Below, one piece after another: positions 1-64,000 of a DNA stretch of 64,000 bases. The DNA lies in assembly GCF_000737325.1 (NCBI RefSeq), contig NZ_CP011125.1, positions 10,263,336 to 10,327,335 on the forward strand. Direction: 5' to 3'. The notes below the pieces were generated by a model, which saw only the letters and a list, made by a program, of their open reading frames with translations, was not told where the DNA came from and searched no databases. Source of the DNA: Sandaracinus amylolyticus (lineage in GTDB: Bacteria; Myxococcota_A; Polyangia; Polyangiales; Sandaracinaceae). How positions within the stretch are numbered: position 1 is the stretch's first letter; each line of letters begins with the position of its first letter. The translations under genes were made by a program, and so were the position numbers.

Positions 1-2
1 TC

Positions 3-329
3 GACACGAACGCCGCGTTCACGATCGAAGCGGACCTGCGCGTCGAGCACCGCCTCGACGATCACTGCGTGATCAATTTCCAGGTCGGCATCGGCACCCA
101 GATCTGGCCCGACGACTCCGACTTCGGCACGCCGCAGCCCGACTTCGTCATGGGCTTCGGCAACACCGGTCTCGTGGGCGGCGCCGGGTTCCGCTACTAC
201 TTCGACGCGCTCGGCACGACGCCGGCGTTCGCGCCCGCGCCCGCCGCGTCGGCGCCGCCGCCGCCCGCGGTGCAGTCGTCGGTCGAGCCTGCTGCGGCGC
301 CGGCCGAAGATCGCCCCGACTGGGAGTGA
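3..329 (+). CDS. C-terminal part of an exported/outer-membrane-like protein (5' end outside window)
   Basis: An open frame enters from the left edge and stops at 327-329. The visible 108 residues begin with alternating polar/hydrophobic stretches (FTIEADLRVEH, VINFQVGIGTQIW, GGAGFRYYF) that look like beta strands of an outer-membrane barrel. A roughly 45-residue Ala/Pro-rich tail ending in an acidic DRPDWE follows. The tail extends past the aromatic residue where a classical barrel would end, so this may be a barrel with a periplasmic extension or another beta-rich envelope protein. The family cannot be named from this fragment. It is followed by a clear intrinsic terminator, so it ends its transcription unit. 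Confidence 0.6.
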   Translation, partial: DTNAAFTIEADLRVEHRLDDHCVINFQVGIGTQIWPDDSDFGTPQPDFVMGFGNTGLVGGAGFRYYFDALGTTPAFAPAPAASAPPPPAVQSSVEPAAAPAEDRPDWE

Positions 330-349
330 TCGACCGCTGATCGCGCGAC

Positions 350-392
350 GAAGCCGGCCTCGCTGACGAAGCGAGCGCCGGCTTCATGTTTC
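350..392 (+). terminator. Rho-independent terminator after the first gene
   Basis: A long stem (GAAGCCGGC pairing with GCCGGCTTC, extended inward by CTCGCT with AGCGAG and a single-base bulge) closes on a short loop near 365-369. A T-rich stretch (ATGTTTCTTC) follows. It lies 20 bases after the stop at 329 and separates that gene from the Cpx-like operon. Confidence 0.8.
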
Positions 393-491
393 TTCACCGC
401 GGTCCCCGGCGTCGCTCAAACATCGCACCGCATCTTCGTTCTCCGAAGGCGATGCCCGCATCGTGCGTGGCCGCCCACGGAGGACGCGACG

Positions 492-1031
492 ATGTTGGGA
501 TTCCTGGTCGGAACTGCGTGTCTGATCGGTCTGGTGAAGGTGGTCCGCGGTGGCGGCGCGTGCGGGCGCGGCTTCGGCCATCACCGTCATGGCTGGCACC
601 ACCACGATCATCACGGCTGGGGTGGTGGTTGGCGCCGCGGCGGCTGGGGCGGCGGGTGGATGCGCGGGCTCTTCGAGCGGCTCGACACCTCGCCCGGTCA
701 GGAGAAGGTGATCAAGCAGTCGGTCGAGGAGATCTTCGCTTCGACGCGCTCGCTGCGCACCGAGCTCGACGACACGCGCCGTGACATCGCGGCCGCGCTG
801 CGCGCCGGCATCGTCGACGAGGTGCAGATGGGCGAGCTCTTCGCGCGCCACGACGAGAAGCTGCGCGAGGTGCGCAAGGCGATGGTCGGCGCGCTCGCGC
901 GCGTGAGCGACGCGCTCGACGAGACGCAGCGCAAGCAGCTCGCGGATCTGATCGACCGTGGCCTCGCCGCGGGCGGCGGCTGGGGTCGTTTCGGCGGCGG
1001 GCCGTATCGCGGCCGCAGCGACTGGGCGTGA
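492..1031 (+). CDS. CpxP/Spy-like periplasmic heavy-metal sensor family protein with His/Gly-rich segment
   Basis: The 179-residue protein has a short hydrophobic N-terminus (residues 2-18), then a striking His/Gly/Trp-rich stretch at about residues 27-57 (HHRHGW, HHHDHHGWGGGW). A helical domain follows with long amphipathic helices and an LDETQRKQLADLI element that resembles the LTxxQ motif of the CpxP/Spy/ZraP family. Family members are periplasmic chaperones or sensors that modulate envelope-stress two-component systems. A GGAGG box lies 8 bases before the ATG. It leads an operon with a small protein, a response regulator and a histidine kinase, so a Cpx-like role is likely. Metal binding by the His cluster is inference. 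Confidence 0.75.
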   Translation: MLGFLVGTACLIGLVKVVRGGGACGRGFGHHRHGWHHHDHHGWGGGWRRGGWGGGWMRGLFERLDTSPGQEKVIKQSVEEIFASTRSLRTELDDTRRDIAAALRAGIVDEVQMGELFARHDEKLREVRKAMVGALARVSDALDETQRKQLADLIDRGLAAGGGWGRFGGGPYRGRSDWA

Positions 1032-1066
1032 GCGAGAGACCTTCTTCGAGACGAGGAGAGATCACG

Positions 1067-1294
1067 ATGTTCTTCGGACGAAAGCTGCTGATCGGTCTGC
1101 TCGCGTTCGGCACCGTCGCTGGGTACGCGAGCGGCTTCGCGAGCTTCGCGCACTGCGCGCGCCGCGGGCACGAGGCGCGTCGCGACGCGTTCGAGGCGCA
1201 CGTCGCCGACGTGTGCACGCGCGCCGCGCATCGCGTGTACGAAGGTGAGCGCCACGAGGCGCGCCACGACGCACGCTGGGCGCACAGCGAGTAA
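1067..1294 (+). CDS. Small exported or membrane-anchored His-containing protein in the Cpx-like operon
   Basis: This 75-residue protein starts at an ATG preceded by a GAGGAG ribosome site. An in-frame GTG 39 bases upstream overlaps the previous stop but has no such site. It has one hydrophobic N-terminal helix (LLIGLLAFGTVAGYASGFA) followed by a charged tail rich in His, Arg, Ala and Glu (HCARRGHEARRD, HRVYEGERHEARHD). No family is recognised. It lies 35 bases after the CpxP-like gene and 33 bases before the regulator, so it is probably co-expressed and could be an accessory of the periplasmic sensor. Confidence 0.65.
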   Translation: MFFGRKLLIGLLAFGTVAGYASGFASFAHCARRGHEARRDAFEAHVADVCTRAAHRVYEGERHEARHDARWAHSE

Positions 1295-1327
1295 GATCGA
1301 GCGCGTGACCGAGGCGGGCCTCCACCG

Positions 1328-2026
1328 ATGATCCGGGTGCTCCTGATCGACGACGATCGACGGCTCTTCGAGCTGCTCGAGACGTATCTCGCGCAGAACG
1401 GCGTGACGCTCGCGTATGCGCCCGACGGGCCCAAGGGGCTCGCTGCGCTCGGTGGAGGTCAGAGCGGCGCGTACGACGCCGTGCTGCTCGACGTGATGAT
1501 GCCGCAGATGGACGGGCTCGAGGTGCTGCGCCGCATCCGGGTCGAGAAGGGCGCGCTCCCGGTGATCATGCTGACGGCGCGCGGTGACGAGACCGATCGT
1601 GTGGTCGGCCTCGAGCTCGGCGCGGACGACTACGTGCCGAAGCCGTTCTCGCCGCGCGAGCTGCTCGCGCGCCTGCGCGCCGTGATGCGTCGTGGTCGCC
1701 CCGAGACGAGCGATCAGCGCATCTCGGCCGCGGGCATCAGCGCGGATCTCGGCACGCGCGAGGTGAGCGTCGACGGGCGCGTCGTCGAGCTCACCGGGCT
1801 CGAGTTCGACATCCTCGTCGCGCTGCTCAAGCGCGCGGGGCGCGTCATTCCCCGCAACGCGCTGCTCGCGGAGGCGGGGCGCGACGACGTCGTGGTCGGC
1901 GAGCGCACGGTCGACGTGCACATCTCGCGGCTGCGCAAGAAGCTCGGCGACGATCCGCCGCAGCGCATCAAGACGGTGCGCGGCGTCGGCTACGTGCTCT
2001 CGCGCGAAGGCGTCAACGGTGCGTGA
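1328..2026 (+). CDS. OmpR/PhoB-family response regulator (CpxR-like)
   Basis: The 232-residue protein has a receiver domain at residues 1-120, with the acidic pocket D8-D10, phospho-acceptor D55 (LLDVMMPQMDG), T83 and K105 (DYVPKPF). A winged-helix DNA-binding domain occupies about residues 130-230 (LTGLEFDILVALLKRAG, VDVHISRLRKKLG, TVRGVGYVL). All residues needed for phosphorylation are present. The downstream kinase gene overlaps it by 8 bases, which fixes them as a pair. With the upstream CpxP-like gene, the arrangement matches Cpx-type envelope-stress systems; the exact stimulus is unknown. Confidence 0.93.
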   Translation: MIRVLLIDDDRRLFELLETYLAQNGVTLAYAPDGPKGLAALGGGQSGAYDAVLLDVMMPQMDGLEVLRRIRVEKGALPVIMLTARGDETDRVVGLELGADDYVPKPFSPRELLARLRAVMRRGRPETSDQRISAAGISADLGTREVSVDGRVVELTGLEFDILVALLKRAGRVIPRNALLAEAGRDDVVVGERTVDVHISRLRKKLGDDPPQRIKTVRGVGYVLSREGVNGA

Positions 2027-3347
2027 AGAGCGCTGCAGGCCCACGCCGCCGCCCTTCGGTCGCGGGCTGACGTACTGGGTCCGCGCGAAGCTGCATCGCC
2101 GCATCTTCGCGTGGTTCGGCGCGTCGATCGTGATGACCGGCGCGAGCGTGTGGCTCGTGCTCTCCCTCGCGTCCGCGCCCTATCGCGGCTGGCACGAGGA
2201 CTGGGAGCGGCTGCGCCACTTCGTGGGGCACCAGTACGCGGTGGTCTGGGACGATCCCGCGGCGCGCGACGAGCTCGCGCGCACCACGTCGGATCAGCTC
2301 GACGTGCAGGTCGTGCTCGAGGACGCGCGCGGGCACGAGCTGTCGCGCTTCGGCGCGCGCGAGTGTCGTCATCCGCGCTTCGAGGCGCCGGTGATCCGCG
2401 GTGGGCGCGAGGTCGGCCGCGTCGAGGTGTGCGCGGAGCGCGCGGCGCCGCGGCCCGGATGGTTGCTCATCCTCGGCGTCGTCGTCGCGTGCGGCACGCT
2501 CTGGGCGGCGTCGGGCGTGATCGCGCGGAGGTTGGTGCGCCCGCTCTCGCACGTGGTGCAGGTCGCGCGCGACGTGGGCACGGGCAAGCTCGGATCGCGC
2601 GTGCGCATCGGGCACCACCGCACCGGCGAGCTCGGCGTGCTCGCCGACGCGATCGACGACATGGCGGCGCGCATCGAGAAGCAGCTGCGCGATCAGCGCG
2701 AGCTCCTCGCGGCGGTGAGCCACGAGATCCGCACGCCGCTCGGGCACATCCGGATCCTGCTCGAGACCGCGCGCGACGGAGCGGAGCGCGGCGAGCCGCT
2801 CGGGACGAAGACGTGCGACGAGCTCGAGCGCGAGGTGCTCGAGATCGACGATCTGGTGGGCGAGCTGCTCGCGAGCTCACGATTGAGCTTCGACGCGATC
2901 GAGCGACGCCCGCTCGAGGCGCTCGATCTCGGTGCGCGCGCGCTGGAGCGCGCCGGGCTCTCGATCGATCTGCTGGAGAGCGACGAGGAGAGCGTGCCGT
3001 TCGACGGCGATGCGACGCTGCTCGGGCGCGCGCTCGCGAACCTGCTCGAGAACGCGAAGCGACACGCGGGCGGCATCGTGCGCCTGGTGATCGAGCGCGA
3101 CGTGCAGGGCGGCTTGGTGTTCGCGGTCGACGACGACGGGCCGGGGTTCGCGGGCGACGAGATCGAGAAGGTGTTCGATCCGTTCTATCGCGGCGAGCGA
3201 CGCGCGGGCGCGAGCGCGGGATCGCTCGGGCTCGGGCTCTCGCTGGTGCGGCGCATCGCGCAGGCACACGGCGGTCGCGCGTGGGCCGAGAACCGTCGGG
3301 GCGGCGGGGCGCGCGTCGCGTTCCGGGTCGCGCCGCGACAAACCTGA
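2019..3347 (+). CDS. Membrane sensor histidine kinase (CpxA-like)
   Basis: The 442-residue kinase starts at a GTG overlapping the regulator by 8 bases. Transmembrane helices lie near residues 28-52 and 147-166, enclosing a periplasmic sensor of about 95 residues. A HAMP linker follows, then the H box with H235 (AAVSHEIRTPLGH), the N box (LANLLENAKRHA, N341/N345) and G boxes DDDGPGF and GLGLSL. It should autophosphorylate on H235 and pass phosphate to D55 of the neighbouring regulator. The sensor domain contains two cysteines (C116, C138) that could form a disulfide. Only the kinase core is clearly conserved; the ligand is unknown. Confidence 0.93.
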   Translation: MREERCRPTPPPFGRGLTYWVRAKLHRRIFAWFGASIVMTGASVWLVLSLASAPYRGWHEDWERLRHFVGHQYAVVWDDPAARDELARTTSDQLDVQVVLEDARGHELSRFGARECRHPRFEAPVIRGGREVGRVEVCAERAAPRPGWLLILGVVVACGTLWAASGVIARRLVRPLSHVVQVARDVGTGKLGSRVRIGHHRTGELGVLADAIDDMAARIEKQLRDQRELLAAVSHEIRTPLGHIRILLETARDGAERGEPLGTKTCDELEREVLEIDDLVGELLASSRLSFDAIERRPLEALDLGARALERAGLSIDLLESDEESVPFDGDATLLGRALANLLENAKRHAGGIVRLVIERDVQGGLVFAVDDDGPGFAGDEIEKVFDPFYRGERRAGASAGSLGLGLSLVRRIAQAHGGRAWAENRRGGGARVAFRVAPRQT

Positions 3348-3383
3348 CATCATGCTGACAGAGGTCCGCTCCACGATGCTCGC

Positions 3384-3758
3384 ATGAGCAAGTCGAAGAG
3401 TGTGATCACCTGGTTCGAGATCCCCTGCGCCGACCTCGATCGTGCTGCGCGCTTCTACGAGGCGATGACCGGCACGAAGCTGCGCCGCATGGAGTTCGTC
3501 GGCGTTCCGCACGCGATGCTCGCGTCGTCGGAGGACGTGGACGTCGGCGGCGCGCTGGTCGCCGATCCGAACAACGCGCCGTCGGGCAAAGGCACGGTCG
3601 TGTACCTCGACGCGCGCGGCGAGCTCGACGCGTGGCTCGAGCGCGCGCAGCGCGCGGGCGGGACGATCGCGCTCCCGAAGACGTCGATCGGCGAGATCGG
3701 CGAGATCGCGTTCGTGATCGACACCGAGGGCAACCGCGTCGGGCTGCACACGCGCTGA
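3384..3758 (+). CDS. VOC-family (glyoxalase/bleomycin-resistance fold) protein
   Basis: This 124-residue protein shows the N-terminal VOC signature (ITWFEIPCADLDRAARFYEA) and a C-terminal half ending IDTEGNRVGLHT, the usual metal-site strand of one VOC repeat. The length fits a single-domain two-repeat VOC protein of the VC_0887/PhnB-like type. Possible activities include lyase, isomerase or antibiotic binding; nothing here decides. It stands alone just after the kinase operon and converges with the P-loop gene, whose stop is 5 bases away. Confidence 0.8.
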   Translation: MSKSKSVITWFEIPCADLDRAARFYEAMTGTKLRRMEFVGVPHAMLASSEDVDVGGALVADPNNAPSGKGTVVYLDARGELDAWLERAQRAGGTIALPKTSIGEIGEIAFVIDTEGNRVGLHTR

Positions 3759-3762
3759 TCGG

Positions 3763-4299
3763 TCACCGGCGGAGGTCGTGCACGAACCGCGCGACCTCCG
3801 CCGGTGAGCGCAGTCGATGCAGCGTGAGATGCGTGGGGGCGGTCTCGAAGAGCGCGTCGTAGCGCGCGCGGATGTCGTCGAAGCGCGTCCACGCCCAGAG
3901 CACGACGTTCTCCTCGGGCTCGCGGCTCGCGAGCGCGCGCCACGACTCGCGGTTTCCGTTCCACAGCTCTTCGCGCGTGATCACGCGGCGGAGGCTGCGC
4001 GCGACGAGCCGGCGCATGACGAGCCCGCGCGGCAGGTCGAGCCACACGACCGTGTCGGCGCGCCGCTGCACGACATCGCCGAGCTTCGAGACGTACTGAC
4101 CGCACACGACCCACGCGTCCGACGCGTCGAGCCGAGCCTCGACCCGCGCGCGGAATTCGGGCGTCGGAAGCGGGCGCCAATCGGCCTGGTGGTGGATCGC
4201 GTCGAGCTCGACGTGGGGGAGCGCGAGGCACGACGCGACCGTGCGCGCGAGCGTCGTCTTGCCCGCGCCGGACGAGCCGACGATCCACACCCGGCGCAT
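3763..4299 (-). CDS. P-loop NTPase, adenylate-kinase-like topology-modulation (FlaR-type) protein
   Basis: The 178-residue protein starts with a Walker A loop at residues 8-16 (GSSGAGKTT). It continues with features of the small P-loop kinases often annotated as topology modulation or adenylate-kinase-like proteins: LPHVELDAIHHQADWRP, WVVCGQYVSK, VVWLDLPRG, and a lid-like LWNGNRESW. Such proteins probably phosphorylate a small nucleotide-like substrate, but the substrate is not known. It is the last gene of a minus-strand cluster, 13 bases after the epimerase-like gene. Confidence 0.8.
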   Translation of the reverse strand: MRRVWIVGSSGAGKTTLARTVASCLALPHVELDAIHHQADWRPLPTPEFRARVEARLDASDAWVVCGQYVSKLGDVVQRRADTVVWLDLPRGLVMRRLVARSLRRVITREELWNGNRESWRALASREPEENVVLWAWTRFDDIRARYDALFETAPTHLTLHRLRSPAEVARFVHDLRR

Positions 4300-4312
4300 C
4301 GACGCGATCGTG

Positions 4313-5323
4313 TCACGTCGGCGGCGTGACGCGCAGCGTGTCGTCGACGTGCACGCGCGGGGTCGGCTTCGTCGTCTCGTCGGCGGGCGCGGTCCAGCGC
4401 ACCCGTTGCTGAGGCTCGTAGCCCAGCTCGCGCTTCGCGCGCGCGCCGTCGAGCACGCCGCTCCACCGGAAGCGCCGGCGGTTGAGCGACCACTCGAACT
4501 CGGTGCCGCGCACCCGCGCGCGCGCCGTGTAGAGCGGACCGATCAGCGACGCGCCGATCGGGATCGCGATCCGCTTCGCGTACGCGATCGCCGCGCTCAG
4601 CGGGAGCACGTCCGCGCCGGGCACGTTGAACACGCCCTGGGCGCGCGATCCGAGCGCGAGCTCGGTGGCGCGCGTCGCGTCCTCGATCGAGATCACGTCG
4701 AGCATCGGATCGTGCCCGATGGGCCGATAACAAACGCGCGACGAGAGGTAGTCGAAGAGCTGGCTGCCGCACTCGGGCGCGAAGGTCTCGGCGAGGCGCA
4801 GCACCGCGATCGAGAGCGGTGAGAGCCCCATGCGCACGCACACCGTGAGGTCCGCCTCGACGCGATCACGCACCCGCTGCGGCATCTCGGGGCCCATCTC
4901 GATCGGATGATCTTCGCCGATCAGCGCGGGCAGCTGCGCATCGACGCGATAGATCTCCGCGGACCCGACGTACACGAAGCGACGGATCGTCGGGTGGCGC
5001 TCGGCGAGCTGAAGCATCTCGCGCGTCGCGTCGACGTTCAGCGCGTGCACGCGACGGCCCTCGGCGCGCACGCTGCGGTGATGCGCGGAGTGCACGACGG
5101 CGTCGATCGCGAGATCGCGCGCGGGACCGAAGAGCAGCTCGCGCACGTCGCGCGAGCGCGTGAGGTCGAGCGGCAAGTAGTGCAGCCGTCGATCCTGCAC
5201 GCCGGGCCACGTCCGCTCCGCGGCGACGGCGAGCACCGTGGTGCCGTCGCGCCGCGCGAGGAGGCGCTCCACCAGCGCGCGACCGAAGAGCGTCGTCGCG
5301 CCCGTCACCAGCACGCCGGTCAT
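4313..5323 (-). CDS. NAD(P)-dependent epimerase/dehydratase family protein (extended SDR)
   Basis: The 336-residue extended SDR begins VLVTGATTLFGRALVERLL, a Rossmann nucleotide-binding loop whose middle glycine is replaced. It has the strand and loop VDAVVHSAHH, then FVYVGSAEIY carrying the active-site Ser and Tyr region, but no lysine at the usual YxxxK spacing. It may therefore be catalytically altered. The start ATG overlaps the stop of the upstream acyltransferase by 4 bases (ATGA), so the two are translationally coupled. SDR plus PlsC-like acyltransferase pairs recur in myxobacteria and actinobacteria and suggest lipid or glycolipid modification; that role is inference. Confidence 0.82.
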   Translation of the reverse strand: MTGVLVTGATTLFGRALVERLLARRDGTTVLAVAAERTWPGVQDRRLHYLPLDLTRSRDVRELLFGPARDLAIDAVVHSAHHRSVRAEGRRVHALNVDATREMLQLAERHPTIRRFVYVGSAEIYRVDAQLPALIGEDHPIEMGPEMPQRVRDRVEADLTVCVRMGLSPLSIAVLRLAETFAPECGSQLFDYLSSRVCYRPIGHDPMLDVISIEDATRATELALGSRAQGVFNVPGADVLPLSAAIAYAKRIAIPIGASLIGPLYTARARVRGTEFEWSLNRRRFRWSGVLDGARAKRELGYEPQQRVRWTAPADETTKPTPRVHVDDTLRVTPPT

Positions 5324-6165
5324 CGGAAGATCCCCTTTCGCTCGCGCAGTCCCTCGTCGACGAGCGCCTGCACCGCGGCCTGCACCTCGCGCGCGAGCGT
5401 TCGTGCCGCGGCGGGATCGTCGGCCTGTCGCGCCGAGAAGCGCCCGCGCGGATCGATCGGCGCGCCGTAGCGGATGCGGTAGCGCACCGGCAGCGGGATC
5501 GGCGTCGCGGGGATGGGCAGGTAGGGCGCGCCCCACGCGTGGAACGACTCGATGCGCGCGAGCTCGGGCCACTGCTCCTCGGACCCGATGATGCCGACCG
5601 GCACGATCGGCGCACCGTGTTGGATCGCGAGCTCGGCGTGGCCGACGCGGAACGGGCGCAGCTGGTAGCGCTCCGCGAAGGGCTTCGCGATCCCGGGCAC
5701 GCCCTCGGGGAAGATGCCGAGGAGCTCTCCGTCGTCGAGCAGGCGGTCGACCGTCCCGCGCGTGCCGCCGACCACGCCGCTGCGGCTGAACGCGGTGCCG
5801 ACGAACGGCAGTCGCGGCACGAACGTGTCGGCGACCATGCGCGCGACGCGCGGCGGGCTCGTCTGCCGCAGCACGTCGGCCCACAGCATCATTCCGTCGA
5901 GCGGCAAGAGGCCCGCGTGGTTCGCGGCGAGGATCGCAGGGCCCGTGCTCGGGACGTGCTCGGCGCCGCGCGAGTCCACGCGGAACCACACGTCGTAGAG
6001 GAAGCGTGTGGTCGCGGCCGAGAGCTTCACCGAGTCCGGGTGCATGCCCAGCCGGTCCCAGCCGTGCCCTGCATCGCGCAGCTGCAGCCCGGCGAGGCGC
6101 TCTCGCTGCGCGGCGGGCAAGAGCGCGCGCGTCACTGCGCGCGAGACGTGGCCGGCGAGGCTCAT
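5320..6165 (-). CDS. PlsC-like lysophospholipid acyltransferase family protein
   Basis: The 281-residue protein carries an acyltransferase block NHAGLLPLDGMML, in which the His and Asp are separated by six residues as in one bacterial subgroup rather than the usual four. The acyl-acceptor motif is FPEGVPGIAKPF. The expected role is to transfer an acyl chain from acyl-CoA or acyl-ACP to a lysophospholipid or related acceptor at the inner membrane face. It overlaps the epimerase-like gene by 4 bases and lies 42 bases after the acetyltransferase gene. The substrate cannot be read from sequence. Confidence 0.85.
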   Translation of the reverse strand: MSLAGHVSRAVTRALLPAAQRERLAGLQLRDAGHGWDRLGMHPDSVKLSAATTRFLYDVWFRVDSRGAEHVPSTGPAILAANHAGLLPLDGMMLWADVLRQTSPPRVARMVADTFVPRLPFVGTAFSRSGVVGGTRGTVDRLLDDGELLGIFPEGVPGIAKPFAERYQLRPFRVGHAELAIQHGAPIVPVGIIGSEEQWPELARIESFHAWGAPYLPIPATPIPLPVRYRIRYGAPIDPRGRFSARQADDPAAARTLAREVQAAVQALVDEGLRERKGIFR

Positions 6166-6207
6166 GTCCCTCGCACGTGCGCACCGACGTGTGATCGCGC
6201 AATCCGG

Positions 6208-6822
6208 TCACGCTCGCGGGGCGCGACGCATCATCCACGCCCGCAGATCCCCGAGCGCCGGGATCGTGACCTCCTCTGCGATCTCGAACCCGTGCCGCTG
6301 GTAGAGCAGCACGCTCTCGCGGCGATCGGTCTCGAGGTACGCCAGCATCCGCGCCTGGTCGGCGCGCGCACAGAACGCTCGCAGCAGCGCGCTTCCGACG
6401 CCGCGTCCCTGCACCGCGGGCTCGACCCCGAGCACCCAGAGGTAGAAGTGCGGCTCCCGCGGATGGAACGGATGCACCTCGTGGTCGTATCGCGCGTAGC
6501 GCCATGCGCCGCGCACGCCGGTCCCGAGCGCGCCTCCCGCCATCCACGGATACACGCTCGCGCGCAGCGGCCATGCACCCGGCGCGAACGAGAGCTGCGC
6601 GCCGACGATGCGCTCGCCCTCGCGCACGACCTCGATCGTCCCCGCGCGGCGCGCCGCCTCGACGAGCCCGCGGTTGAGCCACGCGACGCGCGAGAGGCGT
6701 GTATCGCGATCGCAGAACGAGAGGCACGCCCTCGCGACCGGGTTCTCGGAGAACGCACGTCCGAGCATCTCGCCCGCCGCGCGTCCTTCGTGATCACGCA
6801 TCGCCTCGATGCGCCAGCTCAT
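6208..6822 (-). CDS. GNAT-family N-acetyltransferase
   Basis: The 204-residue protein has the acetyl-CoA binding strand and loop LYLWVLGVEPAVQGRGVG (QGRGVG is the Q/RxxGxG/A motif) followed by ALLRAFCARAD. The C-terminal element ETDRRESVLLYQRHGFE is typical of GNAT enzymes. The ATG overlaps the nuclease stop by 4 bases, so it is co-translated with the restriction-like pair upstream. The acceptor is unknown; small molecules, peptides and proteins are all possible for this fold. Confidence 0.87.
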   Translation of the reverse strand: MSWRIEAMRDHEGRAAGEMLGRAFSENPVARACLSFCDRDTRLSRVAWLNRGLVEAARRAGTIEVVREGERIVGAQLSFAPGAWPLRASVYPWMAGGALGTGVRGAWRYARYDHEVHPFHPREPHFYLWVLGVEPAVQGRGVGSALLRAFCARADQARMLAYLETDRRESVLLYQRHGFEIAEEVTIPALGDLRAWMMRRAPRA

Positions 6823-7292
6823 GCCTTCTTCCCGATCGTGAACGGCGACTTTCCGCGCACCACAAGGTCCCACCACTTGAAGGTCATCGCGAGCGCCGCA
6901 TCGAGCTCGCGCGTCTGATCGCTCGGCGCGAGCGAGTCTCCGTCGGGCTCGCAGTACGCCGCGAGCGGCGAGGCGCGCAGCATGTGCAGGATCCCACCGC
7001 TCCAGCCCTTGCCCGCGTAGACGAGGCACACCGGCATGTCGAGCTGCTCCATGTCGGCGAGCGCGTAGGGGATCTTCTCGTCCGCAGTGCCCGCCGTGTC
7101 CTGGTACTTGCACTCGAGGCCCATCGCGACGCGCGTCTGCTCCTCGAGGATCAAGATGTCGAGCCGCCGGTTCTTCCCGATGATCGTCTTGCCGAGATAG
7201 ACCTCGCGATAGACCGTGATCCCGCGGTGCCCGAAGTTGTGCACCACGTACGACGCGATCAGGTTCGCGTACTGCGTCCCGGTGAGCGGCAT
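6819..7292 (-). CDS. PD-(D/E)XK nuclease-superfamily protein, probable restriction endonuclease partner of the adjacent methyltransferase
   Basis: The 157-residue protein (ATG chosen; an in-frame GTG at 7310 would add six residues) contains the core RRLDILILEEQ...MGLECKYQ. An Asp is followed 15 residues later by E-C-K on the next strand, as in PD-(D/E)XK nucleases. A later acidic/Gln-rich helix (DEKIPYALADMEQL) fits the fold. It lies 45 bases after the methyltransferase stop on the same strand (27 if the GTG start is used) and overlaps the acetyltransferase. The pairing argues for a type II restriction-modification system. Endonuclease activity and target site are inference; a repair or holdfast nuclease role cannot be excluded. 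Confidence 0.72.
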   Translation of the reverse strand: MPLTGTQYANLIASYVVHNFGHRGITVYREVYLGKTIIGKNRRLDILILEEQTRVAMGLECKYQDTAGTADEKIPYALADMEQLDMPVCLVYAGKGWSGGILHMLRASPLAAYCEPDGDSLAPSDQTRELDAALAMTFKWWDLVVRGKSPFTIGKKA

Positions 7293-7337
7293 GCGTGCCG
7301 CGCTTACCACCCAAAGCTCGAGACGTCACCGCGAGCG

Positions 7338-8090
7338 TCAGAACGCCAGGAGCGTGCGCGGGAAAGGCGGCGCCCCGAGCCGCGTCGCGCCCGTCGTCCC
7401 CAGCCGCTCCTCGGCGATCGCGAGCGCCTTCTCGCTGATGTCGTTGCCCCAGAACGATCGCCCGACCTCGATCGCCGCGAGCCCCGCGGAGCCGGTGCCC
7501 ATGAATGGGTCGATGACGATCTCACCCGGCGCGGTGCTCTGCTCGATCAGCACGCGGTTCACGCGCACCGGCTTCTCGGTGGGATAGCCCCGGTGGATGC
7601 GCTTCTCCACGATCACGTCGGAGATCCCGAGGTCGTTGAGCCGGCGCTTCCCCTTCTCGAAGAAGAGGATCATCTCGTACGTCGACCGGTAGTGGTAGCC
7701 CATGCCCATCGTCACCTTCGACCAGATGAGCGGCTTCCAGAACTTGAACCCGACCTTCTCGCCGACCGGCTTGGCGTGGAACGCGGTCTCCTGATCGCAG
7801 AAGAGATAGAAGTGCGTGTTCTTCCGCATCACGCGGTGCACCTCGCGGAAGAGCTCCTCGAAGCGCGCGTTCGGGAAGACCGTGAACCAGTCGTTGCTCG
7901 ACGACTTGCTGTGCTTGAGCCGCGTCGTCGTGCCCACCGCGCGGTGCTTCTCGAGCGACTCGTACGGCGGGTCGGTCACGACGAGATCGACCGACGCGTC
8001 CGGCAGGCCACGCAGCCACGCGACGGCATCGAGCCGGCTGAGCCAATACGAAGCGGTCGGAACGGCGGCCTCGGGCACGGGGTCAGGCAT
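7338..8090 (-). CDS. Site-specific DNA methyltransferase, beta class (N6-adenine or N4-cytosine)
   Basis: The 250-residue enzyme has catalytic motif IV TDPPY near the N-terminus (about residue 40). A variable target-recognition stretch follows in the middle, and the AdoMet motif DPFMGTGSAG lies near residue 196. That order defines the beta class. DPPY favours N6-adenine methylation over N4-cytosine. YPTEKPVRVNRVLIEQSTAPG is the usual segment before motif I, quoted here only to its first residues as a marker. The start at the internal ATG is preferred over GTG 8096. It is the first gene of the minus-strand cluster, directly upstream of the nuclease gene. Confidence 0.9.
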   Translation of the reverse strand: MPDPVPEAAVPTASYWLSRLDAVAWLRGLPDASVDLVVTDPPYESLEKHRAVGTTTRLKHSKSSSNDWFTVFPNARFEELFREVHRVMRKNTHFYLFCDQETAFHAKPVGEKVGFKFWKPLIWSKVTMGMGYHYRSTYEMILFFEKGKRRLNDLGISDVIVEKRIHRGYPTEKPVRVNRVLIEQSTAPGEIVIDPFMGTGSAGLAAIEVGRSFWGNDISEKALAIAEERLGTTGATRLGAPPFPRTLLAF

Positions 8091-8171
8091 TAGCACGGGG
8101 GCCTCGTCGCGCCCTCGGGTCTCGGACTGACGTGTTGCCGGCGGCCCCGGCCGTCCTCAGGATCGCAGGGC

Positions 8172-8582
8172 GTGACCTCCGATCATCCGATCGTGCTCTT
8201 CGACGGAGTCTGCAACCTCTGCCACGGCGCGGTGCAGTTCATCGTCGATCGCGACCCGCGCGGCACCTTCCAGTTCGCGTCGCTGCAGTCGGAGCGCGCC
8301 GCCGCGATGCTGCGCGAGCACGGTCGCACGCCCCCCGAGGGCGATCCCGAGAGCGTCGTGCTGCTCGAGGACGGGCGCCTCTACGAGCACTCGACCGCGG
8401 CGCTGCGCATCGCGCGTCGTCTGGGCGGGCTCTGGCCGGTGCTCTACGCGTTCGTGATCGTCCCGCGCTTCGTGCGCGACGCGGTGTATCGATTCATCGC
8501 GCGCCATCGATACCGATGGTTCGGCCGCACCGAGCAGTGCCGCGTCCCCACGCCCGAGCTCCGCGCGCGCTTTCTCTCCTAG
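8172..8582 (+). CDS. DCC-family thiol-disulfide oxidoreductase-like protein (DUF393/YuxK)
   Basis: The 136-residue protein starts at GTG and shows the family signature IVLFDGVCNLCH with C14 and C17 (DxxCxxC), then FQFASLQSE and ESVVLLEDGRLYEHS, all typical of DUF393. These proteins have a thioredoxin-like fold and are predicted thiol-disulfide oxidoreductases; substrates are unknown. Its stop codon shares the palindrome CTAG with the stop of the convergent lipoprotein gene, so the two reading frames overlap by 4 bases. Confidence 0.88.
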   Translation: MTSDHPIVLFDGVCNLCHGAVQFIVDRDPRGTFQFASLQSERAAAMLREHGRTPPEGDPESVVLLEDGRLYEHSTAALRIARRLGGLWPVLYAFVIVPRFVRDAVYRFIARHRYRWFGRTEQCRVPTPELRARFLS

Positions 8583-10504
8583 GTCCCGCAGGCGCGCACG
8601 ATCGCGATCGACTCGCGACAGAGATCCGAGCTCACGCAGTCCTGCTCGCAGGTGCCGGTCAGCGTGAAGCAGTCGGGCGAGATCACGCACTCGAGATCGG
8701 CGCCTCCGCCCGTGCACTCGGCGCTCCCATCGCGCGCGTGCGCCGGGCACGTCGACACGGTCGTGCAGTCGGTCGGCGGGCGGCACTCGAGCGAGCCCGA
8801 GTCGCGCACCCAGCGCGCCGAGCCGGTCGCGCACACGCGATCGACGTAACACGCGCCGGTGCGGCCGCGCGCGGGATCGGGGCTCACGTCGCCGGCGCGG
8901 ACGCGCAGCTCGTCGAGCGTGCCGCGGAAGGGCTGGTGCACGCCGGGCGCGCCCGCCGCGATCCGCAGCGCGCCGCGGCCGCGCGCCGGCATCTCGCACG
9001 CCGGGGTGTCGTCGCATCCGATGCGCACGCCCTCGCGCGCGAGGCAGAGGCGCGGCGTCCGGTGATCGACGAGCACCTCGATCTCCTGCGGGCGCACGTC
9101 GAAGTCGACGATCGGATGCGCCTCGTCGATCACCTCGAGCGCGGGCGTCGACGGATCGCCGCCGCACGCGCCCGCGGTGACGCGGAGCCGCCTGCCCTGG
9201 ATCATCACGCCGAGATCTCCGTCGGCCTGCCAGAGCAGCGCGTGCGGGAGCGATCCTCCGTAGCTCTGCTCCGCGCTCCACCACAGCTCGACGGTCGCTG
9301 CGCCGCCGTCCTCGGGGAGCGCAGCGCTGCGCTCGAGCCAGCGCGCACCCTCGAACACGATCGCGCTCCCACACGCCGCGCGCGGCGAGAGGTGCACCGC
9401 CGCGGTGAGATCACCGCCCCACGCGAGCTGCGCGTCGAGGCGCGTGCCCGGACGATCGAAGAACGCGCGCGCGATCGCCGGCTCGTTGCGCCACCACGCG
9501 ATCGGGCACGGCGTCACGTCGTCGGTGAACCCCGACGAGAGCAGGCGCGCCTCCGAGCCCTCGCCCGCGACGAGCTCGATCATCCGCCGCACGCGTACGA
9601 CGCGCGCGACGTCGGTCCGCATGTCGCCGAGCGCCGTGCCGGTCGCGAGCAGGTAGTCGTCGTACCGATCGACGTGATCGCAGCGCGTCGTCTCGCGCCC
9701 GGTCGCGTCGCACGCATCGTCGTCGCCGGGCGTGGCGCCGTGCACGTACGCGCGCCGCGCGATCACCGCGCCGCTCGCGTCGAGCGCCTCGAGCGCGAAG
9801 ATCGCCGCGCCGCCTGCGACGTCCAGCTCGGGCACCAGCGCGGTGTGCGAGACGCTCTCGTCGAGCGCGAGCTCCTGGTACGCGCGGACCCAGCTGCCCG
9901 CCGGCGCGCCGCGAAGATCGATCTCGAGCGCGTGACGATCACCCCACACGATCGCGCCGACGCGCGTGTCGACGTCGGTCAGCCCGCTGCTCTCGATGCA
10001 CCAACCGTCGAGCCCGGGCCGGACCGTTCCGTCGCCGGGATCGCTGCAGCGCGACGTGCCGCCGTCGGCGCCGGCGTCCACGCCCGCGTCGATCGGCGTC
10101 TCGTCGCCTCCGTCGGGCGGCACGCTCGCGCCCGCGACGCACACGTTGCGTCCGTCGCGCGCGTCGCACTGCGCGCCGCGCGCGCAGTCGTCGTCGTCCA
10201 CGCACGTCGCGCGGCATCGCTCCTCGCCGCACACCAGCGGCTGCGGGCACTCCGAGTCGTCCTCGCATGCGTCCTGCGGCAGCGTGCAGACCCCTGCGCC
10301 GTCGACGAGCACGCACTCGCTCGCGAGGGGACAGTCGCGCTGCTCGACGCACTCCGAGCGGCACCGCCCGAGCACGCACGCGAACGGCTCGGGGCACTGC
10401 GAGGTGCGCTCGCATCGCGATCCGAACTCCAGGTCTCCCGGGCAGCCGACCAGCGTGACGAACAGCGTACAGACGAGGACCGCGAGCCACGGACGGAGCG
10501 ACAT
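8579..10504 (-). CDS. Large Cys-rich lipoprotein with LamG/concanavalin-like domain
   Basis: The 641-residue protein has a signal peptide with lipobox LVGC (C21). About 120 residues of closely spaced cysteine repeats (CERTSQCPEPFACVLGRC and similar) follow, then an acidic linker DAGVDAGADGG. A beta-rich region includes a LamG-like block around residues 400-560 (ATVELWWSAEQ, FRGTLDELRVRAGD). A Cys-rich tail ends the protein. This architecture is common among myxobacterial surface lipoproteins and suggests carbohydrate or protein binding outside the cell. No enzyme motif is visible. The start is the ATG that gives a proper signal peptide; an upstream in-frame GTG adds only low-complexity residues. 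Confidence 0.82.
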   Translation of the reverse strand: MSLRPWLAVLVCTLFVTLVGCPGDLEFGSRCERTSQCPEPFACVLGRCRSECVEQRDCPLASECVLVDGAGVCTLPQDACEDDSECPQPLVCGEERCRATCVDDDDCARGAQCDARDGRNVCVAGASVPPDGGDETPIDAGVDAGADGGTSRCSDPGDGTVRPGLDGWCIESSGLTDVDTRVGAIVWGDRHALEIDLRGAPAGSWVRAYQELALDESVSHTALVPELDVAGGAAIFALEALDASGAVIARRAYVHGATPGDDDACDATGRETTRCDHVDRYDDYLLATGTALGDMRTDVARVVRVRRMIELVAGEGSEARLLSSGFTDDVTPCPIAWWRNEPAIARAFFDRPGTRLDAQLAWGGDLTAAVHLSPRAACGSAIVFEGARWLERSAALPEDGGAATVELWWSAEQSYGGSLPHALLWQADGDLGVMIQGRRLRVTAGACGGDPSTPALEVIDEAHPIVDFDVRPQEIEVLVDHRTPRLCLAREGVRIGCDDTPACEMPARGRGALRIAAGAPGVHQPFRGTLDELRVRAGDVSPDPARGRTGACYVDRVCATGSARWVRDSGSLECRPPTDCTTVSTCPAHARDGSAECTGGGADLECVISPDCFTLTGTCEQDCVSSDLCRESIAIVRACGT

Positions 10505-10578
10505 CGCTGGCAAGGGTGAGGGCAGGGCGCGCCCCGGCAAGCGGACGCGTGCTCGTCGCGGAGATGCGGCCGCTCGTC

Positions 10579-10584
10579 TACCCT
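10579..10584 (+). promoter_or_regulatory. -10-like hexamer of a probable leaderless promoter
   Basis: TACCCT lies exactly 6 bases before the GTG at 10591. The same spacing is seen at several other starts in this window, which points to transcription beginning at or next to the start codon. No clear -35 box is visible. Confidence 0.5.
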
Positions 10585-10590
10585 GGTGTG

Positions 10591-12159
10591 GTGCGCGCGC
10601 CTCCGCTCTCCGCGTGGCTCTCCACGTCGCTCGGGCTGGCGCTCGCGCCGCTGCTCATCGGCCTGCCGCTGCTCGCGTCGGGCGTGGGCGAGCTGCTCGC
10701 GTGGGGTCACGACCTGCCGCTCGGTGCGGCGCTCTCGTCGCAGCGCCGCGCTCGCGCGGGCGCGGTCGCGATCGTCGTGCTCGCGCCCGCGGTGCTCTTC
10801 GGGCTCGTGCTCGGTGCCGTGATCGTCGATCCGATCGAGCACCTCGTCGGCGACGACGATCGCGCGGCGGCGGTCGTCGCGCTGCTCGCGCCGATGATCT
10901 CCGCGCTGCTCTTCGCGCCGTTCGTGCTCGCGCCGTCGCTCGTGCTCCGCACCGTCGGGCCCTCGCTGGCAGTGCGCGCGATCGAGCTCGCCGCGCACGT
11001 CGGGGTCGGGCGCACGCTGGTGCTCGGCGCGATGCTGGGCGCGCTCGGCGCGCTGCCGTTCGCGCTCGCGATCGTCGGCGCGTTCGTCGACGAGGCCGTC
11101 GCGGTGCTCGCGGTGCCCGTGGGGGTCGTCATCGACGTCGCCCTCGCGCCGTGGGCCCTCCGCGCCATCGCGCGCACCGCGGATCGGGCGCTCGCGTCGA
11201 TCGACGACGCCGCGCGCTCCGCGGCCACGCTCTCCCGGCTCGGCCGGTTCGCGATCGCGCCGCTCGCGCTGCTCGTCGCGACGATCGTGCTCGCGCTGAG
11301 CACGCCGCTCCCGCTCCGCGAGGATGGGCCGATCGTCGGCGGCACGCCGACCGAGCGCGCGCCGTGGATCGTGCCCGGGACCCGCGTGCACATCGCGTAC
11401 GACTGGCGCTGGGTCGACGTCACGCGCGAGGACGGCGCGAGCGAGCACTACTACGTCGGGCCCTTCCTCTCGATCGATCGTGCCTCGGCGCGCCATGCGA
11501 CGCGCGATGGGCGCGAGGTGATCGTCGTGCGGCTCGGCAACGACTATCACGAGTCGTGCGAGCTGGTGATCGACCCCTCGGGACGCCGCGTCGACGACGG
11601 GCTGCGCGATCGCATCGAGCGGCGGCTCCCCGCGGGGATCGTCGCGCTCTTGGTGCTCGCGTGCTCGCTCGGCGTGGTGTTCGCGGCGCGCAACGGGCGC
11701 GCGCAGGCGCGGGTGCGAGAGGTGCTCGCGGTGCTGAGCCCGGAGCGCGAGGGCGAGCTCGTGCGCGGCGTGCTGCGGACGCGCGGCTCGCCCGTGCTCG
11801 TCGGTGCTCGCGGTGTGCACGCCGCGGGAGGCGCGTGGATCGAGGCGGACGGCGGCGCGCTGCGCATCGCGCTGCCCGACGAGCCGGTCGCGGCGGTCGC
11901 GATCGATCCGACGCTGCCGCCCGCGCTGCTCGAGGGCACGCCGGTGCTGGTGCGATCCCACGGCGCCCGCCTCGGCGGCGTCACGCTGCGCGACGCGCAC
12001 ACGCCGTGGCCCGCGGGCGCGCTCGCGGTGTGGGGCGATCCCCAGCGCGCCGCGACCGCGCACGTGCGCGCGCTGTTCCCGTCGCTCACCCGGCTGGGCC
12101 TCGCGATCGGCGTGCTCCTCGTGATCACGTCGCTCGCGATCGCGATCGAGATCGTTTGA
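10591..12159 (+). CDS. Multi-pass membrane protein of unknown function
   Basis: This 522-residue protein has about five hydrophobic segments in its first half (LGLALAPLLIGLPLLASG, AIVVLAPAVLFGLVLGAVIV, ALLAPMISALLFAPFVLAPS, and two more around residues 140-240). A soluble region of about 110 residues follows (GTRVHIAYDWRWVDVTREDG), then a further membrane segment (GIVALLVLACSLGVVFAARN), a beta-rich cytosolic domain and a last C-terminal helix. I recognise no family. GTG 10591 is chosen because TACCCT sits 6 bases before it; ATG 10564 and GTG 10516 are alternatives in the same frame. It converges with the beta-helix gene, whose stop is 12 bases away. Confidence 0.7.
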   Translation: MRAPPLSAWLSTSLGLALAPLLIGLPLLASGVGELLAWGHDLPLGAALSSQRRARAGAVAIVVLAPAVLFGLVLGAVIVDPIEHLVGDDDRAAAVVALLAPMISALLFAPFVLAPSLVLRTVGPSLAVRAIELAAHVGVGRTLVLGAMLGALGALPFALAIVGAFVDEAVAVLAVPVGVVIDVALAPWALRAIARTADRALASIDDAARSAATLSRLGRFAIAPLALLVATIVLALSTPLPLREDGPIVGGTPTERAPWIVPGTRVHIAYDWRWVDVTREDGASEHYYVGPFLSIDRASARHATRDGREVIVVRLGNDYHESCELVIDPSGRRVDDGLRDRIERRLPAGIVALLVLACSLGVVFAARNGRAQARVREVLAVLSPEREGELVRGVLRTRGSPVLVGARGVHAAGGAWIEADGGALRIALPDEPVAAVAIDPTLPPALLEGTPVLVRSHGARLGGVTLRDAHTPWPAGALAVWGDPQRAATAHVRALFPSLTRLGLAIGVLLVITSLAIAIEIV

Positions 12160-12171
12160 GCTCCAACGATC

Positions 12172-13908
12172 TCAGATCGCTTCGCGCCGCAGCCGATCGC
12201 AGAGCTGCGCTTCGTAGAGCGACCCCGGCAGCAGCGTGCCCTCGTCGCGCTCGAAGTGCCCCGCGGGCCCGTCGAACGGCCCGTCGCCGGTCACCGTGCC
12301 GACGGTGCCGATCGCGTAGTTCTGCCCGAGCGGAGGGCGCTGCACGACGGCGCGCCGCCCGCCGACGTCGTAGCGCCACAGCACCGAGTGCACCGACGAC
12401 CAGCCGTGCAGCGTGCCGTAGTCGCCGCGGTTGTAGAGCCCGACGACGATCTGCGTCGCGGGCGCGGTCTCCACGATCGAGTCGAAGAGCAGCCCCTGCG
12501 ACCAGCGGCGATGCCCCTCGCTCGACGCGCGCGCGCCGCTCGAGCGACCACGAAGGAACACCACGCCCGAGACCTCGGCGATCCCGTTCGAGACGAAGTG
12601 GTGGCGACCGCCCTGCGCTTCGACGTCTTCGAAGAGCACCTGCTGCGCGCCGCGCTCCACCGCGAAGTTGTACATGCGCGAGCCGGTCACGATCGCGACC
12701 GGCTCGATCGCGCGCACGTCGCGCACCGTCACCCGCGTCGACGCGGTCACGCGCACGCCCGCGAAGCCGAAGTGCAGCGCGGTCACGTCGCGCACCCACG
12801 CGTCCTCCGCGCCCACCACGCCGATCGCGCTCCACGCGTGATCTTCGTCCTCGCCGCCCGCGGTCTGGATGTCGATGCGCAGCGACTCGACCCCGACCTC
12901 GCGCGCGACGTCGGGCCCTTCGATCACCGACAGCGTCGAGACGCCGTGCGCGCGATCGAGCGTGTCGAACACCGGCACGTCGAGCGTCACGTCGCGCCCG
13001 TCGATCGCGTGCACGTAGCGCAGGTGCACGAGATCGATCTCGCCCGCGGTCCACGCGCTGGATCCACCGCCGCCGCCGAGCGCGCCGATCCACGCCGACG
13101 TCGACGGACGGCGCAGCAGCACCGGATCGCCGACCGCGAGGCCCGACGCGTCCTCCACCTCGATCGTGCGAGCGCCGACCAGCACGCGCTCGGTCGTGAC
13201 GTCCACGGTGCTCCCGCTGCGCAGCCGCGACCACGCGTTCGACGCGCCGCTGCCGACGACGATGACCGTGCGCTGGTGCGGCGTGTCGCCCGTCGCGCGG
13301 AGGATCGTGTCGCTCGCCGCATCGCTGCCGTCGCCCGCGCCGCGCAGCACGATGCCGCTCTCCTCGATGCGCAGCGTGCCCGCGATCTCGTAGGTGCCCG
13401 CCTCGAGCACCACCGCGCCGCGCTCCGCGAGCGGTCGCACCGCGACCTCGTCGATCGCGGCCTGGATGCGCGCGGTGTCGTCGCCGTCGCCTGGCGCGAC
13501 GCGCTCGACCTCGGGCACCTCGGGCAGCGCGACGCCGCCGTATCGATAACCGGCGTAGCCGAAGTCCGGCACGCGATTGCCCTGCGCATCGCTCGCGTAC
13601 TCGAGCCGCCCGTCGTCGCCGTAGAAGACGCGCGACGACTGCCACGTGCCGCTGCGATCGGCGGGCGGGAGCGCGTCGCAGAAGGCGGGCAGCGTCGGGC
13701 CCGGCGTGGTGCCGCCGTCCTCGTCGCGCGTCGCGCCGTCGGGCGGGCTCGGCGACGCGTCGGGCTCGCTGCTCGACGCGTCGGCGCGCGTGCTCGCATC
13801 GCGTGGGGCGCTCGCGTCGAGCTCGGTCGTCGCTCCGTCGTCGCCGCAGGCGAGCAAGGTCACGACGATCGCGAGCCAACCCAGGACGGTGCGGATTCGG
13901 AGGGCCAC
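12172..13908 (-). CDS. Lipoprotein with right-handed beta-helix (pectate-lyase-like) domain
   Basis: The 578-residue protein starts at GTG with a signal peptide ending TLLACG (lipobox). An Asp/Ala/Ser/Pro-rich linker to about residue 70 follows. The body opens with DTARIQAAIDEVAVRPLA and GAVVLEAGTYEIAGTL, the hallmark of pectate-lyase-superfamily right-handed beta-helices. Repeated short strands continue through about residue 540 (GVRVTASTRVTVRDVRAI, QQVLFEDVEAQGG). It is probably a surface polysaccharide lyase, hydrolase or binding protein; catalytic residues cannot be assigned. It is the downstream member of a two-lipoprotein minus-strand pair. Confidence 0.8.
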   Translation of the reverse strand: MALRIRTVLGWLAIVVTLLACGDDGATTELDASAPRDASTRADASSSEPDASPSPPDGATRDEDGGTTPGPTLPAFCDALPPADRSGTWQSSRVFYGDDGRLEYASDAQGNRVPDFGYAGYRYGGVALPEVPEVERVAPGDGDDTARIQAAIDEVAVRPLAERGAVVLEAGTYEIAGTLRIEESGIVLRGAGDGSDAASDTILRATGDTPHQRTVIVVGSGASNAWSRLRSGSTVDVTTERVLVGARTIEVEDASGLAVGDPVLLRRPSTSAWIGALGGGGGSSAWTAGEIDLVHLRYVHAIDGRDVTLDVPVFDTLDRAHGVSTLSVIEGPDVAREVGVESLRIDIQTAGGEDEDHAWSAIGVVGAEDAWVRDVTALHFGFAGVRVTASTRVTVRDVRAIEPVAIVTGSRMYNFAVERGAQQVLFEDVEAQGGRHHFVSNGIAEVSGVVFLRGRSSGARASSEGHRRWSQGLLFDSIVETAPATQIVVGLYNRGDYGTLHGWSSVHSVLWRYDVGGRRAVVQRPPLGQNYAIGTVGTVTGDGPFDGPAGHFERDEGTLLPGSLYEAQLCDRLRREAI

Positions 13909-13946
13909 GTCGGACAGTGGGCCCTCCGTCCGCGCTCGGGTCAATT

Positions 13947-15419
13947 TCACTCGGCGGCGGGCAGGACCTCGAGGCGCGCCTCGGCGCGCGCGGTGCGCAC
14001 GCCGTCGTCGACGACGATCTCCACCGTCGTCGTGCCCGGGCCGGGCATCCACACCTCGAGGTCGCGCCCGATCGCGCCCATCGCGCTGTCGCCGAAGCGC
14101 ACCGCGCGCACCACCGGGAGCGCCGCGCCTTCGACGTCGATCGTGAAGCGCGCGGGCTCGCCGCTGCGCACGACCTCGGGCGCGCTCGCCCGCACGACCA
14201 GATCGCCGCTCGGTCGCACCGGCTCCGCCGTCACGCCGCCGCACCCGAAGCGCGCCACGCCGCTCGACGCGCCGACGATGAGCCCGTCGTCGACGAAGCG
14301 CAGCGCCATCGCGACCGGCGGTCCGAACCCCGACCCGTCCTCGCGTCGGTCGAAGGGCATCGCGAGCTCCGCGGCGATCGCGCCGCTCGCCGCGTCGCGC
14401 ACCACGATCGCGCCCTCCGTGTCGACGTGCGCGATCCACGCGCCGGTCGGCGAGAGCGCGACCGCCGACTCGATGCTCGGCAGGTACGACACCGGGTTCG
14501 CGATCGCCATCCCGACCTCGATCGGCTCGCCGATCGGCTGGAGCGTCGTGGTGTCGAACCGCCGCAGCACGCCGTCGCGTCCGGTCACCGCGAGCACGCG
14601 CTCGTCGTCCGAGATCGCCGCGTCGAGCACGTCGAACGCGAGATCCAACGCGAGCGGAGGACGCGCGTCGCTCACCGCGACCACCGTGCTCACCCCGCCG
14701 CGCGCGAGGTCCACGCGCGCGATCACGTTCGCGGGCGTGCGCACGTCGTCGATCCACGCCGGTCCTCGCGGTCGCAGACCGATCACGAGCGCCGCCGTGC
14801 CGCCCGCGAGCGCGCGCAGCTCGGTGCGCCGCGGCCAGAGCTCGCTGCACCCGAGCGGCAGCGTCACGTCGTCGATCGCGCCGCTCGCGAGGTCGACGCC
14901 GCGCAGCCGCGCGTGGGTCGCGTCGCCCGACTGATCGCAGTCGAGCACCAGCGCGCGCGCCCCGTCGTCGCTCAGCCGCGCGATGGTCTCGCCCCACCAG
15001 CCCTCGCGCGTGTCGGCACCGCTCGCGATCGTGCGCACCGTCGCGCCCGTCGCGAGCTCGCGCACGATCACCTCGCGCGTCTCCGGATCGACGATGACCG
15101 ATCGCGCCCACGCGGCATCGATCGGCGGTGAGCTCGTCGTCGCGATCTGCGCGCCGTCGCGCATCCGCACCACGTCGCCGCCGAAGCCACTGCCGCGCAT
15201 CAGCAGCGCGTCACCCGGCGCGACCTCGAGCGAGACGGGATGGAAGCTGCCGTGGAGCCCGGGATCCTCGCTCACCCACGCCACGTCGAGCGAGCTCGGC
15301 GCGCACGCGAGATCGAGCGAGACGGCGGGCGCGGGGAGGGGCGCGGGATCGGCGGTCCCGCTCGAGTAACAGCCGGTCAGCGAGAGCAGCAGCGAAGTGA
15401 AGAGCAGGGGCCTGTGCAT
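13947..15419 (-). CDS. Beta-propeller-like lipoprotein
   Basis: The 490-residue protein has a signal peptide with lipobox LTGC (MHRPLLFTSLLLSLTGC). Repeated blade-like units follow (DDERVLAVTGRDGVLRRFD, LSPTGAWIAHVDTEGAIVVRD, FVDDGLIVGASSGVARF), suggesting a WD40/YVTN-type beta propeller across about residues 60-400. A C-terminal beta-sandwich module (EPARFTIDVEGAALPVVRAV) resembles Ig-like or PKD repeats. A strong ribosome site (GAAGGAGGTCC) lies before the ATG. It is divergent from the GH13 gene across a 163-base promoter region and 38 bases upstream of the beta-helix gene. Function unknown; likely surface binding or monitoring. Confidence 0.78.
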   Translation of the reverse strand: MHRPLLFTSLLLSLTGCYSSGTADPAPLPAPAVSLDLACAPSSLDVAWVSEDPGLHGSFHPVSLEVAPGDALLMRGSGFGGDVVRMRDGAQIATTSSPPIDAAWARSVIVDPETREVIVRELATGATVRTIASGADTREGWWGETIARLSDDGARALVLDCDQSGDATHARLRGVDLASGAIDDVTLPLGCSELWPRRTELRALAGGTAALVIGLRPRGPAWIDDVRTPANVIARVDLARGGVSTVVAVSDARPPLALDLAFDVLDAAISDDERVLAVTGRDGVLRRFDTTTLQPIGEPIEVGMAIANPVSYLPSIESAVALSPTGAWIAHVDTEGAIVVRDAASGAIAAELAMPFDRREDGSGFGPPVAMALRFVDDGLIVGASSGVARFGCGGVTAEPVRPSGDLVVRASAPEVVRSGEPARFTIDVEGAALPVVRAVRFGDSAMGAIGRDLEVWMPGPGTTTVEIVVDDGVRTARAEARLEVLPAAE

Positions 15420-15582
15420 CGAGTCGGACCTCCTTCGTCGCTGGTCAGACTGCCGATTGCCGTCCCATAGCGCTCATACCGATTCCTCATCGGAGCCATA
15501 GTCGGAAGCTATGTACGCCAGTGCGACACCCATCGATGCGTGACGTCTTGATCTCGCGTGAGAACGACGGGAGGATTCGCGC

Positions 15583-17943
15583 ATGCCGCGCCGCAGTTCC
15601 ACCGCTGTATCCGCTTTACTTCTGCTGCTCGCGACCGCGTGCGCCTCGGATCCCGGCACCCTCGCCGTGGACGCCGGCCCAGGCTATCGGCGCGACGGAT
15701 CGCCGGGGCCCTCGTTCCGCCCGCCCTGCGGCGGTGACGGCGGGACGAGCGGTGACGCGTCGTGCGGCGACGGCGAAGTGCCGATGCCCGAGGAGGACGC
15801 CGGACCGCCGCCTCCGCCTTGCAACGAGATCACGTTCACGCTGCGGCGCCCGGGCGCGAGCAGCGTCTGGGTGAGCGGCAGCTTCCTCGCCGACGCGAGC
15901 AGCGTCTGGCCGGGCACGCCCGAAGCGGGCGCGCTCGAGATGGTCGACGACGGCAGTGGCAACTGGAGCGTGACCCACCTCGTCGAGCCGGTCGGTCGTC
16001 ATCTCTACAAGTTCATCGTCGACGGCACGACCTGGATCGCCGATCCCGGGAACGACCAGCGCGAGTGGGACACGATCACGGGCGGCGGGTGCCAGCCCGA
16101 CGGCGCCGGCTGCAACAGCGTCCTCTCGGTGTGCGACGTGGTGCCGACCGGTCCCGTCGAGGGTCGCGTCGGTGATCTCGAGTACCGCGTCGAGCGGGAG
16201 AGCGACGGATACGACGTCACGATCCGCTACGTCGGCAGCGGCACGCTCGATCTCGCAGGGAGCACCACGCGCCTCAACGGCGAGGACGTCGATCTGAGCT
16301 CGGTCTACGACGCGTCGACGCGCACGTTCACGATCTCGCGCACCGGCCTCGCGCCCAACAAGTACAGCTACCTGCTGCGCCTGCGCACGACGGGCGGGGC
16401 GAACCTCACGCCGCTCTTCCTGCCGATCTGGATCGGTGACGACTACCGCTATGGCGGCTTCTCGTGGACCGACGGCATCGTCTACCAGATCTTCACCGAC
16501 CGCTTCGCGAACGGCGATCCGAGCAACGACATCGACAACGGCGAGGGCACGCTCGCGCAGGTCACCGATCGTCGCAGCCAGTGGCAGGGCGGAGACTTCG
16601 CGGGGATCACCCAGCAGATCCGCGACGGCTACTTCGAGGAGATGGGCATCAACGCGCTGTGGATCAGCTCGCCGATCCTCAACTCGCACGGCTCGCAGCC
16701 GGCCGTCGATCCCGGGGATACGCGCCGGTTCTCGAGCTACCACTCGTACCACCCGATCGCGACGGGCCACACGCACCTCGACGACTACGGCTATCCGAAC
16801 CCGATCGAGCCCGCGTTCGGCACGCCCGAAGAGCTGCACGAGCTCGTCAACGAAGCGCACGCGCGAGGCATCCGCGTGATCCCCGACTTCGTGGCGAACC
16901 ACGTGCAGATCGAGGCGAACATCTACGACCGGCACCCCGAGTGGTTCTTCGACTACGAGATGTGCCACGACAACTGGGACCGCCTTCGCGTCGAGTGCTG
17001 GTTCACCTCGCTGATGCCCGACGTCGACTACGGCGGGAACCCCGCGGCCGTCGACGCGGTGGTCGCGCACGCGATCTGGATGATCCAGGAGTTCGACTTC
17101 GACGGCTTCCGCGCCGACGCCCTGAAGCACATGGACGACGTGTTCACGCGCGAGCTGCGCGCCGCGATCGTCGAGCAGGTCGAGACGACGGTGCACGATC
17201 ACGCGCGCCCGTTCGAGCCCGCGTCGTTCTACATGGTCGGCGAGTCGCTCGGCGGATGGGCGCGTTACCACGTCCGCGAGGACATGGTGCAGGGCCAGGT
17301 CGACGAGGGGTATTACAACCGCGCGAAGGCATCGCTGCTGACGTTCAGCGACAGCCTCTCGAGCCTCGCGGGCTTCGCGATCGGCAACGACACCGCGTAT
17401 CGCTCGCCGCAGAGCACGATGGGCGGGGTCGGCGGCTACCCCGGCGCGGTCATGGGCAACTTCTTCGGGAACCACGACCAGTGGCGCGCGCTGACCGAAG
17501 CGGGCGGCGCGACGGCCCAGGGATATGCGCGGCTGCGGCTCGCGCAGACGTTCCTCTTCACGTCGCCGTACAACGTCCCGATGCTCTACCAGGGCGACGA
17601 CATCGGCACGCTCGGCGGGCAGGATCCCGACAACCGCGCGTTCATGCGCTTCACCGGCCTGAGCACGGAGGAGCAGCGCTCGCTGCTGAACGCGCAGCGC
17701 GCGGGCCGCGCGCGCGCCGAGCACGAGGCGCTGCGTCGTGGTCGCCGCGAGAGCGTGCTCGTCGAGACGGACTTCTGGGCGTACCGGGTGAGCCACCCGG
17801 GCGCCGAGGACGTGTACGTCGTGCTCAACCGCGGCGGCGGGCGCTCGTGGTCCCCGCCGGTGAGCGGCTACGTCGACGCGCTCGGCAACTGCACCGGCGG
17901 CAACGTGCCGGCGCTGTCGAGCTGCATCTACGTGCCCGACTGA
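15583..17943 (+). CDS. Surface GH13 alpha-amylase-family lipoprotein with N-terminal glycogen/starch-binding-type domain
   Basis: The 786-residue protein has signal peptide and lipobox ATAC (C20). A Pro/Gly/Asp linker with several cysteines follows, then an isoamylase N/AMPK-type beta-sandwich at about residues 80-185 ([28 protein letters not shown]). The GH13 barrel carries all four conserved regions: DFVANHV (435-441), [12 protein letters not shown] with nucleophile D512, VGESLGG with acid/base E554, and GNHDQ-type FGNHDQ with D632. It should cleave alpha-1,4-glucans outside the cell. Length is above a plain amylase because of the linker and extra sandwich. The promoter region is shared with the divergent beta-propeller gene. 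Confidence 0.92.
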
Positions 17944-18159
17944 GCGAGGAGACCAGGACCGATCGGAACACCACGTCGAAGAGCGTTCCGTTCCTCTCTG
18001 CTCGAGCGCACCGCGCTGGAGACGAATGGAGAACGGACACATCTCGCGCCCCGAGCCGACACTCGCGCCGAGCCCCGTGTCCTCCTGCGCTCCTCAAAAT
18101 CTCTGCCTCTTCCGACTCCTGCTCTCCTGAGAGGCATCCCGATTGCTCGGCCTCTCCTC

Positions 18160-18471
18160 ATGGCGCGAAGGACGACCACGAGGCGCTGTTGGCCCGGATA
18201 CGAGCCGGTGCCCGGCAAGCGCGCCGGCGAGAAGGGCAGCTGCCGCAAGAAGACCGCCTCGAAGCGCACCTCGAGCGAGCAGCGCTTCGTCGACGCGCGC
18301 GAGGAGCAGCTCGACCGATGGCAGGAGCGCCATCCCCGATCGCGTCGCAGCGCGGCGCAGCACCTCGCCGCGCCCGGCACCAAGCGCCGCGCGAAGAGCG
18401 CGGCACGCCGCACGACGAAGCCGCGCACGAAGCGCTCGGGCAGCACGCGCACCCGGCGCGCCCCGACGTGA
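18160..18471 (+). CDS. Small highly basic protein, DNA-binding-like tail
   Basis: The 103-residue protein opens CWPGYEPVPGKRAGEKGSCR, a motif I have seen in other small hypothetical bacterial and phage proteins. A Lys/Arg/Ala/Thr-rich tail follows (KRRAKSAARRTTKPRTKR). The tail resembles those of histone H1-like or HU-extension proteins, so nucleic-acid binding is plausible, but no fold is assigned. The 216 bases between the GH13 stop and this start hold no convincing gene, only a weak GGAAC/GTTCC stem. It converges with the next gene at a 2-base gap. Confidence 0.6.
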   Translation: MARRTTTRRCWPGYEPVPGKRAGEKGSCRKKTASKRTSSEQRFVDAREEQLDRWQERHPRSRRSAAQHLAAPGTKRRAKSAARRTTKPRTKRSGSTRTRRAPT

Positions 18472-18473
18472 GC

Positions 18474-18878
18474 TCAGCCGTACGGGAAGCCCAGCGCGTC
18501 GCGCGCGAGCTGCGCGACCCGCGACCGTGAGGCGCGCGTCTCGGCGCACGAGTACACGCCGCGATCACGATCGCTCACGAGCCGCACCGAGAGCCCGAGC
18601 TCGTCGCCCTTGCGCCGCTCGAGCGCGACGTAGAGCGTGCCGTCGCCGGTCAAGAAGCTCACCGCCGCGCGCTCGCCGCGGAGCAGCTCGTCGATGCGCT
18701 TCCCGAGCTCCGCGATCTCGCGCTCACCGAGCGAGCCGCGCACGACCACACGCGTGCCGTCGGCGAGCAGCGCGAACAGCGCGCGCCATGTCGACGTGCC
18801 GTCGTCGTGGAGCTCGAGATCCTCCGCGCCGACCGCCAGCAGGTAGTGCGCGCAGCGCAGCTCGATCGCGCCGATCAT
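18474..18878 (-). CDS. Hypothetical protein, 134 residues
   Basis: The gene starts at an ATG overlapping the stop of the upstream ElyC-like gene by 4 bases (ATGA), so it is co-translated with it. The protein has no signal peptide or membrane segment and looks like a mixed alpha/beta domain (HYLLAVGAEDLELHDDG, VSFLTGDGTLYVALERRKG). I do not recognise the family. Because of the coupling it may assist the membrane protein upstream, but there is no direct evidence. Confidence 0.65.
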   Translation of the reverse strand: MIGAIELRCAHYLLAVGAEDLELHDDGTSTWRALFALLADGTRVVVRGSLGEREIAELGKRIDELLRGERAAVSFLTGDGTLYVALERRKGDELGLSVRLVSDRDRGVYSCAETRASRSRVAQLARDALGFPYG

Positions 18879-19717
18879 CGTGCCTGGTCTCCCTCGTCGA
18901 TCCATCCACGCATCGCGTACAGCGTCCAAGCCGCGCGCTCCGTGATCCATTCCTCGAACGCGCGCACACGATCGTCGGGGTCACGCGGCGGGAGCGAGAA
19001 GTCGCGCTCCGGCGCGGGCACCGCGATCACCTCGAGGCCCATCGCGCGGAACGTCGCGGCCGCGCGGCGCTCGTGCATGGCGTCGGTGACGACGATCACC
19101 CGGCGCAGCGGGCGCGCGGCGGCGAGCTCGTCCACGCGCAGCGCTTCGTCGCGCGTGCTCGCGACCGGACCGACGCGCACGACCTCGACGCTCGTGCCTT
19201 CCGCGATCTCCAGCGCGTCGCCGGTGTCGTCGGCGTGACCGGCGCCGAGATCGGTGCGCACCAGCAGCGGTGCGTGCCCGTCGCGCGCGAGGGCGAGCCC
19301 GGCGACCAAGCGCGACAGGCCGTTGCTGCTGAGACGCCCTTCGCTCGTCACGTCGGACGAGAGCACGACGATCGCGTCGGCGGCGCGGGGTGCGTCGCGG
19401 AGCAACCACGCGTCGTACTGCGCGTCGAAGAGCGGTGTGAACGCGACGAGCACGTAGAGCACGCCCAGCGCGGCGAACGCGATCCACGGCAGCGCGCGTG
19501 CGCGTGTCGCCGCGATCGCGCCGCTGACGATCGCGAACGCGAAGACCAGCCACGCGTCCTCGAGGTCGAGCAGGCGCCGCAGACCGAGCAGCGTCACGAG
19601 CCCGAGCCGATCCGCGACGACGAACGCGAGCGCGCCCGCGCTCGCGGCGGGCAACGCGCGCTGCACGATCACGACGCGGAGCGAAGGCTCGGGCGGCGCG
19701 GACACGCGCGCGGGCAT
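18875..19717 (-). CDS. ElyC/SanA/YdcF-family (DUF218) membrane protein
   Basis: The 280-residue protein has three hydrophobic helices in its first 110 residues. A DUF218-type domain follows: DAIVVLSSDVTSEGRLSSNG, a phosphate-binding-like GLSRLVAGLALARDGHAPLLV, and RRVIVVTDAMHERRAAATFRAMG. ElyC and SanA act in envelope integrity and peptidoglycan or lipid-carrier metabolism at the inner membrane. The start chosen (MPARVSAPPEP) sits downstream of a TAGATG hexamer; an ATG at 19741 in the same frame lies inside that hexamer and seems less likely. The downstream hypothetical gene overlaps by 4 bases. Confidence 0.8.
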   Translation of the reverse strand: MPARVSAPPEPSLRVVIVQRALPAASAGALAFVVADRLGLVTLLGLRRLLDLEDAWLVFAFAIVSGAIAATRARALPWIAFAALGVLYVLVAFTPLFDAQYDAWLLRDAPRAADAIVVLSSDVTSEGRLSSNGLSRLVAGLALARDGHAPLLVRTDLGAGHADDTGDALEIAEGTSVEVVRVGPVASTRDEALRVDELAAARPLRRVIVVTDAMHERRAAATFRAMGLEVIAVPAPERDFSLPPRDPDDRVRAFEEWITERAAWTLYAMRGWIDEGDQAR

Positions 19718-19779
19718 GACACGGCGCGGCACGCGGCGCATCTACACTCGCGACGCGCCCAGCCCGTGCTCGCGCTCGA

Positions 19780-20592
19780 CTACTCCTCGCGCCGATGGAT
19801 CGCCGCAGTCCACGCGGCGACGTCGACGGGATGCATGCGTCCCGTCGGCGGCAGCCGTCCGTCGCGTCGACCTGCTTCGATGTCGACGAGGTACTGCTCG
19901 CGCGAGAGCAGCGTCCCGAGGCACAAGCGCTCGCGCGTGACGATCTGCCTCTCCACCCGCAATCGCTCGAGCAGCTCGTCCATGACGTCGTCCGGGACGT
20001 TTCGCGCCAGATCGGGGTAGATGAAGCCGAACAGCACCAGGTGCGAGAGCAGGACGCGCCAGAAGCGTCCGTAGCGCCACACGAGCCGCTTCCAGTCGAG
20101 GTCCTTCGCGCGCGCCGCGAGCAGGTGCGCCACGTCCGCGCCGTCGTAGCGCTCGCGCTCCTGCACGAACGACTTCGACCAGATCGTCTCCTCGACCGGG
20201 CAGAACGACACCGGCTCGCCGAGCAGCGTTCCGGGCGACGCGTGCTCGAACCAGAGGTCGTCCACCGGCGTCGCGCCGTTGCCGGAGTTGTAGATGAGAT
20301 CGACGAACTTCCCGTGCTCGTGCGCCTTCGCGAGCCAGTGCGGGAACGCGACCTCGGTCTCGAGCCCGCTCGCCTCGAGCGTGCTCAGCGCACGCTCGAG
20401 ATCGCGCTCGTGGATGAAGAGATCGAGATCCTTGGTGTCGCGACAGAGCCCCGTGTGGTGCTGCAGGACTGCCGCGCCTGCGACGAGGAAGGGCACGTGC
20501 GCGCGGTTCAGCGTGCGGATCACCTTCGCGTAGAAGGCGAGCTCGGGATCCTCGGGCGGACGCTCGGGCGATGCTCGGGACGCGAGGCGCAT
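19780..20592 (-). CDS. Nucleotidyltransferase-fold protein (MNT/DUF6036-like)
   Basis: The 270-residue protein has the nucleotidyltransferase core PFLVAGAAVLQHHTG...DTKDLDLFIHERD, that is the G-A/G turn followed by DxD on the next strand. SNGAT-like and KSFVQERERYDGADVAHLL helices typical of DUF6036 proteins follow. Members may nucleotidylate proteins or RNA, or be inactive homologues. It is divergent from the metallophosphoesterase gene; the two starts are 103 bases apart. No toxin or antitoxin partner gene is adjacent, which makes an MNT-HEPN type pair unlikely here. Confidence 0.78.
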   Translation of the reverse strand: MRLASRASPERPPEDPELAFYAKVIRTLNRAHVPFLVAGAAVLQHHTGLCRDTKDLDLFIHERDLERALSTLEASGLETEVAFPHWLAKAHEHGKFVDLIYNSGNGATPVDDLWFEHASPGTLLGEPVSFCPVEETIWSKSFVQERERYDGADVAHLLAARAKDLDWKRLVWRYGRFWRVLLSHLVLFGFIYPDLARNVPDDVMDELLERLRVERQIVTRERLCLGTLLSREQYLVDIEAGRRDGRLPPTGRMHPVDVAAWTAAIHRREE

Positions 20593-20695
20593 CGTGGTTC
20601 ACCTCCCTGTCACGTCCAGACAGCAATCGATGCGCCAGGACGCGCTGCTCGCGGCGCATGCATTGCACCCCTCGAGGCGCACGGAGCTCTTCGAG

Positions 20696-21463
20696 ATGAC
20701 ACAACGCCCCATTCGCGTCGCCGCGGTCGGCGACCTGCACTGTCGCAAGACGTCTGCGGGCACGATCGCGCCGCTCCTCTCGCGCGTGAACGAGCACGCC
20801 GACATGCTGCTGCTCTGCGGCGATCTCACGGACTACGGCACGCCGGAAGAAGCACACGTGCTCGCGAAGGAGCTCGCGGTCGCGCGCGTGCCGATGGCCG
20901 GAGTGCTCGGCAACCACGACTACGAAGGCGGCGCGCAGCAGGAGATCACGAAGATCCTCACCGACGCCGGCGTGCAGATCCTCGACGGCGACGCGATCGA
21001 GATCCACGGCATCGGCATCGCGGGCGTGAAGGGCTTCGTCGGAGGCTTCGGCCGCGGCACGCTCGGCCCGTGGGGCGAGCGCATGATCAAGGCGTTCGTG
21101 CAGGAAGCGATCGACGAGGCGCTCAAGCTCGAGGCGGCGCTGCAGCGCCTGCGCACCGAGCGCCGCATCGCGATCATGCACTACGCGCCGGTGCGCGGGA
21201 CCGTCGAGGGCGAGCCTCCGGAGATCTTCGCGTACTGCGGCTGCGGCCGGCTCGAAGAGCCGCTGCATCGATATCCGGTCGACGTCGTGTTCCACGGCCA
21301 CGCGCACCACGGCTCTCCGACCGCGCGCACGGAGAACGGCATCCCGGTGCACAACGTCGCGCTCCCGCTGATGCGCCGCCTCCACGCCGAGCACCCCGGC
21401 TTCCACGTCGTCGAGCTCGAGCCGCTCCACGAGCCGATCGAAGAGATGCCCCTCGTGCGCTGA
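20696..21463 (+). CDS. Calcineurin-like metallophosphoesterase
   Basis: The 255-residue enzyme carries the full motif set of calcineurin-like phosphoesterases: VGDLHCRK (DxH), LLCGDLTDYG (GD), VLGNHDYEGG (GNHD), a His in IAIMHYAP, and VFHGHAHHG (GHxH). It should hydrolyse a phosphomono- or phosphodiester with two metal ions in the cytoplasm; substrate unknown. The start at MTQRPIRV is chosen because it begins just before the first motif and has GGAG upstream. The upstream in-frame ATG and GTG codons add 34 residues of non-conserved sequence and run into the divergent promoter. Confidence 0.87.
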   Translation: MTQRPIRVAAVGDLHCRKTSAGTIAPLLSRVNEHADMLLLCGDLTDYGTPEEAHVLAKELAVARVPMAGVLGNHDYEGGAQQEITKILTDAGVQILDGDAIEIHGIGIAGVKGFVGGFGRGTLGPWGERMIKAFVQEAIDEALKLEAALQRLRTERRIAIMHYAPVRGTVEGEPPEIFAYCGCGRLEEPLHRYPVDVVFHGHAHHGSPTARTENGIPVHNVALPLMRRLHAEHPGFHVVELEPLHEPIEEMPLVR

Positions 21464-21921
21464 GCCTCCCGCCTCGCGCGAGCACGGCTCCTGGCGAGAG
21501 CTTCGCTGAGGAGAGGAGGAGAATTGCCGCTCAGGAGAGCAGGAGGAGCAGGAGGGGAGAGCGAGAGAGGAGACGTCTGAGGTCGCACTTCGGACGTCGA
21601 GCGTAGGAAGTTCGGAGCGTCGGAGCCTCGGAGCCCGAGCTTCCAGAGGCGCGCAGTGCGCGATCGCCTTCGCTTCCGCCAAATCGCGCGGCTCGACCGC
21701 GCGCTGGGCGTGCGCTCGAGGCATCAATCGCGTGCGCAACGCGCTGTGAGTCGAGATCGACTCCACCACAGCGCGCGCATCGCGCACTGCTCCGCATCAG
21801 GCTCCAGTCGCGCGGCCTCGCCGCGCGCTGCTACTCGCGAGCGTCAGAGCCGCGCGAACAGCGCGGATCGGTCGCGAGCTCTCCCCAGCCTAAGCTCTCG
21901 AGACGGCAGACGCAGCGTACC

Positions 21922-22111
21922 GGGCGAGGGTGAGGGGGTCCGGCGCTCTCGTGAGCGCGGGCCGTACGACGCCGACCACAGACTGATCAGGTCGAGCGCG
22001 GCAGAGCGCAACGCGCGCGCCGCGATCGACCCTCCGCCTCCCCCGACGCTCGCGCCGCCGCTGACGAGCAGCCGCGATCACCCCGAGCGCCGGACCCCCT
22101 CACCCTCGCCC
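21922..22111. repeat. 27-base perfect inverted repeat pair, MITE- or palindrome-like element
   Basis: The arms are 21922-21948 (GGGCGAGGGTGAGGGGGTCC and seven more bases) and 22085-22111, its exact reverse complement, with 136 bases between. No flanking target duplication is evident. The element ends 35 bases before the acetate-kinase start. It could be a miniature inverted-repeat element, a dispersed palindromic repeat or a structured leader; a genome-wide copy search would decide. Confidence 0.6.
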
Positions 22112-22131
22112 CTCGTCGACGCCGATCCGTC

Positions 22132-22137
22132 TATGAT
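22132..22137 (+). promoter_or_regulatory. -10-like hexamer before the acetate kinase-PduL gene
   Basis: TATGAT lies 9 bases before the ATG at 22147, leaving a leader of at most a few bases. No good -35 box is seen. It matches the short-leader layout found before many genes in this window. Confidence 0.45.
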
Positions 22138-22146
22138 CCCCGATCG

Positions 22147-23949
22147 ATGCGAGTCCTCGTCGTCAACGTCGGATCGACCTCCGTCAAATACAACCTCTAC
22201 GAGATGGACACCGAGGCGCGCCTCGCCGCCGGGCGCGTCGAGCGCGTCGGCACCGCGGACGCGACGCACATCCACGAGGGCGGCAGCGATCGCATCGACG
22301 GACGCGACGTCACCGGCGCGCTCCGAGCGATCCTCGCGCACCTCACGCGCGAAGGCGGCCCGCTGCCCGATCCCACGGCGCTCGCCGCGGTCGGTCATCG
22401 CGTCGTGCACGGCGGCGAGCAGCTCGTCACGCCCACGCCGGTCGACGAGCGCGCCGAGCGCATCATCGAGGAGTGCGCCGCCTACGCGCCGCTGCACAAC
22501 CCGGTGAACCTCGCGGGGATCCGCGCCGCGCGCGCCGTGTTCTCGCAGGTCCCGCACGTCGCGGTGTTCGACACCGCGTTCCACGCGCAGCTCCCACCGC
22601 ACGCCTACAGCTACGCGATCCCGCACGAGCTCTATCTCGAGAAGGGCATCCGTCGTTACGGCTTCCACGGCCCGAGCCACCAGTACATGGCGCTCTCCGC
22701 GGCCGAGCACCTCGGGACGCACCTCTCGCGCCTCAAGCTCATCACCTGTCATCTCGGCGGCGGCGCGAGCGTGAGCGCGATCGAGCACGGCGTGTCCGTC
22801 GAGACCTCGATGGGCATGACGCCCCTCGAAGGCCTGGTGATGGGCACGCGCGCCGGCGATCTCGACCCCGCGATCCCGATGCTCCTCGCGAAGCAGGGCA
22901 TGGCCGCGGGCGACATCGACGAGCTGCTCAATCGTCGCTCCGGTCTCGCGGGGCTCTCGGGCATCGGCGCCGACTTCCGCGACATCCAGCAGGCCGCGGA
23001 GGGCGGCGATCCTCGCGCGCGCCTCGCGATCGAAGTGTTCGTGCATCGCCTCCGCAAGTACGTCGGCGCGTACGCCGCGACGCTCGGCGGCGCCGACGCG
23101 ATCGTGTTCACCGGCGGCATCGGCGAGAACTCCGCGCTCGTGCGCAGCAAGGTCTGCGAGGGCCTGATCTTCATGGGCGTCGCCCTCGACGAGCGCGCGA
23201 ACGAGACGAAGCGCGCCGCCGATCACGGCGGCATCGTCGAGATTTCCGCGCACCGCGCGCCGACCAAGGTGCTCGTCGTGCGCACCGACGAAGAGCGCAT
23301 GATCGCGCGCGAGGTGATGCGCTGCGTGGTCGGCCCCACCGCGACCATCCGCAGCGTGCGCGCCCGTCCGATCCCGGTCGGCGTGAGCGTGCGCCACGTG
23401 CACCTCTCGCGCGCCGACTGCGACGCGCTCTTCGGTCCCGGCTACGAGCTCACGAAGAAGCGCGACGTCACACAGCCCGGCCAGTACGTCACCCGCGAGA
23501 CCGTCGATCTCGTGGGCCCCAAGGGCGAGATCCGCCGCGTCGCGATCATCAACCCGCTGCGCAAGCAGACGCAGGTCGAGGTCGCGCGCACCGACGCCAT
23601 CACGCTCGGCGTGAGCCCGCCGCTGCGCGAGTCGGGCAAGCTCGAGGGCACGCCGGGCCTCACGCTGCGCGGCCCCGCGGGCTCGGTGGAGATCCCGAGC
23701 GGCGTCATCCTCGCGCATCGCCACGTGCACATGTCGCCCGACGAGGCGCGCGACTTCGGCGTGAACGATCGCGACGTGATCAAGGTGCGCGTCGACGGAG
23801 ATCGCGAGATGACGATGGGCGACGTGATCGTGCGGGTGCACCCCGAGTTCACGCTCGACATGCACGTCGACACCGACGAGGCGAACGCCGCGGGCCTCAC
23901 CAGCGACAGCGTCGTCGCGTTCGAAGGCGTGCAGGAGCCGCGCGAGTAG
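22147..23949 (+). CDS. Acetate kinase fused to PduL-type phosphotransacylase
   Basis: The 600-residue protein is two enzymes in one chain. Residues 1 to about 395 are acetate kinase: VLVVNVGSTSVKYNLY, GHRVVHGGE, VAVFDTAFH, THLGGG-type CHLGGGASVSAI, GTRAGDLDP and FTGGIGENS. Residues about 400-600 are a PduL phosphate acyltransferase: PVGVSVRHVHLS (H417/H419), GPKG, ILAHRHVHMSP (H524-H528) and FTLDMHVDTDEANA. PduL makes acetyl-phosphate from acetyl-CoA and acetate kinase turns it into acetate and ATP, so one polypeptide covers the Pta-Ack route. A second GH13 gene starts 5 bases after its stop. The fusion is read directly from one uninterrupted frame. Confidence 0.93.
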   Translation: MRVLVVNVGSTSVKYNLYEMDTEARLAAGRVERVGTADATHIHEGGSDRIDGRDVTGALRAILAHLTREGGPLPDPTALAAVGHRVVHGGEQLVTPTPVDERAERIIEECAAYAPLHNPVNLAGIRAARAVFSQVPHVAVFDTAFHAQLPPHAYSYAIPHELYLEKGIRRYGFHGPSHQYMALSAAEHLGTHLSRLKLITCHLGGGASVSAIEHGVSVETSMGMTPLEGLVMGTRAGDLDPAIPMLLAKQGMAAGDIDELLNRRSGLAGLSGIGADFRDIQQAAEGGDPRARLAIEVFVHRLRKYVGAYAATLGGADAIVFTGGIGENSALVRSKVCEGLIFMGVALDERANETKRAADHGGIVEISAHRAPTKVLVVRTDEERMIAREVMRCVVGPTATIRSVRARPIPVGVSVRHVHLSRADCDALFGPGYELTKKRDVTQPGQYVTRETVDLVGPKGEIRRVAIINPLRKQTQVEVARTDAITLGVSPPLRESGKLEGTPGLTLRGPAGSVEIPSGVILAHRHVHMSPDEARDFGVNDRDVIKVRVDGDREMTMGDVIVRVHPEFTLDMHVDTDEANAAGLTSDSVVAFEGVQEPRE

Positions 23950-23954
23950 GTCGG

Positions 23955-25625
23955 ATGATCCGCCGATCTGCCGTCGCGCTGCTCGCGCTCTGCGCCGCTG
24001 CGTGTGATCCCGATCCCGCTCCGCCCGTCGCGACCCACGTCGACGACTGGCGCGATCGCGTCATCTACCAGATCCTCGTCGACCGCTTCGAAAACGGCGA
24101 TCCGAGCAACGACGACGCCGACGGCATCGCGCCGGTGCCCGGCGATCTCTCGCGCGTGCAGGGCGGCGACTGGCGCGGCGTCGAGGACCGCCTCGACTAC
24201 GTCGCGCGACTCGGCATGAGCGCGATCTGGATCTCGCCGATCGTCGCGAACGTGCCGCGCATCGAGAGCGAGGACGGATACCACGGCTACTGGGCGAGCG
24301 ACTTCACCGCGCACAACCCGCGCTTCGGCACGCTCGAGGAGCTCCAGTCGCTCGTCGCCGCCGCGCACGCGCGCGACATCGTCGTGATCGTCGACATCGT
24401 CACGAACCACGCGGGCCGCGTCTTCGCGTACGACCTCGACCGCGACGGAGCGCTCGATCCCGACGAGGACCTGCCGCCGTATCGACGCGAGGGATACGAC
24501 GCCCCGATCCTCTGGCACGACGGGCCGCTGCGCGTCTTCGCCGCGGACGGCGCGATCGTCGAGCTCGGCCGCGAGCACTTCCACCGCCGCGGCATCGGCA
24601 ACCTCGGCGACTACGAAGAGCGCCGCTACGGCGACTTCCCCACCGGCCTGCGCGACCTCGACACCGCGCGTGACGACGTCGTCGAGGCGATGATCGAGAC
24701 GTACGCGCACTGGATCCTCACGACCGACGTCGACGGCTTCCGCATCGACGCGGTCCCGCACGTCGAGCTCCCGTTCTGGCAGGCGTTCTGCGACGGACTG
24801 CGGCGTCGCCTCGCCGCGCACGGAAAAGAGCGGTTCTTCCTGCTCGGCGAGATCTACGAGGGCGACCCGCGCGAGATCGCGCGTCACACCGCGGAAGGCG
24901 CGCTCGACGCGGGCTTCGACTTCCCCGCGAAGATGACGCTGATCGACGGAGTGATCCTCGGCGGCGCGCCGCCCTCCACTGCGCGCGCCGCGCTCGAGAC
25001 GAACCGCGCGCTGTTCCGCGACGTGCCGCAGCCGCTCGGCATCGGTCTCTCGCCGTGGCAGGCGCGCGTCACGATCGCCGACAACCACGACCTACCGCGC
25101 GTCCGCGCCGAGGTCCCCGACGCGTTCGCCGTGGACCAAGCGCTCGTCGCGATGTTCGTGCTCGATTCGATCCCCGGCATCTACTACGGCACCGAGCAGG
25201 AATTCACCGGACGCTCGCACCACGAGGCGCGCGAGGTGATGTGGGAGTCGGAGTTCCGCGAGGATCTCCCGAGCTTCGCGCTGATCCAGCGCCTCGCCAC
25301 GCTGCGCCGGAACTCGATCGCGCTGCGTCGCGGCACGCTCGTCCTGCGCCACGCGAGCGACGTCGGCGGCATCGAGCTCGAGTCGCCCACGCCCGACGCG
25401 GGCATGCTCGCGTGGGAGCGCACGCACGACGACGAGCGCGTGCTCGTCGGGCTCAACACCCATCCGCTGCAGACGTCGCGCGCCCGCGTCGCGACGAGCT
25501 TTTCGCCCGGCACGGTGCTCGAAGATCGCCTCGGCGGTGCGCTCACGTTCGAGGTCGCGCCCGACGGAACGATCGAGCTCGCGATCCCGCCCCGCGAGTC
25601 GGTGGTGCTGTTCCCGATTCCGTGA
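23955..25625 (+). CDS. Surface GH13 alpha-amylase-family lipoprotein (second copy)
   Basis: The 556-residue protein has a signal peptide with lipobox AAAC (C17), then directly the GH13 barrel: VIYQILVDRFENGDPSNDD, region I VDIVTNHAG, region II DGFRIDAVPHV with nucleophile D265, acid/base E299 in LLGEIYEG, and D379 in IADNHDLP. A short C-terminal beta domain ends VLFPIP. It lacks the N-terminal starch-binding-type sandwich of the first GH13 gene. It begins 5 bases after the acetate kinase-PduL stop, so it shares that transcript. It should act on alpha-glucans at the cell surface; exact specificity (amylase, neopullulanase, cyclomaltodextrinase) is open. Confidence 0.92.
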   Translation: MIRRSAVALLALCAAACDPDPAPPVATHVDDWRDRVIYQILVDRFENGDPSNDDADGIAPVPGDLSRVQGGDWRGVEDRLDYVARLGMSAIWISPIVANVPRIESEDGYHGYWASDFTAHNPRFGTLEELQSLVAAAHARDIVVIVDIVTNHAGRVFAYDLDRDGALDPDEDLPPYRREGYDAPILWHDGPLRVFAADGAIVELGREHFHRRGIGNLGDYEERRYGDFPTGLRDLDTARDDVVEAMIETYAHWILTTDVDGFRIDAVPHVELPFWQAFCDGLRRRLAAHGKERFFLLGEIYEGDPREIARHTAEGALDAGFDFPAKMTLIDGVILGGAPPSTARAALETNRALFRDVPQPLGIGLSPWQARVTIADNHDLPRVRAEVPDAFAVDQALVAMFVLDSIPGIYYGTEQEFTGRSHHEAREVMWESEFREDLPSFALIQRLATLRRNSIALRRGTLVLRHASDVGGIELESPTPDAGMLAWERTHDDERVLVGLNTHPLQTSRARVATSFSPGTVLEDRLGGALTFEVAPDGTIELAIPPRESVVLFPIP

Positions 25626-25650
25626 GAGTGCCAATCTGATTGGCACTCTC
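25624..25650 (+). terminator. Hairpin at the end of the ackA-pduL/GH13 operon
   Basis: A perfect 12-base stem, GAGAGTGCCAAT pairing with ATTGGCACTCTC around a CTG loop, begins on the stop codon. No T-run follows, so it may be a terminator, a 3' stabiliser or an operator. The half-site TGGCACTCTC recurs once just downstream (about 25663). Confidence 0.55.
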
Positions 25651-25865
25651 CGGTGTCGCGACTGGCACTCTCGTCGTCGACACCACGCGTCGCTCCGAGC
25701 CCCCATCGCACATCGGCGATCCAATCGGGCTGCAAACCGACCCGCCGTCTCCGAGCGTGATGTGCACGTTTCGTACGGGGAAACTCGGTGATCGAACTTG
25801 GAAACACTGCGTTCGGACGTTGACACGGCAACGTCGACGATCCGAGACTCGTGACTCGGGGAGGA

Positions 25866-27875
25866 ATGACGAGCCCTGGAGCCAGTTCGAACCGCGCCTC
25901 GGGCACCCTCAGTGGGGAAGAGACGCGAGCCTACACGCTGCAGGCGATCCCTCCTCAGCCGTTCGGCAAGTACACGCTGATCGGCAAGCTCGGGCACGGC
26001 GGCATGGCGGAGGTCCTTCTCGCCGTCATGGCGGGCAAGGGCGGCTTCCGGAAGCTCGTGGTGCTCAAGCGGCTGCACCAGCAGCTCGAGGCCGAGCCCG
26101 GCTTCATCGACATGTTCCTCGACGAGGCGCGCCTCGCGGCGCAGCTCGATCACCCGCACTGCGTGCAGACGCTCGAGGTGGGCGAGGCCTCCGGCCATCA
26201 CTTCCTCGCGATGGAGTACCTCGACGGCCAGGGCCTCGAGCGCCTCCTCCGATCGAGCGCGCAGATGGGCACGATGCTGCCGGTGCCGCTCGCGGCGCGC
26301 ATGATCGCCGACGCGCTCGACGGGCTCGGCTACGCGCACGACCTCACGAGCTACGAAGGCCGCGCGCTCGGCGTCGTGCACCGCGACGTCAGCCCGCAGA
26401 ACATCTACGTCACGTACAACGGCGTGGTGAAGCTGCTCGACTTCGGCATCGCGAAGGCCGAGTCGAACGTCGTCGAGACGCGCACCGGCGTGGTGAAGGG
26501 CAAGTACGCGTACATCGCGCCCGAGCAGGCCCTCACGAACAACGTCGATCAGCGCGCGGACCTCTGGAGCATGGGTGTCGTGCTCTGGGAGGCGCTGACG
26601 TCGCGACGTCTCTTCAAGAGCGTCAACGAGCTCGCGACGCTGCAGGAGACGCTGCAGGGCGAGATCCGACTGCCCAGCATCCACAATCCGGCGGTGCCGC
26701 CGGAGCTCGACGCGATCGTGATGCGCGCGCTGCAGCGCGACGTGTCGGCGCGCTACCAGAGCGCGAAGGAGTTCCGCACCGACCTCGAGCGCTGGCTCGC
26801 GTCGCAGCCGAACGCGCCGACGCGCGCGACGATCGCGCAGCTGATGCAGACGCGCTTCGAGGAAGTGCAGAAGGCGCACAAGGAGAAGCTCGCGGCGTGC
26901 CTCGCGTCGCTCGAGGTCGGGGCGAGCTCGATCCAGCGCCTCGTCGATCCGAGCTCGCCGGGGACGGCGATGCCCGACGCCGGAATCTCGGGTCAGTTCG
27001 CGCACATGACGCCCTCGACGGCGTCGCGCGTGGTGTCGACCGGATCGAGCGTGACGCCGACGCCGTCGCCCTACGGCGCGTCGGGTCAGTACACGCCGTC
27101 GGGTCAGTACACGCCGTCGGGTCAGTACACGCCGTCGGGTCAGTACACGCCGTCGGGTCAGTACACGCCGTCGGCGCCTTCGCAGCACGGCACGTTCGCG
27201 CAGCCCGGCGCGGTCACGCACCCGGGGACGGCGGAGCCGCGCGAGCAGAAGCGCCGCGCGCTCGGATGGCAGCTCGTGGTCGTCGCCGCGGTGGCGTTGC
27301 TCGCGGTCGCGGTGGCCATCGTGATCCCGCGCGGAGCCGACGAGGCCGCGCCCACCGCGTCGACCGGTGCGGTCGCGGTGCCGCCGGTCGCGACGCCGAC
27401 ACAGCCGACCCCGCCGGCGCCCGATCCGATCGTGCCCGTCACGGCCGACCCGATCGCGGTCGCTCCCGACGCGCCGCCCGCCGACCCGCCGCCGGCGGAT
27501 CCGGAGGTCGCCGCCGACGAGCCCACGCGCGCCGCGACCGGCAGCCGCGGTGGATCGCGTCGCCCCCGCGGCGGGCGCGGCACCGAGACCGCGACGACCA
27601 CGACGACGAGCACCGGCACGACCGGCGCGACCCCGACGACGACCCCGACGCCCGCGGCGACCGGCGAGGACGGTTTTCTGTCGCTCGTGACCTCGCCGTG
27701 GACGACGGTGTCGCTCAACGGTCGCGACCTCGGGACCACGCCGCTGGTGCGCGTGCGACTCCCGGCGGGACGTCACGTGCTGCGCCTCGTGAACGACGAA
27801 GCCGGGATCACCGAGACCTACGAGGTCGACATCCGGGCGGGTGAGACCACGACGCGGAGGTTGGGCCTGCGATGA
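25866..27875 (+). CDS. Serine/threonine protein kinase with transmembrane helix and PEGA-like C-terminal domain
   Basis: The 669-residue protein (ATG chosen; GTG 25851 is an alternative) has a complete Hanks-type kinase at about residues 35-310: glycine loop GKLGHGGMAEV, K68, catalytic HRDVSPQN (D174), DFG (192-194) and APE. A low-complexity linker with five GQYTPS repeats follows, then one membrane helix near residue 470 (LVVVAAVALLAVAVAIVI) and a Pro/Ala/Thr-rich stalk. The last 70 residues resemble a PEGA domain (VSLNGRDLGTTPLVRVRLPA). The kinase faces the cytoplasm and the PEGA end the periplasm. It overlaps the binding-lipoprotein gene by 4 bases, suggesting a coupled sensing unit. Confidence 0.9.
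   Translation: MTSPGASSNRASGTLSGEETRAYTLQAIPPQPFGKYTLIGKLGHGGMAEVLLAVMAGKGGFRKLVVLKRLHQQLEAEPGFIDMFLDEARLAAQLDHPHCVQTLEVGEASGHHFLAMEYLDGQGLERLLRSSAQMGTMLPVPLAARMIADALDGLGYAHDLTSYEGRALGVVHRDVSPQNIYVTYNGVVKLLDFGIAKAESNVVETRTGVVKGKYAYIAPEQALTNNVDQRADLWSMGVVLWEALTSRRLFKSVNELATLQETLQGEIRLPSIHNPAVPPELDAIVMRALQRDVSARYQSAKEFRTDLERWLASQPNAPTRATIAQLMQTRFEEVQKAHKEKLAACLASLEVGASSIQRLVDPSSPGTAMPDAGISGQFAHMTPSTASRVVSTGSSVTPTPSPYGASGQYTPSGQYTPSGQYTPSGQYTPSGQYTPSAPSQHGTFAQPGAVTHPGTAEPREQKRRALGWQLVVVAAVALLAVAVAIVIPRGADEAAPTASTGAVAVPPVATPTQPTPPAPDPIVPVTADPIAVAPDAPPADPPPADPEVAADEPTRAATGSRGGSRRPRGGRGTETATTTTTSTGTTGATPTTTPTPAATGEDGFLSLVTSPWTTVSLNGRDLGTTPLVRVRLPAGRHVLRLVNDEAGITETYEVDIRAGETTTRRLGLR
27081..27170 (+). 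repeat. Five perfect 18-base tandem repeats inside the kinase gene
   Basis: TCGGGTCAGTACACGCCG is repeated five times without a mismatch and encodes SGQYTP units in the linker between kinase domain and membrane helix. Perfect identity at the DNA level suggests recent expansion and possible copy-number variation. Confidence 0.95.
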
Positions 27876-29134
27876 ACGCGAGATCGCTGGTGGTGTTCGC
27901 CACGCTCTTGCTCGCGCTCCTCGGATGCGCCCCCGAACGAACGCTTCCGACCGACGACACCGCGACGGTGCGCATCGGCATGATCGCCCCGCTCTCGGGC
28001 GAGCTCGGCGCCGACGGGCCCGACTGGCGCGACTCCGCGCGCCTCGCGGTGCGCGAAGTGAACTCCGCGGGCGGCGTGCTCCCGGGACGACGCGTCGAGC
28101 TGATCATCGCGGACGGCGAGAGCCGCTCCGACATCGGGGTCGCGGTCGCGCAGGACATGATCGACGACGGCGTGGTCGCGATCATCGGCGACTCCGCGTC
28201 GAGCGCGACGATCGCGGTCTACGAGGTGACGCGTCCCGCGGGCGTGCTCCTCGCGAGCGGCCTCTCGACGTCTCCTCTGCTCACCGAGATCAACGGCGCG
28301 CTCGAGCCCGCGCAGCGCTTCTTCCTGCGCACCGTGCCGCCCGACGATCGCCAGGCCCCGGCGCTCGCCGAGGCGATGTACTCCCAGGGCTGCCGCAACG
28401 TGAGCGTGCTCTTCGCGGACAACGACTACGGTCGCCCGTTCTACGAGCGGACGTCGATGCGCTTCACCGCGCTCGGCGGCATGGTCACGCCCGCGGCCGG
28501 CGTCCCGTACACGGAGGAGCTCAGCTCGTACCGCGACGAGGTGATGGCGATCGCGTCGGCGCAGCCGCCGCCCGACTGCGTCGCGCTGATCGGCTATCCC
28601 GCGTCGGCCGGCATCATCATGCGTGACTGGGACTCGCTCTCGACGAAGCCCGAGGTCACGTGGTTCGGCACCGACGGCGTGCGCCAGCCGGGCTTCGCGA
28701 CCGAGGTCGGCAACACCGCGCTGATCGACGACTTCTACGGCACGGCGCCGGTCACCGACCCCGAGACGCCGGCGTACAACCGGTTCCACGATCAGTTCTT
28801 CGCGACGTTCGGCAACGATCCCGTCGCGTTCTCCTCGACCGTCTACGACGCGGCCGCGCTCGTGCTGCTCGCGATCGCGAAGGCGGGCACCGCCGACGAT
28901 CCGAACGCGATCCGCGACGCGGTGTTCCAGCTCAACGATGCCTCGGGCGTGGTCGTGCAGGCGGGACGCCTCGCGGAGGGCCTGCGCCTGATCCGCGAGG
29001 GGCGCCCGATCAACTACGAAGGCGCGGCCGGGCCCTCCGACATCGATGCGTTCGGAGACGCCGAGCTCGCGTACGAGCTGTGGCGCTTCGAGGCGGACGG
29101 GGAGACCTTCGAGCGCGTGCGGATCCTCGAATGA
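27872..29134 (+). CDS. LivJ-like ABC-type substrate-binding lipoprotein
   Basis: The 420-residue protein has a signal peptide and lipobox LLGC (C19). A type I periplasmic-binding fold follows: VRIGMIAPLSGELGADGPD, LAVREVNSAGGVLPGRRV, VVAIIGDSASSATIAV, and GCRNVSVLFADNDYGRPF. It belongs to the branched-chain amino-acid/amide-binding (LivJ/LivK) group. No ABC permease or ATPase gene is nearby. Instead it is translationally coupled (ATGA) to the Ser/Thr kinase upstream and to a small lipoprotein downstream. It may therefore present a ligand to the kinase rather than to a transporter; that is inference from gene order. Confidence 0.87.
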   Translation: MNARSLVVFATLLLALLGCAPERTLPTDDTATVRIGMIAPLSGELGADGPDWRDSARLAVREVNSAGGVLPGRRVELIIADGESRSDIGVAVAQDMIDDGVVAIIGDSASSATIAVYEVTRPAGVLLASGLSTSPLLTEINGALEPAQRFFLRTVPPDDRQAPALAEAMYSQGCRNVSVLFADNDYGRPFYERTSMRFTALGGMVTPAAGVPYTEELSSYRDEVMAIASAQPPPDCVALIGYPASAGIIMRDWDSLSTKPEVTWFGTDGVRQPGFATEVGNTALIDDFYGTAPVTDPETPAYNRFHDQFFATFGNDPVAFSSTVYDAAALVLLAIAKAGTADDPNAIRDAVFQLNDASGVVVQAGRLAEGLRLIREGRPINYEGAAGPSDIDAFGDAELAYELWRFEADGETFERVRILE

Positions 29135-29631
29135 GCGGTAAGACGGCGGCTTCTCCGATGACACGACGATCTCTCCTCCTCGCGTCGCTCCTGCTCGGTG
29201 CGTGCGCGCCCTCGCCGGTGACGGTCGACGTGAATTTCCCGACGACCGAGGCGTTCATGCGCAGCGAGCAGGCGCGCGTCCTCGTGTTCCCGCTCGAGAG
29301 CACGACCGAGCAGCTCGGCGCGTGCCCGCAGCTGCTCGACGAGCTGCCGACGCAGTCGTTCTCGATCGAGCCGGTCTACGACTCCGACCTGAGGAGCGTG
29401 TGCGCGATCCGCGGCGGCATGTCGCTGCCGGAATTCGGCGAGGGCCCGCACGCGTACGTCGTCGAGATCTTCAGCGCGGGCAACCGCCGCATCCTTCAGG
29501 GCTGCAGCATCGGCGAGATCTACGTCGACGGGCCCGACGTGCAGGTGCAGCTGCATCCCACGATGGACTTCGACGCGGCGACCGCCGCACCGGGCACGCC
29601 CGAGTCGTACTGCGCGGCGGGAGGAACGTGA
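29131..29631 (+). CDS. Small lipoprotein of unknown family
   Basis: The 166-residue protein starts at an ATG overlapping the previous stop (ATGA). The second in-frame ATG at 29158 would also give a signal peptide. The lipobox is LLGAC. The mature part is beta-rich with several cysteines (QLGACPQLLDELP, SVCAIRGG, LQGCSIGE, ESYCAAGG) that probably form disulfides. The family is not recognised. It sits in the middle of the kinase/binding-protein operon and its stop overlaps the next ATG by one base. Confidence 0.75.
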   Translation: MSGKTAASPMTRRSLLLASLLLGACAPSPVTVDVNFPTTEAFMRSEQARVLVFPLESTTEQLGACPQLLDELPTQSFSIEPVYDSDLRSVCAIRGGMSLPEFGEGPHAYVVEIFSAGNRRILQGCSIGEIYVDGPDVQVQLHPTMDFDAATAAPGTPESYCAAGGT

Positions 29632-30518
29632 TGCGCGCGAGCCAGCGAACGTTCGTCGCCGTCGCGCTGCTGATCGGCGTGGTGATCTCGGCGAGCAGCG
29701 CCGACGCGCAGCGCCGGCGTCGTGGGAGCGAGCCGGTCGATCCCCTCACCGCGGCCGAGCAGGCGTACACCGAGGTCGACTTCGAGCAGACGCTCGAGCA
29801 CGCGGGCGCCGCGCTCCAGGCGGGCGGTCACACGCCCGATCGACTGGTGCGCATCTACATGCTGCTCGGCGTGAGCGCGGCCGCGCTCGGTGATGCCGAG
29901 GGCGCGCGCGACTTCTTCCAGCGCATGCTCGCCGTCGATCCCGAGGCGCAGCTCGACGACACGGTGCCGCCGCGTCTTCGCGCGCCGTACCTCGAGGCGC
30001 GCGGCATCGTGAGCGCGCGTCCCGAGCAGCTCGGCGTCGAGGTCGGCATCGCGCGCGCGCAGAGCGCGATCCGCGTGGCGCTGATCGATCCGTTCCAGAT
30101 GGCGCGCACGGTGCGCGTGCACGCGCGCATCGAAGGCCAGGTGCAGTACACCGACGTCGAGGCCGAGGCCGAGGCCGAGGTGCTCGCGCCGCTCGACGGC
30201 GCCGCGAACGCGGATCGCATCGAGTACTGGGTCGAGGTGCTCGATCCGTACGGCAACCAGGTCGTGCTGGTGGGCAGCGAGTTCGAGCCGCGCACGGTCG
30301 GTCGTGTCGCCGCGGTCGCGGTGCCGGGCGGCGGCGGTGGTGGCGCGGGCGGCGGAGGCGCGCAGGAAGGCGGGGGAGGCTCGATCCTCGAGGACCCCCT
30401 CTTCTGGATCATCAGCGCGGGCGTGGTGTTGGTCGCGGGCGGCGTGGTCGCGGGCGTGCTGATCGATCAGTCGAGCCACGTGCCGGTGCAGACGGGCGTG
30501 TCCTTCGGCATTCCCTGA
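29631..30518 (+). CDS. Exported TPR-like protein with C-terminal membrane anchor
   Basis: The 295-residue protein has a signal peptide (VAVALLIGVVISASSADA). A helical region with TPR-like spacing follows at about residues 40-110 (AAEQAYTEVDFEQTLEHAG, LGDAEGARDFFQRMLAVDP), then a beta-rich domain and a Gly-rich hinge (GGGGGGAGGGG). One membrane helix (WIISAGVVLVAGGVVAGVL) lies near the end. A GGAGG site precedes the ATG, which overlaps the previous stop by one base. Similar proteins occur next to myxobacterial PEGA kinases. It is the last gene of that operon and may be an envelope scaffold; function is not known. Confidence 0.78.
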   Translation: MRASQRTFVAVALLIGVVISASSADAQRRRRGSEPVDPLTAAEQAYTEVDFEQTLEHAGAALQAGGHTPDRLVRIYMLLGVSAAALGDAEGARDFFQRMLAVDPEAQLDDTVPPRLRAPYLEARGIVSARPEQLGVEVGIARAQSAIRVALIDPFQMARTVRVHARIEGQVQYTDVEAEAEAEVLAPLDGAANADRIEYWVEVLDPYGNQVVLVGSEFEPRTVGRVAAVAVPGGGGGGAGGGGAQEGGGGSILEDPLFWIISAGVVLVAGGVVAGVLIDQSSHVPVQTGVSFGIP

Positions 30519-30599
30519 GCGCTGCCGGACGACAGGGCACGCGCGCCGGTGGACCCTTCCGGACCACCCGACTATGCTCCGCGCCTCGGTTTTTCCAGC

Positions 30600-33545
30600 A
30601 TGAGCGAGCGCGACGAGGAAGCGGGCAGCAGCTCGACGGGCGATGGCCCGAAGGGCCGCAAGTCGAGCCAGAAGACCGGCGCCGAGCCCGCGAAGCCCGC
30701 GTCGAGCGGCGGCGCGTCGCATCGCGTGCGCGGCGGCGCGATCTTCGGCGTGGGCATCATCGCGACGTTCGCGCTGATGGCGTTCCACGAGCAGGTGTCG
30801 CACGGCGCGCTCGTCGGGATGATCACGACGCTCGTCGCGACGCTCGGGCTGCTCGATCTGCTCGGGCTCTTCGCCCCTCGCAGCGAGCCAGGCGCGATCG
30901 CGTGGCGCGACACCGCGCTCTGGGCGCGCGCGGGCGAGCCGATCTTCCTCGCGCCGGTGATCACGGTGCCGCTCGCGATCGCCATCGCGGTGCTCGGCGC
31001 GATGGTCGGCGGCGTCGACGCGCTCCCGATCGTGATCGTCGCCGCGCTGGTGCCGCTCGCGCTCTCGGCGCTGCGTCGCCCGGCGATGCTCGTCTTCGTG
31101 CTCGGCGCCGCGATCGTGCTGCCGTTCCTCGGCGCGTACGGGCTCTGGGATCCCTGGGAGACGCACTACGGCGAGGTCGCCCGCGAGATCCTCGCGCGCG
31201 ACGACTGGATCAGCCTGTGGTGGGCCCAGGAGGACTGGTTCTGGTCGAAGCCGATCTTCATCTTCTGGATCGAGGCGCTCTCGATGAGCGCGCTCGGGGT
31301 CGACTTCCAGCCCGACGCGAACCCCGCGCACCCCGAGTGGGCGCTGCGCCTCCCGCACTTCCTGCTGACGATGGGCGCGCTGCTCGCGATCTACGCGGTC
31401 GTGGCGCGCGGGTTCGGTCGTCGCGCCGGTGTCGTCGCCGCGTTCGTGCTCGCGACGATGCCGTACTTCTTCTTCCTCGCGCACCAGGCGATCACCGACA
31501 TGCCCTTCGTCAGCACGATGACGATGGCGATGGGCATGCTGGGCCTCGCGATCGCGACGCCCGCCGATCGCGAGGTCACGCGCTATCGCCTCGGATCGCT
31601 CGAGGTCTCGGGACAGCACGCGCTGATCGGCGCGCTCGCGATGACGTGCATCCCGCAGATCATGCTGCTGATCACGCGCAACGTGACGCTCGTGACGGGC
31701 GGCTTCGCGTGGCACCGCGATCGCTTCATGTTCGGCTCCGCGGGCAACGCGGGGAACCCCGGCAACGCCGAGGCGCGCGAGGTCGCGCCCGCGTTCGACG
31801 GCATCCTCGCGCAGCCGTTCGTGCAGGGCCTGCTGTGGCTCGCGGGCTTCGCCGCGGTCGTGTGGCTCCTGCGGAACGAGCGCCGCGCGCGCTCGCTCCT
31901 GATGGTCGCGTTCTACTTCTTCTGCGCGCTCTCGTTCATGGCGAAGGGCATCCCCGGCTTCGCGCTGCCGGGCATGGTCGCGCTCTTCTGGCTCATCGCG
32001 ACGCGGCGCTGGGATCTGCTGCTCGAAGGGCAGCTGCGCGTCGCGGCCGGCATCCTCGTGGTCGCGACGGTGGGCCTTCCCTGGTACGTCGCGATGTACA
32101 TCCGGCACGGGCAGGGCTTCACCGATCGCCTGCTGGTGCACGATCACATCAACCGCCTCACGTCGGGCGTGCACGGCGACACCGGGAGCGCGGAGTACTT
32201 CCTCGAGCAGCTCGGCTACGGCTTGTTCCCGTGGGTCGCGCTCGCGCCGCTCGCGATCGCTGGATGGGTCGTGATCGCGGGTCGCACGCGCGAGAGCGAG
32301 CGAGCCCCCGCGACGGTGTCGGCGTCGACGCAGCGGGTCGCGGACGAGCTCGAGATGCCGCTGCAGCCGCCGGCTCCGACGACCGCACCGAAGGTCGCGA
32401 CGGGTCTCCTCGTCGACGCGCAGCTGCAGCGCGAGCTGCTCGCGTTCATCGGGCTCTGGGGCACGGGCGCGTTCGTGCTCTTCAGCGGGATGACCACGAA
32501 GTTCCACCACTACATCTTCCCGGCGGTACCCGCGGCGGGCGCGCTCGTCGGCATCGCGGTGGACGCGCTCTTCGGGCCGCGCAGCGATCTCGAGCGCTTC
32601 GACGCGAAGAAGATCGCGGGCACGGTGCTCGCGGCGGTCGCATCGCTGCCGATCGTGATCGGTGTCGCCGGGATGTGGGGCGACGTTCGCGGCGTGGTGC
32701 CCGAGGACGTGCCCGCGAACCGGATGCGCGACTGGGTGCTGCGTCATCCGTGGTTCGGCGAGCACACGATCCCGCTCGTGCTGCTCGGTGTCGCGCTCGC
32801 GGCGGCGGCGTGGTGGCTGCTGCGTGACGAGCCCCGTGATCGGATCGCGGAGGACGGCGAGACGCCGCGCTGGGCGCCCTCTGCGGCGACCGCCGGGCTC
32901 TTCGCGGCGCCGGCGATCCTCGCGATGGTGGGTCGCGATCTGTCGTGGGTCACGTCTGCGCGCCCGCACGGCTACGAGCGGCTCATCCACCTGTTCGTCT
33001 ACAACTACCAGCGCGCGTGGCCGGAGCACTTCGACTACCGGCCGATCCTCACCGGCTTCGCGATCACCGCGGGCGTGGTGATCGGCGTCGCGGCGCTGCC
33101 GATCGTGCGTCAGGTCGCGCTGCGCGCGTTCCTCGGGGTCGCGTTCTTCTTCGCGGTGTGGTGCCTCGACGTGTACCTGATCGACCTCTCGCCGCACTGG
33201 GGCCAGCGCGAGCTCGTTCGTGCGTACTACGAGCAGCGACGCAGCGCCGACGAGCCGCTGATCGCGTGGCAGATGAACTGGAAGGGCGAGAACTTCTACA
33301 CCGGCAACGCGGTGTACGCGTTCGTCGACCTCGACAACCGCCGGCTGAACGAGTGGGTGCGCGCGCATCCCGGACAGCGCGTGTACTTCGTCCTCGAGCA
33401 CCAGCGGCTCGCGAACCTGCGCAGCGTGCTGCGCGGCGCGACGATCGAGGAAGTCACCGACGAGCGGCTGGACAACAAGTTCGTGCTGGTGAGCGCGGAC
33501 CTGCCGGGCGCGGCGGGCCCGGTGCGCGATCGAGCGCGCGACTGA
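30600..33545 (+). CDS. GT39/ArnT-type membrane glycosyltransferase
   Basis: The 981-residue protein has a charged cytosolic N-terminus, then many hydrophobic segments (about a dozen). The first periplasmic loop carries the GT-C acidic motif, GLWDPWETHYGEVAREIL, with D184, E187 and E192. That block and the following loop with DDWISLWWAQEDWFWSKP match the PMT/ArnT superfamily. Such enzymes use a polyprenyl-phosphate sugar to glycosylate lipid or protein on the outer face of the inner membrane. It is longer than ArnT (about 550 residues), with extra helices and a soluble C-terminus containing WQMNWKGENFYTGN. Donor and acceptor are unknown. It is a single gene. Confidence 0.85.
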   Translation: MSERDEEAGSSSTGDGPKGRKSSQKTGAEPAKPASSGGASHRVRGGAIFGVGIIATFALMAFHEQVSHGALVGMITTLVATLGLLDLLGLFAPRSEPGAIAWRDTALWARAGEPIFLAPVITVPLAIAIAVLGAMVGGVDALPIVIVAALVPLALSALRRPAMLVFVLGAAIVLPFLGAYGLWDPWETHYGEVAREILARDDWISLWWAQEDWFWSKPIFIFWIEALSMSALGVDFQPDANPAHPEWALRLPHFLLTMGALLAIYAVVARGFGRRAGVVAAFVLATMPYFFFLAHQAITDMPFVSTMTMAMGMLGLAIATPADREVTRYRLGSLEVSGQHALIGALAMTCIPQIMLLITRNVTLVTGGFAWHRDRFMFGSAGNAGNPGNAEAREVAPAFDGILAQPFVQGLLWLAGFAAVVWLLRNERRARSLLMVAFYFFCALSFMAKGIPGFALPGMVALFWLIATRRWDLLLEGQLRVAAGILVVATVGLPWYVAMYIRHGQGFTDRLLVHDHINRLTSGVHGDTGSAEYFLEQLGYGLFPWVALAPLAIAGWVVIAGRTRESERAPATVSASTQRVADELEMPLQPPAPTTAPKVATGLLVDAQLQRELLAFIGLWGTGAFVLFSGMTTKFHHYIFPAVPAAGALVGIAVDALFGPRSDLERFDAKKIAGTVLAAVASLPIVIGVAGMWGDVRGVVPEDVPANRMRDWVLRHPWFGEHTIPLVLLGVALAAAAWWLLRDEPRDRIAEDGETPRWAPSAATAGLFAAPAILAMVGRDLSWVTSARPHGYERLIHLFVYNYQRAWPEHFDYRPILTGFAITAGVVIGVAALPIVRQVALRAFLGVAFFFAVWCLDVYLIDLSPHWGQRELVRAYYEQRRSADEPLIAWQMNWKGENFYTGNAVYAFVDLDNRRLNEWVRAHPGQRVYFVLEHQRLANLRSVLRGATIEEVTDERLDNKFVLVSADLPGAAGPVRDRARD

Positions 33546-33581
33546 GACGGGCTGACGAGTGATTCGCCGGCGCCGCCGGCT

Positions 33582-33587
33582 TACGCT
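33582..33587 (+). promoter_or_regulatory. -10-like hexamer of a probable leaderless promoter
   Basis: TACGCT ends exactly 6 bases before the ATG of the first DUF4419 gene at 33594, the same spacing as at 10579, 47882 and 55840. A short GCCGGC stem precedes it and may end the upstream transcript. Confidence 0.5.
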
Positions 33588-33593
33588 CTCGGC

Positions 33594-34658
33594 ATGTCGA
33601 TCACATTCTCGGTCAGCCGCGTCGAGCCCGCGGGCTCGCGTTTGCCGAGCTTCGATGCGCGCGGCGCGATCGAGCTGCTCCTCCGCGCACCGGTCGAGGC
33701 TTGGTGGACCCCTTCGTGGCCCGTCGTGCGCATGCTCGAGCGGCGTACGGTCTACGCCGACGGCCAGCGGCGCGACGAGCACGTCGCGCTCCATCCGTTC
33801 GTCGCGGCGGCGCACGCTGCGTTCGACGAGCATCGGCCGCTCGAGCTCTCGCCCGATGCCGTGTGGCTCTGCATCGCGCAGGGCTTCGCGACGCACGTGC
33901 AGACCCACGCGCGCGAGCTCCGCGCCGAGCTGGTCGCCCGCGAAGGGCGCGAGACGATCATCGTGCGGCGCGACGACTTCGTGCTCGGCTCGCCGCGGAA
34001 CCCCTGGCCCGACGTGTTCGCCGCGATGTCGGCGCAGGTCGCGGCGCGCACCGGCGAGCTCCACGCCCTCGTGGTGAGCGACTTCTCCACCACGGATCCC
34101 GTGTCGCGCGCGGCGAGCGAGATCACGCTCCTCGCCGCGATGCAGCCGTTCTTCGGCTATCAGGTGCACACGCGGTGCGGCATCCCCGCGATCACGCTGA
34201 CCGGTACGCCCGACGACTGGCGCGCGATCGAGCGTCGCGCGGCCGCGCTCTCACGCTTCGATCTGTCGTGGTGGACGGACGCGCTCGCGCCCGTGCTCGC
34301 GCATTTCACGCGCGCATCGCAGGGCGACGTCGACGTCGCGTTCTGGCAGTCGTTCTACAAGCTGAGCGACGGGTCGGGCGGTCCGCGCATCACCGGGTGG
34401 GTCAACGTGCTGCTCCCGTACCTCGTGGGTCGCGACGGAAGACCGGAGCGCAACGCTGCGCTTCGTGCGTGGCGTGACGGCCACGGTCCCACGACCGAGC
34501 GACTGCCGTCGGGGATCTGCTGCGTGCCGTTCCTCTGGAAGTACATGGGCAGCGAGTACCGCATGGAGTTCGTCGGTGGCCACGCCGCGGTCGGCCAGCA
34601 TCCCCACACCGGCTGCGTCCGGCCCGAGCTCGGATGGGCCGTGCGTCGCGCGCCGTGA
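33594..34658 (+). CDS. DUF4419-domain protein, copy A
   Basis: The 354-residue soluble protein matches DUF4419: HVALHPFVAAAHAAFDEHRP, LSPDAVWLCIAQGFATHVQ, a conserved RDDFVLGSP...NPWP, HALVVSDFSTTDPVSRAA, and GIPAITLTGTPDDWRAIERR. Function of the domain is not known; it is frequent in fungi and scattered in bacteria. The product is about 40 residues shorter than copy B because it lacks an insert near the C-terminus. The gene is monocistronic by spacing, followed 21 bases later by its paralogue. Confidence 0.85.
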   Translation: MSITFSVSRVEPAGSRLPSFDARGAIELLLRAPVEAWWTPSWPVVRMLERRTVYADGQRRDEHVALHPFVAAAHAAFDEHRPLELSPDAVWLCIAQGFATHVQTHARELRAELVAREGRETIIVRRDDFVLGSPRNPWPDVFAAMSAQVAARTGELHALVVSDFSTTDPVSRAASEITLLAAMQPFFGYQVHTRCGIPAITLTGTPDDWRAIERRAAALSRFDLSWWTDALAPVLAHFTRASQGDVDVAFWQSFYKLSDGSGGPRITGWVNVLLPYLVGRDGRPERNAALRAWRDGHGPTTERLPSGICCVPFLWKYMGSEYRMEFVGGHAAVGQHPHTGCVRPELGWAVRRAP

Positions 34659-34666
34659 TCGTCGCG

Positions 34667-34672
34667 TAGCAT
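34667..34672 (+). promoter_or_regulatory. -10-like hexamer between the DUF4419 copies
   Basis: TAGCAT ends 7 bases before the ATG at 34680. It suggests copy B has its own leaderless-type promoter in the 21-base gap rather than depending only on readthrough from copy A. Confidence 0.45.
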
Positions 34673-34679
34673 CGCCGGC

Positions 34680-35855
34680 ATGGGCACGACGTTCGCGGTG
34701 AGCCGGGTGGAGCGCGCGGGATCGCCACTTCCGACGATCGACGCGCGCGATGCGATCGAGTCGCTCTCGCGATCGCGCGTCGAGGCGTGGTCGCGTCCAT
34801 CGTGGGCGGTCGCGCGCGCGTTCGAGTCGCGACCCGAGCTCGTCGATGGCGCGTGGGTCGAGCGCCACGTCGCGATCCACCCGTTCGTCGCGGCGGTGCA
34901 CGCGGCGTTCGACCAGCACCGGCCGCTCGAGCTGTCGCCGGACGCGGTGTGGCTCTGCATCGCGCAGGGCTTCGCGACGCACGTGCAGACGAACGCGGAC
35001 CGACTCCGCGCGCAGCTCGTGTCGCACGAAGGGCGAGAGACGATCGTGGTGCGGCGCGACGACTTCGTGCTCGGCTCGCCCGACAACCCGTGGCCCGAGG
35101 TGTTCACCGCGCTCTCGACGCAGGTCGCGGAGCGCACGGGGGATCTCCACGCGCTCGTGGTGAGCGACTTCTCGACCACCGACGCGACGTCGCGCGCGGC
35201 GAGCGAGATCGCGCTGCTCGCGGCCGCGCAGCCGTACTTCGGCTACCAGATGCACTCGCTTTGCGGCATCCCGGAGATCACGCTCACCGGGACGACCGAC
35301 GACTGGCGGGCGATCGAGCGACGCGCCGCCGCGCTCTCGCGCTTCGATCTCTCGTGGTGGACGGACGCGCTCGCGCCCGTGCTCGCGCAATTCACCCGCG
35401 CATCGCAGGGCGATGTCGACGTCGCGTTCTGGGAGTCGCTCTACAAGCTGAAGAACGCGTCGGGCGGCCCGTACGTGACCGGATGGATCAACGTGCTGCT
35501 CCCGTACGTGGGCGGGCGTGACGAGGCGCGCCGCGGGCGGTTCAGCAAGGCCGAGCTGGCGGGCGCGAGCAAGGCCGAGCGGGCGCGCGTGATCGCGGAG
35601 CTCCTCGCGCGCGACGCGACGATCCGCAATTCCGCGGTCGAGTCCTGGCAGCAGGGCCTGTCCTCGCCGCTCGGCGGAGGCCCGACCACCGACGCGTTGC
35701 CCTCCGGGCTCTCGTGCGTGCCCTTCCTCTGGAAGTTCCTCGCGACCGAGCACCGCATGGAATTCCTCGGCGGCTTCGTGGGCGTCGGGCAAGACCCCGC
35801 GACGATGCGGGTGCGACCCGAGCTCGGCTGGGCGGTGCGACCGGCGCCGCGCTGA
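34680..35855 (+). CDS. DUF4419-domain protein, copy B
   Basis: The 391-residue paralogue of copy A has the same blocks (RHVAIHPFVAAVHAAFDQHR, WLCIAQGFATHVQT, LVVSDFSTTDATSRAASE, FDLSWWTDALAPVLA). It contains an extra segment of about 35 residues (RFSKAELAGASKAERARVIA) just before the conserved LPSGLSCVPFLWKFL. High identity in the middle and divergence at the N-terminal 60 residues indicate an old tandem duplication with later change. No signal peptide or membrane segment. Function unknown. Confidence 0.85.
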   Translation: MGTTFAVSRVERAGSPLPTIDARDAIESLSRSRVEAWSRPSWAVARAFESRPELVDGAWVERHVAIHPFVAAVHAAFDQHRPLELSPDAVWLCIAQGFATHVQTNADRLRAQLVSHEGRETIVVRRDDFVLGSPDNPWPEVFTALSTQVAERTGDLHALVVSDFSTTDATSRAASEIALLAAAQPYFGYQMHSLCGIPEITLTGTTDDWRAIERRAAALSRFDLSWWTDALAPVLAQFTRASQGDVDVAFWESLYKLKNASGGPYVTGWINVLLPYVGGRDEARRGRFSKAELAGASKAERARVIAELLARDATIRNSAVESWQQGLSSPLGGGPTTDALPSGLSCVPFLWKFLATEHRMEFLGGFVGVGQDPATMRVRPELGWAVRPAPR

Positions 35856-35858
35856 CGG

Positions 35859-36107
35859 TCACGCCGCGGCCGCGAGATGGATCTCGCGCCCCTGCGCCGC
35901 CGACGACGCGAGCGCGAGACCGACCAACGTCAGCCGGCAGCGCACCGCGTCTGCGAGCCCGCGCACCTCGAGCCCGCGCAGCGCGGCGCGCGTCTCCTCG
36001 ACGCCGAGGTCCAGACGACGCGCGATGCGCTCCACGTTCGCCGGCCGATTCGCACGCGCGAGCTCGAAGAGGACCACCAGCACCGAGACCATCGTGTTCT
36101 TGTCCAT
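35859..36107 (-). CDS. Small winged-helix/HTH-like protein
   Basis: The 82-residue protein (start MDKNTMVSVL) consists of three helices and a beta wing by eye: VSVLVVLFELARANRPANVE, RIARRLDLGVEETRAALRG, LEVRGLADAVRCRLTLVG. The second and third helices have the spacing of a helix-turn-helix, so it is probably a transcription regulator. Its promoter region contains a GTTCAGT...ACTGAAC inverted repeat that could be its own operator. It converges with DUF4419 copy B (stops 3 bases apart). Confidence 0.65.
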   Translation of the reverse strand: MDKNTMVSVLVVLFELARANRPANVERIARRLDLGVEETRAALRGLEVRGLADAVRCRLTLVGLALASSAAQGREIHLAAAA

Positions 36108-36153
36108 GCGTCGGACCCTACCCGCGCACCTGAACACGAGTCCAGTTTTGTGC

Positions 36154-36177
36154 GTTCAGTGCTCGCGGCTACTGAAC
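36154..36177. promoter_or_regulatory. Operator-like inverted repeat GTTCAGT-N10-ACTGAAC
   Basis: The palindrome has 7-base arms (36154-36160 and 36171-36177) with a 10-base spacer, giving a half-site distance of about 1.6 helical turns. A further half-site TGAAC lies at 36131 and another GTTCAGTG at about 36235. All lie in the unusually AT-rich stretch upstream of the small winged-helix gene and downstream of the DUF1992 gene. Autoregulation is a reasonable guess. Confidence 0.5.
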
Positions 36178-36236
36178 ATCGCGTCGAAGCTCTTGAATTC
36201 AGGCATGAATTCGCCTCGCTCACGGCGCGTGTGTGT

Positions 36237-36602
36237 TCAGTGGTCGTCTTCGTCGGGGAGATTTCCGCGCTCGGGCGCGAGCAGGATCGCTCGACCGGTG
36301 CGCTCCAGGAGGACGTTCCGCTCGATTTCCGCGTCGCGCAGCGCACGCCGCAGCTCCGAGCGCTCGTCGTCGCTCGTCGCGTTCGCGAGCGCGCCGCGCA
36401 GCTGCTCGACCTCGATCATGCGATCGACCTCCGGCGGCGCGCCGCCGACGCTCGCCGCGACGCGCGCGTCCATCCGCGCCTCCGCGGGCAGCCCCGAGAG
36501 ATCGTCGTCCTGCATCGGACGACCACGACCGCGCAGTCGATCGAAGACCCCGCGCGCTCTCGCCTCGCGGATGCGCGCTTCGATCAGATCGACCCACCGC
36601 AT
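36237..36602 (-). CDS. DUF1992 (DnaJ-C28-type) domain protein
   Basis: The 121-residue protein begins MRWVDLIEARIREARARG and has the DUF1992 signature RGRGRPMQDDDLSGLPAEARMDARV, given here only as a position marker at residues 26-50, followed by GAPPEVDRMIEVEQLRGAL. The domain is shared with eukaryotic DNAJC28, but no J domain is present, as usual in bacteria. A coiled helical tail follows. Function unknown, perhaps chaperone-associated. It is divergent from rsgA with an 85-base gap. Confidence 0.82.
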   Translation of the reverse strand: MRWVDLIEARIREARARGVFDRLRGRGRPMQDDDLSGLPAEARMDARVAASVGGAPPEVDRMIEVEQLRGALANATSDDERSELRRALRDAEIERNVLLERTGRAILLAPERGNLPDEDDH

Positions 36603-36687
36603 GCGCAGAGCATGAGGCGCGCGGCGCGTCTCGTCAGCACGCGCCCACGTGGCCACGCGGCTTCGCGTCTCGTAGCCTGCGCGACGA

Positions 36688-37611
36688 ATGAGCGATCGGA
36701 TCACGGGGCGGGTGCTGCGCGCGACGGCGGGGTTCTTCCGCGTGCGCACCGCCGAGGGCGACGTCGAGTGCCGCATGCGCGGTCGCCTCAAGAAGGAGCG
36801 CGCGGACACCGATCTCGCGGTGATCGGCGATCTCGTCGCGATCGAGAAGAGCGGCGACACCGGGGTCATCGTCGAGGTCGAGCCGCGCGGGACGAAGTTC
36901 TCGCGGCTGCATCCGACCTCGCGCGGGCGTGCGATCGAGGACGTGCTCGTCGCGAACCTCGATCAGGTGCTGCTCGTGTTCTCGGCGAGCCTTCCGCGCA
37001 TGAACCCGCGGCTCGTCGATCGGTTCCTCGTCGTCGCCGAGCACAACGACGTCGCCGCGGTGATCGTCGCGACGAAGATGGACGAGCCCGAGGCGCACGA
37101 CGCGCGCGAGCGCTTCGGTGTCTACGAGCGCATCGGCTATCCGGTGCTCTACACGAGCGCGAAGGAAGGCGTCGGCGTCGACTCGGTGCGCGCGCGTCTC
37201 GCGGGGCGCATCTCCGCGCTCACCGGACCTTCCGGCGCGGGCAAGAGCAGCATGCTCAACGCGGTGCAGCCCGGGCTCGCGCTCGCGGTCGGCGAGATCG
37301 GCGACATGGTCCGCAAGGGTCGTCACACCACGCGCGTCGCCGAGCTGCATCCGCTCGAGGGCGCCGAGGACGGCTTCGTCGCGGACACGCCGGGCATCCG
37401 AGAGCTCGCGTCGTTCGCCATCCCGCCGCGCGAGCTCGCGCGCTGCTTCGTCGATCTGCGCCCGTTCCTCGGCGACTGCGCGTTCGGCGACTGCGTGCAC
37501 GATCGCGAGCCCGAGTGCGCGGTGCGCGCCGCCGTCGAGCGCGGCGAGATCGCGCCCGAGCGATACGACAGCTACCTGCGCCAGCTCCGGGGCGAAGATC
37601 TGCGCGCCTGA
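36688..37611 (+). CDS. rsgA: Ribosome small-subunit-dependent GTPase RsgA
   Basis: The 307-residue protein has an N-terminal OB fold (residues 1-75), then a circularly permuted GTPase with G4 first (VIVATKMD, residues 126-132), G5 YTSAKEG, G1 GPSGAGKSS (180-188) and G3 DTPG (233-236). The C-terminal zinc finger uses C264, C269, H271 and C277. RsgA matures the 30S subunit and helps release assembly factors. The G4 motif reads TKMD where NKxD is standard; the Asp that selects guanine is kept. A TAGCCT hexamer lies 9 bases before the ATG. Confidence 0.93.
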   Translation: MSDRITGRVLRATAGFFRVRTAEGDVECRMRGRLKKERADTDLAVIGDLVAIEKSGDTGVIVEVEPRGTKFSRLHPTSRGRAIEDVLVANLDQVLLVFSASLPRMNPRLVDRFLVVAEHNDVAAVIVATKMDEPEAHDARERFGVYERIGYPVLYTSAKEGVGVDSVRARLAGRISALTGPSGAGKSSMLNAVQPGLALAVGEIGDMVRKGRHTTRVAELHPLEGAEDGFVADTPGIRELASFAIPPRELARCFVDLRPFLGDCAFGDCVHDREPECAVRAAVERGEIAPERYDSYLRQLRGEDLRA

Positions 37612-37647
37612 CGTCGACGAGATACGCTGGTCCGCTGGAGGTGGGCC

Positions 37648-38853
37648 TTGCTCGGACGTCCCTGGACCGGCGCGATGATCACGACGACGCTCTCGCTGGC
37701 GCTCGTCTCGGGCTGCGACTGCTCGGGCGATACCGGTGGCGGTCCATGCGCGACCACGCCCGAGTGCGACGACGGCGAGGTGTGCGTCGAGGGGCGGTGC
37801 GCGCCTCGCGACGACGGCGGCGCGAGCGACGCGGCGATCACCGGCGACGCGATGCGGCCGACCGGCAACGACGCCGGGCCGTGCCGCGCGATCAACGCCG
37901 AGTCCACGGTGGAGTCGATCCCGGTCGACATCATCATCGTGATCGACAACTCGGGCTCCATGGACGACGAGGCGGCCGAGGTGCGCCGCAACATCAATCG
38001 CTTCGCCGAGATCATCGCGGCGAGCGGGCTCGACTATCGCGTCGTGCTCATCAGCCGCGAGGACGGCGACACCGGCGTGTGCGTCCCCGAGCCGCTCGGC
38101 TCCGGCGAGCCCGACTGCGCGAGCGGGCCCGAGGGACGCTTGCTCGCGATCCACGAGTCCGTCGGCTCGCACGACGCGCCCGACCTCGTGCTCGAGCACT
38201 ACCCCGAGTACCGCGACTTCCTGCGCGCCGAGGCCGCGAAGGTGTTCCTGTGGATCACCGACGACGAAGCGGACGAGTACACGGCCGACGAGTTCCGCGC
38301 CGCGCTCGCCGACCTCGAGCCTGCGGGGATGTTCGAGCGGACGATCCACGACGCGATCGTCGGGTTCTACGGCGACGCGCCCGCGGACTGGTCGGACGAG
38401 GACACCGGCACCTGCGACACGCTCGCGAACGTCGGCACGACCTACCTGCGCCTCGCGGCCTGTCTCACCGACGGCGATGCGCCGATCGCCGGCTGCATCA
38501 GCGGCAGCCGTGGGCGCGTCTGCGAGACCGACTGGACGGTGATCTTCGAGGACATCGCGCGCGGCGTCGTCGCGGGCGTGCCGGTCGTGTGCGAGTTCGA
38601 AGTGCCCGATCCGCCCGAGGGCCTCACGCTCGATCTCGACGCGATCGGCGTGACCTATCGCTCGGGCGACGCCGTGCGCGCCGAGCTGACCCGCGTGGAC
38701 GGAGCGGGTGCGTGCACTGCGAGCGGCTGGTACTTCGACGATCCCGTCGCGCCCACCACGATGTCGCTCTGCCCCGACGTGTGCCGCACGGTGCAGGCCG
38801 ATCCCGACGCGCGGCTCGACATCGCGCTGGGCTGCGATCCGCGCCTCGACTGA
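37648..38853 (+). CDS. vWA-domain lipoprotein
   Basis: The 401-residue protein starts at TTG, supported by GGAGG 7 bases upstream; the next ATG (37675) would leave a signal peptide without positive charge. Lipobox LVSGC gives C23. A short Cys-rich EGF-like stretch follows (CATTPECDDGEVCVEGRC), then a von Willebrand A domain with complete MIDAS DNSGS (D100, S102, S104) and an acidic, Cys-containing body to the end. Members bind metals and partner proteins at the cell surface. Three REP-like hairpins lie directly downstream. Confidence 0.85.
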   Translation: MLGRPWTGAMITTTLSLALVSGCDCSGDTGGGPCATTPECDDGEVCVEGRCAPRDDGGASDAAITGDAMRPTGNDAGPCRAINAESTVESIPVDIIIVIDNSGSMDDEAAEVRRNINRFAEIIAASGLDYRVVLISREDGDTGVCVPEPLGSGEPDCASGPEGRLLAIHESVGSHDAPDLVLEHYPEYRDFLRAEAAKVFLWITDDEADEYTADEFRAALADLEPAGMFERTIHDAIVGFYGDAPADWSDEDTGTCDTLANVGTTYLRLAACLTDGDAPIAGCISGSRGRVCETDWTVIFEDIARGVVAGVPVVCEFEVPDPPEGLTLDLDAIGVTYRSGDAVRAELTRVDGAGACTASGWYFDDPVAPTTMSLCPDVCRTVQADPDARLDIALGCDPRLD

Positions 38854-38870
38854 GCGAGTGTCCAAGTCGC

Positions 38871-39133
38871 TCGCCGGCGCAGAGCCCTCCGTACGCGTGC
38901 GGCGCACGCTGCCGTGCGGGCGCTGCGCCAGCGAGCACTCCAGCTGGACTGATCGGCTCGCCCGCGCAGAGCCCTCCCGTACGCGTGCAGCGCACGCTGC
39001 CGTGCGGGCGCTGCGCCAGCGAGCACTCCAGCTGGACTGATCGGCTCGCCGGCGCAGAGCCCTCCCGTACGCGTGCGGCGCACGCTGCCGTGCGGGCCCT
39101 GCGCCAGCGAGCACTCCAGCTGGACTGATCGGC
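38871..39133. repeat. Three tandem 87/88-base REP-like palindromic repeats
   Basis: Units start at 38871, 38958 and 39046, with periods of 87 and 88, and are nearly identical. Each unit folds strongly: GCGCAG pairs with CTGCGC, CCCGTACG with CGTGCGGG, and CGTGC with GCACG around a 3-base loop, giving hairpins at 38877-38928, 38964-39016 and 39052-39104. The 305-base gap between the vWA gene and the next gene contains little else. They may terminate or stabilise the upstream transcript, or be a dispersed palindromic repeat family. Confidence 0.85.
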
Positions 39134-39158
39134 ACGCGGCGTGCGGAGCAGGGTCCGC

Positions 39159-40361
39159 ATGCACTTCGGAATCGCAGGAGAATCGCCGAGATCGCGCGTC
39201 GAGAGCGCGCGCTCCGCGATCGAGACCTGGTCGGCGACCGCGCGATGGAGGCACGGCGCTGCGGCGTGGTGGTCGCAGCGCGCGTCGCTCGCGAGCTCGC
39301 TCGTGGCGCTCGCGCTCGGCTGCGGAACGACGCCGAGCACCGAGCTCGACGCCACCGTCCCAGCTGCGCAGGACGCGGCGCGCGACGACGACGCGGGCGC
39401 GTCCGATCCGATCGACGCGAGCGCGCCTCCGACGTGTCCGTGCTTCGACGGCGAAGGCACGTACTGCGAAGCATCGATCGCCGCGCGCGCGGCCGCGGAG
39501 GGCTGCGTCGTCGGCGACGTGGGCGCCGAAGGAGCGCGTGTCTTCGCGTGCGACGCGTCGGGATGGCGCGCCGGCGAGGCGTGCGCGAACGGATGCGAGA
39601 TCGGCGAGAGCGGCGCGAGCGCAGCGTGCGCGCTGCCGGAGTGCGAGTGCTTCGTGCGGAGCGCGTGGTGCGGCGCGAGCGCCGCGCGTCACGGCCTCAC
39701 GCTCGACCCGCCGTGCCGCGTCCCGCTCGCGGCCGATCACGACGACGACGTGCTCGGGTGCGACGGCACGACGTGGATCGTGCAGAGCGAGTGCGAGGAG
39801 GGCTGCCACGAAGCGCCCACCGGCACCGCCGACGCGTGCAACGAGGATCGCGGAACGCCCGCGGATCCCGGCTGGCCCGACTGCCCGCACCGCGCGCTGC
39901 TGCACTACGGCATCCACCCCGAGGCCTCGGATCGCCTGCGCTGCGCCGGCATCACCGCGGACCGCATCACCCAGACGATCGGCAACGCGGCCGCCTCCGC
40001 GGGCTTCCACGCGTCCGACGGAACCGCCGACGGAATGCCGTACACCGCCGCGATCGATCTGCGCACGCGCGACATGAGCGAGAGCGAGATCCGCGTGCTG
40101 CTCGATCGCCTCGGCACCCACGGCTTCGCGGCGTGGTACCGCAAGCCGGGCAGCGACGGATGGCCCTCGAGCCAGGCGCCGCACATCCACGCGGTGTTCG
40201 CGGGCGTGCCGATGAAGTCGGAGCTGCGCAGCCAGGTGCGCGACTTCCTGCTCGGCCGGAACGGCCTCTCGTCGCACGATCCGTATCGGTTCTGGACCCC
40301 GAGCCCCGCGATCCTCGAGACCGTGCGGCTCCTCTACTCGCGCAACTACACGCCGCCGTAG
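39159..40361 (+). CDS. Cys-rich lipoprotein with M15-like (D-Ala-D-Ala peptidase) C-terminal domain
   Basis: The 400-residue protein has a long N-region, then ASLASSLVALALGCG as likely lipobox near residue 53, and an acidic linker. Two Cys-rich modules follow (CFDGEGTYCEASIAARAAAE, CFVRSAWCGASAARHG). The last 130 residues contain FHASDGTADGMPYTAAIDL (H284, D300) and APHIHAVF (H342, H344). This spacing is like the zinc ligands of M15 peptidases, so a peptidoglycan amidase/peptidase role is possible. The assignment is tentative. ATG 39159 was chosen over GTG 39141. Confidence 0.65.
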   Translation: MHFGIAGESPRSRVESARSAIETWSATARWRHGAAAWWSQRASLASSLVALALGCGTTPSTELDATVPAAQDAARDDDAGASDPIDASAPPTCPCFDGEGTYCEASIAARAAAEGCVVGDVGAEGARVFACDASGWRAGEACANGCEIGESGASAACALPECECFVRSAWCGASAARHGLTLDPPCRVPLAADHDDDVLGCDGTTWIVQSECEEGCHEAPTGTADACNEDRGTPADPGWPDCPHRALLHYGIHPEASDRLRCAGITADRITQTIGNAAASAGFHASDGTADGMPYTAAIDLRTRDMSESEIRVLLDRLGTHGFAAWYRKPGSDGWPSSQAPHIHAVFAGVPMKSELRSQVRDFLLGRNGLSSHDPYRFWTPSPAILETVRLLYSRNYTPP

Positions 40362-40375
40362 TACCGTCGCCGGAC

Positions 40376-40771
40376 GTGGCATCCATCCGCTTCGACGACT
40401 CGCAGTTCCCGCTCGTCGTGACGGAGTGGCCCGACGGCGAGATCACCGACGCCGAGCTCGAGCAGTGGATCGCGAAGTGCACCGCTGGCTGGCCACGGGG
40501 CCGTCAGATCACGCTGCACCTCGGGATGCGCGCGACCGGGCTCACGTCGCTGCAGCGAAAGCGCATGAGCGAGTTCGCGAAGACGAACGAGCGCATGCTC
40601 GCGAAGGTGATCGTCGCGACCGCGATCGTCGCGGACTCGCCGGTCGTGCGCGGGATCATCACCGCGATCAACTGGCTCGCGCCTCCGCCCTACGCGCAGC
40701 GCGTGTTCGCGCGTCGCGGCGAGGCGGAGACGTGGCTGCGCGAGCAGCTCGCGGCCGATCGCGCCGCGTGA
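40376..40771 (+). CDS. STAS/SEC14-like small soluble protein
   Basis: The 131-residue protein (GTG start, with TACCGT ending 8 bases upstream) has the layout of small STAS/SpoIIAA-like proteins seen in myxobacteria: VVTEWPDGEITDAELEQWIA, a strand ITLHLGMRA, then TSLQRKRMSEFAKTNERML and AKVIVATAIVADSPVVRG. No phosphorylatable serine motif is clear. Cytoplasmic. Function unknown. It starts 14 bases after the M15-like gene and ends before a strong hairpin. Confidence 0.65.
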   Translation: MASIRFDDSQFPLVVTEWPDGEITDAELEQWIAKCTAGWPRGRQITLHLGMRATGLTSLQRKRMSEFAKTNERMLAKVIVATAIVADSPVVRGIITAINWLAPPPYAQRVFARRGEAETWLREQLAADRAA

Positions 40772-40854
40772 GACGCGTTTTCGGGTCGCGGCTCGCGGCG
40801 TCTCGAGCACGAGCAAGCGGGGTGGGGGCCCGCGCGTCGTGTTTGGGGTGGCGG

Positions 40855-40880
40855 CCCCGATCCGGCTTCGCCGGTCGGGG
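40855..40880 (+). terminator. Strong hairpin between two convergent genes
   Basis: CCCCGA and CCGGC pair with TCGGGG and GCCGG around a TTC loop, with a single T bulge. No T-run follows on either strand. Its place between convergent stops (40771 and 40894) fits a bidirectional terminator. Confidence 0.55.
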
Positions 40881-40893
40881 GAGGGGCGCAAGC

Positions 40894-42141
40894 TCAGCGC
40901 TCTTCGACGTGGACGAGCGAGCTCCACGTCTCGAGCGCCCACTCGCGATCGTCGTCCTTCGTGATCACGACCGTGCCGAACGCGGCGTGCGCGCCGAGCG
41001 CGGCGTGCGCGTGGAGCTGCACGAGCCGCTGCCCGTCCTCTTCGCCGTCCGCGAAGCGCGCGACCGCGCGCAGCGGACCGCGATCGAAGCCCATCAGGTC
41101 GCCCTCGCCCTCGATCTCCGGGAGCGCAGCGAGCGTCTTGTCGCTGCTCGTCGTGCCCTCGACCTCGAGCGAGTTGAACCACACCGATCGCGACGCGTCC
41201 CACGCGACCCAGGTGCCGCGCTCTTCCCAGCGCTCCGCGAGCTCGCCGGGCACGCGCATCGACCAGCCGCCCGAGAGCGTCACGCGCACCGGGTTGCGGC
41301 GGTAGCCGATCGCCGCCGCGGGAGGCAGCGCGCTCGCGCGCAGGTGCACGCGCGTCGCGCGCAGCGAGTCCTCGCCGAGGCGCTCGAGCAGCTCGCTCTG
41401 CTCGCGCCACGGCCACTCGAGGTCGGGCGCGAGCGTCTGCCCACGATCGAGCCAGCCGAGGACGCGCTCGAAGAGCGCGCGCTCGGCGTCGAGGATCGGA
41501 GGGCGCCACCGCACGTCGATCCACATCGCCGCGATCGCCGCGTCGCGCAGCGTCTTCGCGGTCTCGCCGTGCTCCCACCACGGGAAGACGTCGATGCCGT
41601 CGCCGGGCGTGCGCGCGACGCGCTCGATCCACGCGACGTCGCGCGGTCCCATCGGCGTGGCGAGCACGCCCGGGTGCTCGAAGATCGTGCCCTCCGGCAG
41701 CGAGAGCTGCACGCCGCGGACGCCGCGCGCGTGAAGCGAGAGGATCTCCATCGCGGTGGTCGCGAGCCAGATCTTCGTCGCGTCCTCGAGCGCGCGGCGA
41801 TCGCGCGACTCGAAGTAGCCGCTCTCGTCCTCGACGTGATCCCACGCGATGCCGAGCGCGTCGCTCGCCGCGTGGAGCAGCTCCGCGACGTGCGCGTGGT
41901 AGCCGGGCCCCGCGGTGCCGGTGGTCGCCTCGACCACGATCCGGCCGCGCCCGACATCGATCACGCGCAGCGGCTCGGCCGCGGGATGGATCGCGAGCGC
42001 GAGCAGAGGTCGTCCGTCTTCGTCCTCGGCGCGGCTCGCGAGCGGCACGAACGCGCCTCCACGCGAGGTCGCGAAGGCCTCGATCGCATCGAGCGCGCCG
42101 CTCTCACGACACGCTCCACGCAGCAGGATCGCGGTGCCCAT
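40894..42141 (-). CDS. Hypothetical soluble protein, 415 residues
   Basis: I do not recognise this family. The protein has no signal peptide or membrane helix. Its sequence is balanced and well conserved in style with neighbouring genes: VIDVGRGRIVVEATTGTAGP, HARGVRGVQLSLPEGTIFEH, GDGIDVFPWWEHGETAKTLR, and WVAWDASRSVWFNSLEVEG, with a C-terminal beta-rich part containing many His/Ala (LVQLHAHAALGAHAAFG). It may be a two-domain protein with a break near residue 260. It is transcribed away from the Fur-family gene, 98 bases apart. Confidence 0.72.
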   Translation of the reverse strand: MGTAILLRGACRESGALDAIEAFATSRGGAFVPLASRAEDEDGRPLLALAIHPAAEPLRVIDVGRGRIVVEATTGTAGPGYHAHVAELLHAASDALGIAWDHVEDESGYFESRDRRALEDATKIWLATTAMEILSLHARGVRGVQLSLPEGTIFEHPGVLATPMGPRDVAWIERVARTPGDGIDVFPWWEHGETAKTLRDAAIAAMWIDVRWRPPILDAERALFERVLGWLDRGQTLAPDLEWPWREQSELLERLGEDSLRATRVHLRASALPPAAAIGYRRNPVRVTLSGGWSMRVPGELAERWEERGTWVAWDASRSVWFNSLEVEGTTSSDKTLAALPEIEGEGDLMGFDRGPLRAVARFADGEEDGQRLVQLHAHAALGAHAAFGTVVITKDDDREWALETWSSLVHVEER

Positions 42142-42239
42142 GGCGGCGCGAGCCTGACGCGCGCGCGTGCGCCGGTCGAGCCCGCCGCGCCACGCATTCC
42201 GTGGTAGGGTGCCCCGATCGTACGCACTGCGTTGGAACG

Positions 42240-42695
42240 ATGACTTCGAACACCACGATCTCGCGAATCGAGCGACGCTGCATCGAGAAGGGGCTTCGGA
42301 TGACCGAGCAGCGCCGCATCATCGCGCGCGTGCTCTCGGAGTCCGACGATCACCCGGACGTCGAGACCGTCTACGCGCGCGCGAGCGCGGTGGACAAGCG
42401 CATCGGGCTCGCGACGGTGTACCGCACGCTGCGCCTGTTCGAGGAAGCGAGCATCCTCGAGCGCCACGACTTCGGTGACGGCCGCGCGCGCTACGAAGAG
42501 GCGCCCGAGGAGCACCACGATCACCTGATCGACGTGCAGAGCGGGCGCGTCATCGAGTTCACGAGCCCGGAGATCGAGGCGCTCCAGAAGAAGGTCGCCG
42601 AGCAGCTCGGGTTCCGCCTGATCGATCATCGCCTCGAGCTCTACGGCGTGCCGATCGGCAGCGAGACCGAGGTCGATCCGCGCAAGAAGAGCTGA
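42240..42695 (+). CDS. Fur-family metal-responsive regulator
   Basis: The 151-residue protein has the Fur winged helix (GLRMTEQRRIIARVLSES, GLATVYRTLRLFEEASIL). The dimerisation domain carries the regulatory metal ligands EEHHDHLIDVQSGRVIEF (H92-H95). Its only cysteine is C14, so the structural CxxC zinc site of many Fur/PerR proteins is missing, as in some alphaproteobacterial Fur proteins. That makes Fur (iron) or Mur more likely than PerR or Zur. The start ATG is preceded by GGAA. It is back-to-back with the TPR gene: TGATCA carries both stops. Confidence 0.87.
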   Translation: MTSNTTISRIERRCIEKGLRMTEQRRIIARVLSESDDHPDVETVYARASAVDKRIGLATVYRTLRLFEEASILERHDFGDGRARYEEAPEEHHDHLIDVQSGRVIEFTSPEIEALQKKVAEQLGFRLIDHRLELYGVPIGSETEVDPRKKS

Positions 42696-43631
42696 TCACT
42701 CGAGCTCGCTCGCGCGCTGCCACATCCGCTTCGCGTCCTCGGCGCGGCCCGCGAGATCGTGGGCATCGCCGAGCAGCTGCGGGAACGTCGGATCGCTCGG
42801 GAACCGCGCCATCGCGGCCTCGCACAGCGCGACCAGCTCGTCGGAGAACGAGGGAGCGCGCAGCGGGCCGCGCTCGAGGTCGAACCCGAGCGTCCCATCG
42901 GGGCGCACGCGCGCGGTGGAGAACGACACGTTCACGTGCATCGCGCGCGAGAGCACGCGCGCCTCGACGCGCAGCGGTCGCGGATCCTCGGGCGCGAGCT
43001 CGCGCGCGATGCGCGCGGCTTCGATCGCGCGCCACGTGCGGCCGTGCGGCGTGATGTCGAGCTCGCCGCGCGGGGGCAACGCGGCGAGGCAATCGGCGAG
43101 ATCGAGCGCGGCGCCGGGATCGCGCGGTCGCAGCGCCGTGATGCGGCGGAGCAGCGTCTCGCTCGCGTCCATGCGGCCGAGGTGCCGCTCGAGGATCGCG
43201 CTGCAGCGCAGCGCGGGCACGAAGTCGCGATCGATCGCGAGCGCGGCCCCGAACGCGGCGCGCGCGTCGTCCTGCCGGCGGCTCTGGAAGAGCGCGATGC
43301 CGCGGTTCGTGTGCGCCTCGGGATGGCGCGCGTGGAGCGCGAGGCTCGCGTCGTAGTGAGCGATCGCGTCGTCGGGCCGGCCGAGCGCGAGGAGCGCGTT
43401 GCCGGCGTCGTAGTGATCGACGTACGAGGGCTCGAGCGCGATCACGCGGCGGAACGCGGTGAGCGCATCGCCGTGACGTCCGAGCGCCACGAGCCACACG
43501 CCGCGTCGACGCAGTCGATCGACGCGCTCGCCGCCGGTCTCGATCAGCGCGTCGAGGGCCGCGAGCGCGCCCTCGCGATCACCGGTGTCCCATCGTGCGT
43601 CGATCGCATCGAGCTCGGGGTCGATCACCAT
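42696..43631 (-). CDS. TPR-repeat protein
   Basis: The 311-residue soluble protein has at least four tetratricopeptide repeats between about residues 10 and 180 (ALGRHGDALTAFRRVIALEP, ALGRPDDAIAHYDASLALHA, QSRRQDDARAAFGAALAID, LGRMDASETLLRRITALRP), then a longer helical C-terminal domain ending in another repeat-like unit. Such scaffolds mediate protein-protein contacts; no partner is indicated. It starts 52 bases from the divergent GST gene. Confidence 0.83.
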   Translation of the reverse strand: MVIDPELDAIDARWDTGDREGALAALDALIETGGERVDRLRRRGVWLVALGRHGDALTAFRRVIALEPSYVDHYDAGNALLALGRPDDAIAHYDASLALHARHPEAHTNRGIALFQSRRQDDARAAFGAALAIDRDFVPALRCSAILERHLGRMDASETLLRRITALRPRDPGAALDLADCLAALPPRGELDITPHGRTWRAIEAARIARELAPEDPRPLRVEARVLSRAMHVNVSFSTARVRPDGTLGFDLERGPLRAPSFSDELVALCEAAMARFPSDPTFPQLLGDAHDLAGRAEDAKRMWQRASELE

Positions 43632-43649
43632 CGTCTCCGCAGATTTCGC

Positions 43650-43678
43650 TTGCAAACGTGGGCTCCCGCGAATAGTAA
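43650..43678 (+). promoter_or_regulatory. Sigma-70-type promoter of the GST operon
   Basis: TTGCAA (43650-43655) and TAGTAA (43673-43678) are separated by 17 bases. The start codon follows 5 bases later at 43684, so the mRNA is probably leaderless or nearly so. It is the best two-box promoter I found in the window. Confidence 0.6.
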
Positions 43679-43683
43679 GCTGT

Positions 43684-44385
43684 ATGGCTAACAAACGCTC
43701 GGGCGCGCGTCCGACGCTCTACTACCACCCGCTCGCGTCCTTCTGTCACAAGGTGCTGGTCGCGTTGTACGAGAGCGAGATCGACTTCGAGCCCCGCCTC
43801 GTCGACTTCGCCGATCCCGCGTCGAGCGCGGAGCTCTTCGAGCTCTGGCCGGTGGGCAAGATCCCGCTGCTGCGCGACGGCGATCACCTCGTGCCCGAGA
43901 CCACGATCATCGTCGAGCACCTCGCGCTGCATCACGCGGGCGCGCGTGCGTTGATCCCGAGCGATCCCGCGCTCGCGCTCGAGGCGCGGCTCTGGGATCG
44001 CTTCTTCGATCTCTACGTGGGGGTGCCGATGCAGCGGATCGTGCTCGAGCGGCTCCGCCCGACCGACCGGCGCGATCCGCTGGGCGTCGACGAGGCGAGG
44101 GCCGCGCTGCGCACCGCGTACTCGATGCTCGAGCAGCGCATGGCCACGCGCACCTGGGCCGCGGGCGACTCGTTCGGGCTCGCGGACTGCGCCGCGGCGC
44201 CCGTGCTCTTCTACGCGGAGATCGCCGAGCCGTTCTCGAGCACGCACCCGAGGGTGGCCGCGTACCTCGAGCGTCTCCTGAAGCGCCCGTCGTTCGCGCG
44301 CGTGCTGCGCGAGGCGAAGCCGTACCTCGGGCTCTATCCACTGCGCGACCAGATGCCGGCGCGCCTGCTCGCGGCATGCGAATGA
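43684..44385 (+). CDS. Glutathione S-transferase family protein
   Basis: The 233-residue protein has an N-terminal thioredoxin-like domain (TLYYHPLASFCHKVLVALYE, LWPVGKIPLLRDGDHLVPET, with the cis-Pro of KIPLL and the glutathione-contact ET). An all-helical C-terminal domain follows (AYSMLEQRMATRTWAAGDSF, LADCAAAPVLFYAEIAEPF). It is a cytosolic GST, perhaps for detoxification. It heads an operon with an ArsR regulator (4-base overlap) and an SRPBCC protein. Confidence 0.9.
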   Translation: MANKRSGARPTLYYHPLASFCHKVLVALYESEIDFEPRLVDFADPASSAELFELWPVGKIPLLRDGDHLVPETTIIVEHLALHHAGARALIPSDPALALEARLWDRFFDLYVGVPMQRIVLERLRPTDRRDPLGVDEARAALRTAYSMLEQRMATRTWAAGDSFGLADCAAAPVLFYAEIAEPFSSTHPRVAAYLERLLKRPSFARVLREAKPYLGLYPLRDQMPARLLAACE

Positions 44386-44717
44386 GCGCGGCGGTCGTCT
44401 CGCTCGAGCGCACGTTCCACGCGCTCGGTGATCCCACGCGGCTCGGCATGGTGGAGCGGCTGAGCCGCGGGCCGGCGTCGGTCACCGAGCTCGCGGCGCC
44501 GCTCACGATGGCGCTGCCCTCGGTGCTGAAGCACCTCAAGGTGCTCGAGGAGGGCGGCGTCGTTCGCTCGGAGAAGGCCGGCCGCGTGCGCACGTATCGA
44601 CTGCAGCCCGATGCGCTCGCCGCGATCGATCGCTGGGTCGCGCAGCGGCGCGATGCGTGGAACGCGTGCTTCGATCGCCTCGATCGGATGCTCGCCGAGG
44701 AGGACGAGGAGTCATGA
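44382..44717 (+). CDS. ArsR-family regulator (SRPBCC-linked type)
   Basis: The 111-residue protein has the ArsR winged helix: LERTFHALGDPTRLGMVERL, SVTELAAPLTMALPSVLKHL, LEEGGVVRSEKAGRVRTYRL. No metal-binding cysteines are present, as in the non-metal subgroup often paired with AHSA1/SRPBCC proteins. The start ATG overlaps the GST stop (ATGA); ATG 44376 is also possible. Its stop overlaps the SRPBCC start by 4 bases. Confidence 0.88.
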   Translation: MSAAVVSLERTFHALGDPTRLGMVERLSRGPASVTELAAPLTMALPSVLKHLKVLEEGGVVRSEKAGRVRTYRLQPDALAAIDRWVAQRRDAWNACFDRLDRMLAEEDEES

Positions 44718-45169
44718 GATCGGCCGATCATTCGACGTTCGTGATCGAGCGCGTGCTCGCCGCGTCCCCGGCGCGGGCGTTCGCGGCGTGGTCGGATCCC
44801 GAGAAGAAGCGGCGCTGGATGTCGTGCCACGACGATTGGAGGCTGATCGACGATCGCCTCGACTTCCGCGTCGACGGCGCGGAGATCCGCGACGTGCGTC
44901 GGCCCGACGGAGTCGTGCACGCGTTCCGCGCGCGCTACCTCGACATCGTGCCCCTCGAGCGCGTCGTCTACGCGTACGAGATGCGGGTCGGCGACGCGCG
45001 CACCTCGGCGTCGCTCGTGACGGTGGAGCTCGCGCCGTCGGGTGCGAAGACACGGATGCGGTTCACCGAGCAGGTCGTGTTCTTCGACGGTCACGGCGAC
45101 GTCGAGGAGCGCCGCCGCGGCACCGAGATCGGGCTCGATCAGCTGGTCGCGATGCTCGACGGCGCGTGA
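44714..45169 (+). CDS. SRPBCC (AHSA1-like) protein
   Basis: The 151-residue START-like domain protein shows FVIERVLAASPARAFAAWSD, KKRRWM, and the C-terminal TRMRFTEQVVFFDGHGDVEE with RRGTEIGLDQLVAML, all typical of AHSA1-related proteins with a hydrophobic ligand cavity. It is translationally coupled to the ArsR regulator. The usual view of such pairs is that the regulator controls the binding protein; the ligand is unknown. Confidence 0.87.
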   Translation: MRSADHSTFVIERVLAASPARAFAAWSDPEKKRRWMSCHDDWRLIDDRLDFRVDGAEIRDVRRPDGVVHAFRARYLDIVPLERVVYAYEMRVGDARTSASLVTVELAPSGAKTRMRFTEQVVFFDGHGDVEERRRGTEIGLDQLVAMLDGA

Positions 45170-45172
45170 CGC

Positions 45173-46171
45173 TCACTCCGGCGCGCGATCGAGCACCTGC
45201 AGCATCACGCCGACGAGCACCACGCGCTCGGGATCGCGCGCGCCGGCGAGCGTCGCGTCGAGCCGCTCGTAGAGCTCGGCGAGCCCGCGGCGCAGCGTCT
45301 CGAGATCGGACTCCGCGACCGACACGAGGTGGAAGCGCGTGACGTCGCCCGGCACCCGCGCGGTGCGATCGGCGGCGACGCGCGCCCAGTGCTGCTGCAG
45401 GCGCGCGACGGTCGCCCGATCGTGCCGCACGTCGACGCGGCGATCGTGGAGCACCTCCCACTTGCCGCGATGTCTGCGGATCGCGCCTGCGGCCTCGAGC
45501 AGCTCGAGCGCGCGTCGCTCCTGTGCGACGTCGATGCCGACGCGCTTCGCGATCCATCCCTCGCGATGCCGCGCGAGCCGCCGGTAGTCGCGCAGCGTGA
45601 GCACCGGGAGCACCACCGCGAACGCGGGATCTTCGCGGAGCAGCGCGCGCTGTGCCTCGATGCGCGCGTGCTCGTGCGCGACCGCGGGGATCGCGGCGGG
45701 ATCGGCGAAGCACGCGACGAAGTCGACGAGCCGGTGCGTCGTGAGATCGACGATGCGCAGCAGATCGCCGAAGCGCGGCGCGGTGCGACCGAGGGCCCAG
45801 CGCGCGACGGTGGTGCGCGTCTCGCCGAGCGCACGCGCGACCTCGGTGTGCGTGCGCTCGTCGATCAGCGTGCGCAGGATCGACGCGACGAGCTCGGGGC
45901 CCGCGGGCTCGCGCGCCGCGATCACCGCGTCGAGGCGCGCATCGAACGCGACCAGCGCGGCGCGCACGTCACGACCCACGCGACGCGCGAGCCGCAGCAC
46001 TTCGTGGGCGGGGGGCGCGCGCTTGCCGGACTCCCACCCGGTCAGCACGTTGACGCGGTAGCCGAGCCGCGCCGAGAGCGCGCGCTGCGATCGTGCGCCT
46101 CGCAGGGCGCGCACGATCTCCGCGCTCGCGGCGCGTGCATCGAAGGGCGTCGACGTACGCTCGGTGGTCAT
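45173..46171 (-). CDS. HTH regulator with DUF4423 (TIGR02147-type) domain
   Basis: The 332-residue protein has an N-terminal XRE-like HTH (RSQRALSARLGYRVNVLTGW) and a second HTH-like segment near residues 112-135 (THTEVARALGETRTTVARW). A DUF4423 region follows, with WIAKRVGIDVAQERRALELL and FHLVSVAESDLETLRRGLAE. These regulators are abundant in myxobacteria and fibrobacters; targets are unknown. It converges with the SRPBCC gene and is preceded by a 97-base gap with two small GC hairpins (46214-46228 and 46251-46270). Confidence 0.83.
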   Translation of the reverse strand: MTTERTSTPFDARAASAEIVRALRGARSQRALSARLGYRVNVLTGWESGKRAPPAHEVLRLARRVGRDVRAALVAFDARLDAVIAAREPAGPELVASILRTLIDERTHTEVARALGETRTTVARWALGRTAPRFGDLLRIVDLTTHRLVDFVACFADPAAIPAVAHEHARIEAQRALLREDPAFAVVLPVLTLRDYRRLARHREGWIAKRVGIDVAQERRALELLEAAGAIRRHRGKWEVLHDRRVDVRHDRATVARLQQHWARVAADRTARVPGDVTRFHLVSVAESDLETLRRGLAELYERLDATLAGARDPERVVLVGVMLQVLDRAPE

Positions 46172-46268
46172 CGGCTATCGAACGAATCGGCTCGCCCGCC
46201 GGGCCCTACCGTCCGCGCGCTTCGCGCGCTCCCGTCGGGACCGGCGGGACGAGCACTCCTGCGGGTGC

Positions 46269-47261
46269 TCATCCTTCCGGGAGCTCGCAGGCGCGCTCCG
46301 GCGGGTAGCGATAGAGCTCGGAGCGCGCGGTGAACGTCGCGGTGAAGGGCCGCGTCTGCTCCGACCCGTAGTGCAGCGTCGCGTCGATCGTGCCCTCGAT
46401 CACGCCCGCCTCGTCCCGGGTGATCGTCACGTCGAGATCGTCCGGCCACGCGAGGATGTCCGCGCTCCAGATCTCGCCGACGCTGCCGTCGTAGTGCTGG
46501 ATCTGCAGCGGCTCGACCACGCCCTCCGCCGAGATCGTGAAGCGGAGATCGACCTGCACGAACCCGCTGTCGCCGCTGCGGCGGAAGAGCAGGGTGAGCG
46601 TGCGCCCCTCGCCCGGATCTTGGTCGATCGCGTGGCCCTCGGGGTCGACGTCGATCTCGTCCTCGATGCCGCCGAACGTGAAGTCGATGCGACCCTCACC
46701 GAGGCCGGTGAGGCGCTCGGGGTAGGGCGTCGGATCGTGCAGCGCGACGAACGTGCCGAGCGCGCGGAAGCTCTGCGAGATCGTGGTCTCGGTCACCTCG
46801 CACGACTCGAGCAGCAGCCAGCCTTCGTCGGTCTGCGCCGCCATCTCCATGCGCGGTCCGCCGTCGTGCGGGAGCACGACGGTGACCGAGTCCGAGAACA
46901 GCACGCCGGGCGCATCGAAGATGAACGCGGGGCCCGCGAGCACGTGGGGCGCGAGCGGAGCCGGCGGGCTCGCGACGCGCTCGATCGAGAGCTCGGCCGC
47001 GCTCGCCATCGCGCCCGGCGGGACGACGAGCGACGCGCCGTCGCAGTGCGCGAGCGTGCCGCCCTCGGGGCCGATCGTCGCGGTCACGCGCGCGCCGCAT
47101 CCGCCGGCGTCGCTCCCCGCGTCGGAGCCGCCCGCGTCGCTCGCGCCGGCATCGCTGCCCGCGTCGATCGCGACCGAGGCGTCGGGCGTCGCGGCGCCGT
47201 CGTCGTCGCCGCACGCCGAGAGGAGGAGCACGCAGCACGTGAGTCGCAAAAAGCGCGTCAT
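46269..47261 (-). CDS. Lipoprotein with ZU5-like domain
   Basis: The 330-residue protein has signal peptide and lipobox LLSAC (C17). A linker of Asp/Ala/Gly/Ser repeats (DAGSDAGASDAGGSDAGSD) follows, then a ZU5-like module with IGPEGGTLAHCDGASLVVPP and GAMASAAELSIERV. The C-terminal beta-rich domain is marked by HYDGSVGEIWSADILAWP. ZU5-like modules in bacterial surface proteins are structural. The start ATG has an AGAGG site; an upstream in-frame codon at 47297 adds 12 residues before the signal. Confidence 0.8.
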   Translation of the reverse strand: MTRFLRLTCCVLLLSACGDDDGAATPDASVAIDAGSDAGASDAGGSDAGSDAGGCGARVTATIGPEGGTLAHCDGASLVVPPGAMASAAELSIERVASPPAPLAPHVLAGPAFIFDAPGVLFSDSVTVVLPHDGGPRMEMAAQTDEGWLLLESCEVTETTISQSFRALGTFVALHDPTPYPERLTGLGEGRIDFTFGGIEDEIDVDPEGHAIDQDPGEGRTLTLLFRRSGDSGFVQVDLRFTISAEGVVEPLQIQHYDGSVGEIWSADILAWPDDLDVTITRDEAGVIEGTIDATLHYGSEQTRPFTATFTARSELYRYPPERACELPEG

Positions 47262-47377
47262 GACCTCTGGCGTGGACCACTCGCGCGCGCGGGTCAACGA
47301 CGCAGATGCACGTTTAGGGCGCGCAGACGCGCTCCAGCGTGCACGTCCGTCACCATCGCGGCCTTAGATCGCTGGAG

Positions 47378-47860
47378 ATGCAGGTCGGTCTGATCTCCGA
47401 CACTCACGGGCTGGTGCGCCCCGAGGCGCTCGCCGCGCTCGCGGGCGTCGCGCGCGTCGTGCACGCGGGCGACGTCGGAGGACGGCACGTTCTGGACGCG
47501 CTCTCGGCGATCGCGCCGGTGACCGCGGTGCGCGGCAACAACGACGACGACGCGTTCGGGCGCACGCTGCCCGAGCGGGCGACGATCACGCTCGGTGGCG
47601 CGCGCGTCCACGTGGTGCACGAGCGCGCGCACGTCGCGCTCGACGAGCACGTCGCGCTCGTGGTCACGGGTCACTCGCATCGGCCCGCGATCGAAGCGCG
47701 CGACGGAGTCACGTGGATCGACCCGGGCAGCGCGGGGCCGCGCCGGTTCTCGTTGCCGATCACGATCGCGCGCATCGAGATCGTGCGCGGCGTGGTGCGC
47801 GACGCGCGCATCGTGACGCTCGACGTCGCACCGCCGCGCGGCAGGGCTCGGAAGCGCTGA
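47378..47860 (+). CDS. YfcE/MJ0936-family phosphodiesterase
   Basis: The 160-residue enzyme has the compact metallophosphoesterase motifs MQVGLISDTHG (D8, H10), VVHAGDVGG, VRGNNDDD, HVVHERAH and VVTGHSHRP, and ends with IDPGSAGPRRF. This matches the YfcE/MJ0936 group of manganese-dependent phosphodiesterases. The physiological substrate is unknown. GGAG precedes the ATG at close distance. Independent gene, 33 bases before the RseP-like gene. Confidence 0.9.
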   Translation: MQVGLISDTHGLVRPEALAALAGVARVVHAGDVGGRHVLDALSAIAPVTAVRGNNDDDAFGRTLPERATITLGGARVHVVHERAHVALDEHVALVVTGHSHRPAIEARDGVTWIDPGSAGPRRFSLPITIARIEIVRGVVRDARIVTLDVAPPRGRARKR

Positions 47861-47881
47861 TGCATCCGCCCGCGCATGGCG

Positions 47882-47887
47882 TACGCT
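47882..47887 (+). promoter_or_regulatory. -10-like hexamer deciding the start of the RseP-like gene
   Basis: TACGCT ends exactly 6 bases before GTG 47894 and is identical to the hexamer at 33582. It lies downstream of an in-frame ATG at 47876, which argues that the ATG is not the real start. Confidence 0.5.
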
Positions 47888-47893
47888 CGCGCC

Positions 47894-48742
47894 GTGCTCG
47901 GCCTCGTGCTGTCCGCGATCGTCCTCTCGCTCGTCGGTGCGCTCGCGCAGCGTGGCGCGGCGGCGATGCTCGGCGTGCCGGCGCGCCTCGTGCTCGGCAC
48001 CGGGCCACGCATCGGGCCGCGTGATCGCGAGCCGGGGCCGATCGAATTCCGGCCGCTCCCGGTGTGGGTCTCGGCGCGCATCGTCGACGTGCGTGGCGGG
48101 CTCGGCCGCGCCGTCGCCGCGCTCGCGGTCGGCCCGATCGCGATGTTGCTGCTGCCCGCGGCGATCCTCGTCGTCGCGGTGGTGGAGCGCGGCGCGGAGG
48201 AGATCGATCCCGGTCCGCCGCTCGTCGTGGGCTTCGTCGAGGAGGGATCCCCCGCGCACGTGGCGGGCATCGCGCCCGGCGACGTCGTCGAGTCGGTCGA
48301 CGGACGCGCGATCGACACCCTCGCGTCGTTGATCGACGCCGTGCGCGCGCGCGGCGGGATCGAGACGCCGGTCGTGGTCCGGCGCGGCGAGACGCGGCGC
48401 GAGGTCGCGCTCGTGCCGCTCTCGATCGGTGATCGCGCCGTGATCGGAGTGCGCGCCCGACCCGAGCGGCGCGCAGTCGGGGTGGGCGAGGCGATCGCGG
48501 TGTCGGCGCGCGCGGTGGTCGGGCTGTGGCGCAACCTGATCTCGTCGGTCGCGCCCGACGATCACGACGGAACCGAGCCGATCGTGGGCCCGGTGGGCCT
48601 GCGCGGCGCGCGCGACGGCGCGCTCGACGGAGCGACGCGCGTCGCGCTGATCGCGCTCGCGTGGACCGCGGTCGCGCCGCTGTGGGCGATCGTCGCGAGC
48701 ATCGGCTCGGCGATCGCGTTCGTCGGCGCGCGTCGGCGTTGA
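47894..48742 (+). CDS. RseP/site-2-protease-like membrane protein with PDZ domain, lacking the protease motif
   Basis: The 282-residue protein follows the RseP (M50B) plan. It has a first membrane helix, a second hydrophobic stretch (GRAVAALAVGPIAMLLLPAA) similar to the GPxAN region, one PDZ domain at about residues 115-180 (VVGFVEEGSPAHVAGIAPGD) and LWRNLIS...EPIVGPVGL as in the RseP C-terminal half, then a last helix. The HExxH zinc motif is absent in helix 1 (VGALAQRGAAAM instead) and no NxxPxxxLDG motif is seen. It is likely a catalytically dead homologue. GTG 47894 is preferred over ATG 47876 because of the upstream hexamer. Confidence 0.75.
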   Translation: MLGLVLSAIVLSLVGALAQRGAAAMLGVPARLVLGTGPRIGPRDREPGPIEFRPLPVWVSARIVDVRGGLGRAVAALAVGPIAMLLLPAAILVVAVVERGAEEIDPGPPLVVGFVEEGSPAHVAGIAPGDVVESVDGRAIDTLASLIDAVRARGGIETPVVVRRGETRREVALVPLSIGDRAVIGVRARPERRAVGVGEAIAVSARAVVGLWRNLISSVAPDDHDGTEPIVGPVGLRGARDGALDGATRVALIALAWTAVAPLWAIVASIGSAIAFVGARRR

Positions 48743-48749
48743 GCCTCGC

Positions 48750-49241
48750 TCAGCGCGGCACGCAGCCCGGGCCCTCGACCGGCGGCAGATCGTGCTCGCC
48801 GCGCGCGAGCGCCTCGAAGCGCGAGAGCACCGGGCCCCAGCCGCCCTCGAAGAGGCCACGCACGAACGACGCACGCGCGCCGAGCCGCTCCCACTGGCGA
48901 TGCTCGAGCTCGACGCGCGTCGACGTGTCACCGGTCGACGTGAAGCGGACCTCGACCTCGGTCGCGGCGGTCTCGGGCGCACCCGGGTGCCACGAGAACA
49001 CCGCGCGCGCGGGCGCTTCGAGCACGCGGAAGCGGCCCCAGTCGGACTCGTCGCCGGTGTCCGATCGCTCGTAGAGACGACCGCCGACCCGCGCTTCCAC
49101 GTGGCACGAGAGCGCGCGCTCGAGGCCCACCGAGCGTGTGCGCAGCGGCCACCACTCGGGCAGGCGCCGCACGAAGAGATCGAACGCGGCATCACGGGCG
49201 AGCGGCACGTCCACGGAACGACGGAGCGGGGGCAACGACAT
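48750..49241 (-). CDS. SRPBCC (AHSA1-like) protein, second copy
   Basis: The 163-residue protein has RRSVDVPLARDAAFDLFVRR, a GGRLYERSDTGDESDWGRFR block and TRVELEHRQWERLGARASFV at the C-terminal helix, as in AHSA1/SRPBCC proteins. A strong AGGAGGAG site precedes the ATG. It lies downstream of a second ArsR-family gene on the same strand (98-base gap), repeating the regulator-plus-SRPBCC pairing seen at 44382-45169. Confidence 0.85.
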   Translation of the reverse strand: MSLPPLRRSVDVPLARDAAFDLFVRRLPEWWPLRTRSVGLERALSCHVEARVGGRLYERSDTGDESDWGRFRVLEAPARAVFSWHPGAPETAATEVEVRFTSTGDTSTRVELEHRQWERLGARASFVRGLFEGGWGPVLSRFEALARGEHDLPPVEGPGCVPR

Positions 49242-49339
49242 ACGCGAAGTCTCCTCCTGGAGACCCCTAGAATGTCCCGAAATCGACCGCGCCGCGCGCC
49301 GGTCGAGGACCCCCGCGGTTTCGAGGATCGCGCGAGCGC

Positions 49340-49687
49340 TCAGCGTCGCTTCGGCGCGCGGGGCGTCGGCGCGCGTGACGCGGCCTCGGACTCGGCGATC
49401 GCGGCGTTCTGAAACGCGGTGAGCACGTCGTCCCAGTAGCCCTCGATGTAGCCGCGCAGCAGCGTCAGCCCGCGCAGATCGAGCCCGTAGAAGTTGTGAC
49501 GGCCGCTGCGCTGCGGGCGCACGAGCTGCGCGTCGACGAGCACGCGCAGGTGCTGCGAGACCGCGGGGCGGCTCACGTCGAAGTCGGTCGCGATGTCGCC
49601 CACCGAGCGCGGCCCGTGACGCACCGACTCGAGGATCGCGCGACGCGTCGGATCGGCGATCGCGGCGATCACGGTTCCCACGTCCAT
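49340..49687 (-). CDS. ArsR-family regulator, second copy
   Basis: The 115-residue protein has the winged helix TVIAAIADPTRRAILESVRH, SVGDIATDFDVSRPAVSQHL and LVDAQLVRPQRSGRHNFYGL, typical of the ArsR subgroup linked to AHSA1-type proteins, and a basic tail. No metal-binding cysteine motif. The ATG within MDVGTV is chosen; an in-frame GTG 39 bases upstream is possible. It is divergent from the VOC/membrane-protein pair, so it may control both sides. Confidence 0.83.
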   Translation of the reverse strand: MDVGTVIAAIADPTRRAILESVRHGPRSVGDIATDFDVSRPAVSQHLRVLVDAQLVRPQRSGRHNFYGLDLRGLTLLRGYIEGYWDDVLTAFQNAAIAESEAASRAPTPRAPKRR

Positions 49688-49787
49688 GCCGTCAGCGTGG
49701 AGGAGCGAAGTGGCGCTCGCAACCACGATTCGCTTGACGCTCGCCGCGCGAACACGTAAGTCATGACTAACCAGTGAGGAGGACGAG

Positions 49788-50150
49788 ATGAGCCATCCGG
49801 TGATGCACTTCGAGCTGATCGCAAACAGCCCCGAGCGCCTGAAGCGCTTCTACGCAGGGCTCTTCGGCTGGCGCGCCGAGGACCAGGAAGGCATGGATTA
49901 CGCGATGATCCGCGCCGGGGAGGGCCGCGGCATCGACGGCGGGCTCGGCGGGACGAGCACCGGGCTGGCGCCGGGCCTCGCGATCTACGTGCAGGTCGAC
50001 GACGTCGACGCGCACCTCGCGCGGGCGCGCGAGCTCGGCGCGAGCGAGGTGCTGCAGGAGCCCTACGACGTGCCGGGCTTCGGTCGGTTCGCGGTGCTCC
50101 GCGATCCCGAGGGCAATCGCGTGGGGCTCTGGGCGCAGCCGCGCGGCTGA
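49788..50150 (+). CDS. VOC-family protein
   Basis: The 120-residue protein has VMHFELIANSPERLKRFYAG and LFGWRAEDQEG, then LAIYVQVDDVDAHLARAREL and ends with RDPEGNRVGLWAQ, all signature elements of VOC/glyoxalase-fold proteins of the YvsE/CFP-30B type. A strong GAGGAGG site precedes the ATG. It is divergent from the ArsR gene and 13 bases upstream of the membrane protein gene, forming a two-gene operon. Catalytic activity unknown. Confidence 0.87.
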   Translation: MSHPVMHFELIANSPERLKRFYAGLFGWRAEDQEGMDYAMIRAGEGRGIDGGLGGTSTGLAPGLAIYVQVDDVDAHLARARELGASEVLQEPYDVPGFGRFAVLRDPEGNRVGLWAQPRG

Positions 50151-50163
50151 GAGGAGCGGTACG

Positions 50164-50598
50164 ATGCGAGATCGCCTCACGACCACGCTCTTCCTGCGCC
50201 TCGCCGCCGTGCTGACGGTGCTCTACGCGCTCGGCCACACCTCGGGCTATCCGTGGACGCCCGCGCTCGGGCCCGAGCACGCCCCGGTGATCGAGCAGAT
50301 GCAGACGCTGCGCTTCGAGGCCGAAGGGGCGATCCGCACGTACTGGGACTTCTACGTGGGCTTCGGCGTGATCATCAGCGGGCTGATGATCGCGCTCGGC
50401 GTCGTGCTCTGGCAGCTCGGCACGCTCGCGCGCGAGGACGCGCTGCGGGTGCGCCCGATCGCCGCGACGATCGCGATCTCGTTCGCCGTCAATGCGGTGC
50501 TCTCGCAGCTCTACTTCTTCGCGCTGCCCACGATGTTCGCGGTCGCGATCGTCGTCAGCACGGTTGCGGCGATCGCGCTCGCGCGGCGCGCGAGCTGA
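50164..50598 (+). CDS. Four-helix membrane protein (LIC_13387-like family)
   Basis: The 144-residue protein has four hydrophobic helices: FLRLAAVLTVLYALGHTSGY, FYVGFGVIISGLMIALGVVL, ISFAVNAVLSQLYFFALPTM and FAVAIVVSTVAAIALA. The ALGHTSGYPW motif and spacing match the small LIC_13387-type membrane proteins, whose function is unknown. A GAGAGGAGCGG ribosome site precedes the ATG. Its last 44 bases overlap the convergent gene on the other strand. Confidence 0.7.
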   Translation: MRDRLTTTLFLRLAAVLTVLYALGHTSGYPWTPALGPEHAPVIEQMQTLRFEAEGAIRTYWDFYVGFGVIISGLMIALGVVLWQLGTLAREDALRVRPIAATIAISFAVNAVLSQLYFFALPTMFAVAIVVSTVAAIALARRAS

Positions 50599-51793
50599 GC
50601 TCGAGCCGCAGGAGGCGCACGCGGTCGCGATCCTCGTCACGCGGCAGGACGAGCGCGAGCAGACGCTCGGCGTCGTCGAGGTCGCCGGTGCCGCACGCGA
50701 TCTCGGCCGCGCGCAGCAGCGCGAGCGACGCCTCGTCGCGATCGACCGTCGCGCGCGCCGCGCGCTCGTGGACGCGCCACGCATCACGCGCGCGGCCCGT
50801 CGCGAGCAGGTGCGCGCCCGCGACCGACGCGGCTCGTAGATCGTCGGCGAACCGCTCGACGAGGCGAGCCACCGCGGTGTCCGCGGTGCGCGTCAGCCCG
50901 CGCTGCGACGCCTGTCGCACCACGACCTCGAGATCGGCGACCGGCGTCTGCGACGCGCCGGTCATCGCATCGAGTGCCTCGACGAAGAGCGCCTGTCGCG
51001 CGTCCTCGCGCTCTCGCGACGTCTCGGCGATGCCGCCGAGCGCGCACACCCACTCGGGGGTCCTCCAGGTCGCCCACGTCGCGATCGTCGCGGCCTCGTC
51101 GAGCGCTTCGTCGAAGGCGTCGTCGGCAGGCGCGCCGAGCACGATCTTGCCATCGCCGCCGAAGAGCGGGCCCGGGGTCGCCATCGCGGGCCGCAGCAGC
51201 GCGATCGCGTCGTCCACGCGTCGCGCGACGAGCAGGAGCGCGCCCTCGCGTCGGAGCGCGCGCGCCGCTCGCCTCGGCTCTCCGCCCGCGAGCGCGGCGG
51301 CCTCGCGCACCGCGGTGAGCCCTTCGTCGATCGCGCGCGCTTCGTGCGCGCGCTGAGCGACGAGCATCAGCGCCTCGAACCGCATCGTCGCGCTCGCGCC
51401 GCGCAGGTCCGCGACGAGCGCGCGCAGCGCGGGCAGCGCGTCCGGTCCGGTGCGGGCCTTCGCCTCCTGGAGGCGGAGATCGAGCACCGCGGGATCGTCG
51501 GCGGGACGCGCGCGCCGCACGCCCTCGGCGATCCACGCTTGCACGCGCGCTCGCGCCTCCCGTCCAGCTGCGGCGGAGATCGTGTCGATCGCGACGTCGA
51601 TCCCACGCGCCGTGCGCCTCCGCCACGACGCGAGCTCGGGATCGAGCGCCAGCATCGCGTCCACCAGCGGCGCCGGCGCCGCATCGCCGGCCCGAACGTG
51701 CGCGAGCAGCGCCTTCCAGGCGGTCGCGTCGCCCTCGTGCAGCGCGGCGACCGCAGCCCGGTCGCCGGCGAGGAGCGCCTCGAGATCCGTCAT
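50555..51793 (-). CDS. Helical-repeat (TPR-like) hypothetical protein
   Basis: The 412-residue soluble protein is almost entirely helical with repeated Ala-rich helix pairs (ALRALVADLRGASATMRFEA, ALRREGALLLVARRVDDAIA, AAEIACGTGDLDDAERLLAL), resembling a TPR or other alpha solenoid without a strict consensus. No catalytic motif. The start ATG has TACGCT ending 7 bases upstream. A group II intron sits about 80 bases beyond its start, in what was its upstream region. The 3' end overlaps the convergent membrane-protein gene by 44 bases. Confidence 0.72.
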   Translation of the reverse strand: MTDLEALLAGDRAAVAALHEGDATAWKALLAHVRAGDAAPAPLVDAMLALDPELASWRRRTARGIDVAIDTISAAAGREARARVQAWIAEGVRRARPADDPAVLDLRLQEAKARTGPDALPALRALVADLRGASATMRFEALMLVAQRAHEARAIDEGLTAVREAAALAGGEPRRAARALRREGALLLVARRVDDAIALLRPAMATPGPLFGGDGKIVLGAPADDAFDEALDEAATIATWATWRTPEWVCALGGIAETSREREDARQALFVEALDAMTGASQTPVADLEVVVRQASQRGLTRTADTAVARLVERFADDLRAASVAGAHLLATGRARDAWRVHERAARATVDRDEASLALLRAAEIACGTGDLDDAERLLALVLPRDEDRDRVRLLRLELSSRAARARSPQPC

Positions 51794-51800
51794 GCGACGG

Positions 51801-51806
51801 AGCGTA
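51801..51806 (-). promoter_or_regulatory. -10-like hexamer of a probable leaderless promoter (minus strand)
   Basis: On the minus strand TACGCT ends 7 bases before the ATG at 51793. It is the same hexamer as before the genes at 33594 and 47894. The group II intron starts about 70 bases further upstream and leaves this box intact. Confidence 0.5.
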
Positions 51807-52363
51807 CGCCGAGCGCGCGGCGGTCTTCTCCTCGCCGGCAAGCCATCACGTTCGCGCTATCTTCGCGCGCGATGGTGCGTCGTGACGCAGACGAAGGTCG
51901 AGCCGTAGGGCCGACGTCTGCGCGCTGCGCTTCTCCTGCGGGTGAGAGTCCCGCCTCGGTAGGCGCCGGAGCGCCGAGTAGCAGGCCCCGGGCGTCGGGA
52001 GAGATCCCGTCGTCCCGAGCGGGGCGTCGAAAGCCCGTCAGGCAGCGAGAGCTGTGCAGCGGGGAGCAAGATCGCGGGCCGCAACATGAAGTGAAGCCTG
52101 CAGCCTCGTCAGATGAACAATCCGAGAGCCGAGCCGCTCATTTCACGGCGAAGGCCACGCTCGAAGCGTCTGTTCCGGAGCGCGCATCGAGTCTCGGCGG
52201 GGTATGGGGCGCAGCACGCGATCACGGAGAAGCGCGGAACACGAGAGGCCCGTCTGCGCAGCCCTCGTCGGGGCGAAGCGCGCCGTATAAGCCGAAGGCG
52301 AAATCGGCCGCCGCGCAGCGGGAGTCCGAGGGGATCGTAGTACCGCACGGCATCGCCACGGCG

Positions 52364-53815
52364 ATGTCGACGAACGTCGTGCAGAACAACGCGACGGGAG
52401 GGAAGGGTCCCTGGGGCAGTCACGTCGAGGAAGCAGGTAAGCGCGAGGGAATGGCCGGCAGGACCGGACCTAACGACCCCGGCGGCCGTAGGCCGCGCGA
52501 AGAAGTGCGACAACTGCAGAGGCGACTGTGGGTCGCGGCCAAGCGAGCACCTGGAAGACGTTTTCACGCTCTTTATGACCACATCTGGAGGAGTGACGTC
52601 CTTCGGGAAGCGTGGAAGCGAGTCGAGGCGAACAAGGGCGCGGCGGGCGTCGATGGCCGGACGATCGCCGAGGTGAAGCAGTACGGAGTCGAGCGCTTCC
52701 TCGAAGAGCTCGGCGACGCACTGCGGAGCAAGACGTACCGGCCCGAGGTGGTGCTGCGCCGGTACATCCGGAAGGCAGATGGAAGGAAGCGGCCGCTGGG
52801 GATTCCGACGGTCCGGGATCGAGTGGTCCAGATGGCGGCGAAGCTGGTGCTGGAGCCGATCTTCGAGGCGGACTTTCTTCCGTGCTCGTGGGGCTTCCGG
52901 CCGAAGCGGGGCGCGCTGGGTGCGCTGGAGACGCTGAGGAAGCTCGGCGCGAAGGGGCATCACCACGTGCTCGACGCCGACATCCGCGACTACTTCGGGA
53001 GCATCGACCACGACAAGCTGATGAAGCTCGTCGCTCGACGCATCTCGGATCGGCGGATGCTCAAGCTGGTGCGGCAGTGGCTCGAAGCGGGCGTGATGGA
53101 CGGGGGCGTCGTGACTCGCAACGTCGCGGGAACGCCGCAGGGCGGAGTCATCTCTCCGCTGCTCTCGAACATCTACCTGCACGTGCTCGACGTGACGTGG
53201 ATGCGCAGGAGCGCCCCGCCCGGGACGCTGGTGCGCTACGCGGATGACTTCGTCGTGATGTGCAAGACGAAGCGCGAGTGCGAAGAGGCAGAGAGGCGCA
53301 TTCGAGTCATCCTCGGGCGCCTCGGTCTCGAGCTGCATCCGGACAAGACGAGGCGAGTCGAGCTCTACGATGGCAAGCAGGGCTTCGATTTTCTCGGACA
53401 TCACCTGCACAAACGCATGAGCGGAGCGCTGTGGGAGAAGAAAGGCAGACGCCTCTATTTCCTGCATCGCTGGCCGTCCGCGCGCGCGATGAAGCGGGTG
53501 AGACAGCGCGTGAAGGAGCTGACCCCGAGGAGGCGGTGCCACGCGGATCTTCGCGAGGTGATCGCCGATCTCAACCCCGTGCTGCGGGGCTGGGGCAACT
53601 ACTTCCGCACCGGAAATGCCGCCAAGAAATTCAACCAACTCGACAGCTACGTCTGGCGTCGGCTGCGGGACCTGCGCGTGGAGCGCAAGGGCCGGCATCT
53701 GAAGCCGGGGGAGTCGAGCAGGTGGACGCGCGAGTACTTCTGGAGCCTCGGACTTCATCGCCTGCGAGGGACCGTGCAGTACCCCGAGCGAGCCTTCTTC
53801 CGGGAGGTCGCGTAA
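52364..53815 (+). CDS. ltrA: Group II intron reverse transcriptase/maturase
   Basis: The 483-residue protein starts at an ATG in domain IV. It shows RT blocks VWREAW-like REAWKRVEANKGAAGVDG, RPLGIPTVRDRVVQ, FLPCSWGFRPKRGALGALE, DADIRDYFGSIDHDKL, GTPQGGVISPLLSNIYLH and the catalytic LVRYADDFVVMC (Y292-D295). The thumb/X maturase domain ends with LRGWGNYFRTGNAAKKFNQL. The chain stops soon after the maturase domain, so the endonuclease (En) domain is missing. It promotes splicing and reverse splicing of the surrounding intron RNA. All catalytic residues are intact. Confidence 0.95.
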   Translation: MSTNVVQNNATGGKGPWGSHVEEAGKREGMAGRTGPNDPGGRRPREEVRQLQRRLWVAAKRAPGRRFHALYDHIWRSDVLREAWKRVEANKGAAGVDGRTIAEVKQYGVERFLEELGDALRSKTYRPEVVLRRYIRKADGRKRPLGIPTVRDRVVQMAAKLVLEPIFEADFLPCSWGFRPKRGALGALETLRKLGAKGHHHVLDADIRDYFGSIDHDKLMKLVARRISDRRMLKLVRQWLEAGVMDGGVVTRNVAGTPQGGVISPLLSNIYLHVLDVTWMRRSAPPGTLVRYADDFVVMCKTKRECEEAERRIRVILGRLGLELHPDKTRRVELYDGKQGFDFLGHHLHKRMSGALWEKKGRRLYFLHRWPSARAMKRVRQRVKELTPRRRCHADLREVIADLNPVLRGWGNYFRTGNAAKKFNQLDSYVWRRLRDLRVERKGRHLKPGESSRWTREYFWSLGLHRLRGTVQYPERAFFREVA

Positions 53816-53840
53816 TGCAGCGACTCGAGAGACTGCCCGT

Positions 53841-53873
53841 AAGCCGTGTGCGGGAAATCCGCACGCACGGTTT
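53841..53873 (+). ncRNA. Group II intron domain V
   Basis: The 33-base hairpin pairs AAGCCGTG with CACGGTTT and TGCGG with CCGCA around a GAAA-type loop. It has the conserved AGC triad and a 2-base CG bulge (53864-53865). These are the catalytic features of domain V. Confidence 0.92.
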
Positions 53874-53929
53874 GAACGGGGGTCTTGACCAACCGCCGGC
53901 GCAGGCCGGTAGCAGGTAAGGATCTACCA

Positions 53930-54319
53930 ATGACGACGACCAACACGCACCTCGGGATCGATCGACGGCTCTGCGGAGAGCCGGTGTCGCTCGGCGAAGG
54001 CACCGCGACCGTTCGTTTCGTCGCGAGCGCGGACATGGCGGCCGACGATCGCGGGCTCGTGCACGGCGGGTTCGTGTTCGGCCTCGCCGATCACGCGGCG
54101 ATGCTCGCGGTGAACGATCCCTTCGTGGTGCTCGGCAGCGCGGAGACGCGCTTCCTCGCGCCGGTGCGGGTGGGCGAGGAGGTGATCGCGACCGCGACGC
54201 GCACCGAGCAGAAGGGCAAGAAGCACGTGCTCGCGGTGAGCGTGAAGGTCGGCGAGCGCGAGGTGCTCTCGGGCACGATGACCGCGTTCGCGCTCGACGC
54301 GCACGTGCTCGATCGATGA
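53930..54319 (+). CDS. PaaI-type hotdog-fold thioesterase family protein
   Basis: The 129-residue hotdog protein has the central helix motif GLVHGGFVFGLADHAAMLAV and the strands TRFLAPVRVGEEVIATATRT and KKHVLAVSVKVGEREVLSGT. It probably hydrolyses or binds an acyl-CoA thioester. The ATG has an AAGGA site 8 bases upstream, which lies at or just beyond the intron 3' end, so the intron may have replaced or displaced the original promoter. The next gene (TrmO) overlaps by 4 bases. Confidence 0.85.
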   Translation: MTTTNTHLGIDRRLCGEPVSLGEGTATVRFVASADMAADDRGLVHGGFVFGLADHAAMLAVNDPFVVLGSAETRFLAPVRVGEEVIATATRTEQKGKKHVLAVSVKVGEREVLSGTMTAFALDAHVLDR

Positions 54320-54879
54320 CGCGCCACACGCCGCGTCGGCCTCCGCAGGACCACACGAGCGCGTTCTCGCCCGGCGAGAGCGCGCGCTTCGTGATGGAGC
54401 CGATCGCGATCGCGCACACGCCGTACAAGGAGCGCTTCGGCACGCCGCACCAGGCGACGACGGTGCGCGGCACGCGCGAGGGCGAGCCGCTCGAGGCGAC
54501 GATCGAGCTCCTGCCGCACGTGCCGGTCGAGGCGCTGCGCTCGCTCGAGGGCTTCGAGCGGGTGTGGCTGATCTACGTGTTCCACATGAACGAAGGGTGG
54601 AGCGCGATGGTGCGGCCTCCGCGCGGACCGCGCGTCAAGCGCGGGGTGCTCGCGACGCGCTCGCCGCACCGGCCGAACCCGATCGGGCTGAGCGCGGTGC
54701 GACTGCTCGGCGTCGAGGGGCGCACGCTGCGCGTTCACGGTCTCGACCTGCTCGACGGGACGCCGGTGCTCGACATCAAGCCGTACGTTCCGTACGCGGA
54801 CGCGTTCCCGGAGTCGCGCGCGGGCTGGGTCGACGAGGTCGACGCGATGGAGCGCGAGCAGCGCGACGACGACGACTGA
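54316..54879 (+). CDS. trmO: tRNA N6-threonylcarbamoyladenosine methyltransferase TrmO
   Basis: The 187-residue protein belongs to the TrmO/TsaA (UPF0066) family: MEPIAIAHTPYKERFGTPHQ, FERVWLIYVFHMNE, the AdoMet-binding ATRSPHRPNPIGLS, and LDLLDGTPVLDIKPYVPYAD. It methylates the t6A base at position 37 of certain tRNAs to m6t6A using S-adenosylmethionine. It has an extra N-terminal stretch of about 25 residues before the conserved start of the fold and an acidic C-terminus. The start overlaps the thioesterase stop (ATGA). Confidence 0.92.
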   Translation: MTRHTPRRPPQDHTSAFSPGESARFVMEPIAIAHTPYKERFGTPHQATTVRGTREGEPLEATIELLPHVPVEALRSLEGFERVWLIYVFHMNEGWSAMVRPPRGPRVKRGVLATRSPHRPNPIGLSAVRLLGVEGRTLRVHGLDLLDGTPVLDIKPYVPYADAFPESRAGWVDEVDAMEREQRDDDD

Positions 54880-55833
54880 TCACCGCGCGCGAGCGCGCGG
54901 ATGTGCGGGCACCAGCGCGGGGCCGAGCGCCTCGATGACGAGATCGACGAACGCGCGCACCTTCGCGGGCGCGGCACGACCGCTCGCGTGAACGACGTGC
55001 ACGGTGCGGCGCGGAAGGCTCGCGCGTGGGAGCACACGCTCGAGCGCGCCGCGCTCGAGATCGTGCGCGACGAGGTACACCGGGAGCGCTGCGACGCCGG
55101 CGCCGGCGAGCGCTGCGCGATGCAGCGCGCCGAGGTGCGTCGAGAGCAGCGCGATCTGCGGGCGCACCACCTGCGCGCGACCGGCGACGGTGAGCGTCCA
55201 TCGGCCGCGATCGAGCGAGTGCGCGAGATCGAGGCAGCGCCGCGACTCGAGGTCGCGCGGCTCGCGGATCGGCGCGACCGACGCGAGCCAGCGCGGGCTC
55301 GCGACCAGCACCGGCTCGTACACGCCGAGCTTGCGCGCGACGAGCCCGCTCGAGCGGAGCGAAGGCGCGATCCGGATCGCGACGTCCACGCGCTCCGCGA
55401 CGAGATCGACGTAGCGATCGGCGAGCACGAGATCGATCGAGAGCGCGGGGTGTCGCTCGAGGAGCGTGGCGAGGTGCGGCGCGAGCAGCTCCTGACCGAG
55501 CAGCGTCGGCGCGCTCACGCGCAGCAGACCGCGGATCTCGCGGTGCTCGCCGCGGGCCTCGCGCGCCGCGCGATCGACCTCGGCGAGGATGCGCTCGGCG
55601 TGCTCGGCGTAGCGCGCGCCGGCGGGCGTCGGGGCGAGCGACCGCGTGGTCCGCCGCACCAGCGGCACGCCGAGCTGCTGCTCGAGACGCGCGAGGCGCT
55701 TGCTCACCGCGGACGGCGTGAGGTGGAGCGAGCGCGCCGCGGCGGCGAGCGAGCCCTCGGCGAGCGCGCGAACCAGGATGCTCATCGCGAAGAGCGTGTC
55801 GTCGTCGTGCCGCTCGATCGGTCGTTCCAGCAC
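54880..55833 (-). CDS. LysR-family transcriptional regulator
   Basis: The 317-residue regulator starts at GTG with TACAGT ending exactly 6 bases upstream. The HTH is MSILVRALAEGSLAAAARSL followed by HLTPSAVSKRLARLEQQLGV. The effector domain has [37 protein letters not shown] and AALAGAGVAALPVYLVAHDL, as in the CrgA-like group. It is divergent from an SDR oxidoreductase gene with 79 bases between the starts, the usual arrangement for a LysR regulator and its target. Its stop abuts TrmO's stop (convergent). Confidence 0.92.
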   Translation of the reverse strand: MLERPIERHDDDTLFAMSILVRALAEGSLAAAARSLHLTPSAVSKRLARLEQQLGVPLVRRTTRSLAPTPAGARYAEHAERILAEVDRAAREARGEHREIRGLLRVSAPTLLGQELLAPHLATLLERHPALSIDLVLADRYVDLVAERVDVAIRIAPSLRSSGLVARKLGVYEPVLVASPRWLASVAPIREPRDLESRRCLDLAHSLDRGRWTLTVAGRAQVVRPQIALLSTHLGALHRAALAGAGVAALPVYLVAHDLERGALERVLPRASLPRRTVHVVHASGRAAPAKVRAFVDLVIEALGPALVPAHPRARAR

Positions 55834-55839
55834 GGAACG

Positions 55840-55845
55840 ACTGTA
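55840..55845 (-). promoter_or_regulatory. -10-like hexamer of the LysR gene (leaderless type)
   Basis: On the minus strand TACAGT ends exactly 6 bases before the GTG at 55833. No -35 match is evident. The LysR operator would be expected in the remaining 70 bases toward the SDR gene. Confidence 0.5.
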
Positions 55846-55912
55846 CGGCGGATTCGTTCCTGGCGCGCGCGACGCGGATCGCGCCAAGGTCGATGCCGGA
55901 ACGGAGGCGAGG

Positions 55913-56707
55913 ATGGAGCTCGAGCTGTCGGGAAAGCGTGCGCTGGTCACCGGGTCCACGGCGGGGATCGGGCGCGCGATCGCTGCGCGTCTCGCGGCGG
56001 AAGGCGCGGAGGTGATCGTGCACGGGCGGACCGCCGCGCGCGTCGAGGAGGCGATCGCCGCGATCGTGCCGCAGGCGAAGGGCGCGCGTCCGCGCGGGCT
56101 GGTCGCGGACCTCGCGACCGCGGAAGGCGTCGCGCGCGCGATCGCGGAGGTGCCGGAGGTCGACGTGCTGGTGAACAACGTCGGCGCGTACGAGGCGGTG
56201 CCGCTCGAGTCGCTGGAGCGCGCGAAGTGGGAGCGCCTCTTCGCGATCAACGTGATCTCGGGCGCCGAGCTCGCGCGCCATCACCTGCCGCGCATGCTCG
56301 CGCGCGACGCCGGGCGCATCGTGTTCATCTCGAGCGAGTCCGCGCTGCAGGTGCCGTCCGAGATGATCCACTACGGCGCGACGAAAGCTGCGCAGTCGGC
56401 GCTCGCGCGCGGGCTCGCGGAGCTGACGCGCGGCACGCGCGTGACGGTGAACAGCGTGCTCGCGGGACCGACGCGCTCCGAGGGCGTCGAGCGCTTCGTG
56501 GGCGAGCTGGCGCAGGCGCGAGGCACGAACGAGCAGGAGGTCGAGGCCGAGTTCTTCCGCACGGTGCGGCCGACGTCGCTGATCCAGCGCTTCCTCGCGC
56601 CCGAGGAGATCGCGGACGTGGTCGCGTTCCTCGCGAGTGCGCGCGGCGCGGCGATCTCGGGCGCTGCGGTGCGAGCCGAAGGCGGGCTCCTCAAGGGCGC
56701 GTTCTGA
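55913..56707 (+). CDS. SDR-family oxidoreductase
   Basis: The 264-residue classical SDR has the Rossmann motif ALVTGSTAGIGRAIAARLA (TGxxxGIG), NNVGAY (NNAG-like), the catalytic S in VFISSESALQ, and Y-x3-K in IHYGATKAAQSALA. Cofactor preference (NADP) is suggested by the HGR after the second strand. GGCGAGG precedes the ATG. It is the likely target of the divergent LysR regulator. The stop codon TGA straddles the left end of an insertion sequence: TG is host, A is the first base of the element. Confidence 0.9.
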   Translation: MELELSGKRALVTGSTAGIGRAIAARLAAEGAEVIVHGRTAARVEEAIAAIVPQAKGARPRGLVADLATAEGVARAIAEVPEVDVLVNNVGAYEAVPLESLERAKWERLFAINVISGAELARHHLPRMLARDAGRIVFISSESALQVPSEMIHYGATKAAQSALARGLAELTRGTRVTVNSVLAGPTRSEGVERFVGELAQARGTNEQEVEAEFFRTVRPTSLIQRFLAPEEIADVVAFLASARGAAISGAAVRAEGGLLKGAF

Positions 56708-58128
56708 CTCGCCTTTCGCGCTTTTAATCGTCGGCGAGATCGAGTAGCCACGTGGCCCGAGTTCTTGGTTGTTGCAGCAACCGAGGGAGGGCCACGTGGC
56801 CGAAAGCAGGCTTCGCACACTTGCCGAGGTTCTGGAAGTCGTCCGTCCAGCGTTCACGCGTCCGACGTTCGAGCGCTTCGTTGCGCTCATGCGCGGGTGG
56901 CTGCTCACCCAGCAAGCGGGCGCGGTGACCAGCGCTCTGCTCGGCGCCGGTCTCGCGGGCAGGGCGCATCACGCTGCGTTCCATCGCTTGTTCGCGGAAG
57001 CCGCTTGGGACGTCGACGAGGTCGGCACCGAGCTGCTGAAGTGGATCGTGCGGACGTGCGCGACGCGCAGATCGCTGCAGCTCGCGATCGACGACACCGT
57101 CGTTCGGAAGAAGGGCCCGATGGTGTTCGGCCTCGGCACGTATCTCGACCCGGTGCGGTCGAGTCGACGCGTGCGGAACTTCGTGTTCGGTCACCTCTGG
57201 GTCGTGCTCGTCGCGATCGTGGAAGTTCCGTTCTCGAAGCGGCGCTGGGCCGTCCCGATCTTCTTCCGGCTCTACCGCCAGGAGCGCGACTGCACGCGCA
57301 CCAACGATCCCTACGCGAAGCGCACTTCTCTCGCGCGCGAGCTGATAGATCTCGCTGCGCGCGTCGCGCCAGAACTCACCATGCACGTCTCTGCGGATGC
57401 CGCGTACTGCTGCGAGACCGTGCTTCGCGGTCTGCCGAAGAACGTCGTGGTGTACGGCACGTTGCGAGACAACGCAGTGTTGACCGCCGCCCCGATTGCG
57501 CGTCGCGGTTGCACCGGTCGTCCGCGCGTTCGCGGAGAGCGGATGCCGACGCCTGCGCAGCTCGCGGCTGATCCGTCGCGGTGGCGGTCCACACGCGCGG
57601 CGCTCTACGGACGCACTCGAGCGCTCGCGTTCAAGCAGATGGATGCGCAGTGGTACCAGGGCCGTGGTCCCGAGCTGATGCGCGTGGTCGTCGTGCGCCT
57701 GAGCGCCGGTAAGCTCAAGCACCGCGTCTACTTCTGCACCGATCCGACTCGGACTCCCGCCGACATCGTCGAGCGGTACACCGCTCGATGGCAGATCGAG
57801 GTCTGCTTCCGCGACCTGAAGCAGCACCTCGGATTCGGCGCGTCGCCGGCATGGTCGCGGCGAGCAGTCGAGCGTGTGACGCCCTTCGCTGGCTTCGTCT
57901 ACTCGATCGTCGTGATGTGGGCACGACTGTCGCTGCGACGGCCCGAACGCGCTCCACAGATCCGACGACCGTGGTACCGCGACAAGGTCGGCTTGAGCTT
58001 CGCCGACCTGCTTCACATCGCGCGGACGGACCTTTTGGATCCAGCCGCGCGCACGCAGCTCGCGAGAAACTCGCCGGTGAGCGACCGGTCGCGCTCGTTT
58101 GCAGCTGCATGAAGCGCGAAAGGCGAGT
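56707..58128 (+). mobile_element. Insertion sequence (1422 bp) with 17-base terminal inverted repeats
   Basis: Perfect inverted repeats ACTCGCCTTTCGCGCTT lie at 56707-56723 and, reversed, 58112-58128. A 3-base duplication CTG flanks the element (56704-56706 and 58129-58131). It carries one intact DDE transposase gene. The element interrupts the stop codon of the SDR gene but regenerates it. A GGCCACGTGGCC palindrome occurs at about 56789-56800 over the transposase start, with a partial copy at 56745, and may bind the transposase. Confidence 0.88.
56796..58112 (+). CDS. DDE transposase (IS4/IS701-like)
   Basis: The 438-residue transposase starts at GTG, chosen because GAGGGAGG lies 5-6 bases upstream; an in-frame TTG at 56769 is the alternative. 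The catalytic triad is visible: SLQLAIDDTVVRKKG (D99/D100), HVSADAAYCC (D201), and ERYTARWQIEVCFRDLKQHL with E335 in a YREK-like setting (Y328, R331, E335, K342). The layout matches IS4-superfamily enzymes such as IS701. No frameshift or stop interrupts the gene. Its TGA overlaps the right inverted repeat by one base. Confidence 0.92.
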   Translation: MAESRLRTLAEVLEVVRPAFTRPTFERFVALMRGWLLTQQAGAVTSALLGAGLAGRAHHAAFHRLFAEAAWDVDEVGTELLKWIVRTCATRRSLQLAIDDTVVRKKGPMVFGLGTYLDPVRSSRRVRNFVFGHLWVVLVAIVEVPFSKRRWAVPIFFRLYRQERDCTRTNDPYAKRTSLARELIDLAARVAPELTMHVSADAAYCCETVLRGLPKNVVVYGTLRDNAVLTAAPIARRGCTGRPRVRGERMPTPAQLAADPSRWRSTRAALYGRTRALAFKQMDAQWYQGRGPELMRVVVVRLSAGKLKHRVYFCTDPTRTPADIVERYTARWQIEVCFRDLKQHLGFGASPAWSRRAVERVTPFAGFVYSIVVMWARLSLRRPERAPQIRRPWYRDKVGLSFADLLHIARTDLLDPAARTQLARNSPVSDRSRSFAAA

Positions 58129-58153
58129 CTGATTATGAGATGCGCGCGCGCGC

Positions 58154-58756
58154 TCAGCGCGTGTGACCGATCCCGACGGCGCGCACGACGAGCCGACCGT
58201 CGGCGTCGAGCGGCTCGAGCGCTCGCGTGTCGCTGCGGAACGCGTCGCGATGCGTGTCGCGACCGGGGCAGAGCGCGAGGCACACGCCGAGATCGATCTC
58301 GACCCAGAGGCGCTGCTCGGCGTCGAGCGGCGCAGGCTCGTCGAGCGCGAGCGAGAGCGTGCCCGGCGCGTCCGCGTGCACGTCGCGATCGAGGACCACG
58401 AGCGCGCTCGCGTCGAGCGTCTCGCCCTCGCTCACGAGGACGCGCACTCGATGGGCGCGGGACGCGTCGCATCCGTCGCGCTCCGCGAGCTCGTACTCGA
58501 CGTGGGTCACCTCGAACGGCACGTGCACCGGGTACAGCGCGACGACGGCCGTGGTCGACGTCGTGCCCACGGGCGCGCTCACGATCGACGGGTGCTCGCA
58601 GCCCGCGCGGCCGATCGTCGCGTGCGTCGGCGTGGTGCCTCCGTCGGGGTCGAGCGGCATCGACGCGTCGCCCGCTGCGTGCACGCGCGTGTCGCACGCC
58701 GCGAGCACGATCGTGGACGCGATGAGACCGAAGCAGCGGAGCCGATCGGAGCGCAT
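58154..58756 (-). CDS. Lipoprotein of unknown function
   Basis: The 200-residue protein has a signal peptide (MRSDRLRCFGLIASTIVLAAC) with lipobox LAAC and a short Asp/Gly/Thr linker. A beta-rich domain follows (STTAVVALYPVHVPFEVTHV, TLSLALDEPAPLDAEQRLWV) containing two cysteine pairs (GCEH, CLALC). No family is recognised. Its 3' end is 25 bases from the insertion sequence. The 175 bases upstream of it, up to aroE, hold only short GC stems (GCCCATGGGC, GCCCAGTGGGC) that may end the aroE transcript. Confidence 0.75.
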   Translation of the reverse strand: MRSDRLRCFGLIASTIVLAACDTRVHAAGDASMPLDPDGGTTPTHATIGRAGCEHPSIVSAPVGTTSTTAVVALYPVHVPFEVTHVEYELAERDGCDASRAHRVRVLVSEGETLDASALVVLDRDVHADAPGTLSLALDEPAPLDAEQRLWVEIDLGVCLALCPGRDTHRDAFRSDTRALEPLDADGRLVVRAVGIGHTR

Positions 58757-58931
58757 GGGCGCGGTCGCGCTCTGCAGGCGGTGGGCCAGCACGAAACCGG
58801 CGATTTCGCCGATGTACGCGCTCGGTCGTGCACAGCGTGGCGCACTCGTGCAGTGCACGCCGTGACGTCGGCTCACGCTCGCGACGGAGGCGCGTGCGCC
58901 GAGCCCATGGGCTGCCCACTGGGCCTGTGCA

Positions 58932-59765
58932 TCAGCGCGCGGCGAGCGCGCGCTCGAGCGCGGCGCGCATGATCGCGACGGGCGCCGTGCGGCCGGTCCA
59001 TCGCTCGAGCGCGAGCGCGCCCTGGTGCACGAGCATGCCGAGCCCGTCGACGGTGCGGAGCCCGTGGGCCTCGGCGGCCGCGAGGACCGCGGTCACGCGC
59101 GGTCGGTACACGAGATCGATCACCGCTGCGCCGCGCGGCATCGTCGCGAACGGCAGCGCGCCCGCGAGCTCGCGTCCCGCGTCGGTGTGCAGCGTCGCGC
59201 TCGAGGCCTGCACGAGCAGGTCGCAGTCGACGAGCAGGCGCGGTGCATCGAGCGCGCACGCGTCGATCGCGCCTCCGAGGTCGCGCGCGATCGACTCGGC
59301 CTGCGCGGGACGTCGCGCCGCGATGGTGATCGAGCGCGCGCCGGCCTGCGCGATGCCGTACGCCGCTGCGCGCGCCGCGCCGCCCGCGCCGACGATCACC
59401 ACGCGCGCGCCCGCGAGCGCGACGCCGGCCTCCTCGAGCGAGCGCACGAGCCCGCGCGCGTCGGTGTTCGTGCCGATGACGCGCGCGCCCTCGCGCACGA
59501 CCGTGTTCACCGCGCCGACCGCGCGCGCCGCGTCGTCGATCGCGTCGAGGTGCGCGACGATCGTCTCCTTGTGCGGCAGCGTGACGTTGAAGCCGAGCGC
59601 TCCGATCGCGCGCAGCCCGCGCACCGCGTCTCCGAGCGCGTCGGGCGCGACGTCGAACGCGAGGTACGCCGCGTCGATCCCGAGCGCCTCGATGGCGGCG
59701 CCGTGCATCGCCGGGGAGAGCGAGTGATGGATGGGATGCCCGATCACCGCGAGCAGCTGCTTCAC
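58932..59765 (-). CDS. aroE: Shikimate dehydrogenase
   Basis: The 277-residue enzyme has the substrate-binding block VIGHPIHHSLSPAMH and FNVTLPHKETI with catalytic K66. GTNTDARG carries D102, the NADP-binding loop is VIVGAGGAARAA, and the C-terminal part is VDGLGMLVHQGALALERWTG. It reduces 3-dehydroshikimate to shikimate in the aromatic amino-acid pathway. It starts at GTG overlapping the xseA stop by 4 bases (GTGA), so the two genes are coupled though functionally unrelated. Confidence 0.93.
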   Translation of the reverse strand: MKQLLAVIGHPIHHSLSPAMHGAAIEALGIDAAYLAFDVAPDALGDAVRGLRAIGALGFNVTLPHKETIVAHLDAIDDAARAVGAVNTVVREGARVIGTNTDARGLVRSLEEAGVALAGARVVIVGAGGAARAAAYGIAQAGARSITIAARRPAQAESIARDLGGAIDACALDAPRLLVDCDLLVQASSATLHTDAGRELAGALPFATMPRGAAVIDLVYRPRVTAVLAAAEAHGLRTVDGLGMLVHQGALALERWTGRTAPVAIMRAALERALAAR

Positions 59766-61213
59766 GCGTCCTCCTCGTCGCGAACGCGCTCGACGACGGT
59801 CTCGATCGTTCCTTCGTGCACGCGGATCGACACACGGTCGCCGGGCGCGGCATCGCGCGCGCGCACCAGCGCGGCACCGCTCGGCTGGTGCAGCGCGATC
59901 GCGTAGCCACGCGCGAGGATCCCGAGCGGCGAGAGCGCGTCGAGCGTGCCGACGAGCCGCGCGAGGCGCTCGCGCGGCGTGCGCACCATCGCGGGGCCGA
60001 GCGCGCGCACGCGGCGATCGTGATCGACGATCGTGCGGCGCGCGTCGTCGAGCCGCGCGCGCATCGCGCGCACCAAGCGCGCTTCGAGCGCGACCAGCCG
60101 ATCCCGATCGCGCGAGAGCCGCGCCCGCGGCTCGTGCACCGCGAGCCGCGCCCGCAGCCGATCGAGCGCGCGGTGCGCATCGCCGAGCCGGCGCGCGATC
60201 GATCGCTCGAGCGACGCGTGCAGCGCCGCGAGCGACTGCCGCGGGGCCGCGATGCGACGCCGCGGATCGTGGATGCGCCGCAAGAGCCGCTCGATGCGGA
60301 GCCGCTCGCGCTGCACGCGTTGATCGAGCGCGCGGGCGAGCGCGCGCTCGAGCCCTTCGAGTTCGGCGCGCAGCTGCACCGCGTCGGGCACCACGATCTC
60401 CGCGGCGTTCGAGGGCGTCGCGGCGCGCACGTCGGCGACGAGATCGACGATCGTCACGTCGACCTCGTGGCCCACGCCGCTCACGGTGGGCACGCGACAC
60501 GACGCGACTGCGCGCGCCACGCGCTCGTCGTCGTACGCCGAGAGATCCTCCGACGCGCCCCCGCCGCGCGCGACGATGACCACGTCGAGGTCCGGCACGT
60601 GCTGGATGCCGCGGATCGCGCGCACGATCGAGAGCGGCGCGTCGGGCCCCTGCACCTGACAGTGCGCGAGCACGAGCCGCACGCCCATGCGCGCGCTCGC
60701 GACGCGCACGACGTCGTGGATCGCGGCGCCGTCGCGGCTCGTGACGATGCCGACCACGCGCGGCACGCGCGGCAGCTTTCGTTTGCGCGTGGGATCGAAG
60801 AGCCCTTCGCTCGCGAGCTTCTGCTTGAGGCGCGCGACCTCGGCCGCGCGATCGCCTTCGCCCGCGGGCAGCGCGACACGTGCGACGAGCTGGAACGTGC
60901 CGCGCGCCTCGTAGATCGTGAGCCCGCAGCGCAGCCGCACGCGCGCGCCGTTCTCGAGGCGCGCCCGCGCGCGGCTCGCGTCGTTGCGGTACATGACGCC
61001 ACGCACCTGCGCCGGCATCTCCGCGTCGCAGAGCGTGAAGTACACGTGACCGCTCGCGGGGCGCGAGACGTCGGCGAGCTCTCCTTCGACCCACACGTCG
61101 CGGAACTGGTCCTCCATCACGAACCGCGCGACGCGGTTGAGCTCCGCGACACGAAGCACGCGCGGCGCGTGCTCCGCCGATCGAGTCCACCCGGGGATGG
61201 GATCCTGCGCCAT
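59762..61213 (-). CDS. xseA: Exodeoxyribonuclease VII large subunit
   Basis: The 483-residue protein has the N-terminal OB fold ([40 protein letters not shown]), then the catalytic domain with [34 protein letters not shown], and [20 protein letters not shown] with [10 protein letters not shown] long Arg-rich coiled-coil arm and a C-terminal ARGYAIAL domain complete it. With XseB it degrades single-stranded DNA. No xseB lies next to it in this window. TACGAA lies 10 bases before the ATG. Confidence 0.95.
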
Positions 61214-61283
61214 CGCTCGCGCGTTCGTACCACGCCGTCGCGACCGTGACCCGATCGACGTCGGGCGCGCCTCTCTCCTCGCG

Positions 61284-62084
61284 ATGGCGAGGATCTCGCG
61301 GACGGTGATCGCGGCGCTGGCGCTCTGCATCGGGTGCTCCGAGCCCACCACGGACGACGACGACGCAGGGGCGATCACGCAGGGCCCCGACGCGCGCACC
61401 ACGATGCCGCGCGATGGCGGCGGTGGGGCGCGCTGCGATCGCCTGGTCGCGACGGTGCGCGACTTCCGCGAGGACCACGTCGACTTCGAGAACCACGCCT
61501 ATCAGGTCGGCGACTCGCGCGTCGCGCGCACCGGGCTCGTCGCCGATCGCCTCGACGACGAAGGCAAGCCGGTGCACGCCGCGCCCGGCGCGACGGTGAT
61601 GACCGCGGGGCCCGATGCGTTCCGCGAGTGGTATCGCGACGTCGACGGGACCAACCAGCGCTTCACGGTCGAGCTGCCGCTGAGCGCGACCGGCGACGGG
61701 CGATGGGTGTTCGACAGCAACGCGTTCTTCCCGGTCGACGGACGCGGGTTCGGCGACGGCACCTACTACGAGGGCGGCGTCGCGGTGACCCACAACTTCC
61801 ACTTCACGACCGAGCTGCACACGCGCTTCCGCTATCGCGGCGGCGAGCGGCTCACGTTCCGCGGCGACGACGATCTCTGGATCTTCGTCGAGGGCCAGCT
61901 GGTGCTCGATCTCGGTGGGCTGCACGAGCCGGTCGAGGGCACGATCGACTTCGACGCGATCGCGCCGCGACTCGGGCTCGTGCCGGGCGGCGAGTACCGC
62001 TTCGAGCTCTTCCACGCCGAGCGTCACTCGACCGGATCGAACTTCCGCATCGAGACGTCGATCGAGTGCTTCACGCTGATCTGA
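61284..62084 (+). CDS. Lipoprotein with fibro-slime/PA14-like domain
   Basis: The 266-residue protein starts at the ATG that gives a clean signal peptide and lipobox CIGC ([18 protein letters not shown]); longer in-frame starts overlap xseA's promoter. A short acidic linker is followed by a fibro-slime/PA14-like domain: [59 protein letters not shown] and [20 protein letters not shown]. Such modules bind carbohydrates or surfaces. The GDDDLW acidic loop suggests calcium. Surface exposed; ligand unknown. Confidence 0.85.
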
Positions 62085-62126
62085 CGCGGCTCGACCCCTC
62101 GTCGCGTCGCGCGGCCGCTTCGTGCG

Positions 62127-62756
62127 ATGCTCGATCGCGTGTCCGACGACGCGTTCGAGCGCGAGCATCTCGGCGGCGCGCAGGCCCTCCATCGCGAGCG
62201 CATCGCGTCGCGGCCCACGTTCGCCACGCTCGCCGGGATCTCGGGGACGCTCGGCGTGTTCGCGACGATCGGCATCGCGGCGGGCGTGTCGGGTGACTGG
62301 CAGGGGCTCGTCGCCGGCGGCGCGATGGGCGCGCTCGCGGGGTTCCTCGGGCTGATGAGCATCACGCACTCGGTGCTGCGCGTGATCGTCACCGCGCGCG
62401 AGGTCGTGCTGCACGTCGGCTTCCAGGAGCGCCGCATCGCGCTCGCGTCGATCACGCGCGCGGTCCCCGCGACGTACGACGACGAGCATCGTGCCCGCAT
62501 GCTGCGCGAGGGCAGCGGCGACTTCGCGACGATCACGCCGGAGCGCAAGCTGGTGCGCATCGAGTACACCGACGCGAGCGGCGCGGCGAAGGCCGCGTAC
62601 GTGGGATCGCTGCAGCCCGAGGTGCTGGTCGAGGCGATCGATCGCGCGCGCGGCGCGACGAAGGGACCGCGGGTGCGCGTCGCGGCGGATGCGCCGGCGC
62701 ACGAGCTCGAAGAGGACGCGTCGCCCGCGTCGCGATCGCGCGAGCAGCGTCGCTGA
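62127..62756 (+). CDS. Two-helix membrane protein with PH-like tail
   Basis: The 209-residue protein (ATG; GTG 62139 is also possible) has two adjacent hydrophobic helices at about residues 33-80 (LAGISGTLGVFATIGIAAGV, GAMGALAGFLGLMSITHSVL). A beta-rich domain follows (VVLHVGFQERRIALASITRA, RIEYTDASGAAKAAYVGSLQ) resembling bacterial PH-like domains. An Ala/Arg-rich C-terminal tail ends it. No catalytic motif; function unknown. It follows the fibro-slime lipoprotein by 42 bases. Confidence 0.72.
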   Translation: MLDRVSDDAFEREHLGGAQALHRERIASRPTFATLAGISGTLGVFATIGIAAGVSGDWQGLVAGGAMGALAGFLGLMSITHSVLRVIVTAREVVLHVGFQERRIALASITRAVPATYDDEHRARMLREGSGDFATITPERKLVRIEYTDASGAAKAAYVGSLQPEVLVEAIDRARGATKGPRVRVAADAPAHELEEDASPASRSREQRR

Positions 62757-62896
62757 GCGCGCGCCGAGGACGCGAGGCCCACCTCGCACGCCCGGAGCGG
62801 AGCACGCGCCGCGCGGCGCGGTGCGCGCGGGAGTGCCCACGAATGCCGGGAATTCGCGCGGCACGCGGCGTGCGGAGCGGCCCCTGCGTGGGCACG

Positions 62897-63846
62897 ATGC
62901 GAACGTTCGTCGGTGCCGCTGCGGTCGTGACCGCGGCGATCCTGGTCGTCGTCGCGATCGACGCGATCCCATCGCCGGCGGTCGCGCAGCGTCGACCGCG
63001 CGTCGAGCGTGCGCGTGGGCGCCGGAGACCGTCGCGCCAACGCGCGTCGATCGACGCGCGCGCGCAGGCACGCCGCACGATCCACGCGCCGCCTCCCGAT
63101 CCGCTGCCGCCCGCGCCGCGTGTCGACGAGACGCCCGACGACGCGATCGTCGCGCGCCGAGGAGACGCCCGCCGACGTCGAGCACGACGAGGACGATCAC
63201 GACGAGGAAGAAGATCGCGGCGTCTTCGCGATCTCGGCGGCGACGCACGTGCCGATCTCGATCGGCGCGTCGATCTACGTGCGCCCGCCGCGCTTCCCGA
63301 TCTTCGCTCGCGCCTACGTCGGCTGGATGCCCGAGCCCTACGTCACGCTCGTCGACGGCGTGCTCGTCGACGCGCGCGCCTACGACGCGGCGTTCTCGCC
63401 GCACGTGCGCGCGATCGCGACGGGCACGACGATGGCGTCGTTCTCGCTCGGCGTCGCGCACCAGGTGCTCGACCTCGCGCGGGCTACACGCTGCTGCACC
63501 GCATGCCGCAGATCTCGCGCGATCTCGTGGCGCGCGTGATGGGCCAGGACGGCGTCGCCGCGCCGGGCCTCGAGCGGCGGCTCCCGAGTCGTTCCCCGCC
63601 GAGGTGATGATCCACATGGTCCACGTCGAGCTCGGCGCGCGCATGGTCGCGTTCGAGCACCTCGTGGTGCGCGTCGGGGTGCGCTGGGATCACGCGATCG
63701 CGGCGAACGCGGACGTCTCGATCGACGCCGGTGGCGAGGTCGAGCTGGAGCGCGCGATCGACGAGGCCGAGCACGAGGTCGGTGAGCGCCTCGCGACCTT
63801 CACGTTCTTCCCGAGCCTGGTGATCGCGCTCGGCTATCAGTTCTGA
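62897..63846 (+). pseudogene. Exported beta-rich protein gene broken by three single-base frame changes
   Basis: From ATG 62897 a signal peptide (TFVGAAAVVTAAILVVVAID, cleaved near PAVAQ) and a basic linker can be read to about 63155. Then a +1 shift leads into EETPADVEHDEDDHDEEEDR and a beta-rich stretch (GVFAISAATHVPISIGASIY). A -1 shift near 63480 leads to GYTLLHRMPQISRDLVARV. Another -1 change near 63575 leads to PESFPAEVMIHMVHVELGAR and the end FFPSLVIALGYQF. Together these form one plausible outer-membrane-like protein of about 315 residues. The cause may be gene decay or base errors in GC runs. A 9-base inverted repeat (62833-62841/62887-62895) flanks the leader. Confidence 0.6.
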
Positions 63847-64000
63847 GCTGCGCCCGGCTCCCGCGTCGGTGTGCTCGCCGATCGGGCTCACCGGACCGGG
63901 CGCGCTCGCCACGACCTGGAGCGCACGAACGAGGGTGCGCGTCGCGAGTGCCTCGCCCATCGCGTCTCTGCTCCGTGTACCCGGCGACGAGGCGCCTCGC

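Follow-up and report, generated by a model that had tools for sequence, protein, structure and literature searches.

Besides being a central intermediate, acetyl-phosphate donates phosphoryl and acetyl groups in signalling. Acetate kinases are dimers, and PduL is known outside microcompartments as the main phosphotransacetylase of the acetogen Moorella. The paper by Erbilgin et al. 2016 (PMC4784909) gives as metal ligands of the Rhodopseudomonas palustris enzyme (rPduL) residues His48, His50, Glu109, His157, His159 and His204, with Arg103 in addition, and describes rPduL deprived of the encapsulation peptide as a dimer. According to the same paper, PduL also occurs fused to Ack, with no encapsulation peptide, and Ack-PduL possibly replaces Pta and facilitates channelling. 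In essence, therefore, the domain architecture and the idea of channelling have both been published before. No biochemical or dedicated study of an Ack-PduL fusion was found in a search which misses most subscription journals.

The fused gene and its two domains

The window analyzed (64,000 nucleotides) is the final 64 kb of the complete 10.33-Mb single-contig genome of Sandaracinus amylolyticus. An intact ORF of 600 aa (22147-23949, + strand; ATG at 22147, TAG at 23949) encodes an acetate kinase (AckA) domain (residues 1-392; 22147..23322, +), a flexible linker (residues 393-408; 23323..23370, +) and a PduL (PTAC) phosphotransacylase domain (residues 409-600; 23371..23946, +). The kinase part matches the Pfam Acetate_kinase profile PF00871 essentially over its full length (432 bits vs. 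a cut-off of 22; residues 3-388, E 2e-129) and NCBIfam TIGR00016 (ackA; 424 bits, above the cut-off of 293); the PduL part matches Pfam PTAC PF06130 (248 bits; residues 410-584, E 8.5e-74, profile positions 1-175 of 176) and, above cut-off, NCBIfam NF011652 (phosphate propanoyltransferase). The two domains are about 15-20 residues apart. RHVHLS, AHRHVHMS and DMHVDTDEANA are all found in the PduL part, and the uninterrupted frame carrying kinase and PduL motifs, reported in the initial annotation, is confirmed, both Pfam domains being complete.

The same annotation had raised the case of a frameshift at the junction, and none was found. The order kinase-then-PduL in one frame is kept at 39 distinct Myxococcota genome loci, drawn from the best of the 112 genomes found to carry PduL, the sole exception among the loci examined being one (L018) placed at a contig end. 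Relative to the closest relative (G002, same genus, 97.8% identical), dN/dS is ~0.085 in the kinase and ~0.061 in PduL, and the 16 linker codons feature synonymous changes only. Purifying selection is thus similar on both halves of the protein; the conserved relatives and the dN/dS values rule out a frameshift, a chimeric ORF or a sequencing artefact. The G+C content at third codon positions is 0.86-1.0 in all bins along the ORF, junction included.

The AckA domain is ~50% identical to Thermotoga maritima AckA (2iir, E 6e-116), and the nearest solved structures are the T. maritima and Methanosarcina thermophila acetate kinases. When compared with a reference set of active-site residues (N7, S10, S12, K14, R91, H123, D148, H180, N211, R241, G331, E384 in M. 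thermophila numbering), the Sandaracinus kinase keeps N7, S10, S12, K14, R85, H117, D142, H174, R235, G324 and E382, the sole departure being Gly205 at the place of Asn211. Asn occupies this position in 60 of the 63 standalone rows of the alignment and in 44 of the 59 fused rows; all six members of the clade to which the Sandaracinus protein belongs carry Gly. In M. thermophila, the Asn211Ala enzyme retains a specific activity of 145 units out of 883, about a 6-fold cut, and its Km for acetate is 165 mM instead of 14 mM (PMC4390882). Because of Gly205, and by analogy with this mutant, the kinase may work slowly, or be biased against the activation of acetate; our guess is that its activity would be reduced but real, perhaps favouring acetate formation. 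In the acetate pocket, V87, L116 and P226 of the fusion protein match V93, L122 and P232 of the M. thermophila enzyme. Further variation was observed in two Azonexaceae-type fusions (L060 and L062), which have lost several residues of the kinase PHOSPHATE1 motif (NVGxxQIHFG vs. NxGSSSxKY) and carry Ile at the Asn211 position, the PduL ligands being retained. The kinase half of these proteins is probably dead, and possibly regulatory.

The PduL domain is 49-50% identical to R. palustris PduL (5cuo). All six metal (Zn) ligands are in place (H417, H419, E478, H526, H528 and H573), and are essentially invariant across the fused set; R472 corresponds to Arg103 of rPduL. No encapsulation peptide is present, PduL sitting behind the kinase without a free N-terminus, and a Pfam scan of the 600-aa protein detected no PTA_PTB (PF01515) domain.

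An AlphaFold model built on 31 fused sequences has a mean pLDDT of 86 and a pTM of 0.64, linker residues 397-406 falling below pLDDT 50. In Foldseek comparisons the kinase domain matches acetate kinases 1g99 and 2iir (TMt 0.91-0.93), the PduL domain 5cuo (TMt 0.95-0.96, rmsd 1.0). Each domain is confidently folded in the model, the mutual placement of the two is not; given the low linker pLDDT and the pTM value, the model predicts neither a fixed tunnel nor a fixed interface. The linker varies from 8 to 18 residues over 60 fused rows, and its sequence is not conserved. Channelling within an oligomer would be compatible with the model, yet the model lends it no support.

Distribution and relatives of the fused family

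PF06130 was monitored in 377 Myxococcota genomes and found in 112, at full length or nearly so in 107, truncated in one and as half-length matches only in four. Most of the matches reside within open frames at least ~580 aa long. Half-length matches (G104, G278, G336, G344 and G363; profile positions 7-82 or 7-111 of 176) correspond to frames of 110-208 aa lacking a kinase, and are single-barrel PduL-like proteins. Among the 204 Myxococcota genomes bearing AckA, 9 of the 108 that have PduL also encode a true Pta, vs. 36 of the 96 without PduL (Fisher p 5e-7, uncorrected for kinship). When all 377 genomes are considered, those lacking AckA included, exclusion is not significant (p 0.22), and a strict mutual exclusion of Pta and fusion over the Myxococcota was rejected. 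Pta was counted only at PTA_PTB scores of ~399 bits and more, a borderline genome (G188) leaving the result unchanged. PTA_PTB matches of ~330-380 bits, in frames mostly of at least 750 aa, were left out of the count; we take them to be probable malic enzymes with a PTA-like domain, a known family.

The domain order noticed in S. amylolyticus recurs across Myxococcota and in other phyla. Among the matches listed in a scan of GTDB species, the fusion spans at least six phyla, being found in Alpha-, Beta- and Gammaproteobacteria (Pseudomonadota), Bacteroidota (e.g. Neolewinella agarilytica), Thermodesulfobacteriota, Nitrospirota, Spirochaetota and Myxococcota. It also resides on Polaromonas, Paracoccus and Sinorhizobium plasmids, annotated as 'acetate/propionate family kinase'. 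In Sinorhizobium meliloti plasmid pSmeRU11d (L045:7911-9797) a break within the PduL part divides the fused gene into frames of 554 and 86 aa, annotated as two genes; this is probably a frameshifted copy.

The relationships of the kinase domains were analyzed in a tree of 122 sequences (quick search, root unplaced), the standalone set deriving from the matches listed in the same GTDB scan. A branch with SH-aLRT 99 separates all 61 standalone or merely adjacent kinases from the 59 fused kinases, with which two alphaproteobacterial singles (L056 and L058) are grouped. The fused kinases are thus a family of their own, set apart from the sampled standalone kinases on a well-supported branch. Since L056 and L058 are standalone kinases inside the fused clade, they have apparently lost PduL and kept the kinase. 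Within the fused set, distances computed from the kinase domain agree with those from PduL (Mantel r 0.77, with 2000 permutations never exceeding 0.23). The simplest reading of these sequence comparisons would be one old fusion, which later spread between phyla. A fused protein from the same taxonomic family as Sandaracinus (G004, locus L005) falls on a branch other than that of the genus, which suggests horizontal exchange or the presence of paralogues.

Some fusions are extended at the N-terminus by ~120-150 residues, to form cNMP_binding-AckA-PduL proteins (L053, L055, L059, L060, L062, L063, L126, L127, L128, L137 and L138). The extra domain (PF00027; 43-65 bits in the eight relatives scanned) is found in Syntrophaceae, Magnetominusculus, Azonexaceae and five Myxococcota genomes (G388, G178, G219, G260 and G377), so that three-domain proteins occur in Thermodesulfobacteriota, Nitrospirota, Betaproteobacteria and Myxococcota. 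The remaining long upstream frames in Myxococcota relatives seem, as judged by inspection, to be plain GC-rich open frame with no recognisable domain, and the Sandaracinus protein lacks a cNMP_binding domain. In E. coli CRP, R82 is the Arg binding the cyclic phosphate. Because its equivalent is replaced in all eight three-domain proteins aligned, the ligand of the N-terminal domain is probably other than plain cAMP. The three-domain form may be a ligand-gated enzyme of the acetate pathway. No paper on this form was found in a literature search thin on subscription journals.

Genome context and proposed function

In the complete genome, the fusion ORF encodes the sole acetate kinase and the sole PduL. 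The presence of a separate pta, left as a question in the initial annotation, was checked, and none was detected: the sole PTA_PTB match in the genome scores 24 bits only, and the corresponding ORF, from its sequence, is presumably PlsX. A hidden Pta elsewhere in the genome was discarded on this ground. No PF00936 match was found anywhere in the genome, and the statement that microcompartment genes are missing nearby thus extends, for PF00936 shell proteins, to the whole chromosome. Phosphoketolase was considered as a source of acetyl-phosphate and rejected, no such gene being found in the genome. One strong match to AMP-forming acetyl-CoA synthetase (993 bits) indicates that acetate metabolism does not rest on the fusion protein alone.

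A GH13 alpha-amylase gene (23955..25625, +; PF00128, 172 bits) starts 5 bp downstream from the fusion gene, and is possibly co-transcribed with it. The adjacency is clear in G002, leaves a weak trace in a second genome (G001) and is absent at three other loci checked; a conserved gene neighbourhood was hence rejected beyond the genus. Scanning revealed no promoter-like site, and terminator matches were at chance level. Further downstream in the window (25851-27875, +) lies a Ser/Thr protein kinase with a C-terminal PEGA domain, featuring a Gly-Gln-Tyr-Thr-Pro-Ser repeat (SGQYTPSGQYTP...) between the kinase and PEGA parts.

Two complete domains, conserved active sites and the lack of Pta and PF00936 shell genes elsewhere in the genome make the conversion of acetyl-CoA to acetate plus ATP by a single protein the best reading. 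On sequence grounds, the protein is very probably a bifunctional enzyme replacing the Pta and AckA pair. The PduL domain would use two metal ions, zinc in solved PduL, to swap the CoA of acetyl-CoA for phosphate, and the resulting acetyl-phosphate would donate its phosphate to ADP on the N-terminal kinase domain, yielding acetate and ATP; both steps would be reversible. The tether would ensure fixed 1:1 amounts and the closeness of the two activities, the sequence bearing no sign of a closed tunnel, and the fusion would stand in for the usual Pta and AckA pair in S. amylolyticus. Homology points to both activities, to acetyl rather than propionyl as the substrate, and to acetate plus ATP as the net direction.

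The initial annotation had gone further, proposing that the fusion would channel acetyl-phosphate and could limit its use as a phosphodonor. The one-polypeptide pathway stands as very likely, as domains, active sites and sole gene copies indicate, but neither channelling nor the limitation of acetyl-phosphate finds support in a model devoid of a fixed tunnel or interface. That the fusion serves to channel acetyl-phosphate, so as to keep the cytoplasmic pool from phosphorylating response regulators or acetylating proteins, would fit with two active sites sharing one chain, with a linker short throughout (8-18 residues) and with the proposal of Erbilgin et al. 2016 (PMC4784909). Yet the linker is predicted to be disordered (pLDDT < 50) and is not conserved in sequence, the domains are not confidently placed (pTM 0.64), at least 9 of 108 genomes also keep a separate Pta, and two alphaproteobacterial members appear to have dropped PduL and kept the kinase, which makes this role unlikely. 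A main role on propionyl-CoA and propionate, or on another acyl pair, is quite improbable: several models of the acetate/propionate family give a score with the kinase, and PduL bears the name phosphate propanoyltransferase, but among kinase models only the general subfamily TIGR00016 is above cut-off, propionate kinase models remaining far below, the best solved-structure matches are acetate kinases, and the acetate pocket (V87, L116, P226) is that of M. thermophila, although sequence alone cannot settle the preference.

We regard as very unlikely that PduL alone is active, the kinase half being degraded or regulatory. The Gly found at the Asn211 position in the Sandaracinus clade and the distant L060 and L062 proteins, short of several PHOSPHATE1 residues, could be taken in this sense; against it, all the other catalytic residues are intact in the Sandaracinus protein, the dN/dS of the kinase half is low (~0.085), and the genome has no second acetate kinase. 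Beyond the bifunctional enzyme that we favour, a broader scheme is advanced tentatively, and taken as a whole is doubtful. The fused kinases would be a separate, ancient, horizontally spread family, the acetyl-phosphate output of which is regulated as a unit; in some members an N-terminal domain of the cyclic-nucleotide-binding type, deprived of the usual phosphate-binding Arg, would sense a ligand, and the change from Asn211 to Gly would bias the Sandaracinus clade to acetate formation.

Comparison with known systems

As a probable Pta-Ack pathway in one natural chain, widespread in Myxococcota and also found in at least five other phyla, the fusion offers a test of the effect of tethering on acetyl-phosphate pools. 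Well beyond the microcompartment setting, PduL emerges as a housekeeping substitute for Pta, one hidden by automatic annotation: because plasmid-borne fusions are named just 'acetate/propionate family kinase', Pta activity can look absent from genomes having it. The breadth of a single family, the variants with a sensor domain and the residue change in the kinase make these proteins worth specialist follow-up.

With the microcompartment PduL of R. palustris (5cuo) the fusion shares the fold, the six metal ligands and Arg103; it differs in lacking an encapsulation peptide, in being tethered to a kinase, and in residing in a genome without a PF00936 shell gene. With the AckA proteins of M. thermophila (1g99/1tuu) and T. 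maritima (2iir) it shares a full-length ASKHA kinase (46-50% identity) and the catalytic Arg, Asp, Glu and His residues; it is distinguished by Gly in place of Asn211, by the C-terminal PduL and by a position outside the sampled standalone AckA clade. Separate, adjacent pduL and ackA genes, of which the nearest examples are those of Desulforamulus putei (L071) and Caldalkalibacillus mannanilyticus (L061), encode the same two enzymes in two genes, and are not direct sisters of the fused family, as their kinases group with standalone AckA. The Ack-PduL of Erbilgin et al. 2016 likewise combines PF06130 and acetate kinase, has no encapsulation peptide and was proposed to replace Pta. To that statement, made in passing and accompanied in the accessible text by neither a list nor a tree nor an assay, are added here the distribution, the single family, the kinase residue change and the three-domain form; the family of kinases, spread over at least six phyla, and its members with a cNMP-type domain seem to be new relative to the literature found.
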